This document shows, in pieces, positions 1 to 64,000 of a DNA stretch of 64,000 bases (the first letter of the stretch is position 1; each line of letters starts with the position of its first letter). Below the pieces are notes generated by a model. The model was not told the origin of the DNA and ran no database searches. It saw only the letters and a program-made list of their open reading frames with translations. Both the position numbers and the translations under genes were made by a program. Source of the stretch: an uncultured Granulosicoccus sp. (GTDB lineage Bacteria; Pseudomonadota; Gammaproteobacteria; Granulosicoccales; Granulosicoccaceae). Location of the stretch: contig CALKLO010000031.1 of assembly GCA_937991945.1 (NCBI GenBank), positions 62,001 through 126,000 on the forward strand. Direction: 5' to 3'.

Positions 1-155
1 CGATGCACGCTGGCTTTGGGTATAGACAACTCTTCGGCTATCTCTGTTGGCGTGAGCGGCCGATTTGCCTCAGCCACAGCATTGAGAATATTTAGCACTC
101 GAGTGATTGTTGATCCCTTCGGATTTTTGCCCTCATTCTCAATTTCATTCGTCAT
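1..155 (-). CDS. IclR-family transcriptional regulator, N-terminal fragment
   Basis: Only the first 51 codons lie in the window; the gene runs off the left edge. Starting from an ATG at 155, the peptide reads through a winged-helix segment (ITRVLNILNAVAEANRPLT, then PTEIAEELSIPKASVHR), which is the N-terminal DNA-binding pattern of IclR regulators: a helix of the form RxLxIL followed by a turn-helix ending in the PKxSVHR recognition helix. The effector-binding domain cannot be seen. It is divergent from the GMC oxidoreductase at 287, with a 131-nt shared gap, so it plausibly controls that gene. I found no clear palindrome in the gap. Confidence 0.85.
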   Translation of the reverse strand, partial: MTNEIENEGKNPKGSTITRVLNILNAVAEANRPLTPTEIAEELSIPKASVH

Positions 156-286
156 TGGCCAACTGTTTCCCGTTGTAACACCCTAATACTGCAAGGTTTG
201 GCATCTATGGGTATATCGAAAATGAGATTTCCAGTACCATTATCGGACGATTTCACTTTCCAACCTTAGTCTGGTGCCAACCTGCA

Positions 287-1891
287 ATGTCAGATAAATA
301 CGATTATGTAGTAATTGGGGCCGGTTCGGCAGGGTGTGTCTTAGCGAATCGATTGAGTGCTGATGGTACAACAACAGTTGCACTGCTGGAGGCCGGCGAT
401 AGTGACTGGAATCCGTGGATTCATGTCCCAGTGGGCTATTTCAAGACTATCCACAATCCTAAAACTGATTGGTGCTACGTCACAGAGCAGGACCCCGGTC
501 TCAACGGACGCTCCCTAAAATGGCCGCGAGGCAGGGTTTTAGGTGGCTCTAGCTCGATAAATGGCCTGCTGTATGTTCGCGGCCAGCGCCAAGACTACGA
601 TCGTTGGGCCGAGCTTGGCTGTACGGGCTGGGACTACGATAGTGTCCTGCCGTACTTTAAACGCGCTGAAAACCAATCGCGCGGGGAAAATGAATATCAC
701 GGAGTCGACGGCCCACTGCACGTCAGTGATATGAGTTTCAAACGCCCCATTTGTGATGATTTTATTCGTGGAGTGGCAGAATTAGGCACACCCACTAACG
801 ATGACATTAATGGGGAGAATCAAGAAGGCGTCGGATACTTTCAACTTACCGCCCACAAAGGCCGACGTTGCAGTAGCGCTGCCGCGTATTTAAAAGGGAT
901 AAAAAACAGACCCAATCTGACCATCATCACTAAAGCAATGGTTAAAAAAATTGGTATTGTTGATGGACGCGCTACTGACGTTCAACTCGAGCGCAAGGGC
1001 CAGGCCATGGCACTCAAAGCCTCAGAAGAGATCATCCTGTGCGCAGGTGCTATTGGCTCTCCACAACTATTGCAAGTCTCTGGCATCGGTCCCGGGGCGC
1101 TGCTGCAGTCTTTGGGAATTGATGTGAAAGTAGATTCTCCCGATGTGGGCGAGAACCTTCAGGATCATTTACAAATTCGTGCGGTATATAAAACGAAAAA
1201 GCCGGTCACGTTAAATGATGAGCTGTCTAACCCTTTGCAAAAAGCGAGGGCGGGCATCCAATACATGCTGAATCGTAGCGGCCCATTGAGCATGGCGGCC
1301 AGTCAAGTTTATGCGTTTTCACGCACTCGTTTGTCCAACGAACGGCCTGACATTCAGTATCACTTCCAACCCTTATCAGCAGATTCACCCGGTGAAGGCT
1401 TACACCCGTTTTCAGCAATCACAGCCTCTGTGTGTCAGCTAAGGCCAGAGAGTCGTGGCAGCATCCATATAAAATCTGCAGACGCCAATACACACCCAAG
1501 CATTACGCCTAACTACCTATCCACTGATCTGGACTGTAAGACCGCGGTTGAATCCATGCGATTTACGCGCAGCATTATGCAAACCAAGGCTATGAAAGAT
1601 CACATCGCCGAGGAATTATTGCCCGATCCAAAGGCGATCACCGACGATGAAGTATTGGATCAGGCCCGCAACATTGCCAATACGATTTATCACCCGACTA
1701 GCACCTGTCGAATGGGCGCCGATGATCTTGCCGTACTAGACCCAAGATTACGCGTCAAAGGCGTCGATGGCCTTAGAGTTGTTGATGCCTCAATCATGCC
1801 GGAGATCGTATCTGGCAACACAAATGCGCCCACAATCATGATTGCTGAGCGCGCATCCGACATGATTCTCGAAGATCGAAAGTCTCGCTAA
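287..1891 (+). CDS. GMC-family FAD oxidoreductase (choline/alcohol dehydrogenase-like)
   Basis: A 534-residue flavoprotein of the glucose-methanol-choline family, the usual length for bacterial choline or alkan-1-ol dehydrogenase-like enzymes. It shows the FAD-binding GxGxxG at residues 11-16, GMC signature 1 around residues 81-99 (RGRVLGGSSSINGLLYVRG), signature 2 around 254-269 (GAIGSPQLLQVSGIGP), and a C-terminal catalytic His at 469 (YHPTSTCRMG) followed by the conserved Asn region near 511 (SGNTNAPTIMIAERASD). There is no signal peptide, so it should be cytoplasmic or peripherally membrane-bound. The substrate cannot be told from sequence; an alcohol or polyol is likely. The divergent IclR regulator fits a catabolic gene. 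No betaine aldehyde dehydrogenase or choline transporter lies nearby, so I do not call it BetA. Confidence 0.9.
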   Translation: MSDKYDYVVIGAGSAGCVLANRLSADGTTTVALLEAGDSDWNPWIHVPVGYFKTIHNPKTDWCYVTEQDPGLNGRSLKWPRGRVLGGSSSINGLLYVRGQRQDYDRWAELGCTGWDYDSVLPYFKRAENQSRGENEYHGVDGPLHVSDMSFKRPICDDFIRGVAELGTPTNDDINGENQEGVGYFQLTAHKGRRCSSAAAYLKGIKNRPNLTIITKAMVKKIGIVDGRATDVQLERKGQAMALKASEEIILCAGAIGSPQLLQVSGIGPGALLQSLGIDVKVDSPDVGENLQDHLQIRAVYKTKKPVTLNDELSNPLQKARAGIQYMLNRSGPLSMAASQVYAFSRTRLSNERPDIQYHFQPLSADSPGEGLHPFSAITASVCQLRPESRGSIHIKSADANTHPSITPNYLSTDLDCKTAVESMRFTRSIMQTKAMKDHIAEELLPDPKAITDDEVLDQARNIANTIYHPTSTCRMGADDLAVLDPRLRVKGVDGLRVVDASIMPEIVSGNTNAPTIMIAERASDMILEDRKSR

Positions 1892-1929
1892 AACACAACT
1901 AAAGGTGTGAGCTAGTACGACAAATGAGG

Positions 1930-2382
1930 CTAGCTCGATGGCTTGTCTTGTCGCGCTTTGAACGTGAAGGCAGCAGTAGTCGAGCCCTCTTGTTCAAGCA
2001 GCAGTAGTTTTTGCTCAGCCTCATATAAATCAGGGCGGTGCCCCTTAGGCACCCACCACAGCACCGCCGAAGCGTGGTCCCGTGACACAAACCACTCCTT
2101 ACGTCGTCGCATGACAGTCGTGTGTGCAGTGCGATACACGTAGTCGTGCAATGCATCCACACTCTCCCAAACCGACATATTGACAATCATATGCTCGCCG
2201 AAGGGATCAGAGAAACCGGGCGTATCGCCCTGCTCATCCATTAAACGCCAAACAAACCCAGGGGATTCATCGGCTAGTTGGTTGATACGATCTAAGTTGG
2301 CGACGAAGTCCGCCAACTCTGGCGAATCCAGAGCAGCCACAGGCTCTGCGATATTAAGTTGAGCCAGCTCCCAATCAGACAT
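1930..2382 (-). CDS. DUF3291 domain protein
   Basis: A 150-residue soluble protein with the DUF3291 pattern: N-terminal WELAQLNIAEP, a central FVWRL..DEQGDT segment, then SVWESVDALHDYVYRTAHTT, the conserved R-rich stretch MRRRKEWF, and VLWWVPKGHRPDLYEAEQKL. The fold is expected to be a dimeric alpha-beta barrel like antibiotic-biosynthesis monooxygenases, but the family has no established reaction. It is convergent with the GMC gene; its stop codon sits in a small inverted repeat (GAGCTAG/CTAGCTC, 1909-1936) that could help end transcription. It diverges from tupA. Confidence 0.85.
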   Translation of the reverse strand: MSDWELAQLNIAEPVAALDSPELADFVANLDRINQLADESPGFVWRLMDEQGDTPGFSDPFGEHMIVNMSVWESVDALHDYVYRTAHTTVMRRRKEWFVSRDHASAVLWWVPKGHRPDLYEAEQKLLLLEQEGSTTAAFTFKARQDKPSS

Positions 2383-2518
2383 ATATACAATGCAACCGTC
2401 GTTGTTTAGAGCACACTAGCAAATCAAATCCGGCAGGACAAGCGCGCAAGGTTTGTATTGTTTTCTGCTTTTTTGTTATGTAAATTGCTAAAGATCTCGC
2501 CCAAAAGGACTTACATTC

Positions 2519-3349
2519 ATGCGGCCCTCGCTCCTCAGCACAAGCCTATTTCTCGTGCTGACCACGGTTTTGATGACCATACCTAGCAAGGCTGCGAATC
2601 CATTTATCGTTGTGCAGTCGACAACTTCAACGCAAAACTCAGGCTTGCTCGACGCCATCCTTCCGATATTCACACAGCAAAGTGGTATCGATGTTCGAGT
2701 GGTCGCGTTAGGCACCGGACAGGCCATAAAAAATGCGGCCAACGGTGATGGTGATGTCTTACTGGTTCATGCAAAAGCGGCAGAAGAGGCCTTCGTTGAA
2801 TCCGGCTTCGGCGTTGAACGATTCGACCTGATGTACAACGATTTCGTTTTAGTTGGCCCTGCCACCGACCCCGCAGGCATTGCAGGCGGTAACGACATAC
2901 TGGAAGGTTTCAGCACTATCGCCAAGACAGGCGAATTATTTGCCTCAAGAGGAGATGATTCCGGTACACACAAAGCTGAGCAACGCTTATGGGAAACCAT
3001 CAATGTTGACGTCTTAAGCTACTCTGGCCAGTGGTACCGTGAAACAGGCTCAGGCATGGGCGCAACTCTGAATGTAGGCATTGGCATGGGAGCCTACATA
3101 CTGACTGACAGAGCCACGTGGATAGCTTTTGGTAACAAGGGAGGCTATCAGATTGCTATCGAAGGCGACTCTCGCTTATTCAATCAATATGGCGTCATCT
3201 TGGTTAACCCTGATAAACACGCAAACGTGAAGGCTGTTGAAGGCCAACAATTCGTCAGCTGGTTACTGGGCAGTGAAGGTCAACACGCTATAGAAAGTTA
3301 CCGCGTAGATGAGCAACAACTCTTTTTCCCCAATGCGCTTAAGCCTTAA
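2519..3349 (+). CDS. tupA: Tungstate/molybdate ABC transporter substrate-binding protein TupA-like
   Basis: A 276-residue secreted solute-binding protein. Residues 1-25 form a signal peptide ending near SKAANPF. The mature start VVQSTTSTQNSGLLDAILP is the hallmark of TupA-type tungstate binders, in which the TTS/T residues bind the oxyanion; the later FASRGDDSGTHKAE segment supplies the other anion-binding residues, and GQAIKNAANGDGDVLLVHA is also typical. The ATG is preceded by AAAGGAC at good spacing. No tupB permease or tupC ATPase follows; the next gene is pta. Either the rest of the transporter is elsewhere or the protein works with another permease. A tungsten-type aldehyde oxidoreductase operon lies 50 kb downstream, which makes tungstate the likely ligand, though molybdate cannot be excluded. 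Confidence 0.88.
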   Translation: MRPSLLSTSLFLVLTTVLMTIPSKAANPFIVVQSTTSTQNSGLLDAILPIFTQQSGIDVRVVALGTGQAIKNAANGDGDVLLVHAKAAEEAFVESGFGVERFDLMYNDFVLVGPATDPAGIAGGNDILEGFSTIAKTGELFASRGDDSGTHKAEQRLWETINVDVLSYSGQWYRETGSGMGATLNVGIGMGAYILTDRATWIAFGNKGGYQIAIEGDSRLFNQYGVILVNPDKHANVKAVEGQQFVSWLLGSEGQHAIESYRVDEQQLFFPNALKP

Positions 3350-3509
3350 TCTTGTTTTTTACCCGCACAGTTAGCGTGAAAACGAATAACACGATCCAAA
3401 AATGAATCAGTAGCTACACCCTGACACCCACTTTCCAGACACTGAACCACTAGACTGGGTCGTAGATCTGGACCGATGTAGGCAACATGGGTTAGAGAGC
3501 GGACAAGTG

Positions 3510-3536
3510 TGCCTAGATTCCCTTATCATCTAGGCA
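3510..3536. promoter_or_regulatory. Perfect 8-bp inverted repeat upstream of pta
   Basis: TGCCTAGA, an 11-nt loop and TCTAGGCA lie 25 nt ahead of the pta start codon. The arms are perfect. No T-run follows, so an operator or a 5'-UTR hairpin is more likely than a terminator. The binding factor is unknown. Confidence 0.4.
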
Positions 3537-3561
3537 TTCTGTCTACTGCCAAGAGCACGCA

Positions 3562-4554
3562 ATGTCCATTTTCAACCGAGTGCTTGACGCCGCCAAAAGC
3601 CAACGACGACGTGTTGTATTGCCAGAGTCTTTAGATGAACGCGTCTTAAACGCTGCCGTTAGCGCTCAATCACAAGGGCTTGCACAAATTGTCTTACTGG
3701 GCGAGCCAGACGAGCTCAACGCCGCAGCTAAAGCACTGGGACTGTCGTTAGACGGTATTGAGATAGTAACGCCAGCCACGGATAGTCATCGTGGGCAGTA
3801 CATCGACGCAATAGTGGCAAAACGCAAACATCGAGGCATGACGACTGAAAAGGCGCAGGCAGCGATTGAAGACACGGTCACATTCGCCTGCCTGATGGTT
3901 AGCGAAGGCAATGCAGATGCCTGTGTTGCAGGTGCCATTACTGCTACAGCAGACGTTGTACGCAGCGCTGTCAGGTACGTAGGCAAACATCCTGACGAGG
4001 CATTAGTCTCCAGTTGTTTCGTTATGCTGATGCAAGCTCATCATCCGGTCAAAGACGCCATGCTCATTGGTGATTGTGCGCTGGTTATTGACCCTGATGC
4101 AGAGCAACTAGCGGGCATAGCAATTTCTACTGGTGAGACCGCAAACAAACTACTGCAGCTAACACCTGAAGTGGCCATGCTCTCATTCTCAACAGAAGGT
4201 AGTGCTCGTCATGCGGCAGTCACTAAAGTCACACAAGCCACAGAGCTTGTGCGCAACAGGCGACAAGATTGGAGAGTGGTGGGTGAGGTTCAATTAGACG
4301 CAGCAGTCATCCCTGAAATTTTAGCGAAAAAATCACCAGAGCAAGCAACCGATGCGCCTTGCAATGTACTGATTTTTCCAACGCTTGATGCTGGCAATAT
4401 TGGGTACAAGCTTATTGAACGCTTTGGCGGTGCACAAGCTATCGGCCCCATACTGCAGGGACTAAACAAACCCGTTAATGATTTAAGTCGCGGCTGCAAC
4501 ACCAGCGACATCATTAATATAATTGCTGTTAGCGCCGCTCAAGTCCGTGACTGA
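3562..4554 (+). CDS. pta: Phosphate acetyltransferase
   Basis: A 330-residue short-form phosphotransacetylase, interconverting acetyl-CoA plus phosphate with acetyl phosphate plus CoA in the cytoplasm. Family features seen: the N-terminal VVLPESLDERVLNAA, the central DACVAGAITATADVVRSAVRYVG, the substrate-site segments LSFSTEGSA and GEVQLDAA, and the C-terminal ANVLIFP-like stretch (here PCNVLIFPTLDAGNIGYKLIERFGGAQAIGPILQG). The length matches single-domain Pta/EutD enzymes rather than the 700-residue enterobacterial form. No acetate kinase gene is adjacent. The last codons form one arm of a large hairpin that probably terminates transcription. With the asparaginase gene it is convergent. Confidence 0.95.
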   Translation: MSIFNRVLDAAKSQRRRVVLPESLDERVLNAAVSAQSQGLAQIVLLGEPDELNAAAKALGLSLDGIEIVTPATDSHRGQYIDAIVAKRKHRGMTTEKAQAAIEDTVTFACLMVSEGNADACVAGAITATADVVRSAVRYVGKHPDEALVSSCFVMLMQAHHPVKDAMLIGDCALVIDPDAEQLAGIAISTGETANKLLQLTPEVAMLSFSTEGSARHAAVTKVTQATELVRNRRQDWRVVGEVQLDAAVIPEILAKKSPEQATDAPCNVLIFPTLDAGNIGYKLIERFGGAQAIGPILQGLNKPVNDLSRGCNTSDIINIIAVSAAQVRD

Positions 4555-4569
4555 GCGAACGCTAACAGC
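4525..4569. terminator. Bidirectional hairpin at the pta/asparaginase junction
   Basis: GCTGTTAGCG pairs perfectly with CGCTAACAGC, and inside it CGCTCA pairs with TGAGCG around a 10-nt loop, giving a 16-bp stem broken by small bulges. It straddles the pta stop codon and ends 7 nt before the convergent asparaginase stop. An AT-rich tract (AATTATATTAAT) follows the stem when read on the minus strand. Confidence 0.6.
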
Positions 4570-4576
4570 AGTCAAC

Positions 4577-5590
4577 CTAAGGGCTCAACGACTCCCAATC
4601 TGAAGAAGGCTCCATTCGACCAATAGTTTCGCCACGAGAGTTGTTAATCGAGGGACGAAAGTATTCGGTTAATGCTTTTGCTTCGTCTACTGGTAACACT
4701 CCCAGAGTCTGCAGAACCGCACCTAATGCAACTCTTGCTGCGGCGTCGTTACCATCGTCAATTTTTAACGCAACACCTAGCTGGTGTTCTGGAATGATGG
4801 CCGTGTAGACGCCATCCGCTCCCACTTTAATTAATATGCTCGGCGCTAAGCGCTCCATGAGTGACGTACACAGTCGCTCTTTTCCAGCAACTAAATACGG
4901 GTTACTGGTTATTGCAGTGTGAATGCGTTCAACCGCAGTTCGTCGCTCACCCTCAAAGCGTGACGGCACGCCAAAACGTGCCATCGCCAAAGCCACACGC
5001 TGCAGCGGTAATGCAAGTGTGGGTATAGCGCAGCCGTCATAACCCCATGGTAATTGGGCGACACGTGTGTTGGTTAAACTCTCCAACACATCAAACCAGC
5101 GTTGCTGTGCAGCGTGATTGTACAACCGGTAGTTTTGCGTAGACTCTCCAAGCTGTTTACAGGTGGACAAGAAACCCAAATGTTTACCAGAACAATTATG
5201 GTGGTGTCGTTGTGGACCTCGGCCCTGCGACATCAGTTCAAATTGCGTGGCTTTATGCAACGGTAGCTCCGCTCCGCACTCAAGATCATCGTGATCACAT
5301 TGAATACGCTCCAACCAATCCTGCGCGAGCCCTGCGTGTATAGGCTCACCATTATGAGAGGAACAGCTCAGCGCTATATGCCGCTCATCGAGTGAAAAGG
5401 CATCAACAGCACCTGATTCAACAAACGGAATTGCTTGTAAAAATTTGATCGCTGAACGTGGAAATACAGCGCGCTGAACATCTCCCATGGCCGCAAACAC
5501 TTGTCCTGAAGCCTCAACAACAGCGACTGCTCCACGGTGTCGGTTTTCAATAGCACTACCACGCCACCGATTGACTAAAACTGGATTCAT
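4577..5590 (-). CDS. Asparaginase (Asparaginase_II family)
   Basis: A 337-residue protein of the Rhizobium-type asparaginase family, distinct from the E. coli AnsA/AnsB fold. Family marks: the N-terminal [20 protein letters not shown], the serine-rich [18 protein letters not shown], the [15 protein letters not shown] segment, the [10 protein letters not shown] motif, and GVDGVYTA-like (here [25 protein letters not shown]). It would hydrolyse L-asparagine to aspartate and ammonia in the cytoplasm. The start overlaps the trpS stop (ATGA), so the two genes form an operon and are probably translationally coupled. Pairing with trpS has no obvious metabolic meaning. Confidence 0.9.
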
Positions 5591-6594
5591 GCCACACCCA
5601 CAGCGCGACGAAGCTCATCCAAATACGGTCGGCTCTGTGCTCGGGCTTTTTCAGCTCCCTTCGTCAATATCGCATCTAGGACCGTCGGCTCTGCCATAAG
5701 CTCGTTGTAACGCTCACGTGGCTCACTAAGCACACCATCTACGAGTTCGAACAACTGCTGCTTGGCATCTCCCCAACCGATTCCATCGCTGAAAGCTGTG
5801 CGCATTTGCAACGTTTGCTCTTCTGTCGCAAACGCCCGATAGATCTCAAATACCGTATTGCCTTCAGGGTCTTTAGGCTCTCCAGGTTCCTGCGAGTTCG
5901 TCTTGATTTTCATGATGGACTTACGCAGCTTCTTAGCTGTTTCGAACAATGGAATAGTATTACCGTAACTCTTGCTCATTTTGCGACCATCAAGACCCGC
6001 TAGAATTGCTGCGCGCTCTTCAACAACAACCTGAGGCATAACCAGCAGCTCGCCGTAGTGATGATTGAAGCGTTGCGCTATGTCTCTTGCCATTTCCAAG
6101 TGTTGTATTTGATCACGGCCCACCGGTACATGCGTCGCCTTAAACATGAGGATGTCGGCTGACATTAAAATGGGGTAGCTAAACAACCCCATGGTGATGC
6201 CCTTATCGGGATCTGTTGAGCCTGTATCGATATTTTCCTGAGCGACTGCCTTGTAAGCATGCGCACGATTCATCAGCCCTTTGGCCGTCAAACAGGTCAA
6301 CATCCAGGTTAATTCCATGATTTCCGGAATATCTGATTGTCGATAAAATGTTGCGTGATCCGTATCCAAACCCAGCGCTACCCAAGCAGCTGCAATTTCT
6401 TGCCGAGATTGACGTAACAATGCCGGATCGTGGTTCTTGATCATGGCGTGGTAATCAGCCAGAAAATAGAACCCTTCCTGCTCTCGGTTATGACTCGCTT
6501 CAACCGCAGGGCGTATAGCACCGACGTAGTTTCCAAGGTGCGGGGTCCCTGATGTGGTGATTCCCGTTAGCCACGTTTGTTTTGACATACCCAT
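5587..6594 (-). CDS. trpS: Tryptophanyl-tRNA synthetase
   Basis: A 335-residue class I aminoacyl-tRNA synthetase charging tRNA-Trp. The HIGH-equivalent is [10 protein letters not shown] near residues 18-27, and the KMSKS loop appears as [10 protein letters not shown] near residue 200. LADYHAMI and [16 protein letters not shown] are typical TrpS segments. The length is normal for bacteria. Two in-frame ATGs lie at 6594 and 6588 (MGMSKQ); I kept the first, but the second would also serve. It is the first gene of a two-gene operon with the asparaginase. No leader peptide rich in Trp codons was found upstream. Confidence 0.96.
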
Positions 6595-6768
6595 GCTGTT
6601 CTTTTTCCAACCTCACCCATGCGGCAGGTCTCGACTGGTCAATTGTAACAAGCTTCCAGCACCTTCGAGACCCCGTATTCATTTGCCGCCAGCCCATTTC
6701 CTATTGCACGCCAAAAACCGAACTGTTGCTCTATCCTTTACAACAACACTCAACTCAGCGTCTGCGCT

Positions 6769-7863
6769 TTGATACTCAACCACCATCAAACTATTTCCAT
6801 AGGCCTACTACTTTTGGCAAGCGGACACTGTCTGCCTATTGCTGCCGCAAGTAATAGTGATTTGTTAATTGCGCTGGAAGGAGACGGCAAGCACTATATC
6901 GCGCAGCACACTCTCTGGACGAATGAGGAACTACTTGTCCTTGAACTCCCTAGCGAGAGAACTCCAGTAAGCGTTAAATTTCAGGGGCCAGAGGCCGTGA
7001 CATTTGAAACTGGGCACCAGCACAATCCGGATACGGTATCGCTTTGGTCCGGTGGCGTGATAGCACGGTACAGGCATCACTATGATCTCAACGAGCTGAG
7101 CCCTGACAATAGCCTTATTGAACTGACGATAACGGATGAACATTACACCGTCAGCAGTGAGAATATGCAAACTCTTCATTCAACGTTGACTTGGATATTG
7201 CCACCAGAAGCTATGCTCATTTCCTACGGCCAGACAAATCTCAATGCGGCTGAGACAGGAAACTGGACTCATCAAGACAACATCGTGAGTTATACGCAAA
7301 GCTCAGGTGAATTACCGAATCTTACGTTGCAATACTCAATTAATTTACCAGAACCCGAAGTGATTATTGATCCTTGCGTGGCAGTCATCGGCCCCAGCGA
7401 CGAGTGCTCACCAGACACAGACCAAGACGGCATACCCGACTATCGCGATATCTGTTTGGGCGTTAGCAATAAAACCACAACCGCCACCGCCCCTCCTGAG
7501 AATCAATTGGGATGCGACTCACAGCAAATTGTCGTACTAGAAGGTGTCAGTTTTGAAGTGGGCAATAGCTATCTCAATACAGCGGCAAGGGACGTGCTAG
7601 ATCGCGTAGCGATTGCACTGCAAAGAACTGACAAACCATTGTTTGAAGTAGCGGCTTATACTGACAACGCCGGCAGTGACAAACAAAACCAACGGTTATC
7701 AGAAAGCCGAGCCGCGGCAGTAAGACACTACCTTATGCTTCGTGGAGTAGGACCTAACCAACTAAAAGCCACAGGCTATGGCGAACGCTTTCCAGTCAGC
7801 CGCAACAACACCGTTCAAGGTAGGCGTGACAATCGACGTATTGAACTCAAACAATTAAACTAG
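6769..7863 (+). CDS. OmpA-family outer-membrane/peptidoglycan-associated protein
   Basis: A 364-residue exported protein. Residues 1-27 are a signal peptide (hydrophobic SIGLLLLASGH, then IAAAS). Residues about 30-210 are a beta-rich region of unknown function. At about 218-230 a calcium-binding thrombospondin-type-3-like segment (PDTDQDGIPDYRDIC) leads into a C-terminal OmpA domain of about 110 residues: FEVGNSYLNTAARDVLDRVA, the AAYTDNAGSDKQNQRLSESRAAAVR helix, and GYGERFPVSRNNTVQGRRDNRRIEL, carrying the Asp and Arg used to grip diaminopimelate. The only start upstream of the signal peptide is a TTG at 6769 without a clear ribosome site, so the exact start is uncertain. It probably anchors the outer membrane to peptidoglycan. 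Confidence 0.85.
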   Translation: MILNHHQTISIGLLLLASGHCLPIAAASNSDLLIALEGDGKHYIAQHTLWTNEELLVLELPSERTPVSVKFQGPEAVTFETGHQHNPDTVSLWSGGVIARYRHHYDLNELSPDNSLIELTITDEHYTVSSENMQTLHSTLTWILPPEAMLISYGQTNLNAAETGNWTHQDNIVSYTQSSGELPNLTLQYSINLPEPEVIIDPCVAVIGPSDECSPDTDQDGIPDYRDICLGVSNKTTTATAPPENQLGCDSQQIVVLEGVSFEVGNSYLNTAARDVLDRVAIALQRTDKPLFEVAAYTDNAGSDKQNQRLSESRAAAVRHYLMLRGVGPNQLKATGYGERFPVSRNNTVQGRRDNRRIELKQLN

Positions 7864-7901
7864 ATAATAAAAGTCTCAGGCAAAAATCAATAAGGCTTAA
7901 C

Positions 7902-9257
7902 TTGAATATGAAATCGTTAGAGCGACACCTGCACAAAGCAGGTTTATTTACAGGATTGCTTATAGGCCTGACTAGCGGCTCACAAACCGCCTGGGCATCG
8001 TCAATAAATTTGTGTGAAGGTTTGATCTCTCATAACCAAGGTGTTGTCATACCGATGGTAAAAAAACCTCCCTACATGCGATATTACAAAGAGCCTGCTT
8101 TTGGCACAAAAGTCATTCGAATTACCAACAATCGTGAGAATGAACTGTCAAAGCCACCTTACAGCACAATGCAAGCATGGAACTCCAATGAAAGCTACAT
8201 GCTGCAATACCACAATGGCGAAGATTTCACTGGCCACCGTTTACTAGATGGACACACGTACGAAATAGTAAGAAACCTGTCTTTTGTACCCAGTGACCTT
8301 GAAGATGTTTTCTGGAGTCACACGGATCCTGACACCCTGTACTACATCAGCAAAGTAAAGCCAAACTTCGGTGAATTTATGAAGTACAGCATTGGCTCCG
8401 ATAAGTCTGTCGTCGTTAAAGACTTTACACGTTGGTGTGGCTCTGACATGCCAAAGCCAGGTGGTGACGTTCAAATGCAGTCTTTAGATGATGACTTATT
8501 TGGGTTCAGGTGCGTAAACCTTGACGAAGAACCCATCATGCTGACGTACAAAATAAGCACAGATACGGTCACGACAGCGCGCATAGGTGAAGGCACACGC
8601 TGGGAGGAGTGGTTCGCACCCATGCCAACGGTTACCGGAAAGAGTTGGTTCTTTCAAGGCGTCTCACTCGATCACGATCTAAAGACAGTCAACGTCGAAC
8701 TGGATATGAAAAAAGCAGGGGAACATCAGAACGTCGGTTTAACGCACGACGGCCAAGATGCAATTTACTCCGTGGGATTCGACCCATCTCCAAATGGTTG
8801 CAACGGTGATCCTGATGAAGGAATAGGCCATGTTGTTCAACACAACTTAGAAACAGGGGAATGTCGAAATTTCATCAGCCAATCGGAAGGCTACCCCTAC
8901 ACAACAAGTGCAACTCACATCTCAGCTCAGGCAGTACACAACCCGGGTTGGGTTGCCGTTTCAAGCATCGGAAAAAAGAAACAATTTAATGCTTTCACCA
9001 CTGGCAGACCCGCACCACCTCTGCTCTCCGAAATTTATCTACTCAATACAGACCCTGACGACACGGTAGTGTGCCGAGTTGCTCACCATCGCTCTTTTGG
9101 AAAAAGAGCAGACGCCGGCGATTACCACCCCTACTTTGGTGAACCGCACGCCACCATAAGCCCGTCAGGCACTCGCATCATGTTTGGATCAGACTGGTAT
9201 GACTCAGGTAGCGTGGATAGCTACATTATTGAACTGCCTGCTTACTCAAAACCTTAA
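7902..9257 (+). CDS. Secreted protein of unknown function, probable beta-propeller
   Basis: I do not recognise a named family. The protein has 451 residues with a clear signal peptide (about residues 1-32, GLFTGLLIGLTSGSQTAWA). The mature part has repeated W/Y-D-rich strands such as AWNSNESYMLQY, LEDVFWSHTDPDTLYYIS and EPHATISPSGTRIMFGSDW, which resemble WD40-like PD40/TolB propeller blades; the SPSGTRIMFGSDW motif is typical of such blades. Six to seven cysteines in the mature part suggest disulfides, hence the periplasm or outside. Start: TTG at 7902 has AAGG seven bases upstream; ATG at 7908 is an alternative. It follows the OmpA gene by 38 nt and may be co-transcribed. An enzymatic role (for example polysaccharide lyase of a propeller type) is possible but not shown. 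Confidence 0.6.
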   Translation: MNMKSLERHLHKAGLFTGLLIGLTSGSQTAWASSINLCEGLISHNQGVVIPMVKKPPYMRYYKEPAFGTKVIRITNNRENELSKPPYSTMQAWNSNESYMLQYHNGEDFTGHRLLDGHTYEIVRNLSFVPSDLEDVFWSHTDPDTLYYISKVKPNFGEFMKYSIGSDKSVVVKDFTRWCGSDMPKPGGDVQMQSLDDDLFGFRCVNLDEEPIMLTYKISTDTVTTARIGEGTRWEEWFAPMPTVTGKSWFFQGVSLDHDLKTVNVELDMKKAGEHQNVGLTHDGQDAIYSVGFDPSPNGCNGDPDEGIGHVVQHNLETGECRNFISQSEGYPYTTSATHISAQAVHNPGWVAVSSIGKKKQFNAFTTGRPAPPLLSEIYLLNTDPDDTVVCRVAHHRSFGKRADAGDYHPYFGEPHATISPSGTRIMFGSDWYDSGSVDSYIIELPAYSKP

Positions 9258-9268
9258 GTCATTGTTGA

Positions 9269-9307
9269 CTGACGCTATCGCGCAATATTACAGAGCGATG
9301 GCGTCAG
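9269..9307. terminator. Hairpin between convergent genes
   Basis: CTGACGCTATCGC pairs with GCGATGGCGTCAG (13 bp, one G-T wobble) around a 13-nt loop. It lies between the stop of the secreted-protein gene and the stop of the convergent hypothetical gene at 9316. No strong T-run follows, so it may be a weak or factor-assisted terminator. Confidence 0.55.
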
Positions 9308-9315
9308 TTCTACGA

Positions 9316-9672
9316 TCAATGAGACGTCGGTTGCTCGTCAGCATCTCGGTTAATCCCACCTATGTAGGTAAATAGCGACGTGTGAGCCGTGGCGTCAGCT
9401 TGCTTAAGAGCAATACTGGCACTGGTAAAGCGCTTAACTTGCTCATCATGGTCACGCAACAGACAAGCTATCAATTGTCGATCAGCATCTGTCGGATCAA
9501 TATTATATTTTTTCTTTTTGTTATCAAAAATTTCGAGTAAATCGAAATGCCTGCGTTTTGTGCTCTCCATCGCATTGTAAGCTTGCCAAGCATCTGCGCC
9601 AATGCCACTTAACACCGCATCTGGCCGCTCTGGCGACAGCTTATCAGCTCTTATTACGGGGGCTTCAGTCAT
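9316..9672 (-). CDS. Hypothetical helical protein
   Basis: A 118-residue protein counted from the ATG at 9672 (MTEAPVIRADKL); the frame stays open upstream but without a better start, and GAGTG precedes this ATG. No recognised domain. It has no signal peptide or membrane segment. The sequence is strongly amphipathic and helical: AWQAYNAMESTKRRHFDLLEIFDNKKKKY, then DRQLIACLLRDHDEQVKRFTSASIALKQAD, suggesting a two-helix bundle. It is divergent from the nosP-like gene with a gap of 114 nt, so the two may share a control region. Codon use looks like that of its neighbours, and it is long enough to be real, but I cannot assign a role. Confidence 0.55.
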   Translation of the reverse strand: MTEAPVIRADKLSPERPDAVLSGIGADAWQAYNAMESTKRRHFDLLEIFDNKKKKYNIDPTDADRQLIACLLRDHDEQVKRFTSASIALKQADATAHTSLFTYIGGINRDADEQPTSH

Positions 9673-9786
9673 GATTTCACTCGAATAATCGGATACAGAA
9701 AGAGTAACAGATGCTATGCGGGCTTCACCAGCACGCCCCCTTTGTGACACACTGTCAGATCGCCACTTTTCAGCTTAACGATATCA

Positions 9787-11004
9787 GTGAGTTCGGAATC
9801 GTCACAGCCAGTATCACGAAGCCGCTTCGAGAGCGGTATCGTCGTGTTGTGGAGTGAAACTGCCGACACTAACGCCTTGTGCGCCTCCATCGCCAACGAA
9901 CACGCCAACAACGATATGGCATTAGCCATAATCGGTTATTCATTGACACGGCACGATAGCCTAAAAATCGTTGAGGGCCTGGCCGAACTTGCCCCTAGCC
10001 TGATATTCACTGGCTGCTCGACTAGCGGAGAAGTGACACCCGACGGTATGCAAGAGCACGGGTTTATAGCCACCCTACTGCCTAAGAGATGGTTCGACGT
10101 ACACCTAACACTATTAAATGATGTTGCCGCATTGGGTATGGAAACGATCGCTCGAAAAATAAGTGACGCACGACAACACTTTCTGGCTAGTTTACAAAAA
10201 ACAGAGGATAAATCTGGTGTCTTTGCCTTGAACCTCATTGATGGGCTTTCGTATTCAGAAGAGACCGTAACCTTAGCGATAGATCGAGGACTAGACGGTA
10301 TACCGCTTATTGGAGGCTCAGCAGGTGATGATTTACAGTTTGTTAGAACATGGCAAATAACCAACTCACAAGCATGCACAGGGGCCGCCGTACTAAGCCT
10401 CATTCATTGCCGCCTCCCTTGTCAGGTCTACACCAATAATAATTTTGTACCCACCGAACATAAATTGGTAGTAACCGAAGCCGATCCTGACAGACGTTGT
10501 GTCAGTGAATTTAACGCAGAACCTGCAGCCGTTGCCTACGCCAATGCAATAGGCATGAGGCCAGAGGATTTAGATGCAGGCAGCTTTGCCTCTTATTCCG
10601 TAATTGTGCGCTTTGGCGGCCAACACTACTGCCGATCCATTCAGCAGCTAAACGATGATCAGTCTCTTACGTTTTTTTGTGCAATCGACAATGGACTAGT
10701 GCTTACCGTGGCTCGCTCTGAAGGCATGGTGGCCTCAACCCGAGCGGCTATCGATATGATCGAAGATGCCATTGGCGATATAGAGCTGTTATTCGGATTC
10801 GACTGTATCTATCGCAAGCTTGATGCTCGGCACCGACAAACAACACACCGAATATCCAGCCTGTACAAAGAAAAGAATTTTGTTGGCATAAATACTTACG
10901 GTGAACAGTACAACTCAATGCACATCAATCAAACGTTTACAGGCGTGGCGATAGGCACGCCCAAAGAGACGACTGATTTACCGCTGGATGCTTATGACAG
11001 ATGA
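9787..11004 (+). CDS. nosP: FIST-domain sensor protein (NosP-like)
   Basis: A 405-residue cytoplasmic protein with an N-terminal FIST domain (about residues 15-235: GIVVLWSETADTNALCASI, LIFTGCSTSGEVTPDG, GLSYSEETVTLAI, IPLIGGSAGDDLQF) and a C-terminal FIST_C domain (about 240-390: YANAIGMRPEDL, LFGFDCIYRKLDA, and the end segment NFVGINTYGEQYNSMHINQTFTGVAIG). The end segment is the highly conserved FIST_C motif. In Pseudomonas, a FIST protein (NosP) binds heme and senses nitric oxide and is encoded next to the hybrid kinase NahK; the same pair occurs here with an overlap. The start is GTG. Whether this protein binds heme is not visible, so the NO role is inference from gene order. Confidence 0.82.
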   Translation: MSSESSQPVSRSRFESGIVVLWSETADTNALCASIANEHANNDMALAIIGYSLTRHDSLKIVEGLAELAPSLIFTGCSTSGEVTPDGMQEHGFIATLLPKRWFDVHLTLLNDVAALGMETIARKISDARQHFLASLQKTEDKSGVFALNLIDGLSYSEETVTLAIDRGLDGIPLIGGSAGDDLQFVRTWQITNSQACTGAAVLSLIHCRLPCQVYTNNNFVPTEHKLVVTEADPDRRCVSEFNAEPAAVAYANAIGMRPEDLDAGSFASYSVIVRFGGQHYCRSIQQLNDDQSLTFFCAIDNGLVLTVARSEGMVASTRAAIDMIEDAIGDIELLFGFDCIYRKLDARHRQTTHRISSLYKEKNFVGINTYGEQYNSMHINQTFTGVAIGTPKETTDLPLDAYDR

Positions 11005-12367
11005 TGAAAAATCGGAGTTAATCAAGCTTCGGAAAATCAATCAAGCATTGATGAGTCGTGTGGAACGCTCAGCTGACCAACAAAGCAATGCCTATTCACT
11101 GTTCCAAACAGCCATTACCTTGGAAGAACAAGTTAGGCGCCGTACGGCTGAGCTAAGTAGCACCCTTGTTGATCTGGAACGTTCAAACATACAACTCAGC
11201 ACAGCAAAAGAAGCTGCAGAGAACGCTAATTTTTCTAAGACTCGGTTTCTTGCAGCGGCCAGTCACGATGTCTTGCAACCACTTAATGCCGCTCTACTGC
11301 TTATGTCTACGCTTAGCAGTGTTCAAACAGGTACCGAAGGTAATCGACTTTGCCAACAAGTTGAGCATTCATTGGAAACTATGGACACTCTTCTGCGCAA
11401 CTTGTTGTACATGTCCAGATTGGATGCTGGCGATGTCCGACCTCAATGGCAGACCGTCTCGCTAGATACATTATTCGAATCCATCGCATCTGACTTTCAG
11501 CCCATTGCACAAGTGAGAAACTTAGAACTTAGGGTGAGACGAACAGGGCTCAGTGTGTGGTCAGACCCAACGATGCTCAGACGTACTATTCAGAATATCG
11601 TTGCCAATGCATTACGCTATACAAAACACGGCGGCGCACTACTCACCGCTGGCAAACGAGGACAAGAGGTTTTAGTGCGCATTGCAGATACTGGCATTGG
11701 TATCGATGAAGATCGCTACAAAGATATTTTTATCGAATTTAAGCGCTGTGGCCAGGCACGAGGTGACATTGATGGCTCATCCGCAGGTTTAGGGCTTGGC
11801 CTTGCCATTGTTGAGCGCATGGTCAACACCTTAGGGGTCACGCTTACGCTTAATTCTCGTTTAAATCATGGCTCATGCTTTAGCCTTAAATTGCCATACA
11901 AAGAAACGCCTGCTGAAACTCCTACTGCAGAGGTTGCTTACAGACACCAAGACAAAATGGGAGGCGCCAAACTTGCGAATGCAAAAGTCTTAGTAATCGA
12001 AAATGACGAGGCAGCGCTCCAAGCGCTCGATGCATTACTGACTCAATGGGGCTGCAACCTTAAACTTGCCACCTCAACACAAGAAACGCTAACGGCGTTA
12101 AACAACGAACCCCGTTGGGAGCCTGACCTGATTATTGCTGACTTACACTTAAACGATAACGAACGCGGCACCTCTATCATTCGAATTGTAAGGCAACTAA
12201 CGGGGCGCAGAATTCCCGCTATAGTGGTGACCGCAGACCCATCAGAAAGACTCTGGAAAATGGCCGAACAAGGTCGCTTAGAGGTCATGCAAAAACCGGC
12301 TAAACCTGCACAGCTGCGCGCGCTTATGATGCACTTACGTTCACGTGAATATGAGCTAAGCGCGTAA
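10988..12367 (+). CDS. Hybrid histidine kinase with C-terminal receiver (NahK/ErcS'-like)
   Basis: A 459-residue soluble hybrid kinase. Residues 1-80 form a coiled coil (LIKLRKINQALMSRVERS, then VRRRTAELSSTLVDLERS), followed by the H-box with the phosphorylated His at 93 (AASHDVLQPLN), a HATPase domain with DTGIG (234-238) and GLGLGL (267-272), and a receiver domain from about 333 with acceptor Asp at 385 (IIADLHL). No membrane segment, so input comes from a partner protein, most likely the overlapping FIST protein (17-nt overlap; ATGs at 10988 and 10994). The kinase type matches Pseudomonas NahK/ErcS', which sit in the regulatory cascade of the ethanol-oxidation (exa) genes. It faces the LuxR-type regulator at 12413. 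Confidence 0.88.
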   Translation: MLMTDDEKSELIKLRKINQALMSRVERSADQQSNAYSLFQTAITLEEQVRRRTAELSSTLVDLERSNIQLSTAKEAAENANFSKTRFLAAASHDVLQPLNAALLLMSTLSSVQTGTEGNRLCQQVEHSLETMDTLLRNLLYMSRLDAGDVRPQWQTVSLDTLFESIASDFQPIAQVRNLELRVRRTGLSVWSDPTMLRRTIQNIVANALRYTKHGGALLTAGKRGQEVLVRIADTGIGIDEDRYKDIFIEFKRCGQARGDIDGSSAGLGLGLAIVERMVNTLGVTLTLNSRLNHGSCFSLKLPYKETPAETPTAEVAYRHQDKMGGAKLANAKVLVIENDEAALQALDALLTQWGCNLKLATSTQETLTALNNEPRWEPDLIIADLHLNDNERGTSIIRIVRQLTGRRIPAIVVTADPSERLWKMAEQGRLEVMQKPAKPAQLRALMMHLRSREYELSA

Positions 12368-12412
12368 AAATTCTGTCGTTATCCATAGTGATACGCGCAG
12401 AAGATTTACCCA

Positions 12413-13093
12413 TCAATTAAGAAATCGTTTTTCCATATCGAACAGCTCGTCTTGATCCAGTTTTGATACTTCTATAACCGCCTGGGTTCGACTATAAACA
12501 CGTAATTTACGCAGTATCTCAGATACATGTTTTTTGACTGTTGTTGCACCCACATCTAGCTCATACGCTATTTGCTTGTTAAGTAGTCCCTCACGCAACA
12601 TAAAAAGAACGCGTAGCTGTTGCGGTGTCAAACTTAACAAACGCTCGATAATTTGGACCTTTTCAGCGGCACCATCGGGTGCTTCAGCTAGCTGCATTTT
12701 ATCAGGCACATAAACATCACCGGCCATGATAGTACCGATTGCCGTGGCGAGTACCTCACGGCCCAAAGACTTCGGTAGAAAACCTGCCGCACCGTAGGTA
12801 ATGGCTTCGTCAATGATCTGCTCGTTCTCCAACCCTGACACAACCAACACAGGTAGCCTTGGATGCAAGGTTCTAAGTTTTAGAAGCCCTTCAAATCCAT
12901 GAACACCGGGTATGTTCAAATCTAATAGAGCAATGTCGAAATCACGATTAGTCGCCAGCTCACTCATGGCATCTTCAAGATTGCTAACCTCTCGAGACAG
13001 CGTGTCAGGATAGGCGCGGCTAACTGCGGCACTAAGCGCCTCACGAAAAAGCGGGTGATCATCAATGATCAAAACCTGTGTTAGATCAGTCAT
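12413..13093 (-). CDS. LuxR/NarL-type response regulator (ErbR/ExaE-like)
   Basis: A 226-residue two-component regulator. The N-terminal receiver has the acidic pair D11-D12, the phosphoacceptor Asp at 58 (ALLDLNIPG) and Lys at 108 (FLPKS). The C-terminal helix-turn-helix (about 155-215: LTPQQLRVLFMLREGLLNKQIA, then ATTVKKHVSEILRKL) is the GerE/LuxR type. Its place between the hybrid kinase and the PQQ-dehydrogenase gene, on the same strand as the latter, parallels the exa/ped regulatory regions of Pseudomonas, where similar regulators activate the quinoprotein dehydrogenase. A strong terminator separates it from the dehydrogenase gene upstream, so it has its own promoter within 13094-13248. 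Confidence 0.9.
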   Translation of the reverse strand: MTDLTQVLIIDDHPLFREALSAAVSRAYPDTLSREVSNLEDAMSELATNRDFDIALLDLNIPGVHGFEGLLKLRTLHPRLPVLVVSGLENEQIIDEAITYGAAGFLPKSLGREVLATAIGTIMAGDVYVPDKMQLAEAPDGAAEKVQIIERLLSLTPQQLRVLFMLREGLLNKQIAYELDVGATTVKKHVSEILRKLRVYSRTQAVIEVSKLDQDELFDMEKRFLN

Positions 13094-13248
13094 GTTTTCC
13101 TAATGCAACATTAGACGCCTATAGTCTTCGAACCCAGCTTAATAGATTCTTGCCAAAGGCTTTAGACATATAAACACGTTCTGTACTACAACCACAACAC
13201 ACAAACGACAGTAGTTACGTATTTAGACCCATTTATAAAGTAATGGCG

Positions 13249-13282
13249 AAAAAAAAGAGCAGACCGATAATTCGGCCTACCC
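13249..13282 (-). terminator. Rho-independent terminator of the PQQ-dehydrogenase gene
   Basis: Read on the minus strand: GGGTAGGCCGA, loop ATTA, TCGGTCTGCTC, then eight T. The 11-bp stem contains three G-T wobbles. It begins about 73 nt after the dehydrogenase stop and separates that gene from the response regulator. Confidence 0.8.
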
Positions 13283-13355
13283 TTCATTTTATTGACATTG
13301 AGACGTTAGCTACTCGCGTCGCCGCAGCTATGTTTGAATCACAATGCTTAAGCGT

Positions 13356-15140
13356 CTAACGAGATGCCAAACCTTCAGGAATTTTAAACACCCAAACTGA
13401 GCCGCCTTGGTTCAAGTAACTCACTACCTTGGCCACTTCTCCACCCCAAAGTGGAACAGCACCACCCCAACCCGTCACGATTGCGATGTACTGCTCACCA
13501 TCTTGCTCCCACGTAATAGGCGACGAAACAATACCCGTACCTGTTTGGAATTTCCAAAGCTCTTCACCGGTTTCATCATCAAACGCTTTTAGGTAGCCCT
13601 CTGGAGTACCTGTGAAGACTAAACCACCTGCAGTGGTTAACACTCCACCCCATAGAGGCGCTTTGTTTTTGTATTCCCACTTAACCTCACCTGTAGCAGG
13701 ATCCATCGCTTTTAAAGATCCAATGTAGTCATCAAAAATAGGTTTAATCGTAAAACCCGCTCCTAGGTAGGCAGCTCCTTTTTTGTACGTGACAGGTTCA
13801 TTCCAAATATCCATGCCCCACTCATTTGAAGGGATATAGAAGTTGTTTGTTTTTTGGGAATAAGCCATAGGCATCCAATTTTTACCCCCCAAGAAACTAG
13901 GTACAGCAAAGATTGATTTACCTTTCTTGCCATCTGCAGATTCAGTGGGATTACCTGGGCGGTTTTCTGGATCGTACAAAGGACGTCCGTTTTCGTCCAT
14001 CCCCTTCGCCCAACTGATATTTTGAACAAACGGCGATGCAGAGATAAAGTCTCCATTAGTTCGATCTAAGACGTAGAAGAATCCATTTCGGTCAGCAGTG
14101 GCACCAGCCTGAATAGTTTCACCGTCTTTTTCCATATCAAAAGAAATGAATTCGTTTACGCCGTCATAATCCCAACCGTCGTGTGGCGTTGACTGGAAGC
14201 CCCAAGCAATTTCGCCTGTTTCAACATCGATGGCTACTCGTGACGATGTCCACTTGTTGTCTCCAGGACGCAAGTAGCTGTTCCAGGGTGCAGGGTTACC
14301 AGTTCCAAAATAGGCAAGCTTTGTACCTTGATCATAGGTACCACCTAGCCATGTTGCACCGCCACCGTTTTTCCACATATCACCAGGCCAAGACTCATTG
14401 ACCGTACCGGTCATGCTTGACTCTTGTCCGTTCAAGGTACCCATATGACCTTCAATGGTAGGGCGAGACCAAATAAGCTCACCTGTGTCGGGGTGGCGTG
14501 CTTCAACCTTACCCACAATACCAAACTCACCCCCTGAGTTACCCGTCAAGATGAGTGGCCCATGCGCCTCTGTAGGTACAATTAACGGCGCAGCTGTGTA
14601 GGAGTAACCTGCTTCAAAATCACCAATCTTTTTACGCCAAATGACTTTTCCGGTCTTTGCATCAAGGGCAACAATTTTTGCATCCAGTGTGCCGAAAAAT
14701 ACTTTGTCACCTAATATGGCAGCGCCTCGGTTTACGACATCACAGCAAGGCAAAATACCTTCTGGTAAACGCGCATCGTATTGCCAGAGTTCCTCGCCGG
14801 AAGCGATATCGATAGCCCACATACGACTGTAGGAACCAGTAACGTACATGACACCATCTTTAATGAGCGGTTGAGATTCTTGCCCGCGTTGCTTCTCACC
14901 GCCAAACGAAAACGACCAAACGGGATAGAGGTTTTTTATGTTGTCTTTGGTTAGCGTGTCTAATGGACTGTAACGTTGTCCGCGGGGTCCTAAGCCATAA
15001 GAAAGAATATCGCCCCCAGAGGCTTGATCGTTCATGATCTCATCAATGGAAACATCTAGCGCCGTGGCTGAGGTGCTGAACCCAGCAACGCCCAACGCTA
15101 GAGAACCGGCGAATGCCAGCAATGTGTGTTTTCGACTCAT
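13356..15140 (-). CDS. PQQ-dependent alcohol dehydrogenase with lanthanide-type active site
   Basis: A 594-residue periplasmic quinoprotein from the ATG at 15140 (GAGGAG upstream); the frame is open further upstream but lacks a signal peptide there. Residues 1-28 are the signal peptide. Eight-bladed-propeller hallmarks include the vicinal disulfide C132-C133 (PCCDVVNRG), Glu205 (SGGEFG), Trp264, Asn282 (GTGNPAPWN) and the catalytic Asp324. Two residues on is a second Asp, D326 (WDYDG), the position that is Ala/Ser/Thr in calcium enzymes such as MxaF and PedE and Asp in the lanthanide enzymes XoxF and PedH. It oxidises alcohols to aldehydes and passes electrons to cytochrome c. Neighbouring genes encode that cytochrome and accessory proteins. 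The gene is monocistronic, with its own terminator. No pqq biosynthesis genes lie in the window. Confidence 0.93.
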
Positions 15141-15258
15141 AAACGACTCCTCAATTGGTATTCGTAAATTACAAGCCGTGAAAAATAACGCTGACGGCTG
15201 TTGTAACATCGACGGACGGTAACCCGTTAGCTGGAGTCTAGCCAAATACGGTGTGGCG

Positions 15259-15284
15259 CCATAGTGGACAAAGGTCTACTGTGG
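15259..15284. promoter_or_regulatory. Imperfect dyad upstream of the PQQ-dehydrogenase gene
   Basis: CCATAGTGGAC, spacer AAAG, GTCTACTGTGG: two 11-nt arms matching at 9 positions. It lies 119-144 nt upstream of the dehydrogenase ATG and 29 nt past the stop of the gene at 15313. No T-run follows, so it is more likely an activator site (for example for the LuxR-type regulator) than a terminator. Confidence 0.4.
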
Positions 15285-15312
15285 TGAAGCGCTACGAATC
15301 TCGTTTAGTTTT

Positions 15313-16317
15313 TTATTGGGTCACTTCAATGACCGGATAAAGCGCATCTTCCAAGGCTGGATAAAGATGTACCACTGAACGTTCGTATTCAGTTCTAACA
15401 ACGCCAAGTCCTTCAAATTCAGAGGATATCGGGATAATCATGGCCTCGTTCATTGTAAGGCCTCGGCTCACGGCATCACTTAAAGTACCGTGTAGCCAAT
15501 CCAGATAATCACGCGTTTGTGCTAAGGATTCGTCCTTGGCATCACTGGGCCCATGCCCCGGCAATAGCAAATCTTTATCAATACCCGCCAATTTATCTAA
15601 TGACTCCTTCCAAGCATGTATGTTGGCATGCGGTGTTGTTGGCGCACGATACAAAAACGCTAAGTCACCTGCGAATACAACTCCCGTTTCATCGTCCCGA
15701 ACGACAAAATCACTACTGGTATGCCCTGACAGGTAGAACAATGAAAAACTGCGCCCACCAATGCTTTCTTGCTCTGCATCCAACGCCACAGTCGGTGCAA
15801 CTGGCAACGTGCCGCGCATCCAATCGCCAAGCAAGCGATACATATTGTCAGTAAAGCCATCCCCTTCAATTGAAATGTTTTCAATAACTTGAGCAGGCGC
15901 TGCAATAATATTTGCATCGAACGACTGATTTCCTAAGAAATGATCAGGGTGATGGTGCGTGTTGTAAACCCTAAGAATACGCTTACCTGGTAGGGTTTTT
16001 TCAATAAGCGCGAGTAAGGCATCGCCATAACGTTTTGAGGGTCCTGTGTCGATCACAACGACGCCATCAGGCACTTCGATGAAAGCAACATTGACAATAT
16101 TGCCGCCATTAGACATATCGAAATAATCAGTGCGACCCAAAACCGCCCACGTTTTTGAGGCTATTTCGACAGCTGATAAATCAAAGTCAAGCAATCGAGC
16201 GTTGATAGAACCACAGGCTGCACAACCGCAGCCGGCTACCATCCACTGCAAAGCACGGCGCCTAGATTGAGAAAAAGGCGCAGCACTTTTTCGCAATGAA
16301 ACGCTCAGCTGACTCAT
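15313..16317 (-). CDS. Metallo-beta-lactamase-fold hydrolase of the quinoprotein relay type
   Basis: A 334-residue exported metallohydrolase. The N-terminus has a twin-arginine-like SRRRALQWM (residues 18-26) before a short hydrophobic, Cys-rich stretch (VAGCGCAACGS), suggesting Tat export. The metal-binding motif HHHPDH gives H121, H123, D125 and H126, with further ligands H199 (SGHTSSDF), D218 (FAGDLAF) and H255 (LPGHGPSD), so a two-metal site is intact. Such proteins occur beside PQQ-dependent dehydrogenases together with SoxYZ-like carriers; their substrate is unknown. Its start overlaps the stop of the SoxYZ-like gene by 1 nt (TAATG), so they are coupled. Operon: 18004 to 15313. Confidence 0.85.
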   Translation of the reverse strand: MSQLSVSLRKSAAPFSQSRRRALQWMVAGCGCAACGSINARLLDFDLSAVEIASKTWAVLGRTDYFDMSNGGNIVNVAFIEVPDGVVVIDTGPSKRYGDALLALIEKTLPGKRILRVYNTHHHPDHFLGNQSFDANIIAAPAQVIENISIEGDGFTDNMYRLLGDWMRGTLPVAPTVALDAEQESIGGRSFSLFYLSGHTSSDFVVRDDETGVVFAGDLAFLYRAPTTPHANIHAWKESLDKLAGIDKDLLLPGHGPSDAKDESLAQTRDYLDWLHGTLSDAVSRGLTMNEAMIIPISSEFEGLGVVRTEYERSVVHLYPALEDALYPVIEVTQ

Positions 16318-17102
16318 TACAACCCTGCCGATGACGGGACAGTTAGTGGAAACTCAAACACATTACCTTCGGTATCACGGGTAGAAACACGCAGCACTGA
16401 CTCATCGCTGCCAACCAGAGGCTTTAACGTTAAGGTCGGATTTTCACTAACCGGTTCGTACATATCAACCTCTGCCAACACCTGCCCTGCATCATCACGA
16501 ATCACTAGTTCATTCATATAAAAAACAGGAATTCCAGCGGCAAGCCCGGTATCCATCGGATGCCGCATACGCAGTGTGAGTCGCGCATTACTAAGGGTTT
16601 CCCGACCGGCATATGCGCGTGTCTGACCCAGTGTTTGCATCCAGTTGCTGTTACCGTGAGCCGCCGCTGGTGCGGTACACCCACCACCCGCTGCATCCAC
16701 AATAGCGCCTGCGACATGCCACACCCCGTCTGATGTGCGCACCCCAACATGTATAGGGGAGGTTTGCTGCAGCTTAAGTCGAAACCCAACGTAGGAGAGT
16801 GCAGCTTGTGGCCTTATCGACAACACTAGAGGAATAGGATTTAAATCAGCGACGGCGATTATTTCTTCAACGTTGTCGAGGGCTGTAGCATCGACAGTGA
16901 TTGGTACATGAAATTGATTTTCAGCAGACAACGGTGCCATCACGATCACCTTGTTATCAAAAACTATGTCTCCACCGGGCATGAAACGATCGGCCATGGA
17001 CTGCCACATCACTGACTCAAACGGGTCTTCAGGAAGTTCACGCGCAACCGCTGATGTTGCGATTAAACACAGTGATGCAAGAAACGTTAGTGGACGTAAC
17101 AT
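16317..17102 (-). CDS. SoxYZ-like carrier protein of quinoprotein dehydrogenase clusters
   Basis: A 261-residue periplasmic protein from the ATG at 17102, chosen because GAGGAGA sits 7-13 nt upstream; the longer frame begins with TTG at 17117. Signal peptide residues 1-20 (LRPLTFLASLCLIATSAVARE). The first half is SoxY-like: PFESVMWQSM, IVMAPLSAENQFHVPITVD and VDAAGGGCTAP, where the Cys would be the substrate-carrying residue in true SoxY. The second half is SoxZ-like (RLTLRMRHPMDTG, VFYMNELVIRDD, FEFPLTVPSS). In sulfur oxidation SoxYZ carries thiosulfate on the SoxY Cys; here the fusion occurs with a PQQ dehydrogenase and no other sox gene, so the cargo is unknown. Middle gene of a three-gene operon. 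Confidence 0.83.
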   Translation of the reverse strand: MLRPLTFLASLCLIATSAVARELPEDPFESVMWQSMADRFMPGGDIVFDNKVIVMAPLSAENQFHVPITVDATALDNVEEIIAVADLNPIPLVLSIRPQAALSYVGFRLKLQQTSPIHVGVRTSDGVWHVAGAIVDAAGGGCTAPAAAHGNSNWMQTLGQTRAYAGRETLSNARLTLRMRHPMDTGLAAGIPVFYMNELVIRDDAGQVLAEVDMYEPVSENPTLTLKPLVGSDESVLRVSTRDTEGNVFEFPLTVPSSAGL

Positions 17103-17113
17103 AGGCTTTCTCC

Positions 17114-18004
17114 TCAATCTAACTTAGGTGGTAACCACTCAACACCGTACTTTGCGTAAATAGAATTCATCTCACCCGACTCAGTAAGCTGTGTCAGTAC
17201 ATCTCCTAAAGCGTAGCCTAGATCGCGACTATCATGCTTTACCGCGATTCCGATAGGCCATCCAGTTCGTACGATACCCGGCATGGGGGGTTGAGCAATA
17301 CCAGACTCTATATGCATGGCTTGCGAGGCCACCCATTCCGCCTGCGCACGGGAGCCTAACAATGCACCCACCTCCTCATTCACATAGAGACGCTGCGCAT
17401 CAGCAAAAGTTCTACCGCGCTGAATACTCTGCTGCAACTGTCCACGAAACGCATTCGATAAGAAAAAATCGCCTGCTGTATCCAACTCAACCGTGATGGG
17501 CTTTGAAACGAAACGGCCAAATGTCTCTACCGTTGGATGAACAGCCTTATTAAATACCAAGGCCATTTCTTCCTGAAAGTAGGGAGCGGTGAGCACAGCA
17601 AACTCATTTCTTGCATCAACCTCAGGATCAAACGGTGCGTGCATCATGACGTCAGCCACTTTGCGATGAATTAAGTCACCCTTCCAGATGTTGACGCGCA
17701 GATCGTCATCTAGGTTTTCATCAGCCCCACGGATTAGAAATTCGATCTCTACACCCAGGCTTTTACCGAAATGCCTGGCGATCTCCACATCAATGCCCTG
17801 AGCCTTATCATCTTCCATCCACGAATAGGGCGCGTAGTCGCTATAGGCAAAGACCACCAACTTACCGCTGTCAATCACATCATCAACAGGCCTAGCGTGA
17901 CTCGGTAAGCTGGCAAACAATGTTGACATCAGCACCCACAGGCTCAATAGCCCGCGTAACTGCATTGCGGCAATGCCTTTAGATAGTCGTATACGAGTAA
18001 TCAC
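17114..18004 (-). CDS. Quinoprotein dehydrogenase-associated solute-binding protein (XoxJ/MxaJ-like)
   Basis: A 296-residue periplasmic binding protein of the amino-acid-type SBP_bac_3 fold. After a signal peptide (LRGLLSLWVLMSTLFASLPSHA) the mature protein reads GKLVVFAYSDYAPYSWMEDDKAQGIDVEIARHFGKSLGV, with DVMMHAPFD and WPIGIAVKHDSRDL later. Homologues named XoxJ/MxaJ accompany methanol dehydrogenases and are thought to activate or assemble the enzyme rather than import a solute; no permease adjoins it here, which fits. Start: GTG at 18004 has AGGG 8 nt upstream; ATG at 17965 is the alternative and would still leave a signal peptide. First gene of the operon with the SoxYZ-like and metallohydrolase genes. 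Confidence 0.85.
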   Translation of the reverse strand: MITRIRLSKGIAAMQLRGLLSLWVLMSTLFASLPSHARPVDDVIDSGKLVVFAYSDYAPYSWMEDDKAQGIDVEIARHFGKSLGVEIEFLIRGADENLDDDLRVNIWKGDLIHRKVADVMMHAPFDPEVDARNEFAVLTAPYFQEEMALVFNKAVHPTVETFGRFVSKPITVELDTAGDFFLSNAFRGQLQQSIQRGRTFADAQRLYVNEEVGALLGSRAQAEWVASQAMHIESGIAQPPMPGIVRTGWPIGIAVKHDSRDLGYALGDVLTQLTESGEMNSIYAKYGVEWLPPKLD

Positions 18005-18036
18005 AGTTCAGACCCTGAATAATAGTGGAGACCCGC

Positions 18037-18483
18037 CTATTCTGGACGCGGTTGCGTTTCAGTGTACGAACGAATAGCCCACATCGCTTCCTGACTTAGA
18101 ATGGCATCAAACGGTGGCATTTTATAGGCACCATTTTGACTGTAGCCTTTTCTAACTCGTTCCATGAACCACTCGTCACCGAATTCGCCATCCTCTAGCA
18201 TGCGCAGATCTGGCGCTATGCCGCCAGAGATTGCCTCGAGACCATGACAACGGGCGCAATTGGAATTATAGGCGGAAGCGCCTATCTCACGCGCCAACTC
18301 ATATTGCTCACCCCCTTTGAGGCGGTACGGGTTTTCTAACGCAAAGTCTTCAGGCAATGCTTCAAGCCCTTCAGTATCAACGGCCTGGGGTTGAACATCG
18401 CCGTGAGTTAGACCCACTTCCACCCAAGCAAACTGTATGGCAACAAAAGACAATGCCGCCGCAGCAATCACGCGATTTTTCAT
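18037..18483 (-). CDS. pedF: Cytochrome c-550 (PedF-like)
   Basis: A 148-residue periplasmic c-type cytochrome from the ATG at 18483; the frame continues upstream into the divergent ABC gene but only this start gives a signal peptide (KNRVIAAAALSFVAIQFAW). Heme attachment is CARCH (C76, C79, H80), and the axial Met is probably M122 (YKMPPFD). The flanking LEDGEFGDEWFMERVRKGYSQNG and MWAIRSYTETQ are typical of the cytochrome c-550 that accepts electrons from PQQ-dependent alcohol dehydrogenases (PedF/ExaB class). It sits 32 nt upstream of the accessory operon on the same strand and 79 nt from the divergent pedB-like gene. Confidence 0.88.
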   Translation of the reverse strand: MKNRVIAAAALSFVAIQFAWVEVGLTHGDVQPQAVDTEGLEALPEDFALENPYRLKGGEQYELAREIGASAYNSNCARCHGLEAISGGIAPDLRMLEDGEFGDEWFMERVRKGYSQNGAYKMPPFDAILSQEAMWAIRSYTETQPRPE

Positions 18484-18562
18484 GAATGGTTGAAACCCAA
18501 TTATTGATGATTTCGACAGAATAGCGCAAACCGTGGTCTGCTCAACATGGTACTTTCGAGCT

Positions 18563-19351
18563 ATGAGCACGCCTAACTCAACGGCCATGACACAATCGTC
18601 ACAAGCAACATCAAAGCAGCCCTCGACGTCTCCACTCGCTCTTGATTTGCGAAACGTCAATTTCCGCTATGCGAAAAAAGACGCTCTAATCGATGTATCC
18701 CTATGCATAAAGCCGGGTGAAAGCGTCATTTTATTGGGCCCGAATGGTGCGGGGAAAACGACGCTATTTTCTCTCATATGCGGATTGTTTGCTCCCGACT
18801 CAGGCTCCGTTCATATTGATGGGAAGTCTCGGCTCAAAGAGGCTGCAGCATTAGCTCCATTAGGCATAGTGTTTCAATCTCAAACGTTAGATCTAGATTT
18901 AAGCGTGTATCAAAACCTAAGCTATTTTTGCTCGTTGCATGGCATAAATACCAAAACTGCCAAAACTCGAATAGAAGCCGGGCTAGAGCGTATGGACTTA
19001 GCCTCCCGAAAGAACGACAAAGTCCGAGCGCTAAACGGCGGCCACCGGCGACGCGTAGAAATCATCCGAGCGACGCTACACCAGCCCAGCATTTTACTAC
19101 TCGATGAACCCACCGTAGGGCTTGATATACCCACAAGAGCGGAGTTGATTCAGCGCATACATGAATTACCTCAGACCCAAGGCTGTGCAATTCTATGGGC
19201 AACGCACCTCATCGACGAAATACACGACAGCGATAGAGTCGTGATACTGCACCAAGGAAAACTACAACGCGACGGCCATGCTAAAACGTTACTCAACGAG
19301 GCAGACGTGAGCGACTTTTCAATGCTGCTTAAACAGGTCATGGACGCATGA
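18563..19351 (+). CDS. pedB: ABC transporter ATP-binding protein, PQQ-alcohol-oxidation system (PedB-like)
   Basis: A 262-residue ATPase from the ATG at 18563; a GTG at 18533 and an ATG at 18587 are other possible starts. Walker A is GPNGAGKT, Walker B is ILLLDEP, and the signature motif is an unusual LNGGHRRR in place of LSGGQ. That altered signature is characteristic of the ATPases linked to PQQ-dependent alcohol oxidation. In Pseudomonas putida the homologous PedA1A2BC set supports growth with the lanthanide enzyme at low lanthanum, and the lut genes of Methylobacterium are related. It overlaps the permease gene (ATGA). The binding-protein partners are at 49.9-52.2 kb. Confidence 0.87.
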   Translation: MSTPNSTAMTQSSQATSKQPSTSPLALDLRNVNFRYAKKDALIDVSLCIKPGESVILLGPNGAGKTTLFSLICGLFAPDSGSVHIDGKSRLKEAAALAPLGIVFQSQTLDLDLSVYQNLSYFCSLHGINTKTAKTRIEAGLERMDLASRKNDKVRALNGGHRRRVEIIRATLHQPSILLLDEPTVGLDIPTRAELIQRIHELPQTQGCAILWATHLIDEIHDSDRVVILHQGKLQRDGHAKTLLNEADVSDFSMLLKQVMDA

Positions 19352-20148
19352 GTCGTTACCTCTATGCTATGACAGGCATTGTACTTAGAGAGCTCCTTCG
19401 CTTTGTACATCAGCGCGAACGTTTTATAGCAGCGCTTGTTCGCCCTCTACTTTGGCTTGTAGTTTTTGCTGCAGGGTTTAGAGCGGCCCTTGGCTTATCC
19501 ATTATTCCGCCGTACCAAACATATATTACGTATGAGGTTTATATCGTACCGGGGCTGATCGGCATGATTCAATTGTTTAACGGCATGCAGTCATCCTTGT
19601 CCATGGTTTACGATCAAGAAATGGGCTCCATGCGCGTTCTGCTGACCGCACCCTTAGCACGTTGGTACTTATTGCTATGTAAATTGGTTGCCGGGGTAAT
19701 AGTGTCGTTACTACAAATTGCCGCCTTCCTTATTACCGCACGAATTGCGGGTATTGAGTTCGCCTACGAAGGCACTCTCTTGGCGCTACCCATAATGATT
19801 TTAACGGGAATCATGCTTGGCGCTTTGGGCCTTCTCATCGCATCCGTTGTTAAGCAGCTTGAAAATTTTGCAGGGGTCATGAACTTTGTCATATTCCCTA
19901 TGTTCTTTATGTCTTCAGCGCTCTACCCTATTTGGAAAATGCGCGAATCTAGCGACTGGTTAGCCATAGTGTGCGAGTTTAATCCCTTCACTCATGCCGT
20001 AGAAATTATTCGGTTTGCCTTCTATGGGCAAATCAATATGCTCTCACTGACCGTTGTTATTGCTTGCACGCTTGGTTTTTTCTCTATTGCGTGCTGGTCC
20101 TATAACCCGGCGCGACGGTTCCGAGCAGGCCGTACGTCGGGAACCTAA
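19348..20148 (+). CDS. pedC: ABC-2-type permease, PQQ-alcohol-oxidation system (PedC-like)
   Basis: A 266-residue inner-membrane protein with six hydrophobic segments. The ABC-2 features seen are the N-terminal GIVLRELLRFVHQRERFIAALVRPLLW, the central GMQSSLSMVYDQEMGSMRVLLTAPL loop, and the C-terminal FVIFPMFFMSSALYPIW then FNPFTHAVEIIRFAFYG. It is translationally coupled to the ATPase by an ATGA overlap. ABC-2 permeases mostly export, yet this subgroup is associated with alcohol or lanthanide use; direction and cargo are unproven. It is convergent with pobA. Confidence 0.87.
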   Translation: MSRYLYAMTGIVLRELLRFVHQRERFIAALVRPLLWLVVFAAGFRAALGLSIIPPYQTYITYEVYIVPGLIGMIQLFNGMQSSLSMVYDQEMGSMRVLLTAPLARWYLLLCKLVAGVIVSLLQIAAFLITARIAGIEFAYEGTLLALPIMILTGIMLGALGLLIASVVKQLENFAGVMNFVIFPMFFMSSALYPIWKMRESSDWLAIVCEFNPFTHAVEIIRFAFYGQINMLSLTVVIACTLGFFSIACWSYNPARRFRAGRTSGT

Positions 20149-20174
20149 GCTGCGGCCATTGCTGGTGCCACGAA

Positions 20175-21344
20175 CTAGAAAGGCAACCCAACGTAGTTTT
20201 CAGCCAAGTCTCGACGGGCTGTTTCTGAGCGTGCCAAATGACTTAACGATGCCTTACGCATTTGCGCAGAAAACGAATCCTCCCCATCAAACTGATGAAG
20301 CATGGTCGTCATCTGCCAACTAAATCTCATCGCCTTCCAGATACGCGCTAACGCTTGCTCTGAATACCCATCCAATGGAGCACGTTGATCTTGTTTAACT
20401 GCTGTGATTAACGCTTGATGCAAATAATACACATCGGAAACAGCAAGGTTCAATCCCTTTGCGCCTGTGGGCGGCACTATATGCGTAGCATCACCAACCA
20501 AAAATAAATTACCCCAACGAAGTGGCTCACTAACAAAGGATCGCAACGGTGCAATTGATTTTTCAATGGACGCACCCGTAACAAGACTTTCCGCTGTTTC
20601 ACTCGGTACACGACGCTTTAGCTCTGCCCAAAAACGCTCATCACTCCATTGATCTACTGAGTCACTCAGTGGAACTTGTAAATAGTAGCGACTCAAATTT
20701 TCATTACGCATGGAACACAATGCAAACCCGTGTGATGAGTTTGCATAAATAAGCTCTTCATTGGCAGGTGGCGTACGAGAGAGAATACCCAGCCAACCAA
20801 ATGGATAAACGCGTTCGAATTCAGTCCTTGCTTCAACAGGAATAGTGTTACGACTCACGCCGTGAAAACCATCGCAACCCACAACATAAGAACAGTCAAT
20901 GCGCTTTCGCTCACCGTGCACGGTGTACTCAACAAATGATGTTTTTTGATCAAGATCTTGTATGACGACATCTTCAACTTCATGAATGATAGACGTGCCC
21001 ATTTCATCTTGAGCTTTGTATAAATCTGCAGTGACTTCTGTTTGCCCGTACACCATGACGCGCTTGCCTGTCAGTTCATAGAAATTAATATGAACCATTA
21101 GCTCGTCATCACTAAGGTAGCAGCCATCGTGCGGTAAACCTTCTTTGTCCAGACGAGCTGCCACGCCAGCTTCACGCAATAAACCCACTGTTCCCGCTTC
21201 CAACACCCCTGCTCGGATGCGCGCAAGCACGCGTTCTCGGCTCGTGCGCTCTAACACAACCGTTGCTACACCTGCCCGATTCAGTAATTGAGATAGCAAT
21301 AGCCCAGACGGGCCTCCGCCAATAATCAGCACTTCAGTTTTCAT
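20175..21344 (-). CDS. pobA: 4-hydroxybenzoate 3-monooxygenase
   Basis: A 389-residue flavin monooxygenase, the usual PobA length, converting 4-hydroxybenzoate plus NADPH and oxygen to protocatechuate. FAD motifs: GGGPSG at 9-14, ERTSRERVLARIRAGVLEAG at about 33-52 (a PobA-specific segment including the Arg residues that contact cofactor and substrate), and the C-terminal GDATHIVPPTGAKGLNLAVSD. YSQ..-like substrate loop residues are represented by SRYYLQVPLSD near 200-215. It diverges from its AraC-type activator with a 95-nt gap, the classical pobA-pobR arrangement. Confidence 0.96.
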   Translation of the reverse strand: MKTEVLIIGGGPSGLLLSQLLNRAGVATVVLERTSRERVLARIRAGVLEAGTVGLLREAGVAARLDKEGLPHDGCYLSDDELMVHINFYELTGKRVMVYGQTEVTADLYKAQDEMGTSIIHEVEDVVIQDLDQKTSFVEYTVHGERKRIDCSYVVGCDGFHGVSRNTIPVEARTEFERVYPFGWLGILSRTPPANEELIYANSSHGFALCSMRNENLSRYYLQVPLSDSVDQWSDERFWAELKRRVPSETAESLVTGASIEKSIAPLRSFVSEPLRWGNLFLVGDATHIVPPTGAKGLNLAVSDVYYLHQALITAVKQDQRAPLDGYSEQALARIWKAMRFSWQMTTMLHQFDGEDSFSAQMRKASLSHLARSETARRDLAENYVGLPF

Positions 21345-21439
21345 CTGTCGACACTTAACTGGTAGTAATGAGACAAGAATAGTGGCTTTGAGTGTTAATT
21401 TACATAGACTCCATCAGCATTTACTGGTATTTATCGTGC

Positions 21440-22297
21440 ATGAGCATAACGAGCAACATTCCTGTATTCGAGCTATTTGGCGAAACCTCTGGATTCCCAG
21501 ATGTCTTGCATTGCGAACGGATCAGGGACAGAGCATCCGAGCATGGGTGGATAATTTCCCCGCACAGACATAGCCGCATGTCTCAGCTTTTCCTTATTGA
21601 AAAGGGTGAGGCCGATGCATTGTTAGACACACAAGCATTAACATTCAAAGCCGACACCTTTCTCTACATACCGCCTCATTGCGTGCATAGTTTCTCATTC
21701 GCCGCAGACACGGAAGGCTATGTGCTGACCTTCCCTGTAGACATCATAAAGAGCCTCGGCCCCGTCTCTCAAGACGCTATACAAAGCCTCAGCAATGTCA
21801 TAGAAGGTAGAACTAGCCAGGCCTTAAAAGATCTCATTCATTTGTTCGCTCAACGCTATAACCACAAAGGCGTATTTCGTTCACAAGTAACGATTGGACT
21901 GGCTCATGCCACGCTAGCAATCGTTGCAGAAGTGGGTCATGAGCCGCAATCAAACTCAACCGACAACAAGCGCGGCCATATTCAACAGCTGGATAGTTTA
22001 ATTGCAGAGCATCTGGCACGAGGCTGGGGGGCCGGTGATTATGCACAGGCTTTATCCATTAGCACGGGGCACTTGAGTCGGATATGCAGAGCATCGCAAG
22101 GTGTTAGTGCATCCACCTATATTGAATCAGCCACTATGAACGAAGCCGCAAGATTGCTCGCATTTACGCAAATGTCTGTAGCCGATGTTGGCTATAAACT
22201 CGGCTTTGCCGATCCCAGCTATTTTTCTCGACGCTTCAAAACGGTTAGAGCTCAGACGCCTTCTCAGTACCGACTTCAATTTTTAGACAACGCATAA
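21440..22297 (+). CDS. pobR: AraC-family activator of pobA (PobR)
   Basis: A 285-residue regulator from the ATG at 21440; an upstream GTG at 21392 would run into the divergent promoter. The N-terminal cupin domain (HGWIISPHRHSRMSQLFLIEKG, then FLYIPPHCVHSF) would bind 4-hydroxybenzoate. The C-terminal part, residues about 190-282, holds two helix-turn-helix motifs (YAQALSISTGHLSRICRA, and VADVGYKLGFADPSYFSRRFK). The VFELFGETSGFPDVLHCERI start is typical of AraC-type PobR. It is adjacent and divergent to pobA, whose expression it most likely switches on. Confidence 0.9.
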   Translation: MSITSNIPVFELFGETSGFPDVLHCERIRDRASEHGWIISPHRHSRMSQLFLIEKGEADALLDTQALTFKADTFLYIPPHCVHSFSFAADTEGYVLTFPVDIIKSLGPVSQDAIQSLSNVIEGRTSQALKDLIHLFAQRYNHKGVFRSQVTIGLAHATLAIVAEVGHEPQSNSTDNKRGHIQQLDSLIAEHLARGWGAGDYAQALSISTGHLSRICRASQGVSASTYIESATMNEAARLLAFTQMSVADVGYKLGFADPSYFSRRFKTVRAQTPSQYRLQFLDNA

Positions 22298-22316
22298 AAA
22301 CTAGGGCCATAAAACC

Positions 22317-23117
22317 ATGACAGCTTTGGATAAAACAGTGGGTATTGTGGGTGGCTCAGGCAGGTTGGGACATGCAATTTCAATGGCTGTACTCCAACAT
22401 AGTGGCATTGATCAAGCACGCTACTGGGTCGCCAATCGTAGCGGTAACAGAGCTGGATTTGAAACCTACAAGACAGTTAATGTAACGACTAACAATCAAA
22501 CCTTAGCCGATGCTTGCGATGTCATTATCCTTTGTGTTCCCCCAAGCCAATTCTCGAGCTTGTCCATAAATGCTTCAGGTAAATTGCTCATATCAGTAAT
22601 AGCCGGCGTCACGATCGAACACATCAAAGCTGCAACATCTGCCGAACATGTTGTGCGCGCAATGAGTAGCCCTGCCGCCGCCGAAGCATTGGCTTACTCA
22701 CCTTGGTTTGCTAGTGATGAGGTTACGAGTACTGAGCGTACTCTTGTATCAACCCTATTAAACGCTTGTGGCACCAGTGATGAGCTTGACGTTGAACAAC
22801 ACATTGAGCTTTTCACTGCAATGACAGGCCCTGTGCCTGGGTTTGTGGCCTTCTTTGCTCAGTGTATGAGTGACTTTGCCATCACCAACGGTGTCAGTGA
22901 AGAGATTTCCAATAGAGCTACTCAACAGCTGTTCTTAGGTGCCGCTACCCTCATGGCTAATGGGAATGCCGCAGCAAAGGATCACGTGCAGGCAATGATT
23001 GATTACGACGGCACTACGGCTGCAGGTTTAAAAAACCTAAAGCAATCGTCTATGACTAAGGATATTGCCAACGGGCTTATGGCTGCCGTGGAAAAGACTC
23101 GCGAAATAGCAAGCTAA
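22317..23117 (+). CDS. ProC-like pyrroline-5-carboxylate reductase-family protein
   Basis: A 266-residue NAD(P)-binding protein. The Rossmann motif is unusual for ProC (GIVGGSGRLGHAIS rather than GxGxMG), followed by DVIILCVPPSQF and LISVIAGVTIEHIK; the C-terminal half carries the dimerisation domain with EHIELFTAMTGPVPGFVAFF and the conserved region ATQQLFLGAATL then GTTAAGLKNLKQ, matching ProC's PGGTTIAGL. It is 19 nt downstream of pobR and on the same strand. It may be a ProC paralogue acting on another imino or keto substrate rather than the housekeeping proline enzyme; that is inference from the divergent N-terminus and setting. Confidence 0.8.
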   Translation: MTALDKTVGIVGGSGRLGHAISMAVLQHSGIDQARYWVANRSGNRAGFETYKTVNVTTNNQTLADACDVIILCVPPSQFSSLSINASGKLLISVIAGVTIEHIKAATSAEHVVRAMSSPAAAEALAYSPWFASDEVTSTERTLVSTLLNACGTSDELDVEQHIELFTAMTGPVPGFVAFFAQCMSDFAITNGVSEEISNRATQQLFLGAATLMANGNAAAKDHVQAMIDYDGTTAAGLKNLKQSSMTKDIANGLMAAVEKTREIAS

Positions 23118-23133
23118 CAACTACTACATACCA

Positions 23134-23901
23134 TTAACGAGGCGCCATACGAATTGCACCGTCTAATCGAATGACCTCGCCATTAAGCATGGAGTTATCA
23201 ATGATATGACAAACCGTGCTGGCATATTCTTCAGGCTTACCCAGTCGAGACGGAAAGGGTACTTGTGCGGCAAGCGACTCTTGCACCTCCTCCGGCATAC
23301 CTGCAAGTAGAGGTGTTAGAAACAGCCCCGGTGCAACCGCACAAACGCGTATGCCTTTGTCAGCCAGATCACGCGCCATAGGCAACGTCATACCCACAAT
23401 ACCGCCCTTAGAACTCGAATACGCCACCTGACCTACTTGACCATCATAGGCTGCAACCGAAGCCGTATTGATTATCACGCCTCGTATACCGTCATCGTCT
23501 AATGGCTCAGCTGCCACCATTCGCGCTGCGGCCTGACTTGCACAATTAAAAGTGCCTAACAAATTCACCTGAATGACTTTGGCGAACATGGCAGCATCGT
23601 GAGGTAGGCCTCTGGATACCGTTTTAGCCGCAGGACCAATACCTGCGCAATTGACCATGACACGAGGCGTACCCATCTGGCTCTCAACCTGATCCATAGC
23701 CGCGCTAATGCTAGCGGGGTCTGATACATCAACGTGGAAGAAGGAAGCACCTAACGTTGCTGCAGCTGACTCGCCGAGCTCTTGATTCACATCAAAAATA
23801 GCGACCTTCATGCCCCGCACCACAAGCGCGTGCGCGGTAGCATTGCCTAGTCCTGATGCGCCCCCAGAGACGATAGCGACCTGATCAATCCAATTATTCA
23901 T
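23134..23901 (-). CDS. Short-chain dehydrogenase/reductase
   Basis: A 255-residue classical SDR from the ATG at 23901 (TTGAG lies upstream; the TTG at 23913 is less likely). Cofactor motif [15 protein letters not shown], an acidic residue after strand 2 (IFDVNQ) pointing to NAD, NCAGIGP, the catalytic Ser region ([15 protein letters not shown]) and YSSSKGG with the catalytic Tyr and Lys. Overall it resembles the type II 3-hydroxyacyl-CoA dehydrogenase (HSD17B10) group. It is convergent with the ProC-like gene. It may serve ring-cleavage or acyl-CoA metabolism with pcaF, but the substrate is not visible. Confidence 0.88.
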
Positions 23902-24189
23902 ATATTTTCTCAACCTTTAGCTAATCAACAGCTCGTTGTTCATCGCACGCCTACAAGGCGCAGCCTTTTCATGTTTAAGGCACAGATTAACAGTGGGGCA
24001 AGCAGAAATATACTTAAAATCAGAAGGCTAGTCGGGGATTACACACACCCTATGACGAACCCTAGGCACAGCGCTAACAGTGTCAGCTGGAGCGTAGAAA
24101 AACATCGAATAGACTAGTAGCTACGCGCAAGAGACCATTATCAGATTGATCGTTGCGCGCAGAGACACTGTCAACACACGATTACGTCA
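23902..24189. other. 288-nt intergenic stretch with a short inverted repeat
   Basis: No convincing gene. A perfect 7-bp inverted repeat CGCGCAA/TTGCGCG lies at 24124-24159 with a 22-nt loop, just beyond the YceI stop; it could be a weak terminator for that gene. The SDR promoter must lie within the first 150 nt. Confidence 0.4.
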
Positions 24190-24786
24190 TTAACTTGCAG
24201 AGTCAACGAATACGAGTGAAAACGACACGGGTACAGTGGTGGGTATATGCAAAAGCTTAGCAAGTTCGGCTAACTTGCCAATGCCTGCGACGAGATCATA
24301 GCCTGCTGCATCCAACATAATGGGCTGCGTCGCGCTGACAGTCACATCACCGTCGGCGTTAGAAATCAAAACCGGCACGGTTAGCGTTTGCTCTTTACCG
24401 TGCAATGACAAGCTGATTTCCAAATCCATCATTGAAGTACCACTACTCATCACCGACGTAGGCACGTTAGCGGTTATGGTTGCATTGGGGTATTTGTCAA
24501 CCTCAAATAAGAACTTAGCCATGCGCTCATTACGAATAGGGATGTTCGTTTCAATCGTCTCTAAAGGCACGCTCACCGTCGCAGCGCCGTTTGCATCCAC
24601 AGAACCCGTTAGTCCACTGAACGTGTGACGTTCACTAATGCTGGCACTAGCACCTGCAAGCACTTTATAAGTAATGATAGAAAGCGACGAGCGCTCTGAG
24701 TCTACTATGAGCTCAGCGGAGGCCGCATTCGCTACAAGCATTGATGCCGCTAATAACGACGTTGACAGTAATTTTCGAATAAACAC
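24190..24786 (-). CDS. YceI-family periplasmic protein
   Basis: A 198-residue exported lipocalin-like protein. I chose the GTG at 24786 because AGGAG lies 10 nt upstream and the following residues form a signal peptide (IRKLLSTSLLAASMLVANAASA); the frame runs further upstream into pcaF without a better start. The mature part has the YceI pattern: ELIVDSERSSLSIITYKV, HTFSGLTGSVDANGAATVSVPLETIETN, and a C-terminal VPVSFSLVF. YceI proteins bind isoprenoid or fatty amide ligands in an elongated barrel; the ligand here is unknown. Downstream of pcaF on the same strand. Confidence 0.85.
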   Translation of the reverse strand: MFIRKLLSTSLLAASMLVANAASAELIVDSERSSLSIITYKVLAGASASISERHTFSGLTGSVDANGAATVSVPLETIETNIPIRNERMAKFLFEVDKYPNATITANVPTSVMSSGTSMMDLEISLSLHGKEQTLTVPVLISNADGDVTVSATQPIMLDAAGYDLVAGIGKLAELAKLLHIPTTVPVSFSLVFVDSAS

Positions 24787-24874
24787 GTGGTGAGTTCTCC
24801 TATTGAAGGCACCGGAACCGGTGCTTAGCAAGGAGAACACCTGTGAATAGGATTTTATTCCATGGGTTGTATCG

Positions 24875-26077
24875 CTAAACCGCCTCAATAGCCAAGGCAA
24901 TACCCTGTCCTACGCCAATACACATAGTTGACAGTGCACGCTTGCCACCTGACAGTTTCAGCTCTAATGCAGCCGTACCCACAATACGAGCACCGGACAT
25001 ACCCAGTGGATGCCCCAACGCTATGGCACCACCGTTAGGATTAACTCGAGCATCATCGTCATCGATTCCTAAGTTGCGTAAAGTTGCCAGCCCCTGTGAT
25101 GCAAACGCTTCATTGAGCTCTATAACGTCAAAGTCTTTTACGGTAAGTCCCAATCGGTGCAATAGTTTTTGGGATGCGGGCGCTGGACCAAAACCCATAA
25201 TACGTGGAGCTACCCCAGCGGTTGCGCCGCCAAGCACTCGCGCAATAGGCGTCAAACCGTGTTTTGCCGCAGCATCAGCACTGGCCAAAATTAATGCAGC
25301 AGCGCCATCATTAACGCCTGATGCATTTCCAGCGGTAATGGTTCCACCGGACCTAAACGGAGTACGTAAGCCGCCTAATGCTTCCAAGGTGGTTGATCGT
25401 GGGTGTTCATCTAGCGATATCAACTTAGCATCGCCCTTGCGCTGTGGAATACTGACTGACACGATTTCCTGAGCCAGCCTGCCATTAGCCTGAGCCGCCG
25501 ACGCTTTTTCTTGAGAACGCAATGCGAAAGCGTCTTGATCTTGTCGACTAATATTAAAATCTTCTGCGACGTTTTCAGCCGTCTCCGGCATGCTGTCCAC
25601 ACCGTATTGCTTTTCTAACACAGGGTTAATAAAGCGCCAACCGATTGTGGTGTCGTATATCTCTGCATTACGTGAAAACGCAGCCGTTGCCTTTGGCATA
25701 ACAAACGGGGCTCGCGACATACTTTCAACACCTGCGGCAACCACGAGCTCTTGCTCTCCCGACTTTATGGCTCTTGCCGCAGTCATGATTGCATCCATTC
25801 CTGATCCACATAAGCGGTTTACTGTCATTGCAGGTACGCTCTGCGGATAACCCGCCAACAATGTGCTCATACGCGCAACGTTACGATTATCTTCACCAGC
25901 CTGATTCGCACAACCAAATATCACTTCATCGATAGCATCAAGATCTAAGCTTGGGTTACGCGCTGCTAGCTCTTTAAGAGGAATAGCACCCAAATCATCG
26001 GGACGAACTGATGACAAAGCCCCACCAAATCGACCAATTGGCGTACGAATATAATCACAAATAAAAACGTCAGTCAT
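24875..26077 (-). CDS. pcaF: 3-oxoadipyl-CoA thiolase
   Basis: A 400-residue thiolase, cleaving beta-ketoadipyl-CoA with CoA to succinyl-CoA and acetyl-CoA, the last step of the beta-ketoadipate pathway. Catalytic Cys at 90 (NRLCGSGMDA), the conserved His in GGAIALGHPLGMSGARI and the second Cys in STMCIGVGQGIA are present. The CANQAGEDNRNVARM stretch and start FICDYIRTPIGRFGG are the typical PcaF/PaaJ sequence, which separates it from acetoacetyl-CoA thiolases. It lies 52 nt downstream of pcaD on the same strand. The CoA transferase pcaIJ, pcaB, pcaC and pcaGH are not in the window. Confidence 0.93.
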   Translation of the reverse strand: MTDVFICDYIRTPIGRFGGALSSVRPDDLGAIPLKELAARNPSLDLDAIDEVIFGCANQAGEDNRNVARMSTLLAGYPQSVPAMTVNRLCGSGMDAIMTAARAIKSGEQELVVAAGVESMSRAPFVMPKATAAFSRNAEIYDTTIGWRFINPVLEKQYGVDSMPETAENVAEDFNISRQDQDAFALRSQEKASAAQANGRLAQEIVSVSIPQRKGDAKLISLDEHPRSTTLEALGGLRTPFRSGGTITAGNASGVNDGAAALILASADAAAKHGLTPIARVLGGATAGVAPRIMGFGPAPASQKLLHRLGLTVKDFDVIELNEAFASQGLATLRNLGIDDDDARVNPNGGAIALGHPLGMSGARIVGTAALELKLSGGKRALSTMCIGVGQGIALAIEAV

Positions 26078-26129
26078 GCTGCTAGCTCCGGCATTATTCT
26101 TTCTACTATTCGATTGTCACGATTGATGG

Positions 26130-26912
26130 TCATGCCGTTTTTTCCAAGAAACTCTTGATGTGCGTGGCGGTTGATGCCGCTTGTTCAACGCACGGTAGGT
26201 GCCCAGCATTTTCAATAATATGAAACTCTGCCTGACACAACTGCGCAGTTTGCTTAACCACGTCAGGAGTGGTTGCTCCATCGAACTCACCCACTAATGC
26301 CATGATAGGTATTGTTAGTGCCGCGCTTGACACTCTCATGTCGGCGTCTGCAATAGCAGCACACACACCTAAATAGCCATCTAGTGGAGTACGCACCAGC
26401 ATATTCTGCCAGGGCGACAACCTAGCAGCATCACTGCGCATAGGCTCTGCAAACCAACGGTCCATGATGGATTCAGCGTGGCTTTGCAAACCAGCGCTGC
26501 GAACAGCCGCAATACGAGCCGCCCACATGTCACCCGTACCAATCTTTGCTGCCGTATCCATCAAGACTAACGCACTAACAAGGCCCGGCCGCTTAGCGGC
26601 AACGCCTTGCCCGATAAGCCCACCGACCGATAAGCCTACGAACGTAATATCTTCAAGCACTAATGCATCAACAATACACAGTGCATCGTCTACCAAGGAG
26701 TCCATTGTGTAGGGCCCCGTTGGGCAGTCTGACAAACCATGCCCACGTTTGTCATAACGAACGACGCGCAGATCTGTAGCTAGCTCATTCAGAAGTGGGT
26801 CCCAGACTCGTAAATCAGTACCCAATGAATTACTAAACATAATAACCCGGCCATCGCGTGGACCTTCATCGCGAACATGCAGCGTTACACCGTTATTCTG
26901 AACAACACGCAT
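26130..26912 (-). CDS. pcaD: 3-oxoadipate enol-lactonase
   Basis: A 260-residue alpha/beta hydrolase opening beta-ketoadipate enol-lactone to beta-ketoadipate. The ATG at 26912 (MRVVQNNGVTLHV) fits the family start; an in-frame ATG at 26930 adds six residues. Features: FSNSLGTDLRVWDPLL oxyanion-side motif, RYDKRGHGLSD, nucleophile Ser in VGLSVGGLIGQG, and the C-terminal His in NAGHLPCVEQ. The order P450-pcaD-pcaF on one strand suggests a single operon feeding protocatechuate products towards central metabolism together with pobA. Confidence 0.92.
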   Translation of the reverse strand: MRVVQNNGVTLHVRDEGPRDGRVIMFSNSLGTDLRVWDPLLNELATDLRVVRYDKRGHGLSDCPTGPYTMDSLVDDALCIVDALVLEDITFVGLSVGGLIGQGVAAKRPGLVSALVLMDTAAKIGTGDMWAARIAAVRSAGLQSHAESIMDRWFAEPMRSDAARLSPWQNMLVRTPLDGYLGVCAAIADADMRVSSAALTIPIMALVGEFDGATTPDVVKQTAQLCQAEFHIIENAGHLPCVEQAASTATHIKSFLEKTA

Positions 26913-26945
26913 AGCGTTTTCCGTACACATATATTTTATTGATTA

Positions 26946-28124
26946 TTAGTGAAGCAACACGGGGATTTGTACAGGTCCACGAAACCCGAAACCACGCCAC
27001 AATACTTTAGAGTCATCGGGTATCGACAAATTGGGAAAACGATCGAACAATAGAGGCAACATGATCTCACCAACGGCGTGTCGAGCTACCCGATTTCCTT
27101 GACACATATGCGGGCCGTTACCAAACGCTTGATGACGACACTTTGCTCGGTAGACATCATAAGCTTCAGCGTTTTCGTACACCTCTTCATCACGATTAGC
27201 GCTGGCTTGGATCGTCATGACGGTATCCCCTTTAGGGATCAAACAACCACGGATTTCGGCATCTTCTTTTACAACACGCGATGACACCTGAATAGGCGCA
27301 ACCCAGCGAATACCCTCCTCGAACGCTTTGCTCCAATCGTTACAACGCTTCACTTCTTCCAGTTGATCAGGGTTGGTTAACAGACCATAAACGACTGTGT
27401 TAATCGCATCACGAGGCTCATTGATACCACCGCCAATAGCTATTTTAATGTTCGCGTAAATTTGCTTTAGCTCAATAGGTTCATCGGCATTAATCATAAG
27501 CGAGAACGCCGTATTATCCGGTGCAGCCTGATACTTTGAATGCAAACTATCGAGCAATGAATGAACCTCTTCGTTGGCTTTGTCGGAACGAGCAAATGGC
27601 TCGTCAGCCCAAGCAAAGTTACCCGCGCCATCTATCAAGGCTTGACTCCAGCGTTGCATTTGTTCGTCGCTGGCCTCCTCCATACCCAGCAGCACGGCAA
27701 GCCCTCTGGCCGAGTAGGGACCCGCCAATGCTGGAAACAAATCCACAACCTGGCCACGAGGTAGGCGCGAGACGTACTCTTCAGCTATCTGCTGATAACG
27801 AGGCACCCAGTCATTCTCTACAACCTGTGGCTTAAACGAACCTGCCATAGCCATACGCTCTCGGCGATGCTCAGCGCCATCTTTACGCATTAAAGTTTGC
27901 GCCCAAAAAGCCCTTTGCATGGGTGTATTGGGATCATCAGAGCTGAACAATTCTGGCGCACCTTTAACGTATTGCGTATCCGCAGCTTTAGTCAAGAATG
28001 TGCGGCCCGTTGCCTTAACACGGAGCACTGGGCTTTCTTGTCGTAAACGTTGATAAATCGGGTACGGATTTAACGCCAGTTGATCTAGGGTGATCTTTTC
28101 ATCAAGAGGAGCAAGCTTGGGCAC
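26946..28124 (-). CDS. Cytochrome P450 with atypical I-helix
   Basis: A 392-residue soluble bacterial P450. Heme-binding loop FGNGPHMCQG with Cys341, and the K-helix EGIRW giving the E-x-x-R pair (E270, R273). The I-helix is unusual: GGGINEPRD at 231-239, where the usual acid-alcohol pair (D/E-T) is E236-P237, so the conserved Thr is Pro. Start is GTG at 28124 with CGGAG at good spacing. No ferredoxin or reductase gene is near, so redox partners are elsewhere. Its neighbours pcaD, pcaF and pobA suggest an aromatic substrate, for instance O-demethylation of a para-alkoxybenzoate or related lignin monomer, but that is inference. Guaiacol demethylase-type P450s (CYP255) are, as I recall, also without the usual Thr. 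Confidence 0.9.
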   Translation of the reverse strand: MPKLAPLDEKITLDQLALNPYPIYQRLRQESPVLRVKATGRTFLTKAADTQYVKGAPELFSSDDPNTPMQRAFWAQTLMRKDGAEHRRERMAMAGSFKPQVVENDWVPRYQQIAEEYVSRLPRGQVVDLFPALAGPYSARGLAVLLGMEEASDEQMQRWSQALIDGAGNFAWADEPFARSDKANEEVHSLLDSLHSKYQAAPDNTAFSLMINADEPIELKQIYANIKIAIGGGINEPRDAINTVVYGLLTNPDQLEEVKRCNDWSKAFEEGIRWVAPIQVSSRVVKEDAEIRGCLIPKGDTVMTIQASANRDEEVYENAEAYDVYRAKCRHQAFGNGPHMCQGNRVARHAVGEIMLPLLFDRFPNLSIPDDSKVLWRGFGFRGPVQIPVLLH

Positions 28125-28188
28125 AGTAGTACTCCGGCAACCTAATGTTAGTGAGTCAGGCCAACACTATACCTTGCACAACACCCTG

Positions 28189-28908
28189 CTAACTAGAGGC
28201 AGACAATGACAGAATTTGCTGTTGTATATCACTTACTACACGTGAATCACGCAACTCTCGAGGGGTGTCAATATCAACCGCGCCCGCAACACTAGCTGGC
28301 CGTGGCGTAAACACCAGTACCTTGTCAGCTAAGGAGGCTGCTTCTGCCGTATCGTGAGTAACCATCAGAACAGTGGTGGGTCTCGCCTGCCATAAGCTCA
28401 ATAACATTTGACGCAGCCTTTCAGCCGTAGGCGCATCTAACGAAACAAAGGGCTCGTCGAGTATTAAAAGCTGTGGTTCTAAAACAAAAGCCCGAGCCAA
28501 GGAGACACGTCGCGCCAAACCTAGGGACAATTGTCGAGGATAGAAAGCACGCATCTCAGTCAGCCCAAGTACATCGAAAAGCTCATCTAGAGATTCTTGT
28601 TGCCGTTCTTTAGGTAGCACCAGTCGAATGTTTTGCTCAACAGTTCTCCAAGGCAATAATCTAGGCTCCTGAAACACCGCAGACACCGGACCGCTACGAG
28701 GTAATTTAAGCACCCCATTGTAGTTTTTATCAAGATCAAGAATCATACGTAGCACAGTGGTTTTACCGCAACCAGACGGGCCTACAACACAGGTAAAAGA
28801 ATTAGCCGGTAATGCAAACTGAACCTGATCTATAACCTTCAGGTGTTCGCCATGCTGAAGCTTAAAGACATGGTCACGCACATCAACCTCTAATGCATGA
28901 TCACTCAT
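28189..28908 (-). CDS. ABC transporter ATP-binding protein (taurine/nitrate/sulfonate type)
   Basis: A 239-residue ATPase from the ATG at 28908, which overlaps the permease stop by 8 nt; an ATG at 28932 is less likely. Walker A GPSGCGKTT, Q-loop FQEPRLLPWRTVEQNI (the EPRLLPW string is typical of SsuB/TauB/NrtD ATPases), signature LSLGLARRVSLARA (an LSLGL variant of LSGGQ), Walker B LLILDEPFVSLD and switch His VTHDTAEA. It would power uptake of the ligand bound by the protein encoded at 29721. Last gene of a three-gene minus-strand operon. Confidence 0.9.
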   Translation of the reverse strand: MSDHALEVDVRDHVFKLQHGEHLKVIDQVQFALPANSFTCVVGPSGCGKTTVLRMILDLDKNYNGVLKLPRSGPVSAVFQEPRLLPWRTVEQNIRLVLPKERQQESLDELFDVLGLTEMRAFYPRQLSLGLARRVSLARAFVLEPQLLILDEPFVSLDAPTAERLRQMLLSLWQARPTTVLMVTHDTAEAASLADKVLVFTPRPASVAGAVDIDTPRELRDSRVVSDIQQQILSLSASS

Positions 28909-29662
28909 TAGTGGATCGCCATTGATTGGCATGCTTGTCTAACGGTTGTAGCACCGCGTATTCAACGGTTAGCATCACGACAACAAATGCCAACGTGTAC
29001 GCCAAGATTGTCGCTACATCGAATAGCTGGAAATACAGGTGTATTTGAAAGCCTACGCCATTCGAGCGACCTAACAGCTCCACAATTAACACTATTTTCC
29101 AAATCAACGAAATACCCGAACGGGTAGCTGCGGCAAAAAATGGCTGCAACTGCGGCAAGACAACATGCCGCAATCGCTTTACAAACCCAAAGCGATAGAC
29201 GCTGGCCATTTCCGAAAACTCAGGATTCAACGAACGAGCGCCCTCGCGAAGCGTAATGACAACGTTGGGTATCTTGTTCACCGCCACAGCACCGATAGCG
29301 GCAGCTTCGTTTAAACCAAACCAAATATAGCTCAGCACAATAACAACCAGGGCCGGCATGTTGAGCAACAAGATTAGCCAAGGGTCTAGTATTTTGTTGG
29401 ACAGCGAATGCATCCCCAACCAGATGCCGATAGCTGAGCCTATGGCCATAGCAACAACAAAAGCTCCAAACACTCGCAGCAACGTCATACCTAAGTGATG
29501 GAATAATTCACCGGAATGATATTCAACTAATAGCGCCGCCCAGACATCGGCCGGTGGCGGTAGTGCATTGTCATTAAGTTGATACGCAACGACCGCCCAC
29601 AGAGCAACAAATACTCCTAATGAGGCAAATACCAACCCAGCCTTGTTTAAGCTTGCACGCAC
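28901..29662 (-). CDS. ABC transporter permease (taurine/nitrate/sulfonate type)
   Basis: A 253-residue inner-membrane permease with about six transmembrane helices. The BPD_transp_1 coupling loop is present (AVNKIPNVVITLREGARSL..., then ASVYRFGFVKRLRHVVLPQLQPFF), and the N-terminal VWAALLVEYHSGELFHHLGMTLLRVFGAF is typical of SsuC/TauC. The start is GTG at 29662. It is translated with the ATPase through an overlapping junction and follows the binding protein by 58 nt. Confidence 0.9.
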   Translation of the reverse strand: MRASLNKAGLVFASLGVFVALWAVVAYQLNDNALPPPADVWAALLVEYHSGELFHHLGMTLLRVFGAFVVAMAIGSAIGIWLGMHSLSNKILDPWLILLLNMPALVVIVLSYIWFGLNEAAAIGAVAVNKIPNVVITLREGARSLNPEFSEMASVYRFGFVKRLRHVVLPQLQPFFAAATRSGISLIWKIVLIVELLGRSNGVGFQIHLYFQLFDVATILAYTLAFVVVMLTVEYAVLQPLDKHANQWRSTNE

Positions 29663-29720
29663 GCTATTAGGTTAGTGTTTGAGAAGCGTAGTTATAACGC
29701 AACCTGTGCTGTTGAGTGAT

Positions 29721-30710
29721 TTATTGACCCGTAAGCCAATAGGTACCTTCTGCCATTGAGGTTGAATTTCCAACCAGTTTCTTACCACCTAACTCGCTTA
29801 ACAAACCATAGATAACGGCTGCATCTTTCACTTCGTCTGCATAGGCACGAGACGGAATACCTTCTCTAAACCGATCACGTAATACTTGCAGCGCAGCAGG
29901 GCCATCTTTAATCGCACCACTGTCTGAAAGACGCTGCCATTCTTCATCAGACGAGCCCATGATGTCTTTAGTTTCAGTGGATGCTTTAAAAAAGGCTTCG
30001 GCCAAACTGCTGTCGGTTCGCGCTTCGTCAAACACGTAGCCAATAGCGGAAACAGGACCAGTGGACCCCAGAGCGTTGGCAGCATCTTCGGCGCTTACTA
30101 GTCGAGTGAAACCGACAGCCTCCAGACGCGCGCAATAGTGCCAATAATTCAATACGGCATCGAGTTCTCCGTCACGCGCTTTTTCAGCTAACAACGGTGG
30201 CGCACCGAATACAATGTCGTTTTCAGCTGATAAATCCATATCGTGATCTTGTTTCGCCATACCTTGGAGCAATAACCAGCTTTTATCCAATGGACCACCA
30301 GCAACTCCAATTTTTTTACCTTTCAAATCACCCAGATTTTTCATGTCGCTGCCGCCGGGCACCATGATTGCCCCCACGGATGAGCTGTAAGGGGAAAATG
30401 CAAAACCTCGTCCTTCGGCGCGTTGCCGTGATACCCACAACCAATCAGAAACGATCACGTCCACGTCACCACCGAGCAACGCTATTCTGGTGGCGTCGCC
30501 ACCCGCAAAAGGGACTATTTCCAGAGAAAACCCATTAGCTGCATCCAAACCATGATGTTTCATGGATTTAAGCTCCCAATTGACTGTGCCAAATTTCAGC
30601 ACACCCACTCGCACAACGGGGTCCGCTGCAGAGGCCGTGCTTAGGGTTGCCCATAGCAATATCGCCACACCAGCGCTCGCTTTTACACTCTTAGTCAATC
30701 GGGCTAGCAT
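29721..30710 (-). CDS. ABC transporter substrate-binding protein (NMT1/SsuA-like)
   Basis: A 329-residue periplasmic binding protein from the ATG at 30710, which has AAGGAG upstream. Signal peptide residues 1-29 (VKASAGVAILLWATLSTASAAD). The mature part shows VGVLKFGTVNWELKSMKHHGLD, VPFAGGDATRIALLGGDVDVIVSDWLWVSRQ, and LGDLKGKKIGVAGGPLDKSW, the pattern of SsuA/NMT1 binding proteins; the ligand is probably a small organic anion or an alkylsulfonate-like compound. The gene diverges from the operon that starts with the PQQ-associated CxxxCW protein, so a role in the same metabolism is possible. Ligand unknown. Confidence 0.85.
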   Translation of the reverse strand: MLARLTKSVKASAGVAILLWATLSTASAADPVVRVGVLKFGTVNWELKSMKHHGLDAANGFSLEIVPFAGGDATRIALLGGDVDVIVSDWLWVSRQRAEGRGFAFSPYSSSVGAIMVPGGSDMKNLGDLKGKKIGVAGGPLDKSWLLLQGMAKQDHDMDLSAENDIVFGAPPLLAEKARDGELDAVLNYWHYCARLEAVGFTRLVSAEDAANALGSTGPVSAIGYVFDEARTDSSLAEAFFKASTETKDIMGSSDEEWQRLSDSGAIKDGPAALQVLRDRFREGIPSRAYADEVKDAAVIYGLLSELGGKKLVGNSTSMAEGTYWLTGQ

Positions 30711-30752
30711 CAAAAAACTCCTTCACAAAGGTGGTTGATTTCAGTGTACACA

Positions 30753-30793
30753 CAAAGTGCATCTTCTCCACCATGACACCAGCTTGCACTTTG
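30753..30793. promoter_or_regulatory. Perfect 9-bp inverted repeat in a divergent promoter region
   Basis: CAAAGTGCA and TGCACTTTG are separated by 23 nt between the start of the ABC binding-protein gene (30710, minus) and the start of the CxxxCW-Bat operon (30836, plus). A GTGTACAC palindrome overlaps the left flank at 30744-30751. Candidate shared operator; the factor is unknown. Confidence 0.4.
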
Positions 30794-30835
30794 GTACCAC
30801 AGAGTTTCTTCATAACAAGAGGCATACTCGAAGGT

Positions 30836-31906
30836 ATGCTCCTACAAACCGTATTAATCGGACTCTTGTTAATTACCTTTACAGGTGGCGCCACAGCACT
30901 TGACGGTTATGCCGTTGACGCGCAAACCGGATTGCGCATGGAGCGGTACCGCGCACCTGTCCCCCAAGACGTGCCAGGTGGCATCACCTTAGACACCCAA
31001 ACCGCCAAGGCCCTGCACGACGCAAAAAACATCGTCTTTATCGACGTTTACCCACCAAAAGGCCTTGGGCCCGATCCGATGGACGGCTCCTGGGTCACTA
31101 ACGAGAAACGCTCAACTATCCCAGGTGGTGTCTGGCTCCCAGAAGTTGGACGCGGTACGTTGGACGCAGAAGCTGCAGACTATTTTCGACGAAACCTTAA
31201 GCGTTTAAGCAATGGGGATCGGGATACTGCCATTGCCTTTTACTGCACATCCGATTGCTGGCAAAGCTGGAATGCGTCAAGACGAGCCATTAACTGGGGC
31301 TATACCGCTGTGCACTGGTACCCCCTGGGTACCGATGGCTGGCTCGAATCCGGTTTAACACTCACCCCTGTTCAGCCTGTTAATTTCTTTGACGACACCA
31401 CACCCATCGTAGGTTTTCCAGCCACCGCGCGTATTTATCTGATCGACCAAAAGGGCGAGGAGTGGGATATCGGGTACGCAAACTTTGAGCATTCAGATGC
31501 CGATACTTATAGCGTCAATGTCGAAATAGACAGCCCCCATTTTGAAGATCAATTTTTATCCATGCGACCCTTTCGATGCCTAACCGCCTCCGCTGAATGG
31601 TTTTGCTACCTCCCCTATCCGTACGAATTAACAACCACCGTGAGCTCAGATGACCTAACTAACTTGGAATATCGATTGTTGTTCATCTGGAAATCACCCA
31701 AGAGCTTTGGCATTGATGCATGGAACGGTGTGTACTACACGTTGACAAAAAACACCGATGGATCAATAGGGGGGAAATTGCTACAAGGGGACTTAAACGT
31801 ACTGGCCGATCCGCCAGAACCCTTTAGCTATCCTATCGACTTAACAGAGTTCATTGAAGAGGGTGCTAAAAATCGTCTGTATCCTGCTTTGGTCATACGA
31901 CCATGA
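30836..31906 (+). CDS. PQQ-dependent catabolism-associated CxxxCW protein with extra C-terminal domain
   Basis: A 356-residue exported protein from the ATG at 30836 (signal peptide LLQTVLIGLLLITFTGGATA); the frame is open from a GTG at 30731. The N-terminal domain (to about residue 190) is rhodanese-like: TLDTQTAKALHDAKNIVFIDVYP, STIPGGVWLPEVGRGTL, and FYCTSDCWQSWNASRRAINWGY, where two cysteines spaced by three residues precede Trp. Such proteins occur with PQQ-dependent alcohol oxidation. Family members I know end soon after this domain (about 200 residues); here a further 160-residue beta-rich region follows (ATARIYLIDQKGEEWDIGYANFEHSDADTY and on) of unknown function. It overlaps moxR by ATGA and heads the Bat operon. 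Confidence 0.8.
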   Translation: MLLQTVLIGLLLITFTGGATALDGYAVDAQTGLRMERYRAPVPQDVPGGITLDTQTAKALHDAKNIVFIDVYPPKGLGPDPMDGSWVTNEKRSTIPGGVWLPEVGRGTLDAEAADYFRRNLKRLSNGDRDTAIAFYCTSDCWQSWNASRRAINWGYTAVHWYPLGTDGWLESGLTLTPVQPVNFFDDTTPIVGFPATARIYLIDQKGEEWDIGYANFEHSDADTYSVNVEIDSPHFEDQFLSMRPFRCLTASAEWFCYLPYPYELTTTVSSDDLTNLEYRLLFIWKSPKSFGIDAWNGVYYTLTKNTDGSIGGKLLQGDLNVLADPPEPFSYPIDLTEFIEEGAKNRLYPALVIRP

Positions 31907-32898
31907 GTCAGCACCCTAGCGACTCAGCAAGCTCAAGCGATGTACTTGCTCAACTGCTTCGCGCCAGAGCTGTATTAGCAACACAACTGGTCGGGCTTGA
32001 ATTTTTAGTTGACAGACTATTGGTCGCTTTACTGTCCGGCGGTCACATTCTCATTGAAGGGCCACCGGGTGTGGCTAAAACGCGAACCATTAAGTATTTT
32101 GCCCATGCGTTAGATATCGCGTTCGTACGTATTCAAGCAACACCTGATTTACTCCCATCCGATATTACAGGTACAGATATGTACCAACAAAATAGTGGGG
32201 AGTTCAAATTCCTACCGGGCCCGTTGTTCAATAACATTGTCTTAGTGGATGAAGTTAATCGCGCACCACCCAAAGTGCAAAGCGCTTTGTTAGAAGCCAT
32301 GGGCGAGCATCAGATCACTACTGGCGGCATAACTCGTGCGCTTGATGAACCCTTTTTTGTTGCAGCAACTCAAAACCCAATTGAACACGAAGGCACTTAC
32401 CCATTGCCTGAGGCTCAACTTGATCGGTTCATGTTTTATGTCAATTTAGACCTACCCAATGTTGAGCATGAAAGACGCATTCTAGACCAGGTGCTTAGCG
32501 AGCAAACACACGCCGATAGCACTTCCGAACTCGCTTCATCTATCACGAAAAATGACATCCTCAACGCTCGTTATTTTGTTACTAACGTTCATATTTCCGA
32601 TGCTGTTCGGGATTACATTGTCCGGCTTGTCAGTGCAACGCGAGGATACGGAGCCGGTGGCAATCAGGCGGGAGCGATATCGCAAGCTGCAAGCCCAAGA
32701 GCGTCGATAAACTTAGCATTAGCTGCGCAGGCATCTGCCTGGATAGCGGGGCGTGACTACGTCGATCCAAACGATATCGCTGACTTAGCATCCGATATTT
32801 TATGCGGGCGTATCGCACTAGACTACAAAGCACGTGCTGCAGGTATGACCAACCGATCTGCAATTCAACAATTAATAGAGACCACCCCTCGCGTGTAG
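31903..32898 (+). CDS. MoxR-family AAA+ ATPase
   Basis: A 331-residue ATPase of the MoxR group. Walker A GPPGVAKTR, Walker B VLVDEVNRAPPKVQSALLEAM, sensor 1 region FFVAATQNPIEHEGTYPLPEAQLDRF (a MoxR signature), and a C-terminal lid ending SPRASINLALAAQASAWIAGRDYV. MoxR proteins act as chaperones that work with VWA-domain proteins encoded next to them, as in the mxa operon where they are needed to load metal into methanol dehydrogenase. Here DUF58 and VWA genes follow in order, so a similar chaperone machine is likely. Coupled to the CxxxCW gene by ATGA. Confidence 0.93.
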   Translation: MSQHPSDSASSSDVLAQLLRARAVLATQLVGLEFLVDRLLVALLSGGHILIEGPPGVAKTRTIKYFAHALDIAFVRIQATPDLLPSDITGTDMYQQNSGEFKFLPGPLFNNIVLVDEVNRAPPKVQSALLEAMGEHQITTGGITRALDEPFFVAATQNPIEHEGTYPLPEAQLDRFMFYVNLDLPNVEHERRILDQVLSEQTHADSTSELASSITKNDILNARYFVTNVHISDAVRDYIVRLVSATRGYGAGGNQAGAISQAASPRASINLALAAQASAWIAGRDYVDPNDIADLASDILCGRIALDYKARAAGMTNRSAIQQLIETTPRV

Positions 32899-32905
32899 TC
32901 TGGCT

Positions 32906-33952
32906 ATGAGCAACGAACCCGACTCCAGCACTGTTAGCCTTACCATAGACACCTTACTTAACGAACGTCATGCCCTCAATACAAAAACGCGTTATCCACC
33001 CACAGCACAAGGTCGTTGGGTTGGCCCCTTCAAAGGCGCACGCCGTGGGCTCGGTACAGAGTTTGATGATTTACGGCATTACGCCGTAGGCGATGACACT
33101 CGGCACATCGATTGGAAGGCATCAGCTCGTACAAACATTATTCACACAAAACTGTATCGCGAGGAACGCGAACTTCAGACCACACTTGTTATTGATTTAA
33201 GGGATGCTCTTTTTACAGGAAGCACACAATTACAAGCAGTTCGACTTGGCCGTTTAAGCGCTAGAATATTATGGCACGCCACAGGTAGTGGATGTAAAAC
33301 CCAACTACTGATTGTTACCGATGCTGGATTGGGTCTGAGTGAAAATGGAAGCGGACACAACGCTGCAATCAACGCATGCTCATTGCTTGCTCGTATTTTT
33401 GCATCCATTCAAAAAAGGCTTAACGCTGACACATCCGGTTCATCAGCTGCATCGGAAATACAAGGATCGTCAACTACCACAGATTTACTAATACGCCTGA
33501 ACAACAAAACTAACGACGCACACCCTAGCATTCTATATCTGGACCAGGTTGCCGAGTGGTTGCTACAACGCACCAACAAGCTTGGTTATGTCTTCTGGCT
33601 TAGCAGTTTTGACCAATGCGGCTTAGACTTTGAAGACAATGTCAGTCTACTCTCTCGTAGCTGTCCACAAATTGCGATAACCGTTGATGACGTGCTTGTT
33701 ACAGCCGGGCTTCCACCTGGGAAATATAACTACCACACTCAAGACGCTGCTCAAAAGCCCGGTAGCAACCATTCAACACATCAAGTCAGAACGCTAGGGC
33801 GTAGTACAAGTGGCAATTTATATAAAATACTACAGGATGCAAAAGTTAAACGGGACCATCGACTTACGCAGTGCATGATGACACTGTTTGCCACAACCGA
33901 CGACGACAATGAGGTTGTCACCTCATTGCAACACTACGGCTGCCTGCCATGA
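32906..33952 (+). CDS. DUF58-domain protein (MxaS/VWA-partner type)
   Basis: A 348-residue cytoplasmic protein with the DUF58 signature GTEFDDLRHYAVGDDTRHIDWKASART near residues 50-76, which defines the family found after MoxR genes. Flanking PFKGARRGLGTEFDDLRHY is also typical, and the second half has a weak VWA-like fold. Ala-Thr rich inserts (SGSSAASEIQGSSTTT, near 180) make it longer than some homologues. It begins 7 nt after moxR and overlaps the next gene by ATGA. Role: adaptor of the MoxR/VWA complex, from operon context. Confidence 0.87.
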   Translation: MSNEPDSSTVSLTIDTLLNERHALNTKTRYPPTAQGRWVGPFKGARRGLGTEFDDLRHYAVGDDTRHIDWKASARTNIIHTKLYREERELQTTLVIDLRDALFTGSTQLQAVRLGRLSARILWHATGSGCKTQLLIVTDAGLGLSENGSGHNAAINACSLLARIFASIQKRLNADTSGSSAASEIQGSSTTTDLLIRLNNKTNDAHPSILYLDQVAEWLLQRTNKLGYVFWLSSFDQCGLDFEDNVSLLSRSCPQIAITVDDVLVTAGLPPGKYNYHTQDAAQKPGSNHSTHQVRTLGRSTSGNLYKILQDAKVKRDHRLTQCMMTLFATTDDDNEVVTSLQHYGCLP

Positions 33953-34434
33953 GTGACACGGCAAAATTATTAAGCACATTACGTGACATACAAGAACCAC
34001 TAGCGCCTGCTACGGCATCTGTATGGATAATTATTGCCAATATCATAGCTCTGCTTTTTTTGTTAATGCTCTATCTATTGCACCGACGTAGAACACACAA
34101 CGGATGGCGTATAGAAGCCTTGATGCACATTAAAAAGGCGCGACTATACAACTCGAGCCAAGGTGTTTTAGCACTAGCAAAAGTGCTGCGGCAAATTATT
34201 CTAAAGCGAGAGGGAGCTGGACAAGATCTGCTAGGTAGAGCCTGGTTAAAACATTTAGATGCACATTTTTCTACAACTTGGTTTACGACAGGAGACGGTC
34301 AACTATTTGGAGAGGCGCTGTATAAACCACACACGCTGGAATCTACAGAGCTTCCGCACCTGTGTGACAAACTTAATACTCTGGTTAAAGCACTGCCAAC
34401 AACCCACGTCACACCCGCTTTAAATCACTCATGA
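33949..34434 (+). CDS. DUF4381-family membrane protein
   Basis: A 161-residue protein with one N-terminal transmembrane helix (ASVWIIIANIIALLFLLMLYLLHRRR) and a cytoplasmic tail (IEALMHIKKARLYNSSQGVLALAKVLRQIILKREG, then LLGRAWLKHLDAHFSTT), matching DUF4381, which accompanies MoxR-DUF58-VWA operons. It corresponds by position to MxaC/A-type small membrane proteins. ATGA overlaps on both sides couple it to the DUF58 and BatA-like genes. Confidence 0.82.
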   Translation: MSDTAKLLSTLRDIQEPLAPATASVWIIIANIIALLFLLMLYLLHRRRTHNGWRIEALMHIKKARLYNSSQGVLALAKVLRQIILKREGAGQDLLGRAWLKHLDAHFSTTWFTTGDGQLFGEALYKPHTLESTELPHLCDKLNTLVKALPTTHVTPALNHS

Positions 34435-35393
34435 TTCACATGGACTGGCCGTGGGCTTTACTGCTTTTACCACTTCCATTGTTAGCAGGCTTATACAAAA
34501 AACCGAACAATCACTCAAGCATTCGTATACCTACAGTCCTAGAGAAAGCGCTAAACAACGTTCGCACTCAAAAACACGAATCAGTGAATACTCGGTCGAT
34601 ATTGCTTTGGCTAGCGTGGATCGCACTGCTCGGTTCATTGAGTCAACCTTGGCAACCTGGCAACACTGTCGTACAACCGGTGAGCGGCCGGGCAATAGCC
34701 ATAGCTATTGACGTATCAGGAAGTATGGAGCGCAACGATTTTATACTCAACGGGGAAACTCTTGATAGGCTTTCCGTTGTTAAAAAAATAGCGACTCAAT
34801 TCATAAGCAAACGCCAGGGCGATAGGATCAGCCTCGTGCTTTACGGAAAAGAGGCTTTCATCGCCTCACCGCTTACATTCGATTTAGCCTCAGTGAACAA
34901 TGTGCTTCAAAGCGCTGGTATCGGAATGGCAGGCAGATCAACCGCGATAGGTGACGCCATCGGTCTGTCCATTCAAACACTGACAAGCGATCCAGCTTCC
35001 CAAAAAGCTATTATTTTATTATCTGATGGTACTAACAATGCCGGATCAGTAGAACCTGAAAGCGCAGCCTCTTTCGCTAAAACCTTAGATATTAGAATTC
35101 ACACCATAGCGCTTGGTAGTGAGGACAAAGAGCTTAGCGGGTATAAGCTGGCACAATCGGCAGATCTTGACGAAGCCACGCTCATGGCAATTGCCGAGGA
35201 ATCGTCAGGTCGTTTTTACCGAGCTAAGAGCTATGATGACCTAAACGACATCTACGCCGCAATAGACTCACTAGAGCGCGTAGAAGTGAATGCTCCTCCC
35301 GTTATTTTGCGACACGATTTGCGTCATTGGCCACTGTATTGTTTATTGTTGTGCCTGACTCTGCTCAGCTACCAACACCGAGCACGACAATGA
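34431..35393 (+). CDS. batA: VWA-domain membrane protein (BatA-like)
   Basis: A 320-residue protein with an N-terminal hydrophobic helix (LLLLPLPLLAGLY), a second helix near residue 60 (ILLWLAWIALLGSLSQ), a von Willebrand A domain at about 90-275 with an intact metal-ion-dependent adhesion site (AIDVSGSMER), and a C-terminal membrane helix (WPLYCLLLCLTLLSY). The layout is that of BatA (aerotolerance) and MxaC. The VWA domain should face the periplasm and bind partner proteins. The stop overlaps the next ATG (ATGA). Confidence 0.85.
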   Translation: MIHMDWPWALLLLPLPLLAGLYKKPNNHSSIRIPTVLEKALNNVRTQKHESVNTRSILLWLAWIALLGSLSQPWQPGNTVVQPVSGRAIAIAIDVSGSMERNDFILNGETLDRLSVVKKIATQFISKRQGDRISLVLYGKEAFIASPLTFDLASVNNVLQSAGIGMAGRSTAIGDAIGLSIQTLTSDPASQKAIILLSDGTNNAGSVEPESAASFAKTLDIRIHTIALGSEDKELSGYKLAQSADLDEATLMAIAEESSGRFYRAKSYDDLNDIYAAIDSLERVEVNAPPVILRHDLRHWPLYCLLLCLTLLSYQHRARQ

Positions 35394-36331
35394 GCATCGG
35401 GCCTATCGTTTTTCTACAACCTGTTTGGCTCATTATAGCCATTGCCATGGCTTTGGCCTCGTTAGCCCTTACGCCGTCAAAAAGCGTTAGTGGTTGGAAG
35501 ACAATAATAGCGCCGAGTGTTTTAAAATATCTCGGAGGCGTAAGACACTATCGTTCAAACATAAACATAGCGTTAATAGCTGCGACACTGACAGCACTCA
35601 GTTTAAGTCAACCCGCACTAAGAGTGAGTAATGACGATACGTGGCGACACAGCACCGGCTGGGTGATGGTTGTCGATGTATCGCGCTCAATGACGCTCAA
35701 CGACATCGTGCCATCAAGAATCAGTGCAGCGCGCGAAACACTTGCTACCATTTCACAGGTTGCTGGTGCACGCCCCGTAGCGTTGATTCTCTTCTCGGGT
35801 GATGCGTTCTTAGTCGCGCCTCCTGCGTTTGATCGATCTGTATTTGATGAGCATGCAGCACTGCTTGAACACGGCGTGATTCCCATTGAAGGCTCTAACC
35901 TTGCTCGAGCATTATCACTAGCCTCATCAGTGATCCAAGGGAGCCAACTCATAAAGTCTAGAGTTGTGCTGCTGACCGACACTGGAGGCATCAGCAAAGC
36001 AAGCATTGCCGCTGCAAAATACTTAGCCGACGACGGGCATAAGGTAGATGTGCTGGTTTTTGGAATTGACGACACGACTTCGGCTAATAGCGTTGACACA
36101 GCTGTTAGTCATAAGGCTGCCGATGACATAGCCAATGCGGGTAACGGCCACGCCTATTTCTCTAGTCGGTTTGGCGATATCGACTTCACATCCTTAGACC
36201 TTACAGACCAAGCAGATCCTTCCACCCATAGCGATCTGAAATCTCTTGTCTGGCACCTACAGTCGCATTGGATATTGCTTTTCATCATTCCATTATTGTT
36301 CAAGCTCTTTCGAGAAGAGATCCAATCATGA
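35390..36331 (+). CDS. batB: VWA-domain membrane protein (BatB-like)
   Basis: A 313-residue protein from the ATG at 35390 that overlaps the previous stop; a longer frame from 35327 has no reason to be used. N-terminal hydrophobic segments (PVWLIIAIAMALASLALT), a VWA domain with DVSRSMTLND (MIDAS DxSxS; Arg occupies the fourth position), VALILFSGDAFLVAPPAF, VVLLTDTGG, and a terminal helix (HWILLFIIPLLFKLF). It is the second VWA protein, as in BatA-BatB pairs. Overlaps the next gene by ATGA. Confidence 0.83.
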   Translation: MSIGPIVFLQPVWLIIAIAMALASLALTPSKSVSGWKTIIAPSVLKYLGGVRHYRSNINIALIAATLTALSLSQPALRVSNDDTWRHSTGWVMVVDVSRSMTLNDIVPSRISAARETLATISQVAGARPVALILFSGDAFLVAPPAFDRSVFDEHAALLEHGVIPIEGSNLARALSLASSVIQGSQLIKSRVVLLTDTGGISKASIAAAKYLADDGHKVDVLVFGIDDTTSANSVDTAVSHKAADDIANAGNGHAYFSSRFGDIDFTSLDLTDQADPSTHSDLKSLVWHLQSHWILLFIIPLLFKLFREEIQS

Positions 36332-37245
36332 AAATTCATGCGGATTCTTATCTCTCTACTGGCCGATCTTGCCGCTCAGTTTATGTAGCTGCTCTGTGCA
36401 TTCTATTGTCACTGTTCAGCCAATCCTTACGGGCTGACGACAACGTATTAGCACATCGTCTTTTTACCCAAGGTAAGTACGCGCAGGCGGGTGAAATTTT
36501 TACCGATGCAGCATGGAAAGGCGTTGCTTTGTATCGCTCTTCACAATGGTGGCGAGCAGCTGAAGCCTTTGTCCGCGCTGACGATGCGGTATCAGCATAC
36601 AACCTTGGAAATTGCTATGTCCAATTGGGGTATTACGCATTGGCACTGGACGCATACTTACAGGCACTGTCGATAGACCCCACCCTTAAAGACGCATCAC
36701 ATAATGCTGACATCATGCGTCAACTCCTGGCACAAGACGAAAAAGAGAAGCAACGAGGAGGACGCAACCCTGATGGCGATGAAATAGAGAAACTCGACAC
36801 TGATGCAAAGCCTGATGAACAAGGCAGCGGGCAAGGCGGTAACGAACAAAGCGACATAAAAGAGACACCGACCGGTAGCTCAGAAGAACAAGGCATACAA
36901 ACAATGGGCCCTCAACCCGATGCACAAGCTGGGGAAGGTGGTGAAGCTAACAAGCAAGAGCTAGCAGATGCTGACGATCAACAAGGTAGCGGCGCTGTCA
37001 ACGGTGAGACATCTGACAACACAACAGCCAATAGACCATCGGGGGGTTCCGACACCGACACCCCTGCAGAAGAATCTCAGGCTGCAGGTGTGAGAACATC
37101 CGTAGAGTCAGAGCAAGCAACAACGCAATGGCTTAATCGTATTTCTCACGACTCGCAACTCTATCTACAACGCCGTATAAAGCTCGAAATCAAACGTCGA
37201 CGTGCTTCAGGACAAACAGCACCAGAAGGGGGAAGTAGCTGGTGA
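36328..37245 (+). CDS. batC: TPR-repeat membrane protein (BatC-like)
   Basis: A 305-residue protein from the ATG at 36328, four bases before the previous stop ends. A hydrophobic N-terminal segment (VYVAALCILLSLFSQSLRAD) looks like a signal peptide; it is followed by TPR-like helices (LAHRLFTQGKYAQAGEIF, AAEAFVRADDAVSAYNLGNCYVQLGYYALALDAY) to about residue 130, then a long low-complexity acidic linker rich in Gly, Gln, Glu and Asn, and a short C-terminal helix (LQRRIKLEIKRRRA). This fits BatC. The low-complexity tail has no clear fold. Confidence 0.8.
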   Translation: MKIHADSYLSTGRSCRSVYVAALCILLSLFSQSLRADDNVLAHRLFTQGKYAQAGEIFTDAAWKGVALYRSSQWWRAAEAFVRADDAVSAYNLGNCYVQLGYYALALDAYLQALSIDPTLKDASHNADIMRQLLAQDEKEKQRGGRNPDGDEIEKLDTDAKPDEQGSGQGGNEQSDIKETPTGSSEEQGIQTMGPQPDAQAGEGGEANKQELADADDQQGSGAVNGETSDNTTANRPSGGSDTDTPAEESQAAGVRTSVESEQATTQWLNRISHDSQLYLQRRIKLEIKRRRASGQTAPEGGSSW

Positions 37246-38699
37246 AGTTATCAAGCACTACACGCAATTTACTGTGGCTACTAGTTTTACTGTGGGCAAG
37301 CGTTACCAGTATGTCTGTATCTGTTGCAGCCACTGTAAAACCTGGCATCACTTTAATCAGCGACAACGAAGCGGTGTATCTGGGGGACAGCGTCATTATC
37401 GATGTAGAGGCTGTTGGTCTAACTGAGCCGCTGGATGTTAGCGAGTTGTTTAAATTCGCTGACCTGCTCCGAGAAACAACTGGCACCCGCATAGCCGTAA
37501 TTGAAGGACGCGTGGTTGAGGTCAAACTCAGGCGTATGGAGTTCATTCCTAGGCAAGAGGGCCAAGCGATATTCGGACCGCTCAATGCAGACAGTATTAA
37601 GGGACCAGTGACATCAAACACGGTGTTTATAAACGTACTGCCACCAGCAGACACAAACTGGCAACCGGATAACGATGATTTCTCAATTGCGTATACGTTT
37701 ACATCCGATAACGGAGACGCGTTATTGCAAGGTAGCACCCACAAGACAGCACCCGTACACACAGTGTCGGACGGACATGCCTATGTAGGTCAACATATTA
37801 TTGCTGACATCACTTTGAAGCATCGCCACCCCATATTCGAAGAACAGTTAACGCTTCCCTCTTTTGAAGGCTTCGATGTACTCATGCAATATGAACAGAG
37901 ACGTACGATTGAAGAACTCACCCCAGAGGACAGTTGGCGAGTTATCGCCTGGCGCTTTCATCTATTCCCACAACGCTCTGGGTCACAATTGATTTCCAGC
38001 ATTCAATGGCAAGGCACCGCGGTAAAATCACGAACCCAACGCAGCACGTTCGATCAAAGCACTGCCGCCACCCCTATTACAGTACTGCCGGCTTTAAACG
38101 CTGACGAGTGGTGGCTACCGGCAACCGCTGTATCTCTCAGTGACCAATGGTCTAAAGACCCTAAGCAGCTTTCAGCAGGCGATGAAATAGTCAGAATCAT
38201 TACGCTGACGGCCGACAATACATTGGTCAATCACCTGCCCCTCGTTACCCCGCTGGAAAGCCGTGCACTCAGCAGTACTCTGATAGATCACAAACGCGAA
38301 CAGCAAATAATTCAAGGCATAATTAAGTCAACCGCCACTTTCACTTACCGGATGGTGGCTCAAAGCCCAATACCAGTTTTTCTCGATACGGTTCGAGTCC
38401 CATGGTTCGACATCCAGCAGCGCGAATTAAGAGAAGCCATTATTCCAGCGAGGCGTATCAACGTAGGGTTGCCTGATAGAGCTGATCTACTCGCTGATAT
38501 TGCGCTGCAAGGTAATCAATGGGACACACTCACACTATGGATCCAGAGCAATGTTAAGCACTGGATTCCTTTGAATATTTCGCTGGCGCTACTAGCGCTT
38601 GGGTGCCTCGTGTTGGGTTTACGTGAATGGGTGCTGCAACGACGGCTGTACCAAAGACTCCAAAACACCGACAAACCCTACTTTCTTCCAGAACTTTGA
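37242..38699 (+). CDS. batD: BatD-like (oxygen-tolerance) membrane protein
   Basis: A 485-residue exported membrane protein starting at a GTG that overlaps the previous stop (GTGA). Signal peptide LWLLVLLWASVTSMSVSVAAT. The mature N-terminus is the BatD pattern TLISDNEAVYLGDSVIIDVEAVG, with repeated beta domains, e.g. HAYVGQHIIADITLKHRHPIFEEQLTLPSFEGFDVL and a C-terminal helix (WIPLNISLALLALGCLVLGL). Last gene of the eight-gene operon from 30836. In Bat and mxa systems this protein sits in the periplasm and is needed for aerotolerance or metal loading; its exact function is not settled. Confidence 0.82.
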   Translation: MKLSSTTRNLLWLLVLLWASVTSMSVSVAATVKPGITLISDNEAVYLGDSVIIDVEAVGLTEPLDVSELFKFADLLRETTGTRIAVIEGRVVEVKLRRMEFIPRQEGQAIFGPLNADSIKGPVTSNTVFINVLPPADTNWQPDNDDFSIAYTFTSDNGDALLQGSTHKTAPVHTVSDGHAYVGQHIIADITLKHRHPIFEEQLTLPSFEGFDVLMQYEQRRTIEELTPEDSWRVIAWRFHLFPQRSGSQLISSIQWQGTAVKSRTQRSTFDQSTAATPITVLPALNADEWWLPATAVSLSDQWSKDPKQLSAGDEIVRIITLTADNTLVNHLPLVTPLESRALSSTLIDHKREQQIIQGIIKSTATFTYRMVAQSPIPVFLDTVRVPWFDIQQRELREAIIPARRINVGLPDRADLLADIALQGNQWDTLTLWIQSNVKHWIPLNISLALLALGCLVLGLREWVLQRRLYQRLQNTDKPYFLPEL

Positions 38700-38853
38700 A
38701 TCCACCGGCATAGGGTCTAAGATTAAATATGGGCATGTGCTTTGCCGCCAAATTTATGACAACTCTCATCCCTCTCACACAAGCAATAAAACTTTTTAGA
38801 AAAAATACGATCCTACGTTGTGATACCTACATTATTCATGAGCAGAAATTGAT

Positions 38854-39330
38854 ATGCATTTAATCAAAATACTCTTCACCACATTCTTTCTGATGATGGT
38901 TGGACAATCAGCTTTTGCAGCGCCGCCCATCAACACCTTGGAACGTGAAGGCCTATTTGGCTACGAACACAACGGAATTGCCATTCGAGGCTACGACACT
39001 GTGGCGTACTTCACTCAAGGCAAACCGGTAGAAGGACGCAAGCAGTATTCAACCGAATGGTCCGGTGCAACCTGGAATTTCGCAAATCAAGAACATTTAG
39101 ATCTGTTCATTGCTGAACCGGAAAAATACGCGCCCCAATATGGCGGCTACTGCGCTTATGGCGTTGCGATGGGAAGCTTGGTAAAGATTGAACCGGATCA
39201 ATGGACAATATTAGACGACAAGCTTTACTTGAACTACAACGCAAAACTCAACAAAGCGTGGAAAAAAGACATCCCCGGCTACATCAAGACAGCTGATGAA
39301 CTCTTCGCAAAGCTGCTTAACGAAGAATAA
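38854..39330 (+). CDS. YHS-domain exported protein
   Basis: A 158-residue protein with signal peptide IKILFTTFFLMMVGQSAFAA. The YHS domain is at about 40-110: GIAIRGYDTVAYFTQGKPVEGRKQYSTEW, then ATWNFANQEHLDLFIAEPEKYAPQYGGYCAYGVA, including the Cys that ligates metal in some members. YHS domains occur with heavy-metal enzymes and transporters and bind metal ions. Here it is periplasmic. It stands alone between the Bat operon and the convergent EVE gene, with no link to a P-type ATPase. Confidence 0.87.
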   Translation: MHLIKILFTTFFLMMVGQSAFAAPPINTLEREGLFGYEHNGIAIRGYDTVAYFTQGKPVEGRKQYSTEWSGATWNFANQEHLDLFIAEPEKYAPQYGGYCAYGVAMGSLVKIEPDQWTILDDKLYLNYNAKLNKAWKKDIPGYIKTADELFAKLLNEE

Positions 39331-39347
39331 GCCCGAAATTGACCTGT

Positions 39348-39377
39348 CGGCCTGATGACGTTTCTGGAATCAGGTCG
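39348..39377. terminator. Weak bidirectional hairpin at the YHS/EVE convergence
   Basis: CGGCCTGAT pairs with ATCAGGTCG (one G-T wobble) around a 12-nt loop, overlapping the stop of the EVE gene. No T-run; a factor-assisted or weak terminator. Confidence 0.35.
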
Positions 39378-39831
39378 ACAACTTCAGAATATAATTCCAA
39401 TGATCGAGCCCAACCGGCTGAATTGAAAGACGACTTCCCTTCTGCAGCAAAGCCATCCCCTCGAGCTTTGACTCGCTCCGAAGCCTCTCCAAAGAGACCA
39501 CCTCCTTAAATTCCTGCCTAAATTTCACATCAATCATTACCCACCGAGGATTATCTGGACTCGATTTAGGATCATAGTAGTGCGACTCTGGATCCCACGC
39601 TGTATGATCAGGGTAGGCCTCTTTAACGACTTCCACGATGCCTACAACTCCTGGCACCTTACAACTGGAATGATAGAAAAACCCTAAATCGCCTTTAACC
39701 ATCTGATCTCGCATCAGATTGCGTGCCTGATAGTTGCGGATACCGTCCCAATGATCCTTCTTGCCTTTCATGGCTTTTAGGTCGTTAATACTAAAAGCAT
39801 CCGGTTCGGACTTGAATAGCCAATAATTCAT
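39370..39831 (-). CDS. EVE-domain protein (thymocyte nuclear protein 1-like)
   Basis: A 153-residue protein of the PUA-like EVE fold: MNYWLFKSEPDAFSINDLKAM, WDGIRNYQARNLMRDQMVKGD, LGFFYHSSCKVPGVVGIVEVV, HTAWDPESHYYDPKSSPDNPRWVMIDVKF. These are the family's hallmark strings. Bacterial EVE proteins are thought to bind modified nucleic-acid bases (5-methylcytosine-type), and in bacteria are sometimes linked to restriction; nothing of that sort is near. It is convergent with the YHS gene and diverges from deaD. Confidence 0.9.
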   Translation of the reverse strand: MNYWLFKSEPDAFSINDLKAMKGKKDHWDGIRNYQARNLMRDQMVKGDLGFFYHSSCKVPGVVGIVEVVKEAYPDHTAWDPESHYYDPKSSPDNPRWVMIDVKFRQEFKEVVSLERLRSESKLEGMALLQKGSRLSIQPVGLDHWNYILKLST

Positions 39832-39940
39832 AACCTACCGCACCCCAAAAATACAATCATTGTTGGCGATAATACGGTGTGCTTCAAGATTCAAGCAAGC
39901 ACACACCCATATATAAGAGATAACACGGTAAGCTCCCGCA

Positions 39941-41998
39941 ATGTCGGAATCCAACACTATAAAGAACTTCTCAGAACTTGATCTGCCCGCTCCACTAATG
40001 CGCGCCATTCAAGATGTAGGCTACGAAAACCCTACCCCCATTCAATCGCAAACCATACCCACCCTGGTCGAGGGTCGCGATTTGCTTGGCCATGCCCCGA
40101 CAGGAACGGGTAAAACTGCAGCCTTTGCGCTGCCAATCCTTGCTCGCATGGATATGAACGCCAAAGGTGTTCAGGCATTGGTTTTAGCTCCCACAAGAGA
40201 GCTTGCTATTCAGGTCGCCGAAGCCTTCAGTAAATATGCATCGCATATGAAGAATCTTCGAGTTCTACCTATCTATGGTGGTCAAGATTACACAGGACAA
40301 ATACGACAGCTTAATCGCGGCGTTAACATCGTTGTCGGCACACCCGGCCGTGTCATGGACCACATGCGACGCGGAACTCTGAAGCTGGATAATTTAAAGA
40401 CACTGGTTTTAGACGAAGCCGATGAAATGCTGCGTATGGGCTTCATCGACGATGTTGAATGGATACTTGAGCAAACGCCAAAAGAACGTCAGATGGCATT
40501 GTTTTCAGCCACCATGCCGAGCGTCATTCGTAAAATTGCCAATAAGTATTTGACTGACCCCGCTCAAATTTCAGTAGAGGGCAGCCAAAAAACAGCCTCC
40601 ACGATCAGACAACGATATTGGATGGTCAGTGGCTTACACAAGCTAGATGCTTTGACTCGTATTCTTGAGGCAGAGACATTTGATGGCATGCTGGTATTCG
40701 TCAGAACTCGTACCGCAACGGTTGAAGTCGCTGAAAAATTAACTGCCAGAGGTTTTGCAGCATCTGCCATGAATGGTGATATGCCGCAGAAGCAACGCGA
40801 ACAAATGGTCAACAAGCTTAAGCGTGGCCAGCTAGATATATTAGTGGCGACCGATGTTGTTGCTCGTGGTCTCGATGTTGAGCGAATCAGTCACGTTATC
40901 AACTACGACATTCCGTATGACACCGAAGCGTATGTTCACCGTATTGGTCGAACCGGCAGAGCAGGTCGCACAGGTGATGCAATTTTGTTTGTCACTCAAC
41001 GCGAGCGCAGATTACTTGGCTCTATAGAGAAAGCCACTCAGCAAAAAATTGAAGCCTTGCAATTGCCGACTGTTGAAATGGTTAACAACAAGCGCATTGC
41101 TGATTTCAAACAACGCATCAGTGACACTCTTGCCACTGGAGAGTTAGCCTACTTACAACGTTTGGCTGAAGAATTCTCACGCGACCACAACGTACCTGCC
41201 GAGAGAGTTGCAGCGGCATTAGCTAAAATGTGCATGGGTGATCAACCCCTGCTATTAGCTGGCAAAGCATCTGACGGCGAGCCTCGCTCTCGTAAAGAAA
41301 AAGACAAGAAAGGTACCAAGCGCGAGCGTCCAGAGCGTGCGGAACGTCCTGAACGCGCAGAGCGTGCGGAACGTCCCGCTAGCCGCGTACAAGCGGGTGG
41401 CGAAGAAGCTCCGAAGCGCGCTCAGGCTCCTCGCAAAGAAAAGCCAGTTCGACAAGAGACCGTAAAGGTATCCGATGACAAGAAGGCGGCAGCTGTTGAA
41501 ATAGACAAGTCTGTTCAACCTGAGTCTCGGGCAGCGAAGCGTCAAGCCTCCAATGCTGCAGCCATCGAAATGGAACGTTTTCGTGTTGAAGTTGGCGAAA
41601 AGCACGGCGTGAAAACTGAAAACCTAGTTGGCGCAATTGCCAATGAAGCGGGTTTAGATTCTGAGTTCATTGGTCGCATTGTGATTAACAACGATCACAG
41701 CCTGATAGAGCTACCTTCAGGCATGCCTAAATTCTTGCTGAAAGATTTGAAGCGAGTTTGGGTCTGCGATGAGCGTCTCGATATTTCACGGGCGACTAAA
41801 ACTGGCGAGCGTCTAGATGCTCCTAGCCAGCCTCAAAAAGACAAGAGCGCTAGCAAACCTAAGCGAGCTAAAGTCGAAGAAGAGTCTGAAACACCAGACT
41901 TAGCTAACGAATCGGGTGAGGCGGTAGCAAAACGCGAAGGCAAAAATAAGGAACGTCATCGCAACAAGAAGAACAAAGGCAAGCGCGTAAAAAGCTAG
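39941..41998 (+). CDS. deaD: DEAD-box RNA helicase with C-terminal RNA-binding domain
   Basis: A 685-residue helicase. Conserved motifs in order: Q motif (IQSQTIPTLVEGRDLLG), I (APTGTGKT), Ia (PTRELAIQV), II (LDEADEML), III (SATMP), V (ARGLD) and VI (HRIGRTGRAGRTG). A low-complexity basic-acidic linker near 445-475 contains repeats of RPERAERPERAE, then a domain of the DbpA type (about 530-610: EMERFRVEVGEKHGVKTENLVGAIANEAGLD, then IVINNDHSLIELPSGMPKFL). The C-terminus is very basic. It would remodel structured RNA in ribosome assembly, and DeaD/CsdA are often cold-induced. It ends in a strong hairpin. Confidence 0.95.
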   Translation: MSESNTIKNFSELDLPAPLMRAIQDVGYENPTPIQSQTIPTLVEGRDLLGHAPTGTGKTAAFALPILARMDMNAKGVQALVLAPTRELAIQVAEAFSKYASHMKNLRVLPIYGGQDYTGQIRQLNRGVNIVVGTPGRVMDHMRRGTLKLDNLKTLVLDEADEMLRMGFIDDVEWILEQTPKERQMALFSATMPSVIRKIANKYLTDPAQISVEGSQKTASTIRQRYWMVSGLHKLDALTRILEAETFDGMLVFVRTRTATVEVAEKLTARGFAASAMNGDMPQKQREQMVNKLKRGQLDILVATDVVARGLDVERISHVINYDIPYDTEAYVHRIGRTGRAGRTGDAILFVTQRERRLLGSIEKATQQKIEALQLPTVEMVNNKRIADFKQRISDTLATGELAYLQRLAEEFSRDHNVPAERVAAALAKMCMGDQPLLLAGKASDGEPRSRKEKDKKGTKRERPERAERPERAERAERPASRVQAGGEEAPKRAQAPRKEKPVRQETVKVSDDKKAAAVEIDKSVQPESRAAKRQASNAAAIEMERFRVEVGEKHGVKTENLVGAIANEAGLDSEFIGRIVINNDHSLIELPSGMPKFLLKDLKRVWVCDERLDISRATKTGERLDAPSQPQKDKSASKPKRAKVEEESETPDLANESGEAVAKREGKNKERHRNKKNKGKRVKS
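41321..41376 (+). repeat. Tandem repeat inside deaD coding for RPERAE units
   Basis: The sequence cycles through near-identical 9-12 nt units (GCGTCCAGAGCGTGCGGAAC and on), coding for alternating Arg-Pro-Glu-Arg-Ala-Glu residues in the linker of the helicase. Units are imperfect. It is in frame and could vary in length between strains. Confidence 0.55.
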
Positions 41999-42009
41999 TC
42001 CTTTAAGTT

Positions 42010-42042
42010 TATGTGGCAGCTCAAAATTCGAGCTGCCACATA
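42010..42042 (+). terminator. Hairpin downstream of deaD
   Basis: TATGTGGCAGCTC pairs perfectly with GAGCTGCCACATA (13 bp) around a 7-nt loop, 11 nt after the deaD stop. There is no T-run after the stem. Confidence 0.65.
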
Positions 42043-42077
42043 ATTCGCCAGATAAGCAGTATAGAAAGCGATATTCG

Positions 42078-42114
42078 AAAAAAAACACCGTCAGCATACG
42101 TTGCTGTTAGGTGT
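42078..42114 (-). terminator. Rho-independent terminator of msrQ
   Basis: On the minus strand: ACACC-TAA-CAGC, loop of 7 nt, GCTG-AC-GGTGT, then eight T. It lies 9 nt past the msrQ stop. The stem has a small internal bulge (TAA/AC) but the T-run is strong. Confidence 0.78.
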
Positions 42115-42122
42115 CGCCAACG

Positions 42123-42713
42123 CTACTTTTTTATAGCCATGGCTTGAGTCCTTAATACGACGACTCGATAGATTTCCAATGCTAACAACGGCAGAAAATG
42201 AACTAGCGCTGCACCAACATTGTTGTGCACAAACACCCAGTGCACCAAAGTTAAAACAGCAGCTGCATACACCCAGCGCTGAAGACGCTTCCAGTTCTTT
42301 TTCAGATATTTCACCATCGTGTCATTGCTGGTGACGGCTAAAGGCAAAAAGATCAACAAAGCCAACCAGCCAGTCCATATGCCCAACTTATAGACGTCGT
42401 TCAATATCGACTCTAACGTTCCCAATTCAATAAGATAAAACACCGTGTGTATCAGCGCATATAAAAATGCCGCGACACCTAATGCACGCCTACGCTGAAT
42501 CAACCACCGAACCCAAACTGCTTTTTTAAACAAAAGCTGAAGCGGTGTAAGCATCAACGCTAGAATCATAAACCGTGCAGAGAATTCACCAGTGGGGTGC
42601 ACGAAGCGTGCTGGGTCCGCACCTTGTAGCACCGAAAAAATCATGAGGCTAACCGGTATAGCCAGCACACACCAAAAGAAGCGCACATCATTGAATAGTT
42701 TTTTCACGAGCAT
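42123..42713 (-). CDS. msrQ: Heme-binding membrane subunit MsrQ (ferric-reductase-like)
   Basis: A 196-residue integral membrane protein with five to six helices and the ferric-reductase-like domain seen in MsrQ/YedZ: FMILALMLTPLQLLF, RRALGVAAFLYALIHTVFYLIELG (His ligand), LIFLPLAVTSNDTMVKYLKKNWKRLQRWVYAAAVLTLVHWVFVH (two more His candidates). MsrQ delivers electrons to the periplasmic methionine sulfoxide reductase MsrP. No msrP gene is adjacent, so the partner is elsewhere or the protein serves another acceptor. It has its own terminator. Confidence 0.85.
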   Translation of the reverse strand: MLVKKLFNDVRFFWCVLAIPVSLMIFSVLQGADPARFVHPTGEFSARFMILALMLTPLQLLFKKAVWVRWLIQRRRALGVAAFLYALIHTVFYLIELGTLESILNDVYKLGIWTGWLALLIFLPLAVTSNDTMVKYLKKNWKRLQRWVYAAAVLTLVHWVFVHNNVGAALVHFLPLLALEIYRVVVLRTQAMAIKK

Positions 42714-42829
42714 CCTAATTCATATAAAACGATTTACTGATGATAGGCTACAGTCGTACCGCACTTGTATCTAGCGATACCAATGGGTAACAAGTTGTAT
42801 CATTTCATTTTTAACATTTGAATTTAGAC

Positions 42830-43498
42830 TCAAATAGCCATCGGCTCTATACATTGCGAACCTTCGTTGCTGCTTTTATTCACATAACTACTCACGGGCG
42901 TGAATGTCAGCGCATCGTTACTAGTCGCTGTCATCAATTCGGTCAATGAGACTTTGTCGCTTTCCTGCAACCAGGCCATAGCTGCATTGTTCGACGTCAA
43001 TATAACCGGCATTCTATCGTGCACCTGACTCATACTGTCATTGGCAGCTGTCGTTATAACTGACACTTCAGCGTGTTGAGATGGGTCCGAAGAGCGCTTA
43101 CAAATACCAGCGAAAAACATAGCGCCCTGATGTGCAGGAGTAATGTGATACGCCGCGACCAATTTACGATTTTCACGCTTCCACTCATAAAAACCATTGA
43201 CCGGCACTAGCACACGATGATGCTCTATCAGTGGTTTCCATAATCTGGACGACCACACTTTGTCATCGCGCGAATTTTGTACTCGCTTAGTCACCATTCC
43301 CGTCTTGCCGGGGATTGTCATGGACACACCCCAGCTCATAGCCTCTAGAGCGAGCTCACCATCGAATGTAACGACATCCAGCGTTTGCGTTGGAGCAACA
43401 TTAAACCGAGGGTCTCGAGTTGGCCATGTTTGCATGCCCATAGATTCAAGCAGCAGTCTGACGCCCTCATTATCGGATACATTGACTCGACCACACAT
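42830..43498 (-). CDS. SOS-response-associated (SRAP) peptidase-like protein
   Basis: A 222-residue protein with the SRAP domain (YedK/HMCES type), which crosslinks to abasic DNA through its Cys2. The start MCGRVN is exact: Cys at 2 must be exposed after Met removal, and the ATG at 43498 follows AGGAGAGTC. Other marks: FNVAPTQTLDVV (Asn), VPVNGFYEWKRENRK (the Glu), AGICK, and the active-site His in HDRMPVIL. The frame is open further upstream, but that would hide Cys2. It shields abasic sites in single-stranded DNA. It follows the PLP-enzyme gene by 31 nt. Confidence 0.92.
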   Translation of the reverse strand: MCGRVNVSDNEGVRLLLESMGMQTWPTRDPRFNVAPTQTLDVVTFDGELALEAMSWGVSMTIPGKTGMVTKRVQNSRDDKVWSSRLWKPLIEHHRVLVPVNGFYEWKRENRKLVAAYHITPAHQGAMFFAGICKRSSDPSQHAEVSVITTAANDSMSQVHDRMPVILTSNNAAMAWLQESDKVSLTELMTATSNDALTFTPVSSYVNKSSNEGSQCIEPMAI

Positions 43499-43529
43499 AA
43501 GACTCTCCTTGTTGTCGTGTATAACCGAC

Positions 43530-44585
43530 TTAGTCGATTGCCTGCTCACTCATTATGACTAAGGGTAATTGCGCCGTATCAATTTTCAATGTTCGCTCCC
43601 TTTGCCAAACGGCAAAGCCAGCAGCCCCTGAGGGTGTTGTCGACAAACCCTGTGTTTCAAGTTCTGCAACTGCTGCATCCGCCTCCTCATCACTGATGCT
43701 TTGATACTCAACGTTGGTGCGTATGAGCGTATCAAAAGCCAACAGAGAGGCAGCCTTGCAATCGAGTCTGCCCATGTTAGAAATTGGACCTGTTGCATCA
43801 ACGAGCTGTCCAGCATCAGCACTCAATGCTAGACACTCAGCAGCACTGGGTTCCACAATGACGATGCGCGGCTGCACATCCCACTCTAGCCGAATCATGT
43901 AAGTGATCGCCGCAGCCATACCGCCCACACCTGCTTGCAGATAAACATCAGTAGGCCACTGACCAGAGTCCTTAAATGTGTCTCTTAATTCTCGAGCCAT
44001 AACGGTATAGCCTTCCATGACTTGAGACGGTGGATAGGTATAACCCAGCCACGAACCATCTGCTAGAAGATGTGCACCAGTATCCAGCGCATCTTGGTTC
44101 GCTATTTCAAGACTCTCTTCGTACGTGGCTCCAGAGACACACGCTTGCGCGCCACGCTCGCGTAGGCGAGTAGCAAAACTTGAGGGGACTTCAGAGGAAA
44201 TATGAATTCTGGCATGAGCACCAAATAGACGAGCGCCGGTTGCCACCGCCATGCCATGGTTGCCTGCACTGGCGCAAATGTATGTCTGTGTGGCAGCGAT
44301 AGCTTTCACACTGTCAGAATGAAGATCTGATAATGCTGGGCGAGTACCTGTTTGCGCTTCGACGGTATCGGATAGCAACTGTGCTACAGCGTAAATTCCA
44401 CCTAAGGCTTTAAATGATCCTAGGCCAAATCGAGTTGCCTCATTCTTAACCAGCACCGTCACGCCGTCGTCAAGAATTGGAATCACTTCAGTGGGGGTAT
44501 AGATTGGGCAATATTGCGCAAACTCCATTGCACGATCAGCATTTGGAATAAATAACGGTGATGCTGGTGTCGTCGTCGCGGACAT
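43530..44585 (-). CDS. PLP-dependent diaminopropionate ammonia-lyase-like enzyme
   Basis: A 351-residue fold-type II PLP enzyme from the ATG at 44585, with GGGAGAAAG upstream. The Lys motif is EATRFGLGSFKALGGIYA, the PLP-phosphate loop is CASAGNHGMAVATGARLFGA, and the later YQSISDEEADAAVAELE and TPSGAAG segments are typical. RFGLGSFKALGG closely resembles diaminopropionate ammonia-lyase (YgeX/DpaL), which splits 2,3-diaminopropionate to pyruvate and ammonia; a threonine dehydratase-like activity cannot be excluded. It is about 45 residues shorter than E. coli YgeX. The upstream small ORF ends in TAATG overlapping this start. Confidence 0.83.
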   Translation of the reverse strand: MSATTTPASPLFIPNADRAMEFAQYCPIYTPTEVIPILDDGVTVLVKNEATRFGLGSFKALGGIYAVAQLLSDTVEAQTGTRPALSDLHSDSVKAIAATQTYICASAGNHGMAVATGARLFGAHARIHISSEVPSSFATRLRERGAQACVSGATYEESLEIANQDALDTGAHLLADGSWLGYTYPPSQVMEGYTVMARELRDTFKDSGQWPTDVYLQAGVGGMAAAITYMIRLEWDVQPRIVIVEPSAAECLALSADAGQLVDATGPISNMGRLDCKAASLLAFDTLIRTNVEYQSISDEEADAAVAELETQGLSTTPSGAAGFAVWQRERTLKIDTAQLPLVIMSEQAID

Positions 44586-44877
44586 TATTCTTTCTCCCAA
44601 CTTGTTTTTGTTGACTGGCAAAGTGCCACTAAGCCGATGTCACTGCAAACTGATGCAGTCATATTAGCTAACCACTTAGACAGCGCAACATCTTGAGGCA
44701 TTATGCCCATCGCAATCCAGAGCGTATACCCATTACAGGGGTCTAGTAAGCAGAATCCCCATGATTTACCATGTAAATATCAACGTTAACCACGATCTAG
44801 TGACGCGCAGACCAACGTAGCTCTTAAAGGCTTTAACCCAAGCCCACTCAATAGTACGACACCAAAAACACAACTCC
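44586..44877. other. 292-nt stretch between the PLP enzyme and the NlpC/P60 gene
   Basis: On the minus strand an open frame of 64 codons (44779-44585, no clear ATG near its 5' end) ends with TAA overlapping the PLP-enzyme ATG (TAATG). It encodes a Trp- and Cys-rich peptide (YLHGKSWGFCLLDPCNGYTL and on) that I cannot place. It may be a coupled leader or a gene remnant. No RNA gene or clear promoter is seen here. Confidence 0.3.
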
Positions 44878-45657
44878 ATGAGCCAGAGCAGCATGCAAGA
44901 ATGTCGAATTTCCACATCAGTCACTCCGCTGCTGTCATCCCCTGACGCTAATTCCGTTTGCACAAGCGAAGCACTCTATGGAGAACGCATCACGGTATTA
45001 GAAGAGCTAGGACAATGGGTTCTTGCACGGCAGCATCACGATCAATACGAAGGCTACTTGCAGCGAAGCGCACTGAGCGCTATAGACAGTTCACCTGTTG
45101 ATTTTCCAACATCAACGCACTGGGTAAGCCAGCGAAGTACGCTGCTTTTTAAGCAGGCTGATTTAAAGAGTCCAATTTCCCATCGCATCCCGTTTGCCGC
45201 TGAACTAAGTTTAACGCCGGTTGCGCAAACTGCCTTTAGTAAAACGGCCTGTGGGTATTTTGTCTGGTCAGACCACTGCCTCTCTATGAATGACAATCAC
45301 AGTAGCGACCCACTCACGCTGGCCCAATCTCACTTTCTTGGCATGCCCTATCGCTGGGGAGGGCGCTCACCCGAAGGGGCAGATTGTTCTGGTTTGATTC
45401 AACTGCTTGCCCGATCCCAGGGGTATTCCATACCCAGAGACAGCAGTGAACAAGAAGCACACATCAATTCAATTGTGACGACTGGAAACTACCAAGCGCT
45501 GGATGTCATTTATTGGCCTGGGCATACCGGTTTATTAATAGATGCAGTATCGATACTGCACTCAACAGCTCACACCTTATCGTGCGTCATTGAACCCATC
45601 CAAGATGTTGTAAGTCGAGCTGGAAAGCCATCCTCAGTGCGTCGACTATTTAAGTAG
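44878..45657 (+). CDS. NlpC/P60-family peptidase with SH3-like region (YkfC-like)
   Basis: A 259-residue protein without a signal peptide. Residues 25-130 look like SH3-type bacterial domains (GERITVLEELGQWVLARQHHDQYEGYLQRSAL, then SQRSTLLFKQADLKSPISHRIPFAAELSLT). The catalytic domain starts about residue 145: FLGMPYRWGGRSPEGADCSGLIQLLARSQG with the nucleophile Cys in GADCSGL, then DVIYWPGHTGLLI with the His. This layout is that of YkfC-type gamma-D-glutamyl-L-diamino-acid endopeptidases, which act on murein peptides. The gene ends 12 nt inside the convergent GH84 gene. No SD is obvious for the ATG at 44878. Confidence 0.85.
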   Translation: MSQSSMQECRISTSVTPLLSSPDANSVCTSEALYGERITVLEELGQWVLARQHHDQYEGYLQRSALSAIDSSPVDFPTSTHWVSQRSTLLFKQADLKSPISHRIPFAAELSLTPVAQTAFSKTACGYFVWSDHCLSMNDNHSSDPLTLAQSHFLGMPYRWGGRSPEGADCSGLIQLLARSQGYSIPRDSSEQEAHINSIVTTGNYQALDVIYWPGHTGLLIDAVSILHSTAHTLSCVIEPIQDVVSRAGKPSSVRRLFK

Positions 45658-46779
45658 TCGCTGAGATAACGGGTGTGACTGCGTTTTTAGCACACGAAGA
45701 TCAGGCAACGCATGTTGGCTTATGAGTAAGTCGTGCTTTAAACCAAATAGATAGGGATACCACTCGCGAGCCAAAGGAGATTTCCACTGCCACAAGCAGG
45801 ACTCAATGGCATCAAACGTTATGGCATTCGCAGGTGTTGGAGCGGTTGGCGTATTTTCATTAAAAATGGGGTGGTAGAAATATTCCGCTAAGGCCAAAAA
45901 TGCGTCAGGAACGCCATGAGATGTAAGCGTAGCTTCCCATGCACTGCGTACGGTACCTGTCGTCTGAAGGGCCAAAGTCGCACTTCCCATTAGGTCCATC
46001 AACAGGCTGTCTGTATGCAACATACCTGTAGGGTTGAGCACGATACTCTCCTCAGGATTACGTCCCTCCCAAGCGCCTACAAACAAACGTCTAGGGCAAT
46101 AATCATTTGCGTACAAGTTGTCCCATAACACTAATGGTTGACCACATTCGTCAACAACCTCAAACATTGATTGCACGCTAGCCTGACGAGCAACGACATC
46201 ACTACCGCAATACAAAACAGTGTGATCAGGGTTCAAACAGTTAAGAAAATCAGCTAAATAATCTGGAGCCGTTTCGGCAAGTTCATTTGCATAAATTCTC
46301 GGCGTCACCCACAACGCCACTCCAAGATCATCAGCTAAGGCATTTGCAAGACTTGCGTGGGCTACACCCTCTTGACGAAACGCCCCGCGCCGGTTAATAA
46401 ATTTCTCATCGATATCATCCATGAGCAAAGAGATTCGGTGAGCGCCTGCAGCCAACAAACATCGGCACTTGGTTACAAGCGCTTGATAATCAGGACCATG
46501 AGGCAGATCTGAGAAATTAAAATCCAGCCCTGGCGCCACACCTGCCACTACCTGAACCTCTCTTGCGCCAGCCTTCGCTGTAAAAGCATGGAAATCAGCT
46601 AACCAGTCTTGATCGTACGGTTTTCGCCAGTGCAAACGATGCAGTGGGTCTTCCTTAGGTGCGTAGTAGTACGTGTTTTGGCCGTTGCGTTCAAGTACCG
46701 AAAGAATCAGCTCTCGCTCGCGCCAATTGAATAAACGTCCGTAGTACCCTTCTGCATATCCGTGTACACGTTCAGTCAT
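45646..46779 (-). CDS. GH84-type beta-N-acetylglucosaminidase (O-GlcNAcase fold)
   Basis: A 377-residue protein without a signal peptide. It has the GH84 start HGYAEGYYGRLFNWRERELILSVLERNGQNTYYYAPKEDP, the catalytic Asp pair in LLMDDIDEKF, the WVTPRIYANE segment and the GQPLVLWDNLYANDYCPRRL region (Asn and Tyr near the acetamido group). GH84 enzymes hydrolyse beta-linked N-acetylglucosamine (O-GlcNAc or hyaluronan in characterised members). Being cytoplasmic and beside murein-turnover genes, it may act on muropeptide sugars as NagZ (GH3) does; this is inference. Length suits the catalytic domain alone. Confidence 0.88.
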   Translation of the reverse strand: MTERVHGYAEGYYGRLFNWRERELILSVLERNGQNTYYYAPKEDPLHRLHWRKPYDQDWLADFHAFTAKAGAREVQVVAGVAPGLDFNFSDLPHGPDYQALVTKCRCLLAAGAHRISLLMDDIDEKFINRRGAFRQEGVAHASLANALADDLGVALWVTPRIYANELAETAPDYLADFLNCLNPDHTVLYCGSDVVARQASVQSMFEVVDECGQPLVLWDNLYANDYCPRRLFVGAWEGRNPEESIVLNPTGMLHTDSLLMDLMGSATLALQTTGTVRSAWEATLTSHGVPDAFLALAEYFYHPIFNENTPTAPTPANAITFDAIESCLWQWKSPLAREWYPYLFGLKHDLLISQHALPDLRVLKTQSHPLSQRLLK

Positions 46780-46876
46780 CTAAGCACACTTATCGTCAGT
46801 TCAATTGCGCTCATTAGAGTAGCTTAGGTGCGGCTTAGGCGCTATAGTCGGGAAAGTACATCAACCGGTCAAAAAC

Positions 46877-48262
46877 ATGAGTGATACTGCCATTCAAGAA
46901 CGAGCATCGCTAAGTGTCTACGCGGACAAACGCATGCTACGCATCCTCTTATTGGGGGCCATGAGTGGGTTTCCATGGGTACTGATTGGAAGTGCACTTT
47001 CTTTGTGGTTAAAAGAAGATGGCATGAGCCGGAGCACCATCGGTTTCGCATCACTCATTTTCGGTGTCTACAGTATCAATTTCTTTTGGGCGCCACTCAT
47101 TGACCGTATTCGAATCCCCTATTTGACCGAGCGTGTTGGACAACGCAAGGCCTGGATTTTGAGCCTTCAGTTCGTCATTTTGGTCGCAGTGTTGTTGTGG
47201 AGCAATCTAAGCCCCGCTGAAAATCTATGGCTTGTCATTGCGGTTGGTCTTGCCATAGCCATAAGCTCTGCCTCGCAAGACATTACCATTGACGCCCTGC
47301 GTATCGAGCAAATAGGTCGAACTGAAACAGGTTCAATGGCTGCGGGTGCTGCTATGGCGGTGGTCGGCTGGTGGACCGGATATAAGCTGGGTGGTTTCAT
47401 CGCGCTTATGGTAGCTGATGCACTTGAGCAACGAGGTTATGAAAACTACTGGCAGCTGACATTTCAATGTCTTGCTGTACTCATCATCATCATGAATGCG
47501 TTATTGCTGCTCATACCGGAGGTGAGCTGGCGTGAACGCGCAAAAGCACAAGCAGATGATCAAGCCATGATCGGCTCTGCAATCGGCGGTGGACAGCGCG
47601 GCTTAATCGCTTGGCTAGGTACCACCATTGTGGCCCCCTTCGCCAGCTTCTTCAGACAAAACGGCGTTAAGGTCGCTCTTGCTATTTTGGCGTTCATTTT
47701 TCTGTTTAAAATCGGTGAAGCATTTGTTGGAAAAATGTCCATTATCTTTTACAAAGAAGTCGGCTTCTCCAAATCAGATATAGCTATTTACTCTAAAGGA
47801 CTCGGCTGGGTGGTCACCGTTGTATTCACGTTGATTGGTGGTTGGTTTGCGGTGAAGCAAGGCATCGTTAAAGCACTGTTTTTAGCGGGTATCGCCATGG
47901 CTGCAACCAATCTGATGTTCTCGTTCATGGCATGGAGTGCTGAGCCATCCGCCTTACTATTTGCTGCCGCTGTGTTAATTGATGACGTTACTGCATCCAT
48001 CGCAACCGTTATATTCGTCACCTTTATTTCATTGCTGGTAGACAGAACCTACACCGCAACTCAATACGCATTATTAGCCTCTCTAGGCACAGCAGGAAGA
48101 ACACTGCTTGCATCGTCATCAGGTGCCATGGTCGATGGACTGGATGGCGATTGGGGGCTTTTCTTTATTATCACAGCACTGATGGTCATCCCATCACTGA
48201 TCGTACTGTGGATGCTCAGAGATAAATTTTCATTTATAGAACGTAAGGCTGAGACAAGCTAA
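46877..48262 (+). CDS. ampG: AmpG-like muropeptide permease (MFS)
   Basis: A 461-residue 12- to 14-helix MFS protein. N-terminal YADKRMLRILLLGAMSGFPWVLIGSALSLWLKEDGMSRSTIGF is the AmpG string, followed by INFFWAPLIDRIRIPYLTERVGQRKAWI (with the conserved Asp and Arg) and SASQDITIDALRI. AmpG brings GlcNAc-anhydroMurNAc peptides into the cytoplasm for recycling. It is tail-to-tail with the amidase gene (4-nt overlap) and diverges from the GH84 gene, so a recycling role agrees with its neighbours. Confidence 0.9.
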   Translation: MSDTAIQERASLSVYADKRMLRILLLGAMSGFPWVLIGSALSLWLKEDGMSRSTIGFASLIFGVYSINFFWAPLIDRIRIPYLTERVGQRKAWILSLQFVILVAVLLWSNLSPAENLWLVIAVGLAIAISSASQDITIDALRIEQIGRTETGSMAAGAAMAVVGWWTGYKLGGFIALMVADALEQRGYENYWQLTFQCLAVLIIIMNALLLLIPEVSWRERAKAQADDQAMIGSAIGGGQRGLIAWLGTTIVAPFASFFRQNGVKVALAILAFIFLFKIGEAFVGKMSIIFYKEVGFSKSDIAIYSKGLGWVVTVVFTLIGGWFAVKQGIVKALFLAGIAMAATNLMFSFMAWSAEPSALLFAAAVLIDDVTASIATVIFVTFISLLVDRTYTATQYALLASLGTAGRTLLASSSGAMVDGLDGDWGLFFIITALMVIPSLIVLWMLRDKFSFIERKAETS

Positions 48263-48708
48263 ACATCGGTATTGGGTTGTTCGGCAGCTGGTGGATCAAA
48301 AGGCGTTAATCCGCGTTTCTCACACCACAGCGCCACGTCGAAATTTGGGCACGTTTTATCGGTATAGCTAAAATCTCTATGCCCACAGATGGATGCTGTG
48401 GGATAGGTTTCACGCCACGCCCTTAACACCTGCTCAAGAGCATCGAACTGCTTGTCGGTAAATTGAGTACAGCCAATCAAACAGACGCCAAGACTAATTT
48501 CATTGTGCCCGTACACGTGGGCACCTTGCCAATAGTCAGGTCGGCCTTGTTCAATAATTCCATCTCGGTTGATCACTCGGTGGTAGCCGATGCCATGCCA
48601 TCCAAAGCCTTGGTGCATATCGTGAATTTGACTTGCACCAATGGGGTCGTTGTCAGGTGTGGCTGAGCAATGCACAACCAGAAATTGAATATCAGCAGGA
48701 TTCAACAT
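48259..48708 (-). CDS. N-acetylmuramoyl-L-alanine amidase (Amidase_2 type)
   Basis: A 149-residue zinc amidase without signal peptide. Motifs: FLVVHCSATPD (His ligand), HGIGYHRVINRDGIIEQGRP, the substrate-side GHNEISLGVCLIG, and the second His in CGHRDFSYTDKTCPNFD (where Cys or Asp completes the site). The short single-domain T7-lysozyme-like form cuts the MurNAc-L-Ala bond. A cytoplasmic location and adjacent AmpG-like permease suggest an AmpD-like role. Overlaps the AmpG-like gene at its 3' end. Confidence 0.9.
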   Translation of the reverse strand: MLNPADIQFLVVHCSATPDNDPIGASQIHDMHQGFGWHGIGYHRVINRDGIIEQGRPDYWQGAHVYGHNEISLGVCLIGCTQFTDKQFDALEQVLRAWRETYPTASICGHRDFSYTDKTCPNFDVALWCEKRGLTPFDPPAAEQPNTDV

Positions 48709-48714
48709 AGGAAC

Positions 48715-48981
48715 CTAGCGCTGCTTGTACTGGGTTGGACAATACGCACGCGTTATACCTTCAGGGCGTTTAGCGCTGTGCTTAGTTGATCGACTAGTGA
48801 CTCGTTTACGCCAAAGCCTGAATGAGCCGCCTTTAAGATGCTTACGCATAAGCGCAATAACTTGCGCCTCACTGACGCCGTGACTGTTCTCTATTGCATC
48901 GAACGGGGTTCGGTCTTCCCACGCCATTTCGATTATGCGAGACAGTTCTGATTCTGAGAACTCCGGTAAATTCTGACTCAC
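48715..48981 (-). CDS. DUF2805/TIGR03643-family small protein
   Basis: An 88-residue protein from the GTG at 48981: GGAG lies 8 nt upstream, and the codon overlaps the murI stop by 1 nt (TAGTG). A longer GTG start at 48999 would also be in frame. It contains the family pattern SRIIEMAWEDRTPFDAIENSHGVSEAQVIALMRKHLKGGSFRLWRKRVTSR, an XRE-like or homeodomain-like helix-turn-helix ending in basic residues, so DNA or RNA binding is plausible. No experimental role known to me. Coupled to murI upstream; the amidase stop follows 6 nt downstream. Confidence 0.85.
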   Translation of the reverse strand: MSQNLPEFSESELSRIIEMAWEDRTPFDAIENSHGVSEAQVIALMRKHLKGGSFRLWRKRVTSRSTKHSAKRPEGITRAYCPTQYKQR

Positions 48982-49820
48982 TATGCGCTCCGGGAACACG
49001 TTGAGATTGATGGAAAGTGAAGAGCTTCAGTCTTTAACCCTAACCCTGCCAACAGTCTTGTCGTAGACATTTCAGGGGATACAGAGGTCATGACCGCGAC
49101 ATCGTGTTGAATTGTACGAACACCGTTGGAATCAGACTCCTCTGAGCCTTGTGTTCTGTGCAGTTCACGCAACGCTTGTCTGGCGACAGCTTCCGCAGGG
49201 TCCAGCCAGTCAACTGGCCAGGGAGCCAACTTTCGCATCTCATTCACTAAAAACGGATAGTGAGTGCAGCCCAACGTAACAATGTCGGTTCGTTTTCCAT
49301 CCTTTTCAATGAAACAAGGTGCAATCTCGCTACGCAATACGTGTGTATCAATCTCCACTCCCTGCAGATGCTCTTCAGCGAGTCGTGCAAGTTTCGTGGC
49401 ACCCACCAACGTTACGCTAACATTGCTGGCGTGCTGCTCTATTAAATCCAGTGTGTATCGGCGCTTGACCGTACCGGGTGTTGCTAGCACTGATATCAAG
49501 CCTGAAGCGGTTCGCGCAGCCGCCGGTTTTATCGCAGGAACAATACCGACAAAAGGAATGTTGAATCGGGCTCGCAAGGCCGGCATGATTAACGTCGACG
49601 CCGTGTTGCAGGCTATGATCGCCAAATCAGGCTCGAACTCTGCCATTAACGTTTCGAACAAACCCGTTATACGCTCTGTGAGCGCCTCTTCTGCCCATTC
49701 CCCATATGGAAAGCCTGCGTCATCGCCGACATAAACAAAAGGCTGGTCGTGCATCAGCATGCGAGCTTCCCGCATAACTGAGAGTCCGCCAACACCAGAA
49801 TCAAAAACGAGTATGGTCAT
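48981..49820 (-). CDS. murI: Glutamate racemase
   Basis: A 279-residue racemase from the ATG at 49820; a TTG at 49853 would add residues without reason. It supplies D-glutamate for peptidoglycan. The two catalytic Cys are in IIACNTAS and [10 protein letters not shown]; the start [17 protein letters not shown] and [17 protein letters not shown] are standard MurI strings. Its 3' end overlaps the DUF2805 gene. Together with the amidase, AmpG-like permease and NlpC/P60 gene it makes a peptidoglycan-turnover neighbourhood. Confidence 0.95.
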
Positions 49821-49868
49821 TTGGTTCGCTTGAAGCGATGAGTCATGACTCAATAGGATAACGCGCTT

Positions 49869-50891
49869 TTACTGAGGGATCTTATCCTTAGGCAAAATAG
49901 CGACTCCCCAAGGGTAACGACCGACCTTGATGCTCTTTATCGCCTTACGAGTCTTAACATCTACCAGCGTGACATCACCTGATACACCATTAGTCGTATA
50001 AAGCTTGTCTTCCTCAGGTGTCAGGGCCATGTGCCAGACACGACGCCCCACTAATATGTAATCGGTAACGCTCATGGTAGTTCGATCGATAACGGCTATG
50101 TGGTTAGAGGGCCCCAGTGCCACAAAAGCCGTTTTACCATCTGACGTAAGCTCCATACCAACAGGTTGAATCCTGTCTTTAGAAATACCAGGAATCTTGA
50201 AACTGATCACTTGTTTGATTTTTTTACTGTCAGTATCAATGATGGACACCGTTCCACCTATTTCAGATGACACCCAAAGCTCTGTGTCATCTAGTGAGAA
50301 TTCAGCATCACGTGGGCGTTGATCAACCAGTGTATTTGCCACAATAGTATGAGTTTCAGTATCAATCCAATGAGCCATATTGGACGTCTCTGATGTCACG
50401 ATAGCGTACTTGCCGTTATGACTCACGGCCATTCCTTCAGGCTCAACACCCACATCTATTTGCGAGACCACTTGTCGCGTTTCAATATCGACAACCGTGG
50501 CGATCGCATCGTCTTCGTTTGCAATGTAGAGGTGCCGATTATCTGGGTGAAGCGCAAATTGTTCTGGGTCTGCACCACTGGGTAACTCAAACTCAATGGA
50601 GTCATTGTTGATCATCATTACCTGAACGGTATCCGAATCAGACGCACAAATAAACAATCGGGAATAGTCATGACTGAGGGTGACGCCTCTGGGCCTCTCG
50701 CCCACCTCAATGGTTTTAATAACCTCGTTGGTTTCGGTATCTATGACCGAAACGGTGTCATCTTTTTCATTACTGATATACGCCCAGTGGGCAGACACGT
50801 GGCTTGTAGAAAACAACAAACCCATAGCTAACAGCGTTGAACCAACAAGTGCGTATTTCTTTTTAAACATAGGTAAAAGCAAGGTGTTCAT
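49869..50891 (-). CDS. PQQ-catabolism-associated YVTN beta-propeller protein (PedA2/LutB-like)
   Basis: A 340-residue exported protein from the ATG at 50891, which has AAAGGA upstream. Signal peptide ALVGSTLLAMGLLFSTSHVSA. The rest is a seven-bladed YVTN-type propeller: WAYISNEKDDTVSVIDTETNEVIKTIEVGERPRGV, RHLYIANEDDAIATVVDIETRQVVSQIDVGVEPEGMAV, and AFVALGPSNHIAVIDRTTMSV. Homologues sit in the ABC clusters of PQQ-dependent alcohol oxidation and of lanthanide uptake (lut, pedA2). It lies 26 nt downstream of the ABC binding-protein gene and belongs to the same operon. Confidence 0.87.
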   Translation of the reverse strand: MNTLLLPMFKKKYALVGSTLLAMGLLFSTSHVSAHWAYISNEKDDTVSVIDTETNEVIKTIEVGERPRGVTLSHDYSRLFICASDSDTVQVMMINNDSIEFELPSGADPEQFALHPDNRHLYIANEDDAIATVVDIETRQVVSQIDVGVEPEGMAVSHNGKYAIVTSETSNMAHWIDTETHTIVANTLVDQRPRDAEFSLDDTELWVSSEIGGTVSIIDTDSKKIKQVISFKIPGISKDRIQPVGMELTSDGKTAFVALGPSNHIAVIDRTTMSVTDYILVGRRVWHMALTPEEDKLYTTNGVSGDVTLVDVKTRKAIKSIKVGRYPWGVAILPKDKIPQ

Positions 50892-50917
50892 GACATTTTT
50901 CCTTTCACACAATTAAT

Positions 50918-52111
50918 CTATTGGAACGCCTGACATTGACTATCACCTTTGTCATATCCCAAGGTATCAAGCTCAGTCACTGGGTGCAAAAAACCTTCTA
51001 TCGGCGCTGATGCAACGACAGCACGCGAGTGCACTAACTGAATGGGCTGACGCATTTGCCCGTTCCAAGAACGAAAACTTAACGGGGTACCTTTAAAACC
51101 CGCCAGTTCAAATTCATCAGAGAGTAAGTAGTCACGAATAGCAGGGGCATGAGTTGTATTTGTGCGAGTTACGGCTTCGCCAATTGCACGAACTGCTGCC
51201 CAGTTACTATAGTCACGATCTGTCATAGGCCGCTCTGCAATTTTACTAAAACGCGATTGAAGTTGTGCGGCGCCCCATTGTTCAATGACAGGAGACCACG
51301 TCACGGGCATCAGACCGGCACTTCCCGTAACCGGCCTAGGCAACCATGTGTTATACGGAATATATTGTGCGAAATCGCGAGTCTCATCGGTAACAACGAC
51401 GGCATCGTACTTACGTGCTTGAGTAAACACTGGCACTTCATTGGATGCATTACGACGCATATCCGCATTTTCAATCCATTGTTTATCTTCAACGATTTTT
51501 AGATTGAATTTGTTTATCGAATAACGCATGGCCTCAGCTAGGGCTTGATCACCTGAACCATTGCCTTCGATGAGAAATATATTCTTCCAACGTTTTTTTG
51601 TAAAATATTGAATGAGTGCATCGCTATGCATAATGCGTGATGGAATCGTGTGCAGAACATTAGACAAACATTGTTCATTACGAAGCTCAACGGCACTGCT
51701 TTGCGCGTTAAAAAATAAATCGTCAGATGCTGCTGGCAACGACGTGATATTTATCAAATCATGGGCCGGCAGATTAGCCACTACCAACAGAGAACCTGCG
51801 GACAACGCTTTATATATTTGCTCGTCACGCTTATCGCTCGGTTCATCAATATCAAATATCAGCGTTTGAAGTGTGTATTTTTGCCCTAGGAAACGCCCTG
51901 TCGTGTTGTTATCACTAATACCAAGTATGGCACCTTGCTCACCGTCATCCTCAGGCCAAGTAACGAGATTAGATAGCACCGGCGGGCGCTCGATTCGTTG
52001 CTCGATATACAGAATATCGACAACCAGTTCAGGGCTTTCAGTATTTGCTAAAAGGGAGATTGGAGCAACACACAAGACAACTGCCGTAAACAAACTTCTA
52101 ACGACACCCAT
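50918..52111 (-). CDS. ABC transporter substrate-binding protein, PQQ alcohol-oxidation/lanthanide type (PedA1/LutA-like)
   Basis: A binding protein of the branched-chain-amino-acid fold. I use ATG at 52111, where a signal peptide starts (VVRSLFTAVVLCVAPISLLANTE); the frame is open to an ATG at 52198, and neither start has a good ribosome site, so the start is uncertain. After cleavage: LVVDILYIEQRIERPPVLSN, GRFLGQKYTLQTLIFDID, FNAQSSAVELRNEQCLSNVLHTIPSR, then KKRWKNIFLIEGNGSGDQALAEAMR and ERPMTDRDYSNWAAVRAIGEAVTRTN. These match the family found with PQQ-linked ABC transporters. It is about 398 residues. Its ATPase and permease partners are probably at 18.6-20.1 kb. Confidence 0.83.
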   Translation of the reverse strand: MGVVRSLFTAVVLCVAPISLLANTESPELVVDILYIEQRIERPPVLSNLVTWPEDDGEQGAILGISDNNTTGRFLGQKYTLQTLIFDIDEPSDKRDEQIYKALSAGSLLVVANLPAHDLINITSLPAASDDLFFNAQSSAVELRNEQCLSNVLHTIPSRIMHSDALIQYFTKKRWKNIFLIEGNGSGDQALAEAMRYSINKFNLKIVEDKQWIENADMRRNASNEVPVFTQARKYDAVVVTDETRDFAQYIPYNTWLPRPVTGSAGLMPVTWSPVIEQWGAAQLQSRFSKIAERPMTDRDYSNWAAVRAIGEAVTRTNTTHAPAIRDYLLSDEFELAGFKGTPLSFRSWNGQMRQPIQLVHSRAVVASAPIEGFLHPVTELDTLGYDKGDSQCQAFQ

Positions 52112-52229
52112 CAAGGGAGGCTGTTTTATCGCTAAAACAGGGGGTTTCACCCTATAAAAAGGGGTTTTAAGCGCTAAATATCGTAGTTTTTTAAACAATT
52201 TTTTCGCTAAAACAATGGGTTATGGTGGT

Positions 52230-52263
52230 CCGACCCGCTGGCAGCGCCGACCCGCTGGCAGCG
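52230..52263. repeat. Tandem 17-bp direct repeat
   Basis: CCGACCCGCTGGCAGCG occurs twice in a row (52230-52246 and 52247-52263), followed by a further CGCCGC. It lies between the start of the ABC binding-protein gene and the moaA stop at 52269. GC content is higher than in the surroundings. It may be a duplication at a control region. Confidence 0.7.
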
Positions 52264-52268
52264 CGCCG

Positions 52269-53300
52269 CTAGCCGCCGATGAAGGACATTTCGACTTTGG
52301 GTCTGATCACTGATACTTGTGTTCGGGTTTCGGAGTAGCGGTCGCCTCTGACAGACCACAGCTTACTCAAGGCATCGCGTACGGCATTGATATCGCCACT
52401 TCGAAGCGCTGGGCGCATGTCGTGGCCGCCGGATGCAAATAGGCATGTGTAAATACTGCCTGTGGCACTCAGGCGAGCTCGACTGCAGTCACCACAGAAG
52501 GGATCTGATACTGATGAAATAATACCGATCTCGCCACCACCGTCTAGGAACTCCCAACGCTTGGCAACCTCACCCCGATAGTTAGCTTTTACAGGAGCTA
52601 TGGGTAATTCACTGTTGATCAGATCAGCTATTTCTTGACTGGTCGTAACGTGGGAAAGATTCCAAGCATTGCTGTTACCCACATCCATAAACTCTATAAA
52701 ACGAAGAATTTGTCCCGTGCCATGGAAAAAGCGCGCCATGGGTAATATGGAGTGATCGTTAAGACCCTTTTTAACTACCATATTCACTTTAACGGATTCA
52801 AAGTTAGCATCAGCCGCATGCTGAATACCATCCAATACCGTTTGGACGGTGACATCGACATCATTGACTCGCATAAACGTTTCATCGTCCATGGCATCAA
52901 GACTTACGTTTAAACGCTGAAGCCCTGCATCTCGCAGACTACGCGCACGATCTCTAGTGAGTAGAGAGGCGTTTGTTGTCATGCTGACATCAGTGATCCC
53001 TGGCACATTACGCACCTTAGAAATCAACTGCTCAAGATCGCGACGTACGAGTGGTTCACCACCGGTCAAACGAATCTTAGTAACACCCAACTCTGCAGAG
53101 GCTTGTACCATTCGTTCGATTTCTTCAAACGTCAGCAAGTCAGATTTGGGTAAGAATTTATAGTCTTTGTTGAAGACCGACTTAGGCATGCAATAGACAC
53201 AACGAAAGTTGCAACGGTCAGTCACTGACACACGCAAATCTTTTAAAGGTCGATCGAATCGATCACTGGCAGCTTGTATGGCCACATTAACACCCGTCAT
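52269..53300 (-). CDS. moaA: GTP 3',8-cyclase MoaA
   Basis: A 343-residue radical-SAM enzyme that makes the first pterin intermediate of molybdenum/tungsten cofactor synthesis. From the ATG at 53300 the radical-SAM cluster is C30-x3-C34-x2-C37 (TDRCNFRCVYCMP); the C-terminal cluster is in DPFCGDCSRARLSATGSIYTCLF, and the protein ends in the essential -GG (FIGG). The frame is open upstream, over the preceding gene, but this start fits the family. Last gene of the aldehyde oxidoreductase operon, following the unknown gene by 19 nt. Confidence 0.94.
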   Translation of the reverse strand: MTGVNVAIQAASDRFDRPLKDLRVSVTDRCNFRCVYCMPKSVFNKDYKFLPKSDLLTFEEIERMVQASAELGVTKIRLTGGEPLVRRDLEQLISKVRNVPGITDVSMTTNASLLTRDRARSLRDAGLQRLNVSLDAMDDETFMRVNDVDVTVQTVLDGIQHAADANFESVKVNMVVKKGLNDHSILPMARFFHGTGQILRFIEFMDVGNSNAWNLSHVTTSQEIADLINSELPIAPVKANYRGEVAKRWEFLDGGGEIGIISSVSDPFCGDCSRARLSATGSIYTCLFASGGHDMRPALRSGDINAVRDALSKLWSVRGDRYSETRTQVSVIRPKVEMSFIGG

Positions 53301-53319
53301 AGTCGGCTGGGCGTGATCA

Positions 53320-53616
53320 CTAACCACCCCCTCGTTGGAAGCGCAAATCGAAATGCACTTTAAAGGCTTGCTGTTGTTCTTCTGAAACCTCACTAAAATG
53401 AAATGAGACCTCCGAATAAGGTATGCACATCAAGGCAATACGTCTTTCTAATGTCGGCCCTAACGTGATTTTTAAAGAACCTGCATGTATCGTCGCGAGC
53501 ACGACATCACCCTGTACCTCGTAACGATGCTCGCCCATTGCCCGAGGCAGTATGCGCCAAAAATCACCGTGCGTTAAGCCCATTTCGCGGCTGTAAGAGA
53601 TGTCAGGATGACTCAT
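53320..53616 (-). CDS. Conserved small protein of the AOR operon, function unknown
   Basis: A 98-residue protein from the ATG at 53616, beginning 5 nt after the MoaD-like stop. I recognise no domain. It reads MSHPDISYSREMGLTHGDF, then WRILPRAMGEHRYEVQGDVV, then a beta-rich stretch ending LCIPYSEVSFHFSEVSEE and QAFKVHFDLRFQRGG. It has no signal peptide, no membrane segment, and lacks cysteines other than one. The C-terminal GGG tail is notable next to a MoaD-like protein that also ends in GG. Its setting between the MoaD-like and MoaA genes of the AOR operon suggests a role in cofactor assembly or insertion into the AOR. Confidence 0.65.
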   Translation of the reverse strand: MSHPDISYSREMGLTHGDFWRILPRAMGEHRYEVQGDVVLATIHAGSLKITLGPTLERRIALMCIPYSEVSFHFSEVSEEQQQAFKVHFDLRFQRGGG

Positions 53617-53621
53617 GGAAA

Positions 53622-53876
53622 CTAGCCACCTGCTACCGGCGGCCAAATTGCCAACACATCGTTTTCTTTTAAAATACCGCGATCGTCACGATCGGTATCA
53701 CAGTGGAATATTCCATTGACCAAGACGAGGTGCGCCAACTCACGCGGCACGCGGTAACGATCAATAATATCGTTTAAAGAGGCATCATTAGCAACCTCAA
53801 TAACCACAGCGTTTTTCACAGCATCTGCGGGCAGGAGATCTTGCAAGGTCGCGAAAAGTTTAAAGGTGATTTTCAT
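53622..53876 (-). CDS. MoaD-like sulfur-carrier protein
   Basis: An 84-residue ubiquitin-fold protein from the ATG at 53876, with AAGGA 6 nt upstream; an ATG at 53882 is too close to that site. It shows KITFKLFATLQDLLPADA, DIIDRYRVPRELAHLVLVNG and DVLAIWPPVAGG, the last with the C-terminal Gly-Gly that becomes a thiocarboxylate. It would carry sulfur for pyranopterin dithiolene formation. In this operon it should serve the tungsten cofactor of the AOR. Between the FAD-subunit gene and the unknown small gene. Confidence 0.9.
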   Translation of the reverse strand: MKITFKLFATLQDLLPADAVKNAVVIEVANDASLNDIIDRYRVPRELAHLVLVNGIFHCDTDRDDRGILKENDVLAIWPPVAGG

Positions 53877-53899
53877 CGTCATCCTTGAGAGTGAGCTCT

Positions 53900-55168
53900 C
53901 TAGGCTCCCAGATTAACGTGTTGTCGCTGAGCGCTGGCTAAGTAGGCCTCAGAAATACGGTTTGGTTCTTTTAATAATTTGTCTTTCCACTCGCCTAAAT
54001 GCGCACCGGTTTGAATCAGACCGCGCATGACACCCACATGTTGCGTCATTCCTAGGCTGCTCGCACCCACCAGCACATCATCTTTAAATTGAAGGTTCAA
54101 GTATTTAAAGTTTTCAATATCCGACATTTCAGCCTCTTCTCCACCCTCAACACCCATCCACATACCAAAGGAGGTAGATATAAGACCCACAGTATCCAGA
54201 ACGTTCATATTCACGTTTCCTGGGTGCGGTGTCTTGTGACCATGAGCCATATTTTGTGCAGCCAACTTACCGTGCTCTACAGCCGTAGGTTGTATAGCCT
54301 GGACGTAGTATTCACCTGTAGACAGATCACGACCTTGAGCCACATCCCCTGCCGCATAGACATCGGACGCGCTTGTCTGCATAAAGTCGTCAACCACAAT
54401 ACCCATATCTACTTGGATACCGCTGCCATCTAAAAAGGCGGTATTTGAACGAACACCCGTTGCACAGATAACAACATCAGCGGGCAAAGTCTCACCACCT
54501 TCAGTTATTACGCGTAACGAATCATCACCAGAGGCTTCTGCAATTTCAGATACCTTAGTGGAGGTTAAAACGTTAATGCCCTTAGCCACACACCAGTCTT
54601 TGATCATCGTGCCCATGACTTCGTTGGTCATACGAGACACCATACGGTTTTCCATTTCAATGACCGTCAGGTCGACACCTCTAGAGGCTAGGGCCTCCAA
54701 GATGATGCAACCGATAAAACCAGCCCCCATTAATATGACTTTGGAACCAGGTTCTGTGTCTGCGACGATCTTGTGCGCATCACGCAGCGACCAACAGTTA
54801 TGTACACCCTTGGAGTCTATTCCTGGAATAGGTGGACGAGTCGCTGTTGCACCAGAGGCAACGAGTAGCTTGTCATAATCGATTGTTTCACCACCGAGCA
54901 AGGTAATGCGTTTGGATTGAGTATCAACCGAACTGGCACGCCCTTGTTTTAAGGTAATACCCAAAGACTCAAAATGATTCTCGTTTTTTCGAAGGTAAGT
55001 CCCTTCTGCTGCAATGTTGCCCACTAAATAATACGGGAGTGCCATCCGCGAATAAGGAGGAACATCTTCTGCCACCAGCATAGTGATTTGCCCGCTCGGG
55101 TCATATTTACGCAGATGTTCCGCTGCATTTACACCCGCAGGACCCGCACCGATAATCACATAATGCAT
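53900..55168 (-). CDS. aorC: FAD/NAD(P)-dependent oxidoreductase subunit of AOR (AorC-like)
   Basis: A 422-residue flavoprotein from the ATG at 55168, with AGGAA 7-8 nt upstream; the frame begins with a TTG at 55174. N-terminal FAD site HYVIIGAGPAGVNAAEHLRK, the SRMALPYYLVGNI string, a second NAD(P) site KVILMGAGFIGCIILEALASRGVDLTVIE, and CATGVRSNTAFLD then DVYAAGDVAQGRD. It belongs to the NADH oxidase/nitrite reductase-like pyridine nucleotide-disulfide family. In the Aromatoleum AOR it is the third subunit and links the enzyme to NAD. Three hairpins lie between it and the AorB gene. Confidence 0.88.
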   Translation of the reverse strand: MHYVIIGAGPAGVNAAEHLRKYDPSGQITMLVAEDVPPYSRMALPYYLVGNIAAEGTYLRKNENHFESLGITLKQGRASSVDTQSKRITLLGGETIDYDKLLVASGATATRPPIPGIDSKGVHNCWSLRDAHKIVADTEPGSKVILMGAGFIGCIILEALASRGVDLTVIEMENRMVSRMTNEVMGTMIKDWCVAKGINVLTSTKVSEIAEASGDDSLRVITEGGETLPADVVICATGVRSNTAFLDGSGIQVDMGIVVDDFMQTSASDVYAAGDVAQGRDLSTGEYYVQAIQPTAVEHGKLAAQNMAHGHKTPHPGNVNMNVLDTVGLISTSFGMWMGVEGGEEAEMSDIENFKYLNLQFKDDVLVGASSLGMTQHVGVMRGLIQTGAHLGEWKDKLLKEPNRISEAYLASAQRQHVNLGA

Positions 55169-55200
55169 AGCCAATTCCTAAATACGTTGTTGTAAAACCG

Positions 55201-55325
55201 GTGCGTTGGCGTAAATGACGCCACACGCACTCAGTATTGAACCTTACAGACAGTTCGGGCGCAGTCCAGCTGCGCCCGAGATCAATAATAAGCGTTATAT
55301 GATGCCCGGCAAAGCGACGGGCATC
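55201..55325. other. Three consecutive strong hairpins between aorB and aorC
   Basis: Hairpin A, 55201-55230: GTGCGTTGGCGT, loop AAATG, ACGCCA-C-ACGCAC (12 bp, one bulge). Hairpin B, 55255-55279: TCGGGCGCAG, loop TCCAG, CTGCGCCCGA (10 bp perfect). Hairpin C, 55301-55325: GATGCCCG, loop of 9, CGGGCATC (8 bp perfect). They fill most of the 170-nt gap. None has a T-run, so they could be RNA-processing or stability elements that set the ratio of the subunits. Confidence 0.7.
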
Positions 55326-55338
55326 GATAACGTCGTGG

Positions 55339-57195
55339 CTAACTGGGTAATGACCACTTCTGACGCGTCTCGTCAGTCATAGAACCATCGGCCGAGTAGC
55401 CCCGCAGCTGATAATACTCTGGAAGCATTTGACTTAACTCACTGGTGCGACCCTTTGCAGGACCTGAGTTTGCACCCTCGGTGAGGAGTCGAGCTGGCAA
55501 CGTATCGTCAGCACCGGTAATGCCGGCCTTCTGATTGAAATCTTTCTCAAGGTTCCAAATACGCTCGCCAACTTCCATCATGCGCTCTGTAGACCAATCG
55601 CCCTCGCAAGCAGCATCTACCTGAGGTGCGATGTCGTCCATGGTCCACGCAAACGTGGTGAAAACACAGAGACCCGCAGAATCCACAGCCGCTGTTGCAT
55701 CTTGAAACGCCTTAACCAGACCCGGCTTACCCGCAGACTCAAGAGGATCCGTTTTTTCAGGGATACCCAGAATTTCGGATGCAACGGTGTAGCCACGTAA
55801 ATGACATGCACCACGATTGGAGGTCGCGTAAGCCAGACCCATACCCTGAATGCCGCGTGGATCGTAAGCAGGAAACTCCTGACCTTTAACTGTCATGGAT
55901 AGCTCAGGCTTACCGTACTTTTCGCATAGTCGCTTGGACCCTAGGCCTAAGTCTGCGCCAAAGCCTTCACCTTTCGCAGTGACTTCAGCCGCCCAGCACA
56001 ACGCTTCAGCTGAACCAAACTTCAAGGCCATACCACCCGTATGCTCAGTGGTAATAACGCCTGTTTCAAACAGCTCCATGGCAGCTGCCACAGTAGAGCC
56101 GAAAGAGATAGGGTCCATGCCGTCTTCATTGCACAGGAAGTTGGCGTAAGTCAGCGCATCAATATCATCAACGCCTGTATCCGGACCCAACGCCCAAGCA
56201 GCTTCATATTCCAAGCCACCCGAATTAATCCAGTACTCAGGCTTATCTTTCACCGAGAAATGCGTGCGATCTATGGTGGAGATTCGGCCGCAAGCGATGG
56301 TGCAAGAGTAGCAAGCGCCGTTAGTGGTCAGATTGGCTTTGCCGTCTGACTTGCGAGGCAGATGCATAGCCTCACCACCGACATCATTAGCGCCCTCAAA
56401 CTGTGTTTGAGTCATGTTGCGAGTCGGCAGTGCACCTACCTCGTTAATAACATTCATGAGAACCTGAGTGCCATAAGTAGGCAAGCCTTGACCCGTAACC
56501 GCATTTTCGGCCAATACCTTCTTGCCATCTTTTACGGTTTGCATGAAACGCTTAGGATCGTCTATGCCACCTAGTCCCAACGTACCGCGACAAACCACGG
56601 CTTTTAAGTTCTTGGAAGCCATGACAGTACCTACGCCTGAACGTCCAGCCGCACGGTGCAGATCGTTAACCACTGCTGCGTACAAATTACCTTCCTCAGC
56701 AGAGCGTCCTACGCAAGCGATACGCACTTGTGGATCTTGGTGCTTTTGGCGAAGCGCGTGATCGGTTGCCCAGCATGACTGACCCCATAGATCGTCAGCA
56801 GGCATCAATTTAGCCACATCGTCCTCGATGTTTAGATACATGGGCGTGGCCGCCTTACCTTCAAATATGATCATGTCCCAGCCAGCAAACTTAAGCTCTG
56901 CACCAAAAAAGCCGCCAGAGTTAGAGCAAGCAACGGTTCCAGTTAAGGGGCTTTTGCAAACAACGGAGTAACGACCACCGGTGGATGCAATAGTGCCCGT
57001 CAGAGGACCCGTGGTCATGATGAGCTTGTTGTCAGGGCCTAAGGCATCGCATTGGGGGTCTATTTCATCGACCAAATAACGAGTGCCCAAGCCGCGCTGA
57101 CCTAAGTACTCATTAGCCCAATCCATGTTTAGAGCTTCCTCAACCACCGTGCCATTGGTTAAGTTAACGCGCAGTATTTTTCTAGTCCAACTCAT
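55339..57195 (-). CDS. aorB: Tungsten-type aldehyde:ferredoxin oxidoreductase large subunit (AorB-like)
   Basis: A 618-residue protein of the AOR family, which oxidises aldehydes to carboxylic acids using a bis-pyranopterin tungsten cofactor and one [4Fe-4S] cluster. N-terminal WTRKILRVNLTNGTVVEEALN is the AOR start, with the GRYSVVCKSPLTGTVACSNSGGFFG and FAGWDMIIFEGKA strings. Cluster ligands are C295, C298 and C302 (ACYSCTIACGR) and C510 (SAGLC). YDPRGIQGMGLAYATSNRGACHLRGY is the C-terminal pterin motif. The start has AAGGAGAC upstream and is 11 nt after the ferredoxin gene. The length matches the Aromatoleum type. Confidence 0.93.
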   Translation of the reverse strand: MSWTRKILRVNLTNGTVVEEALNMDWANEYLGQRGLGTRYLVDEIDPQCDALGPDNKLIMTTGPLTGTIASTGGRYSVVCKSPLTGTVACSNSGGFFGAELKFAGWDMIIFEGKAATPMYLNIEDDVAKLMPADDLWGQSCWATDHALRQKHQDPQVRIACVGRSAEEGNLYAAVVNDLHRAAGRSGVGTVMASKNLKAVVCRGTLGLGGIDDPKRFMQTVKDGKKVLAENAVTGQGLPTYGTQVLMNVINEVGALPTRNMTQTQFEGANDVGGEAMHLPRKSDGKANLTTNGACYSCTIACGRISTIDRTHFSVKDKPEYWINSGGLEYEAAWALGPDTGVDDIDALTYANFLCNEDGMDPISFGSTVAAAMELFETGVITTEHTGGMALKFGSAEALCWAAEVTAKGEGFGADLGLGSKRLCEKYGKPELSMTVKGQEFPAYDPRGIQGMGLAYATSNRGACHLRGYTVASEILGIPEKTDPLESAGKPGLVKAFQDATAAVDSAGLCVFTTFAWTMDDIAPQVDAACEGDWSTERMMEVGERIWNLEKDFNQKAGITGADDTLPARLLTEGANSGPAKGRTSELSQMLPEYYQLRGYSADGSMTDETRQKWSLPS

Positions 57196-57206
57196 AATTC
57201 GTCTCC

Positions 57207-57680
57207 TTAGGCGCCAGCCGCGTTGTCAGTCTTGGCAGCCCAGGCACGCATCTTATCCAGACCGGTTGCATTCGCATCGACGTAGGTGATGGCTTGTGTA
57301 GGGCAAGCCTCGACACACTCAGGATCACCACCGCATAGATCGCACTTGACGACCTTGCCTGTGGACGTGTTGTAGTTGATGGTGCCGAATGGGCAGGCGA
57401 TGGTGCAAACCTTACAACCTACACACACATCACTGAGGACGTCTTTAGAACCATTAACAGGGTTGAGAACGATGGCATCAACAGGACAGGCCTGCATACA
57501 CCATGCTTCGTCACATTGAGTACAGGTATAAGGCACAAATCGGCCTTCGTCGTGGAAAGTGAAGACCTTGATCCGTGATTTAGACGGATTAACCATGCCT
57601 TCGTTGACCAGCGAGCACGCCGACTCACACTGCAGACACCCGGTGCACTTGCCCGGATCTATGTGCAGGGATTTCTGCAT
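57207..57680 (-). CDS. aorA: Polyferredoxin subunit of AOR (AorA-like)
   Basis: A 157-residue iron-sulfur protein from the ATG at 57680, with GAGGAG upstream. Four [4Fe-4S] motifs: C12-C15-C18-C22 (CTGCLQCESAC), C53-C56-C61-C65 (CTQCDEAWCMQACP), C86-C89-C92-C96 (CVGCKVCTIACP) and C113-C116-C122-C126 (CDLCGGDPECVEACP). No signal or membrane segment, so it works in the cytoplasm. It should pass electrons between the AOR large subunit and the FAD subunit. First gene of the operon 57680 to 52269. Confidence 0.93.
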   Translation of the reverse strand: MQKSLHIDPGKCTGCLQCESACSLVNEGMVNPSKSRIKVFTFHDEGRFVPYTCTQCDEAWCMQACPVDAIVLNPVNGSKDVLSDVCVGCKVCTIACPFGTINYNTSTGKVVKCDLCGGDPECVEACPTQAITYVDANATGLDKMRAWAAKTDNAAGA

Positions 57681-57781
57681 TCGTCTCTCTCCTCTAGTAA
57701 TTGAGTAGTGGGTGAAGTAGCCCAACATGCAAATAGTGGCTGAGTACAGCTAACCGAGCTATGGGCAATGGGTACCAATAC

Positions 57782-57798
57782 GTCACTTCGCTTGTGAC
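57782..57798. promoter_or_regulatory. Inverted repeat upstream of the AOR operon
   Basis: GTCAC, 7 nt (TTCGCTT), GTGAC: perfect 5-bp arms 101 nt upstream of the aorA start. Short, so chance cannot be excluded; a candidate operator for the operon. Confidence 0.3.
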
Positions 57799-57869
57799 AT
57801 ACAGTATGAAATGTAGCGTCAGATTGCAAATAATTCAGCCTTTAACAAGCCCGACAATCGCGTCATCAT

Positions 57870-58073
57870 TTATTCAGACGGCTTTCTTTTGATCACTGCA
57901 TACACAGAAATACCTATAAAAAGCGCTAGCGAGGGCAGGAGAATGTAATCCAGCCACCCCAATACCGCCGACAGGCCCATAGCGGTGAGTAGCACAACAA
58001 GAATGGGGGTAAAACAACACAGCGCTGAAATGACCGTACCCACCAGGCCTGTTGTTAGTAGTTTTTTATTCAT
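57870..58073 (-). CDS. merF: MerF-like mercury transport protein
   Basis: A 67-residue membrane protein with two helices: LLTTGLVGTVISALCCFTPILVVLLTAMGLSAV and WLDYILLPSLALFIGISVYAV. The vicinal Cys pair in the first helix (ALCCFTP) is the mercury-binding motif of MerF. MerF normally carries a second Cys pair in the loop, which I do not see, so metal transfer may differ. No merA, merP, merR or merT is nearby. Other small-metal cargo is possible. Confidence 0.75.
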   Translation of the reverse strand: MNKKLLTTGLVGTVISALCCFTPILVVLLTAMGLSAVLGWLDYILLPSLALFIGISVYAVIKRKPSE

Positions 58074-58223
58074 AATTATATGGCAACGCGTTTACTAGGA
58101 CCCTGAATACAGGGGGCCAACGACTAAGGGTAGGCTACAGCGCTTGATAAGAACGAGCGCACACAAAGTGGCGAATTCCGTACACTTAACCCTCTTCACT
58201 TACAAACGAGTCAGTTTTAGCCA

Positions 58224-59417
58224 ATGCCCGGACTCATTTCATTGGCTATTGCCTACGTGCTTAGCCAGTTCTACCGCTCGTTTTTGGCGGTACTCACTCC
58301 TCAGCTTACCAGTGAGCTAGGTGCTGACAAAGCGGACCTTTCGTTGGCATCAGGTCTATGGTTCATAGCCTTTGCACTTATGCAGTTTGTCGTCGGCGTT
58401 GGACTTGATAGATACGGACCGCGGCGCACTGCTGGCATCATATTCGGCGTTGCAGCCACCGCTGGCGCTATAGTCTTTGCAAACGCTCAATCTCCGACAC
58501 ATATCATTGTTGCTATGACTTTATTCGGCATCGGTTGCGCGCCTATATTAATGGCCTCGATATTCATCATCGCGCAACGATTCGACATGCGCCAATTCGC
58601 CATCATGACGTCCTGGTTCGTCGCCTTCGGCAATTTGGGAAACGTCATTGGTGCAAGCCCTATGGCCACAGCGGTTGACATGTATGGATGGCGCACAGTC
58701 ATGGCAGGGCTTGGTGTACTGACATTTACTGTAGCCCTAGGCATATTTTTTCTCGTGCGGGACCCAGAATTAGACTCCCCCGCCGGTGCTGGCTTGTCAG
58801 GCTATATCACCTTATTCAAATCTCGCGTGTTGTGGGCCATCATGTTAATGACACTGGTCTGTTACGCACCCGTCGCAGGCATCAGAGGTTTATGGACCGG
58901 TCCTTACCTCACCGACATCTTTGGCGCTAACAGTTTGCAAATAGGCAACATAACGTTTTGGATGGCTATAGCGATGATTGTCGGCAGCCTCATGTACGGT
59001 CCACTGGACAAGCTATTCAACACGCGTAAATGGGTGATCTTTGGCGGCAACACGATCGTGCTGTGTGTGCTGTCTTATTTTGTTTTTAATCCAACACCCA
59101 CCATTGGTGTCGCTACTGGATTGTTTATTGCGCTTGGAATATTCGGCACCAGCTATGGTGTACTCATGGCACACGGGCGCGCGTTTCTACCGAAGCATCT
59201 TATAGGGCGTGGCGTCACACTCATTAATTTTTGCTCCATCTTTGGTGCCGGCGTAATGCAATTTTTCACAGGCAGAATAGTCAGTGCCCAAAGCGATACC
59301 ACCGCTCCTGAGACCTACCAAATATTATTCGGCACTTATGCTTTCGTGTTGCTAATTGCACTACTGATTTATTTGACGGCACGAGATGCACCGCCAAATC
59401 AAACGCAGCAAAACTAG
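58224..59417 (+). CDS. MFS transporter
   Basis: A 397-residue protein with 12 hydrophobic helices. The MFS loop motif is GVGLDRYGPRRTAG after helix 2, and the N-terminal SLAIAYVLSQFYRSFLAVLTPQLTSELG resembles nitrate/oxalate or organic-acid permeases. The substrate cannot be assigned. The frame has a start at 58224 with no obvious SD. It is convergent with polA, which it overlaps by 4 nt at the stop. Confidence 0.85.
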   Translation: MPGLISLAIAYVLSQFYRSFLAVLTPQLTSELGADKADLSLASGLWFIAFALMQFVVGVGLDRYGPRRTAGIIFGVAATAGAIVFANAQSPTHIIVAMTLFGIGCAPILMASIFIIAQRFDMRQFAIMTSWFVAFGNLGNVIGASPMATAVDMYGWRTVMAGLGVLTFTVALGIFFLVRDPELDSPAGAGLSGYITLFKSRVLWAIMLMTLVCYAPVAGIRGLWTGPYLTDIFGANSLQIGNITFWMAIAMIVGSLMYGPLDKLFNTRKWVIFGGNTIVLCVLSYFVFNPTPTIGVATGLFIALGIFGTSYGVLMAHGRAFLPKHLIGRGVTLINFCSIFGAGVMQFFTGRIVSAQSDTTAPETYQILFGTYAFVLLIALLIYLTARDAPPNQTQQN

Positions 59418-62218
59418 TGTGCTTCCTCCCAGCTATTACCGATACCCACGTCAACTTCTAACGGCACTTTAAGACTTACCGCCTCTGTCATCAAACGACT
59501 GACTTGGCTTCCCACTGAATCCAATTCACCCGCCTTTACTTCCAATACCAATTCATCGTGCACTTGCATAATGATGCGCGCATCGATCTTGTCCTCTTGT
59601 AACCAACCGTCTACCGCGATCATGGCCCGCTTGATAATGTCAGCAGCAGTGCCTTGCATAGGGGCATTAATGGCGGTGCGTTCCGCGTAGTTGCGCATCT
59701 GTGCATTACGAGCATTGATATCAGGTAAGTACAAACGTCTGCCTAATACCGTTTCAACATACCCTTGCTCTTTTGCCAATGCCCGTGTGTCATCCATATA
59801 CGATTTAACACCGGGGTATCGTTCAAAATATAAATTAATATATTGCTGCGCCTCACCCCGACCAATATCTAATTGCTTAGCCAGTCCAAAAGCTGACATG
59901 CCATAAATCAAACCAAAATTAATCGCTTTAGCCGAGCGACGTTGATCTGGCTCTACTGCATCCAATGGCACACCAAACACTTCAGCAGCTGTTGCTTTGT
60001 GTACGTCTAGTGATTGCTCAAACGCATTAACCAAGCCCGCATCACCGGACAGATGCGCCATGATACGAAGTTCTATTTGAGAATAGTCTGCAGCCAGCAA
60101 TCGATAACCTGGCTCTGCAATAAAGGCTTCACGAATTCGTCGCCCCTCCTCCGTACGCACCGGTATATTTTGTAGATTAGGGTCGGTGCTAGACAAGCGT
60201 CCTGTAGAGGCCACCGCCTGGTTATAGGAAGTATGTACACGACCAGAACCAGGATTAATTTGCAGCGGTAGTTTCTCGATGTACGTTGACATCAATTTGG
60301 TCAAGCTACGGTGTTGCAAGATAAGACGCGGTAATGGGTAATCTACCGCTAATTGTTCGAGCACATCTTCAGCGGTTGACGGTTGTCCTTTGGGCGTTTT
60401 GCGGACAATGGGAAACTGCTTTTCATCAAAGAAAATTTCGCCTATCTGCTTGGGGGACCCTAAATTAAATTCACGCCCTGCATCGGCAAAGGCTTCGGTC
60501 TTAACACGTTCGATAGTGGCTGCAATGGTGGTACCTTGCTTTTCAAGCATGTCGGCATCTATGCGCACACCGGTATATTCAATGCGCGATAGCACAAGCA
60601 ATGACGGTAACTCTATATCAAGATACAAAGATTTTAACGCAGGGATAGCACTAAGCTGTGGCCACAACGCATGATGCAATCGCAATGTAATATCGGCATC
60701 TTCAGCGGCATAAGGACTTGCCACATCCACATCAATTTGGTTAAACGTTAATTGCTTTTTACCTTTACCGGCGACATCTTCAAACTTAATCGTATCGACA
60801 CCCAGGTATTTTTTTGCCAGCGCATCCATGTTATGTCGAGTCGCAGTACTGTCCAGAACATAGGACTCCAACATAGTGTCATGGGCAACGTTGCACAGCT
60901 CTATGCCGTATTTGCGCAGCACATTGATATCGTACTTAATATGCTGCCCAACCAAATTGCGCTTACCACCTTCAAGCAATGGTCTTAATTTTTCAAGAAC
61001 CATCGTTCTGTCGAGTTGCTCTGGGGCATCCTCGTAGTCATGGCTTAATGGCACATACGCAGCCTTTCCCTCATCAATGGCAAACGAGACGCCAACCACT
61101 TCAGCCACCATATAATCCAAGCTGGTAGTTTCTGTATCAAAAGAGAAAAGTTCAGCGCTTTCTAGTTTTGCAATCCATTCATCCAACGATTTAAGCGTTG
61201 TAATAGTCTCGTAGTCACGGGTGACAGTGTCGTTGGCAGCGGCTGAATCCGTCGCTGTTTCTGTATCCGCCCCAGCGGCCGCGTTTGCGCCTGCGGCCAC
61301 ACCCACACCCTTCGATGCACCTTTTTGTTGAATGGGTGACAAACCTTCTGCTAGCTCACGACTCCACGTTTTAAATTCCAGCTCTGTGTAGAGCTCGGCT
61401 AACCCTTCTCTGTCAGGCTCACCAATACTCAAGTTCTCCAACCGGTTGGGTAAGTCCACATCCAAGCGAATGGTTGCAAGATCATAGGACATCGGTAAGT
61501 GCGCTATGGCCTCACGCAACTTCTCACCAATCTTGCCCTTAACCGACTCCGCATTGGCAATAACACCGTCCAGCGTCTCGTGGGTGGCCAACCACTTAGC
61601 AGCAGTCTTAGGACCGCAGCTTGGAACCCCTGGGATGTTGTCAGAGGTGTCACCTACAAGCGTCAGGTAGTCAATAATCTGGGAAGGTTTGACACCAAAT
61701 TTCTCGACTACACCGCTTGTATCCATGACCGTGTTGGTCATCGTGTTGACTAGAGTGACATTGTCGTTAACAAGCTGAGCCATGTCCTTATCTCCCGTGG
61801 AGATCACGGTATTGAGACCTGCAGCGGTAGCTTGGACGGATAACGTGCCGATCACATCATCAGCCTCGACACCATCAATGATCACCAGCGGAAAACCCAT
61901 CTTTTCAACCACTGAGTACAGCGGTTTTATTTGGGTGCGCATGTCATCGGGCATGCTTGCTCGGTTAGCCTTATACTCTGGATAGATATCATCTCGAAAT
62001 GTCTTGCCGCTGGCATCGAAGATAACAACCATAATTTCTGGCTGATAGTCAGTCACCAAGCGGCGAAGCATGTTGACCACGCCGTAAATGGCGCCTGTGG
62101 GCTGACCTTTGGAGTTGGTCAACGGCGGCATGGCATGGAACGCACGATATAGATACGCAGACCCATCCACTAGAATAACGGGGGATGTGGTTGTTACTTT
62201 GGTTTCGACACTGGTCAT
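59414..62218 (-). CDS. polA: DNA polymerase I
   Basis: A 934-residue polymerase from the ATG at 62218, preceded by CAGGTG; the frame continues upstream from a non-start position. Domains in order: 5'-3' exonuclease (VILVDGSAYLYRAFHAMPPLTNS, GVEADDVIGTLSVQA, STGDKDMAQLV, GDTSDNIPGVPSCGPKTAAKWL), an Ala/Thr-rich linker near 315-345, 3'-5' exonuclease (FSFDTETTSLDY with the DxE pair), and polymerase (LLAADYSQIELRIMAHLSGD, RRSAKAINFGLIYGMSAFGLA, QVHDELVLEV). All domains look intact. The linker is longer than in E. coli. Confidence 0.97.
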   Translation of the reverse strand: MTSVETKVTTTSPVILVDGSAYLYRAFHAMPPLTNSKGQPTGAIYGVVNMLRRLVTDYQPEIMVVIFDASGKTFRDDIYPEYKANRASMPDDMRTQIKPLYSVVEKMGFPLVIIDGVEADDVIGTLSVQATAAGLNTVISTGDKDMAQLVNDNVTLVNTMTNTVMDTSGVVEKFGVKPSQIIDYLTLVGDTSDNIPGVPSCGPKTAAKWLATHETLDGVIANAESVKGKIGEKLREAIAHLPMSYDLATIRLDVDLPNRLENLSIGEPDREGLAELYTELEFKTWSRELAEGLSPIQQKGASKGVGVAAGANAAAGADTETATDSAAANDTVTRDYETITTLKSLDEWIAKLESAELFSFDTETTSLDYMVAEVVGVSFAIDEGKAAYVPLSHDYEDAPEQLDRTMVLEKLRPLLEGGKRNLVGQHIKYDINVLRKYGIELCNVAHDTMLESYVLDSTATRHNMDALAKKYLGVDTIKFEDVAGKGKKQLTFNQIDVDVASPYAAEDADITLRLHHALWPQLSAIPALKSLYLDIELPSLLVLSRIEYTGVRIDADMLEKQGTTIAATIERVKTEAFADAGREFNLGSPKQIGEIFFDEKQFPIVRKTPKGQPSTAEDVLEQLAVDYPLPRLILQHRSLTKLMSTYIEKLPLQINPGSGRVHTSYNQAVASTGRLSSTDPNLQNIPVRTEEGRRIREAFIAEPGYRLLAADYSQIELRIMAHLSGDAGLVNAFEQSLDVHKATAAEVFGVPLDAVEPDQRRSAKAINFGLIYGMSAFGLAKQLDIGRGEAQQYINLYFERYPGVKSYMDDTRALAKEQGYVETVLGRRLYLPDINARNAQMRNYAERTAINAPMQGTAADIIKRAMIAVDGWLQEDKIDARIIMQVHDELVLEVKAGELDSVGSQVSRLMTEAVSLKVPLEVDVGIGNSWEEAH

Positions 62219-62304
62219 AAATGACACCTGACAGGGCAATGACGTAAGTGTACCTAACCCACGAATCCGCCAAGGCATTAATACACAACAACTAGGACGA
62301 GTCG

Positions 62305-63027
62305 ATGAGACAATTACCTACTCACAACCAGATGCGAAGGGATGCCCGTGATAAGGCCCTGACTAGCGACTCTTGGAAAATCTTCCAAATCATGTCTGAA
62401 TTCGTTGATGGGTTTCAGCAGCTAGCCGATTTAAGCCCATCAGTCAGTATTTTTGGCTCGGCACGATTCAAACCAGACAACCCGTACTACAAGGCCAGTG
62501 AGGACATCGCTCGTTTGCTGTCCGATTCAGGGTTTGCTGTCGTCAGCGGTGGTGGGCCAGGTGTCATGGAAGCCGTTAACAAGGGCGCGTTTGCCGGCAA
62601 ATCAGCCAGCATTGGTCTGAATATCAAATTGCCCCACGAGCAATCTGGCAACGGATATCAAGATATCAGCGTTAACTTCAAATACTTCTTCGCACGCAAG
62701 GTCATGTTTGTAAAGTACGCATCTGCCTACGTGGTCATGCCAGGCGGCTTCGGCACGCTAGATGAAATGGCAGAAGTTCTGACACTCGTACAAACGGGGA
62801 AATCTAAGAAAATCCCCATTATTTTATACGGCTCTGAGTTTTGGGAAGGCCTACTCGAGTGGTTTAGAACGTCACTAGTAGATACAGGCACCATCAGCGC
62901 TGATGACCTAAACCTGTTCCATGTCACAGATGACCCACAATTTGTGGTCGACACTATTTTCGATTTTTACGAAGGCGTGGATCTGGATAGCATCATTGAC
63001 GAAACACAATTAATGATGGATCTGTAG
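62305..63027 (+). CDS. LOG-family protein (lysine-decarboxylase-like fold)
   Basis: A 240-residue protein with the LOG pattern: VSIFGSARFKPDNPYYKASEDIARLL, FAVVSGGGPGVMEAVNKGAFAGK, and VVMPGGFGTLDEMAEVLTLVQTGK, where PGGFGTLDE is the conserved PGGxGTxxE. In plants LOG frees cytokinin from its nucleotide; bacterial members have nucleotide 5'-monophosphate phosphoribohydrolase activity. No signal peptide. Stands alone between polA and the hybrid kinase fragment; convergent with the latter. Confidence 0.9.
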   Translation: MRQLPTHNQMRRDARDKALTSDSWKIFQIMSEFVDGFQQLADLSPSVSIFGSARFKPDNPYYKASEDIARLLSDSGFAVVSGGGPGVMEAVNKGAFAGKSASIGLNIKLPHEQSGNGYQDISVNFKYFFARKVMFVKYASAYVVMPGGFGTLDEMAEVLTLVQTGKSKKIPIILYGSEFWEGLLEWFRTSLVDTGTISADDLNLFHVTDDPQFVVDTIFDFYEGVDLDSIIDETQLMMDL

Positions 63028-63037
63028 AGGGTCTTTG

Positions 63038-63077
63038 GATAGCTGTAGCCTAGGCGGCGCGTTAGGCTGCAGCTATC
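63038..63077. terminator. Bidirectional hairpin between the LOG gene and the hybrid kinase
   Basis: GATAGCTGTAGCCTA pairs with TAGGCTGCAGCTATC (15 bp, one G-T wobble), loop GGCGGCGCGT. The right arm lies inside the end of the kinase gene. No T-run. Placed where two genes meet, it probably ends both transcripts. Confidence 0.6.
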
Positions 63078-64000
63078 AGATCATTGAGCTGCTCTGACAC
63101 AAGGCCATACTCGTCCTTTAGCGACGACACCAGCTCTTTCAACACTTCAGTTTCTTGATCGTTGGCAGAAGACTCTATCTGTTTACACAGCTCAGACATT
63201 CTCTCAGCCCCTAAATATGCACTACTGGACCCTAGGCTGTGTGCACCTGCCGATACGACATCAATATCAGCTTCGTTGGCAGCCTGTTGCATTTGATCAA
63301 TGACTTCAGATGTTTTGCTGAAAAACACACCTACCACTTTGGTTAGCAGATCGTCCTTGCCAGGCCGTTGCATAGATCGGATCGTTTCTATAGCTTCAAC
63401 ATTGATGGTAGATGACTGGATAGTTTGTCTATCGCCCCCATCCGACAACACAGTATCGGCATCGGCATCGGCATCGGCATCGGCATCGGCATCGGCATCG
63501 GCACTCTCTATCGTGGGTGACGCAGCTTTAGCGGGTGAAGAAACTTCATTTAAATGGCTGTCTGTGTGTAGATGTTCCTCAGGCAATATCGGGAACTGAC
63601 TCGGCGATAACTCTCCAAGATTTGTTTCATAGCGAATATCTGAATCTCGTACGCCTGTAAACAGCATTGGAGGATCTTGATCAAGTACATTCGGATCAAT
63701 CTTATTAATAGGATGAGCAACCCACTTGTCCAACATATGCGACAACATGCGAGTTCTAACAGGCTTACTAACGTAATCGTCCATACCCGCCGAGAGACAC
63801 TTTTCACGATCGCCCATCGTTGCATTGGCCGTAAGCGCAACCACGGGTGTGGGTGCATTTAACGACCCATCTGTTTTAATTCTGCGGGTAGCTTCATATC
63901 CATCCATCAATGGCATTTGACAATCCATTAATACAATATCGTATTTTTCAGACTCACCCATCGCCACCGCGGCGTTGCCATCTTCAGCAAGCGTAACGTG
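63062..64000 (-). CDS. Receiver plus Hpt part of a hybrid sensor kinase, 5' end beyond the window
   Basis: The last 312 codons are in the window; the gene continues past the right edge. The first part is a receiver domain (HVTLAEDGNAAVAMG, phosphoacceptor Asp in VLMDCQMPLMDGYEA, TANATMGDREKCLSAGMDDYVSKPV). A linker with eight Ala-Asp repeats follows, then a C-terminal Hpt domain whose His is in the AGAHSLGSSSAYLGA motif. The REC-Hpt order suggests a BarA/TorS-like hybrid kinase with sensor domains outside the window. The stop overlaps the hairpin at 63038. Signal and target unknown. Confidence 0.88.
   Translation of the reverse strand, partial: HVTLAEDGNAAVAMGESEKYDIVLMDCQMPLMDGYEATRRIKTDGSLNAPTPVVALTANATMGDREKCLSAGMDDYVSKPVRTRMLSHMLDKWVAHPINKIDPNVLDQDPPMLFTGVRDSDIRYETNLGELSPSQFPILPEEHLHTDSHLNEVSSPAKAASPTIESADADADADADADADADTVLSDGGDRQTIQSSTINVEAIETIRSMQRPGKDDLLTKVVGVFFSKTSEVIDQMQQAANEADIDVVSAGAHSLGSSSAYLGAERMSELCKQIESSANDQETEVLKELVSSLKDEYGLVSEQLNDLIAAA
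63455..63502 (-). repeat. Hexanucleotide repeat (ATCGGC on the plus strand) x 8
   Basis: Eight perfect copies of a 6-nt unit lie inside the hybrid kinase gene, coding for eight Ala-Asp pairs in the receiver-Hpt linker. Six is a multiple of three, so copy-number changes would alter linker length without a frameshift. No other such repeat is seen in the window. Confidence 0.9.

Follow-up and report, generated by a model that had tools for sequence, protein, structure and literature searches.

To our knowledge, tungsten enzymes of the AOR family have no firmly established chaperone or delivery factor. These enzymes are of interest for the reduction of carboxylic acids with H2 (accessible part of PMC9295118). 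The closest described system is the AOR operon of Aromatoleum aromaticum, aorABCDE, in which aorD and aorE have been termed putative maturation factors resembling MoaD (accessible sections of PMC6365974) and in which AorE of strain EbN1 is WP_041646407 (PMC10413684). AOR purified from A. aromaticum consists of AorA, AorB, and AorC, with the AorD and AorE products absent according to the authors in those same sections of PMC6365974. MoaD genes linked to AOR, including those of Thermus, were described by Iyer in 2006, in passages that make no mention of the protein reported here (PMC1779556, accessible passages). WOR genes are likewise accompanied by WorX, a small ThiS-like protein thought to be active in pterin processing, which is the only such protein named in the available parts of a 2026 WOR survey, and those parts do not describe our protein (PMC13328260).

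Recombinant expression provides the published evidence on function. Table 1 of PMC9295118, the part of that paper used here, always has aorD and aorE together and gives added tungstate for aorABCDE only; it lists 4.5 U/mg for aorABC, 16 for aorABCDE, 85 for aorABCDE with tungstate, and 23.6 for native AOR, with W contents per enzyme of 1.06, 0.39, 1.52, and 1.46, respectively. Native AOR, like aorABC, was low in phosphorus (5.12) in that source. Dividing these single values gives activities per W of 4.2 for aorABC, 41 for aorABCDE, 56 with tungstate, and 16 for native enzyme. Since activity per W rises with aorDE, each W seems to count for more in their presence, which points to cofactor quality rather than metal amount; better W loading by aorDE is unsupported by the first pair, because without added tungstate aorABCDE contained less W per enzyme (0.39) than aorABC (1.06).

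The fifth gene of the aor operon

The window analyzed here is a stretch of 64,000 nucleotides from an uncultured Granulosicoccus sp., and it carries an operon in the order aorA-aorB-aorC-aorD (MoaD-like)-X-moaA, where X denotes the gene under study and its product (Table 1). The first-pass annotation had described X as an unknown protein of 98 residues, ending in GGG and lodged 5 nt after a MoaD-like gene whose product ends in GG and 19 nt before moaA, and these particulars proved correct, with X on the minus strand, which the annotation had left unstated. Translation starts from an ATG at 53616, which is 5 nt from the end of the AorD stop at 53622, and runs through 98 codons to a stop at 53322-53320, with the protein ending in FQRGGG; the likely ATG of moaA, at 53300, follows after 19 nt, and a longer alternative moaA frame has a GTG at 53393. 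An AGGTGG lies 9 nt upstream of the X ATG, and a scan for promoters and terminators gave no counts above those of shuffled sequence. X is present in a single copy in this genome. The frame is intact in homologues from two phyla and, relative to the closest homologue (L066), has a pN of 0.20 against a pS of 0.90, indicating that X is a real gene rather than a chance frame and, as judged from this sequence pair, that it is under strong purifying selection. Matches of AorD to MoaD-family models fell under the cut-offs of those models.

Table 1. Coordinates of the aor operon and its parts in the window
Feature	Coordinates	Strand	Basis
X (AorE-type), 98 aa, ending in RGGG	53320..53616	-	frame read; homologues; AlphaFold model
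Codons for the invariant (R/K)GGG at the X C-terminus	53323..53334	-	GGG in 87/87 homologues, R or K before
AorD, MoaD/ThiS-like, 86 aa, ends AGG	53622..53882	-	Pfam ThiS 23.4 bits (cut-off 22.5)
moaA, GTP 3',8-cyclase, likely start 53300	52269..53300	-	TIGR02666 367.6 bits (cut-off 284)
aorC, FAD/NAD(P)H oxidoreductase subunit	53900..55174	-	Pyr_redox_2; synteny
aorB, tungstopterin subunit	55339..57195	-	AFOR_N + AFOR_C
aorA, ferredoxin-like subunit, several 4Fe-4S motifs	57207..57728	-	Pfam scan

X very probably corresponds to AorE. A profile of X found matches in 16 of the 17 genomes of the genus to which A. toluclasticum belongs, and 12 neighborhoods drawn from those 16 each held one MoaD-like gene and one X. 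The genome that we take to be that of A. aromaticum EbN1 (G276, locus L162) has the order A-B-C-D-X, with an X homologue ending in MQRGGG as fifth gene; it is from this position, together with the Aromatoleum homologues as a whole, that the sequence-based assignment derives. Published AorE thus shares with X its place as the fifth aor gene, directly behind the MoaD-like aorD, but it was described as MoaD-like, whereas neither X nor its Aromatoleum homologue is predicted to have a MoaD fold. The label "unknown" therefore holds with respect to Pfam and NCBIfam, which have no model for the family, and falls away in that X corresponds to a protein that already has a name.

Two further features of this genome were observed. 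Directly upstream of the aor operon, at 57870-58073 on the minus strand, lies a gene for a MerF-like mercury transport protein (Pfam, 70.5 bits). A second AOR-type cluster, on contig C131 (L064, 7246-9765), has AorA, an AorB with 54% identity, and a MoaD-like gene, without AorC and without X.

Distribution of X and its association with AorB

X reached the cut-off of no model in Pfam or NCBIfam, and a single-protein search of Pfam, NCBIfam, and PDB sequences gave no useful match; the phmmer match to PDB 5bke (E 0.0049) covers just the final 51 residues. A well-described unrelated family that would account for X was thus not found in these databases. We surveyed 274 genomes of the class with a profile of 26 homologues (alignment A1, from which the truncated L036 and L040 were excluded), dropping before counting one match (G153/L049; E 0.009) that lay within a 680-codon frame and lacked X features. 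X was present in 33 of the 274 genomes, with internal stop codons in 2 of them, and is cut short in 2 of the 31 genomes counted as intact (G093 and G131). AorB of the window type (at least 66% identity) was present in 36 genomes of the class, including all 31 with intact X (Fisher test, 4.9e-36; 2.5e-33 with the two broken copies counted against the association). A phylum survey of 398 genomes, which overlaps the class survey in some genomes (e.g., G000 and G107), found X in 7 and AorB of the window type in 8, with AorB in 7/7 X genomes (Fisher test, 2.7e-14). A search of viral contigs and plasmids for X found none.

AorB without X occurs in five genomes of the class; in four of them the contig stops within the cluster, and in the fifth, G254, it does not. 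As G254 (L050) and G334 (L176) have aorABCD without X, X is not absolutely required, and these genomes together with the related X-free clusters L102, L137, and L145 mean that it is dispensable or replaceable. Homologues in genomes without AorB, which might have spoken against an AOR-specific role, amounted to two decayed remnants in the congeneric G085 (L062, 7041-7315) and G209 (L063, 6896-7021), each followed by an intact moaA; the gene upstream of the broken copy in G085 reads by eye as a MoeB-type E1. From sequence, this pattern looks like co-loss of X and AorB. A second copy of X in G008 (L057, 5357-5670) ends in KGLG and lies away from AOR genes, next to a gene that appears tautomerase-like by eye.

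X was found in 64 of the best 80 of 589 AorB loci, and in 61 of those best 80 it lies within 400 nt downstream of AorD; it is farther from AorD in L077 and L103 and divergent in L094. The X loci span Acidobacteriota (Holophagaceae, L127 and L131) and Alphaproteobacteria. X was not seen in 16 of these 80 loci; in 10 of the 16 the sequence stops about 1 kb or less from AorB, and in the other 6 it does not (L067, L071, L102, L137, L144, and L145). The more distant AorB paralogues have no adjoining X, among them L064 (54% identity) and L137, L144, and L145 (57-61%). AorD frames end in GG in 67 of 68 cases, the L140 frame doing so only by way of its fused X, and AorD of L074 extends 16 residues beyond its VAGG. 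Two MoaD-like genes per operon were seen in L070 (10129-10927, with X between them), L043, L051, and L053. Detached or nearby X copies occur with TupBC-like tungstate transporter genes, in the order TupB-TupC-X in L035 and X-TupB-TupC in L094, and upstream of tupBC in L103 and L162; for the L035 and L103 permeases, TupB is the best of the metal-specific models, yet the scores are under the TupB cut-off.

Collectively, co-occurrence and synteny strongly support the proposal of the first-pass annotation that X is a factor specific to these AORs, in keeping with the published co-expression of aorDE. A substitute for MoaE was considered as well, the window genome (G000) having no MoaE that we could find despite moaA, AorD, and two ThiF-family genes. 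This role was ruled out by the presence of MoaE in 53 of the 58 genomes searched; among X-bearing genomes it was found in 36 of 41, the other five being drafts in roughly 158 to 510 contigs. The missing MoaE of G000 is probably an assembly gap (158 contigs), as its congener G258 has MoaE.

Fold, glycine tail, and kinship with 1v8c

The AlphaFold model of X, built on a 62-row alignment, has a mean pLDDT of 91.1 and a pTM of 0.81, with elements in the order E-H-E-E-E-E-H and a loose tail; a second model, for the Aromatoleum homologue, agrees with it (90.5 and 0.79). Both match KA1, Bet v1-like, and other folds of the group called TBP-like, so that X is predicted to have a compact TBP/KA1-like fold. 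Structure prediction, one of the checks suggested at the outset, thus yielded a confident model and no MoaD-like fold. No MoaD-like chain is present among the 50 matches listed in either VIA list save 1v8c, which is there by its other domain; this absence carries no weight of its own. X as a remote homologue of MoaD was ruled out by this fold and by profile comparison with AorD (probability 0.5%).

The only structural match that makes biological sense is the C-terminal domain of 1v8c, a "MoaD related protein" of Thermus. Foldseek gave a probability of 0.99 for the window model and of 1.00 for the Aromatoleum model (TMq 0.65, 21% identity), and structural alignment gave Z 7.5 (3.2 A over 80 residues) for the former, where the mark of the tool is 8, and Z 9.0 (2.4 A over 77 residues, 18% identity) for the latter. 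Since middling Z values are common for TBP-like folds, sequence was used as a second line of support. A profile of X alone picked up the end of 1v8c with E 0.27, and a joint AorD-X profile matched residues 69-168 with E 0.0046; the score of 1v8c was reached by 0 of 4,000 shuffles that kept RGGG and 0 of 4,000 full shuffles. The 44-residue end of 1v8c had no match in plasmids. DUF1952 (PF09189), presumably the Pfam name of this C-terminal domain, matched 2 of 62 members (best E 0.026) without reaching its cut-off, and nothing in the window genome was over that cut-off. On the models, we consider X and the C-terminal domain of 1v8c to share a fold.

The junction of 1v8c reads LFPPVAGG-GFERTF and the chain ends in SRGGG, making it a natural MoaD-X fusion. 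A comparable frame of 180 codons lies in an alphaproteobacterial aor operon (L140, 10123-10665), where AorD, ending in PPVAGG, continues into an X ending in QKGGG; the case for this fusion depends on a single MAG contig, in which seven consecutive G lie at the junction. As 1v8c and L140 share the MoaD-X layout, MoaD and X, neighbors in operons, appear from their sequences to have become domain neighbors in fusions. In both, the GG of the MoaD domain is internal and the free tail is that of X.

That tail is sharply conserved. All 87 distinct X proteins end in GGG, with R before it in 70 and K in 17; outside this count stand the partial L069, L105, and L124 (also left out of alignment A3), the second copy of G008 (KGLG), and the broken copies of G085 and G209 (HSGGG and HRRGG). 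The ending is specific, because just 65 frames of at least 60 codons end in [RK]GGG in the 1.07 Mb of L066-L145. Other well-kept positions are M12, E/D18, F/W19, L23, R58, I60, A/G61, P66, V70, F74, F85, and F89. No Cys or His is conserved in the alignment, and 34 of its 88 rows have no Cys at all.

Possible roles of AorE

Our favored account, to which we give a probability of roughly 60%, identifies X with AorE and sees in it a maturation factor dedicated to AorABC-type AOR. X would bind AorD, the MoaD-like sulfur carrier of the operon, as its physical partner; the two may then build the pterin dithiolene for the tungsten cofactor or pass it to AorB, with X presumably mattering beyond AorD alone, and the GGG tail could act as a mobile arm that reaches into MoaE, an E1 enzyme, MoeA, or AorB. 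A partnership with AorD in the making or delivery of tungstopterin is favored because of the MoaD fusion, the linkage to tungstate transporters, the restriction to one AOR clade, and the aorDE activity data. Computed support consists of co-occurrence with AorB, adjacency to AorD, the MoaD fusion, the fold, the invariant free tail, and the Tup linkage of detached copies. Cofactor insertion, the first of two activities raised by the first-pass annotation, is a plausible role for X, the published data being for aorD and aorE jointly; the second, sulfur transfer, gained no support, as the predicted fold is not MoaD-like and no Cys is conserved.

Alternatively, X may be a client-specific chaperone of apo-AorB, of the kind represented by TorD/NarJ and XdhC in other Mo-enzyme families, that holds AorB open and checks cofactor insertion independently of AorD. 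The tracking of one AorB clade by X and its absence beside the distant paralogues (54% in L064; 57-61% in L137, L144, and L145) would suit such a protein, as would the rise from 4.2 to 41 U/mg per W with aorDE (division of values in Table 1, the accessible part of PMC9295118). However, a chaperone of this type leaves both the X-MoaD domain fusion and the invariant terminal GGG unexplained, and we regard it as somewhat unlikely. Another possibility is that X is itself a carrier whose C-terminal Gly is adenylated by an E1 of the MoeB/ThiF type and thiocarboxylated, providing a second donor of dithiolene sulfur beside AorD; the (R/K)GGG found in 87/87 proteins, the internal GG of MoaD and free X tail in both fusions, and the two ThiF-family genes of the window genome all fit. 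Yet E1 enzymes recognize beta-grasp partners, a fold that the models do not give X, and a protease could release the MoaD GG in fusions, as cited for Deinococcus MoaD-MoaE (accessible part of PMC9650054), so that this carrier seems quite unlikely. A related idea, unlikely in our estimation, is that X represents a second kind of glycine-tailed carrier off the ubiquitin fold, in which a TBP/KA1-like domain would present GGG as an activated or swinging arm in tungsten-cofactor sulfuration, with MoaD in trans or in cis.

The detached or semidetached copies beside tupB/tupC-like genes in L035, L094, L103, and L162 could also suggest that X handles tungstate, binding or sensing the metal and linking TupABC uptake to the enzyme, but the alignment holds no conserved Cys or His (34 of 88 rows being Cys-free) and most copies come after aorD rather than tup genes, making this very unlikely. 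Were X a structural subunit of AOR, the shared operon and strict co-occurrence would be explained; such a role is highly improbable given that purified A. aromaticum AOR is AorA, AorB, and AorC without AorD or AorE (accessible sections of PMC6365974).

Relative to known systems, then, X joins a family, AorE, that was already named but unplaced, and the AorD-partner reading can be set against three kinds of protein. In literature on AorE/AorD, on DUF1952/1v8c, and on tungsten cofactor with MoaD, most subscription papers being outside our reach, we found no account of the X family or its link to 1v8c. The present analysis places AorE in a family, assigns it a fold, points to 1v8c as a relative of solved structure and to AorD as its probable partner, and singles out one sharply conserved motif, which opens its role to simple gene removals. 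WorX is, like X, a small protein near tungsten oxidoreductase genes, but it is ThiS-like and hence the counterpart of AorD. MoaD/ThiS carriers share with X a free C-terminal Gly-Gly (GGG in X), whereas X has no Pfam ThiS match and its modeled E H E E E E H order is not the beta-grasp order (for MoaD, accessible part of PMC1949818); should the GGG tail be used chemically, a non-ubiquitin fold would then bear a carrier tail. The protein 1v8c of Thermus thermophilus differs from window X in having both parts in one chain and in its weak sequence similarity, and resembles it in its predicted common fold, in its terminal RGGG (within SRGGG in 1v8c), and in its position after a MoaD domain, which ends in PPVAGG in 1v8c, or after a MoaD-like gene.
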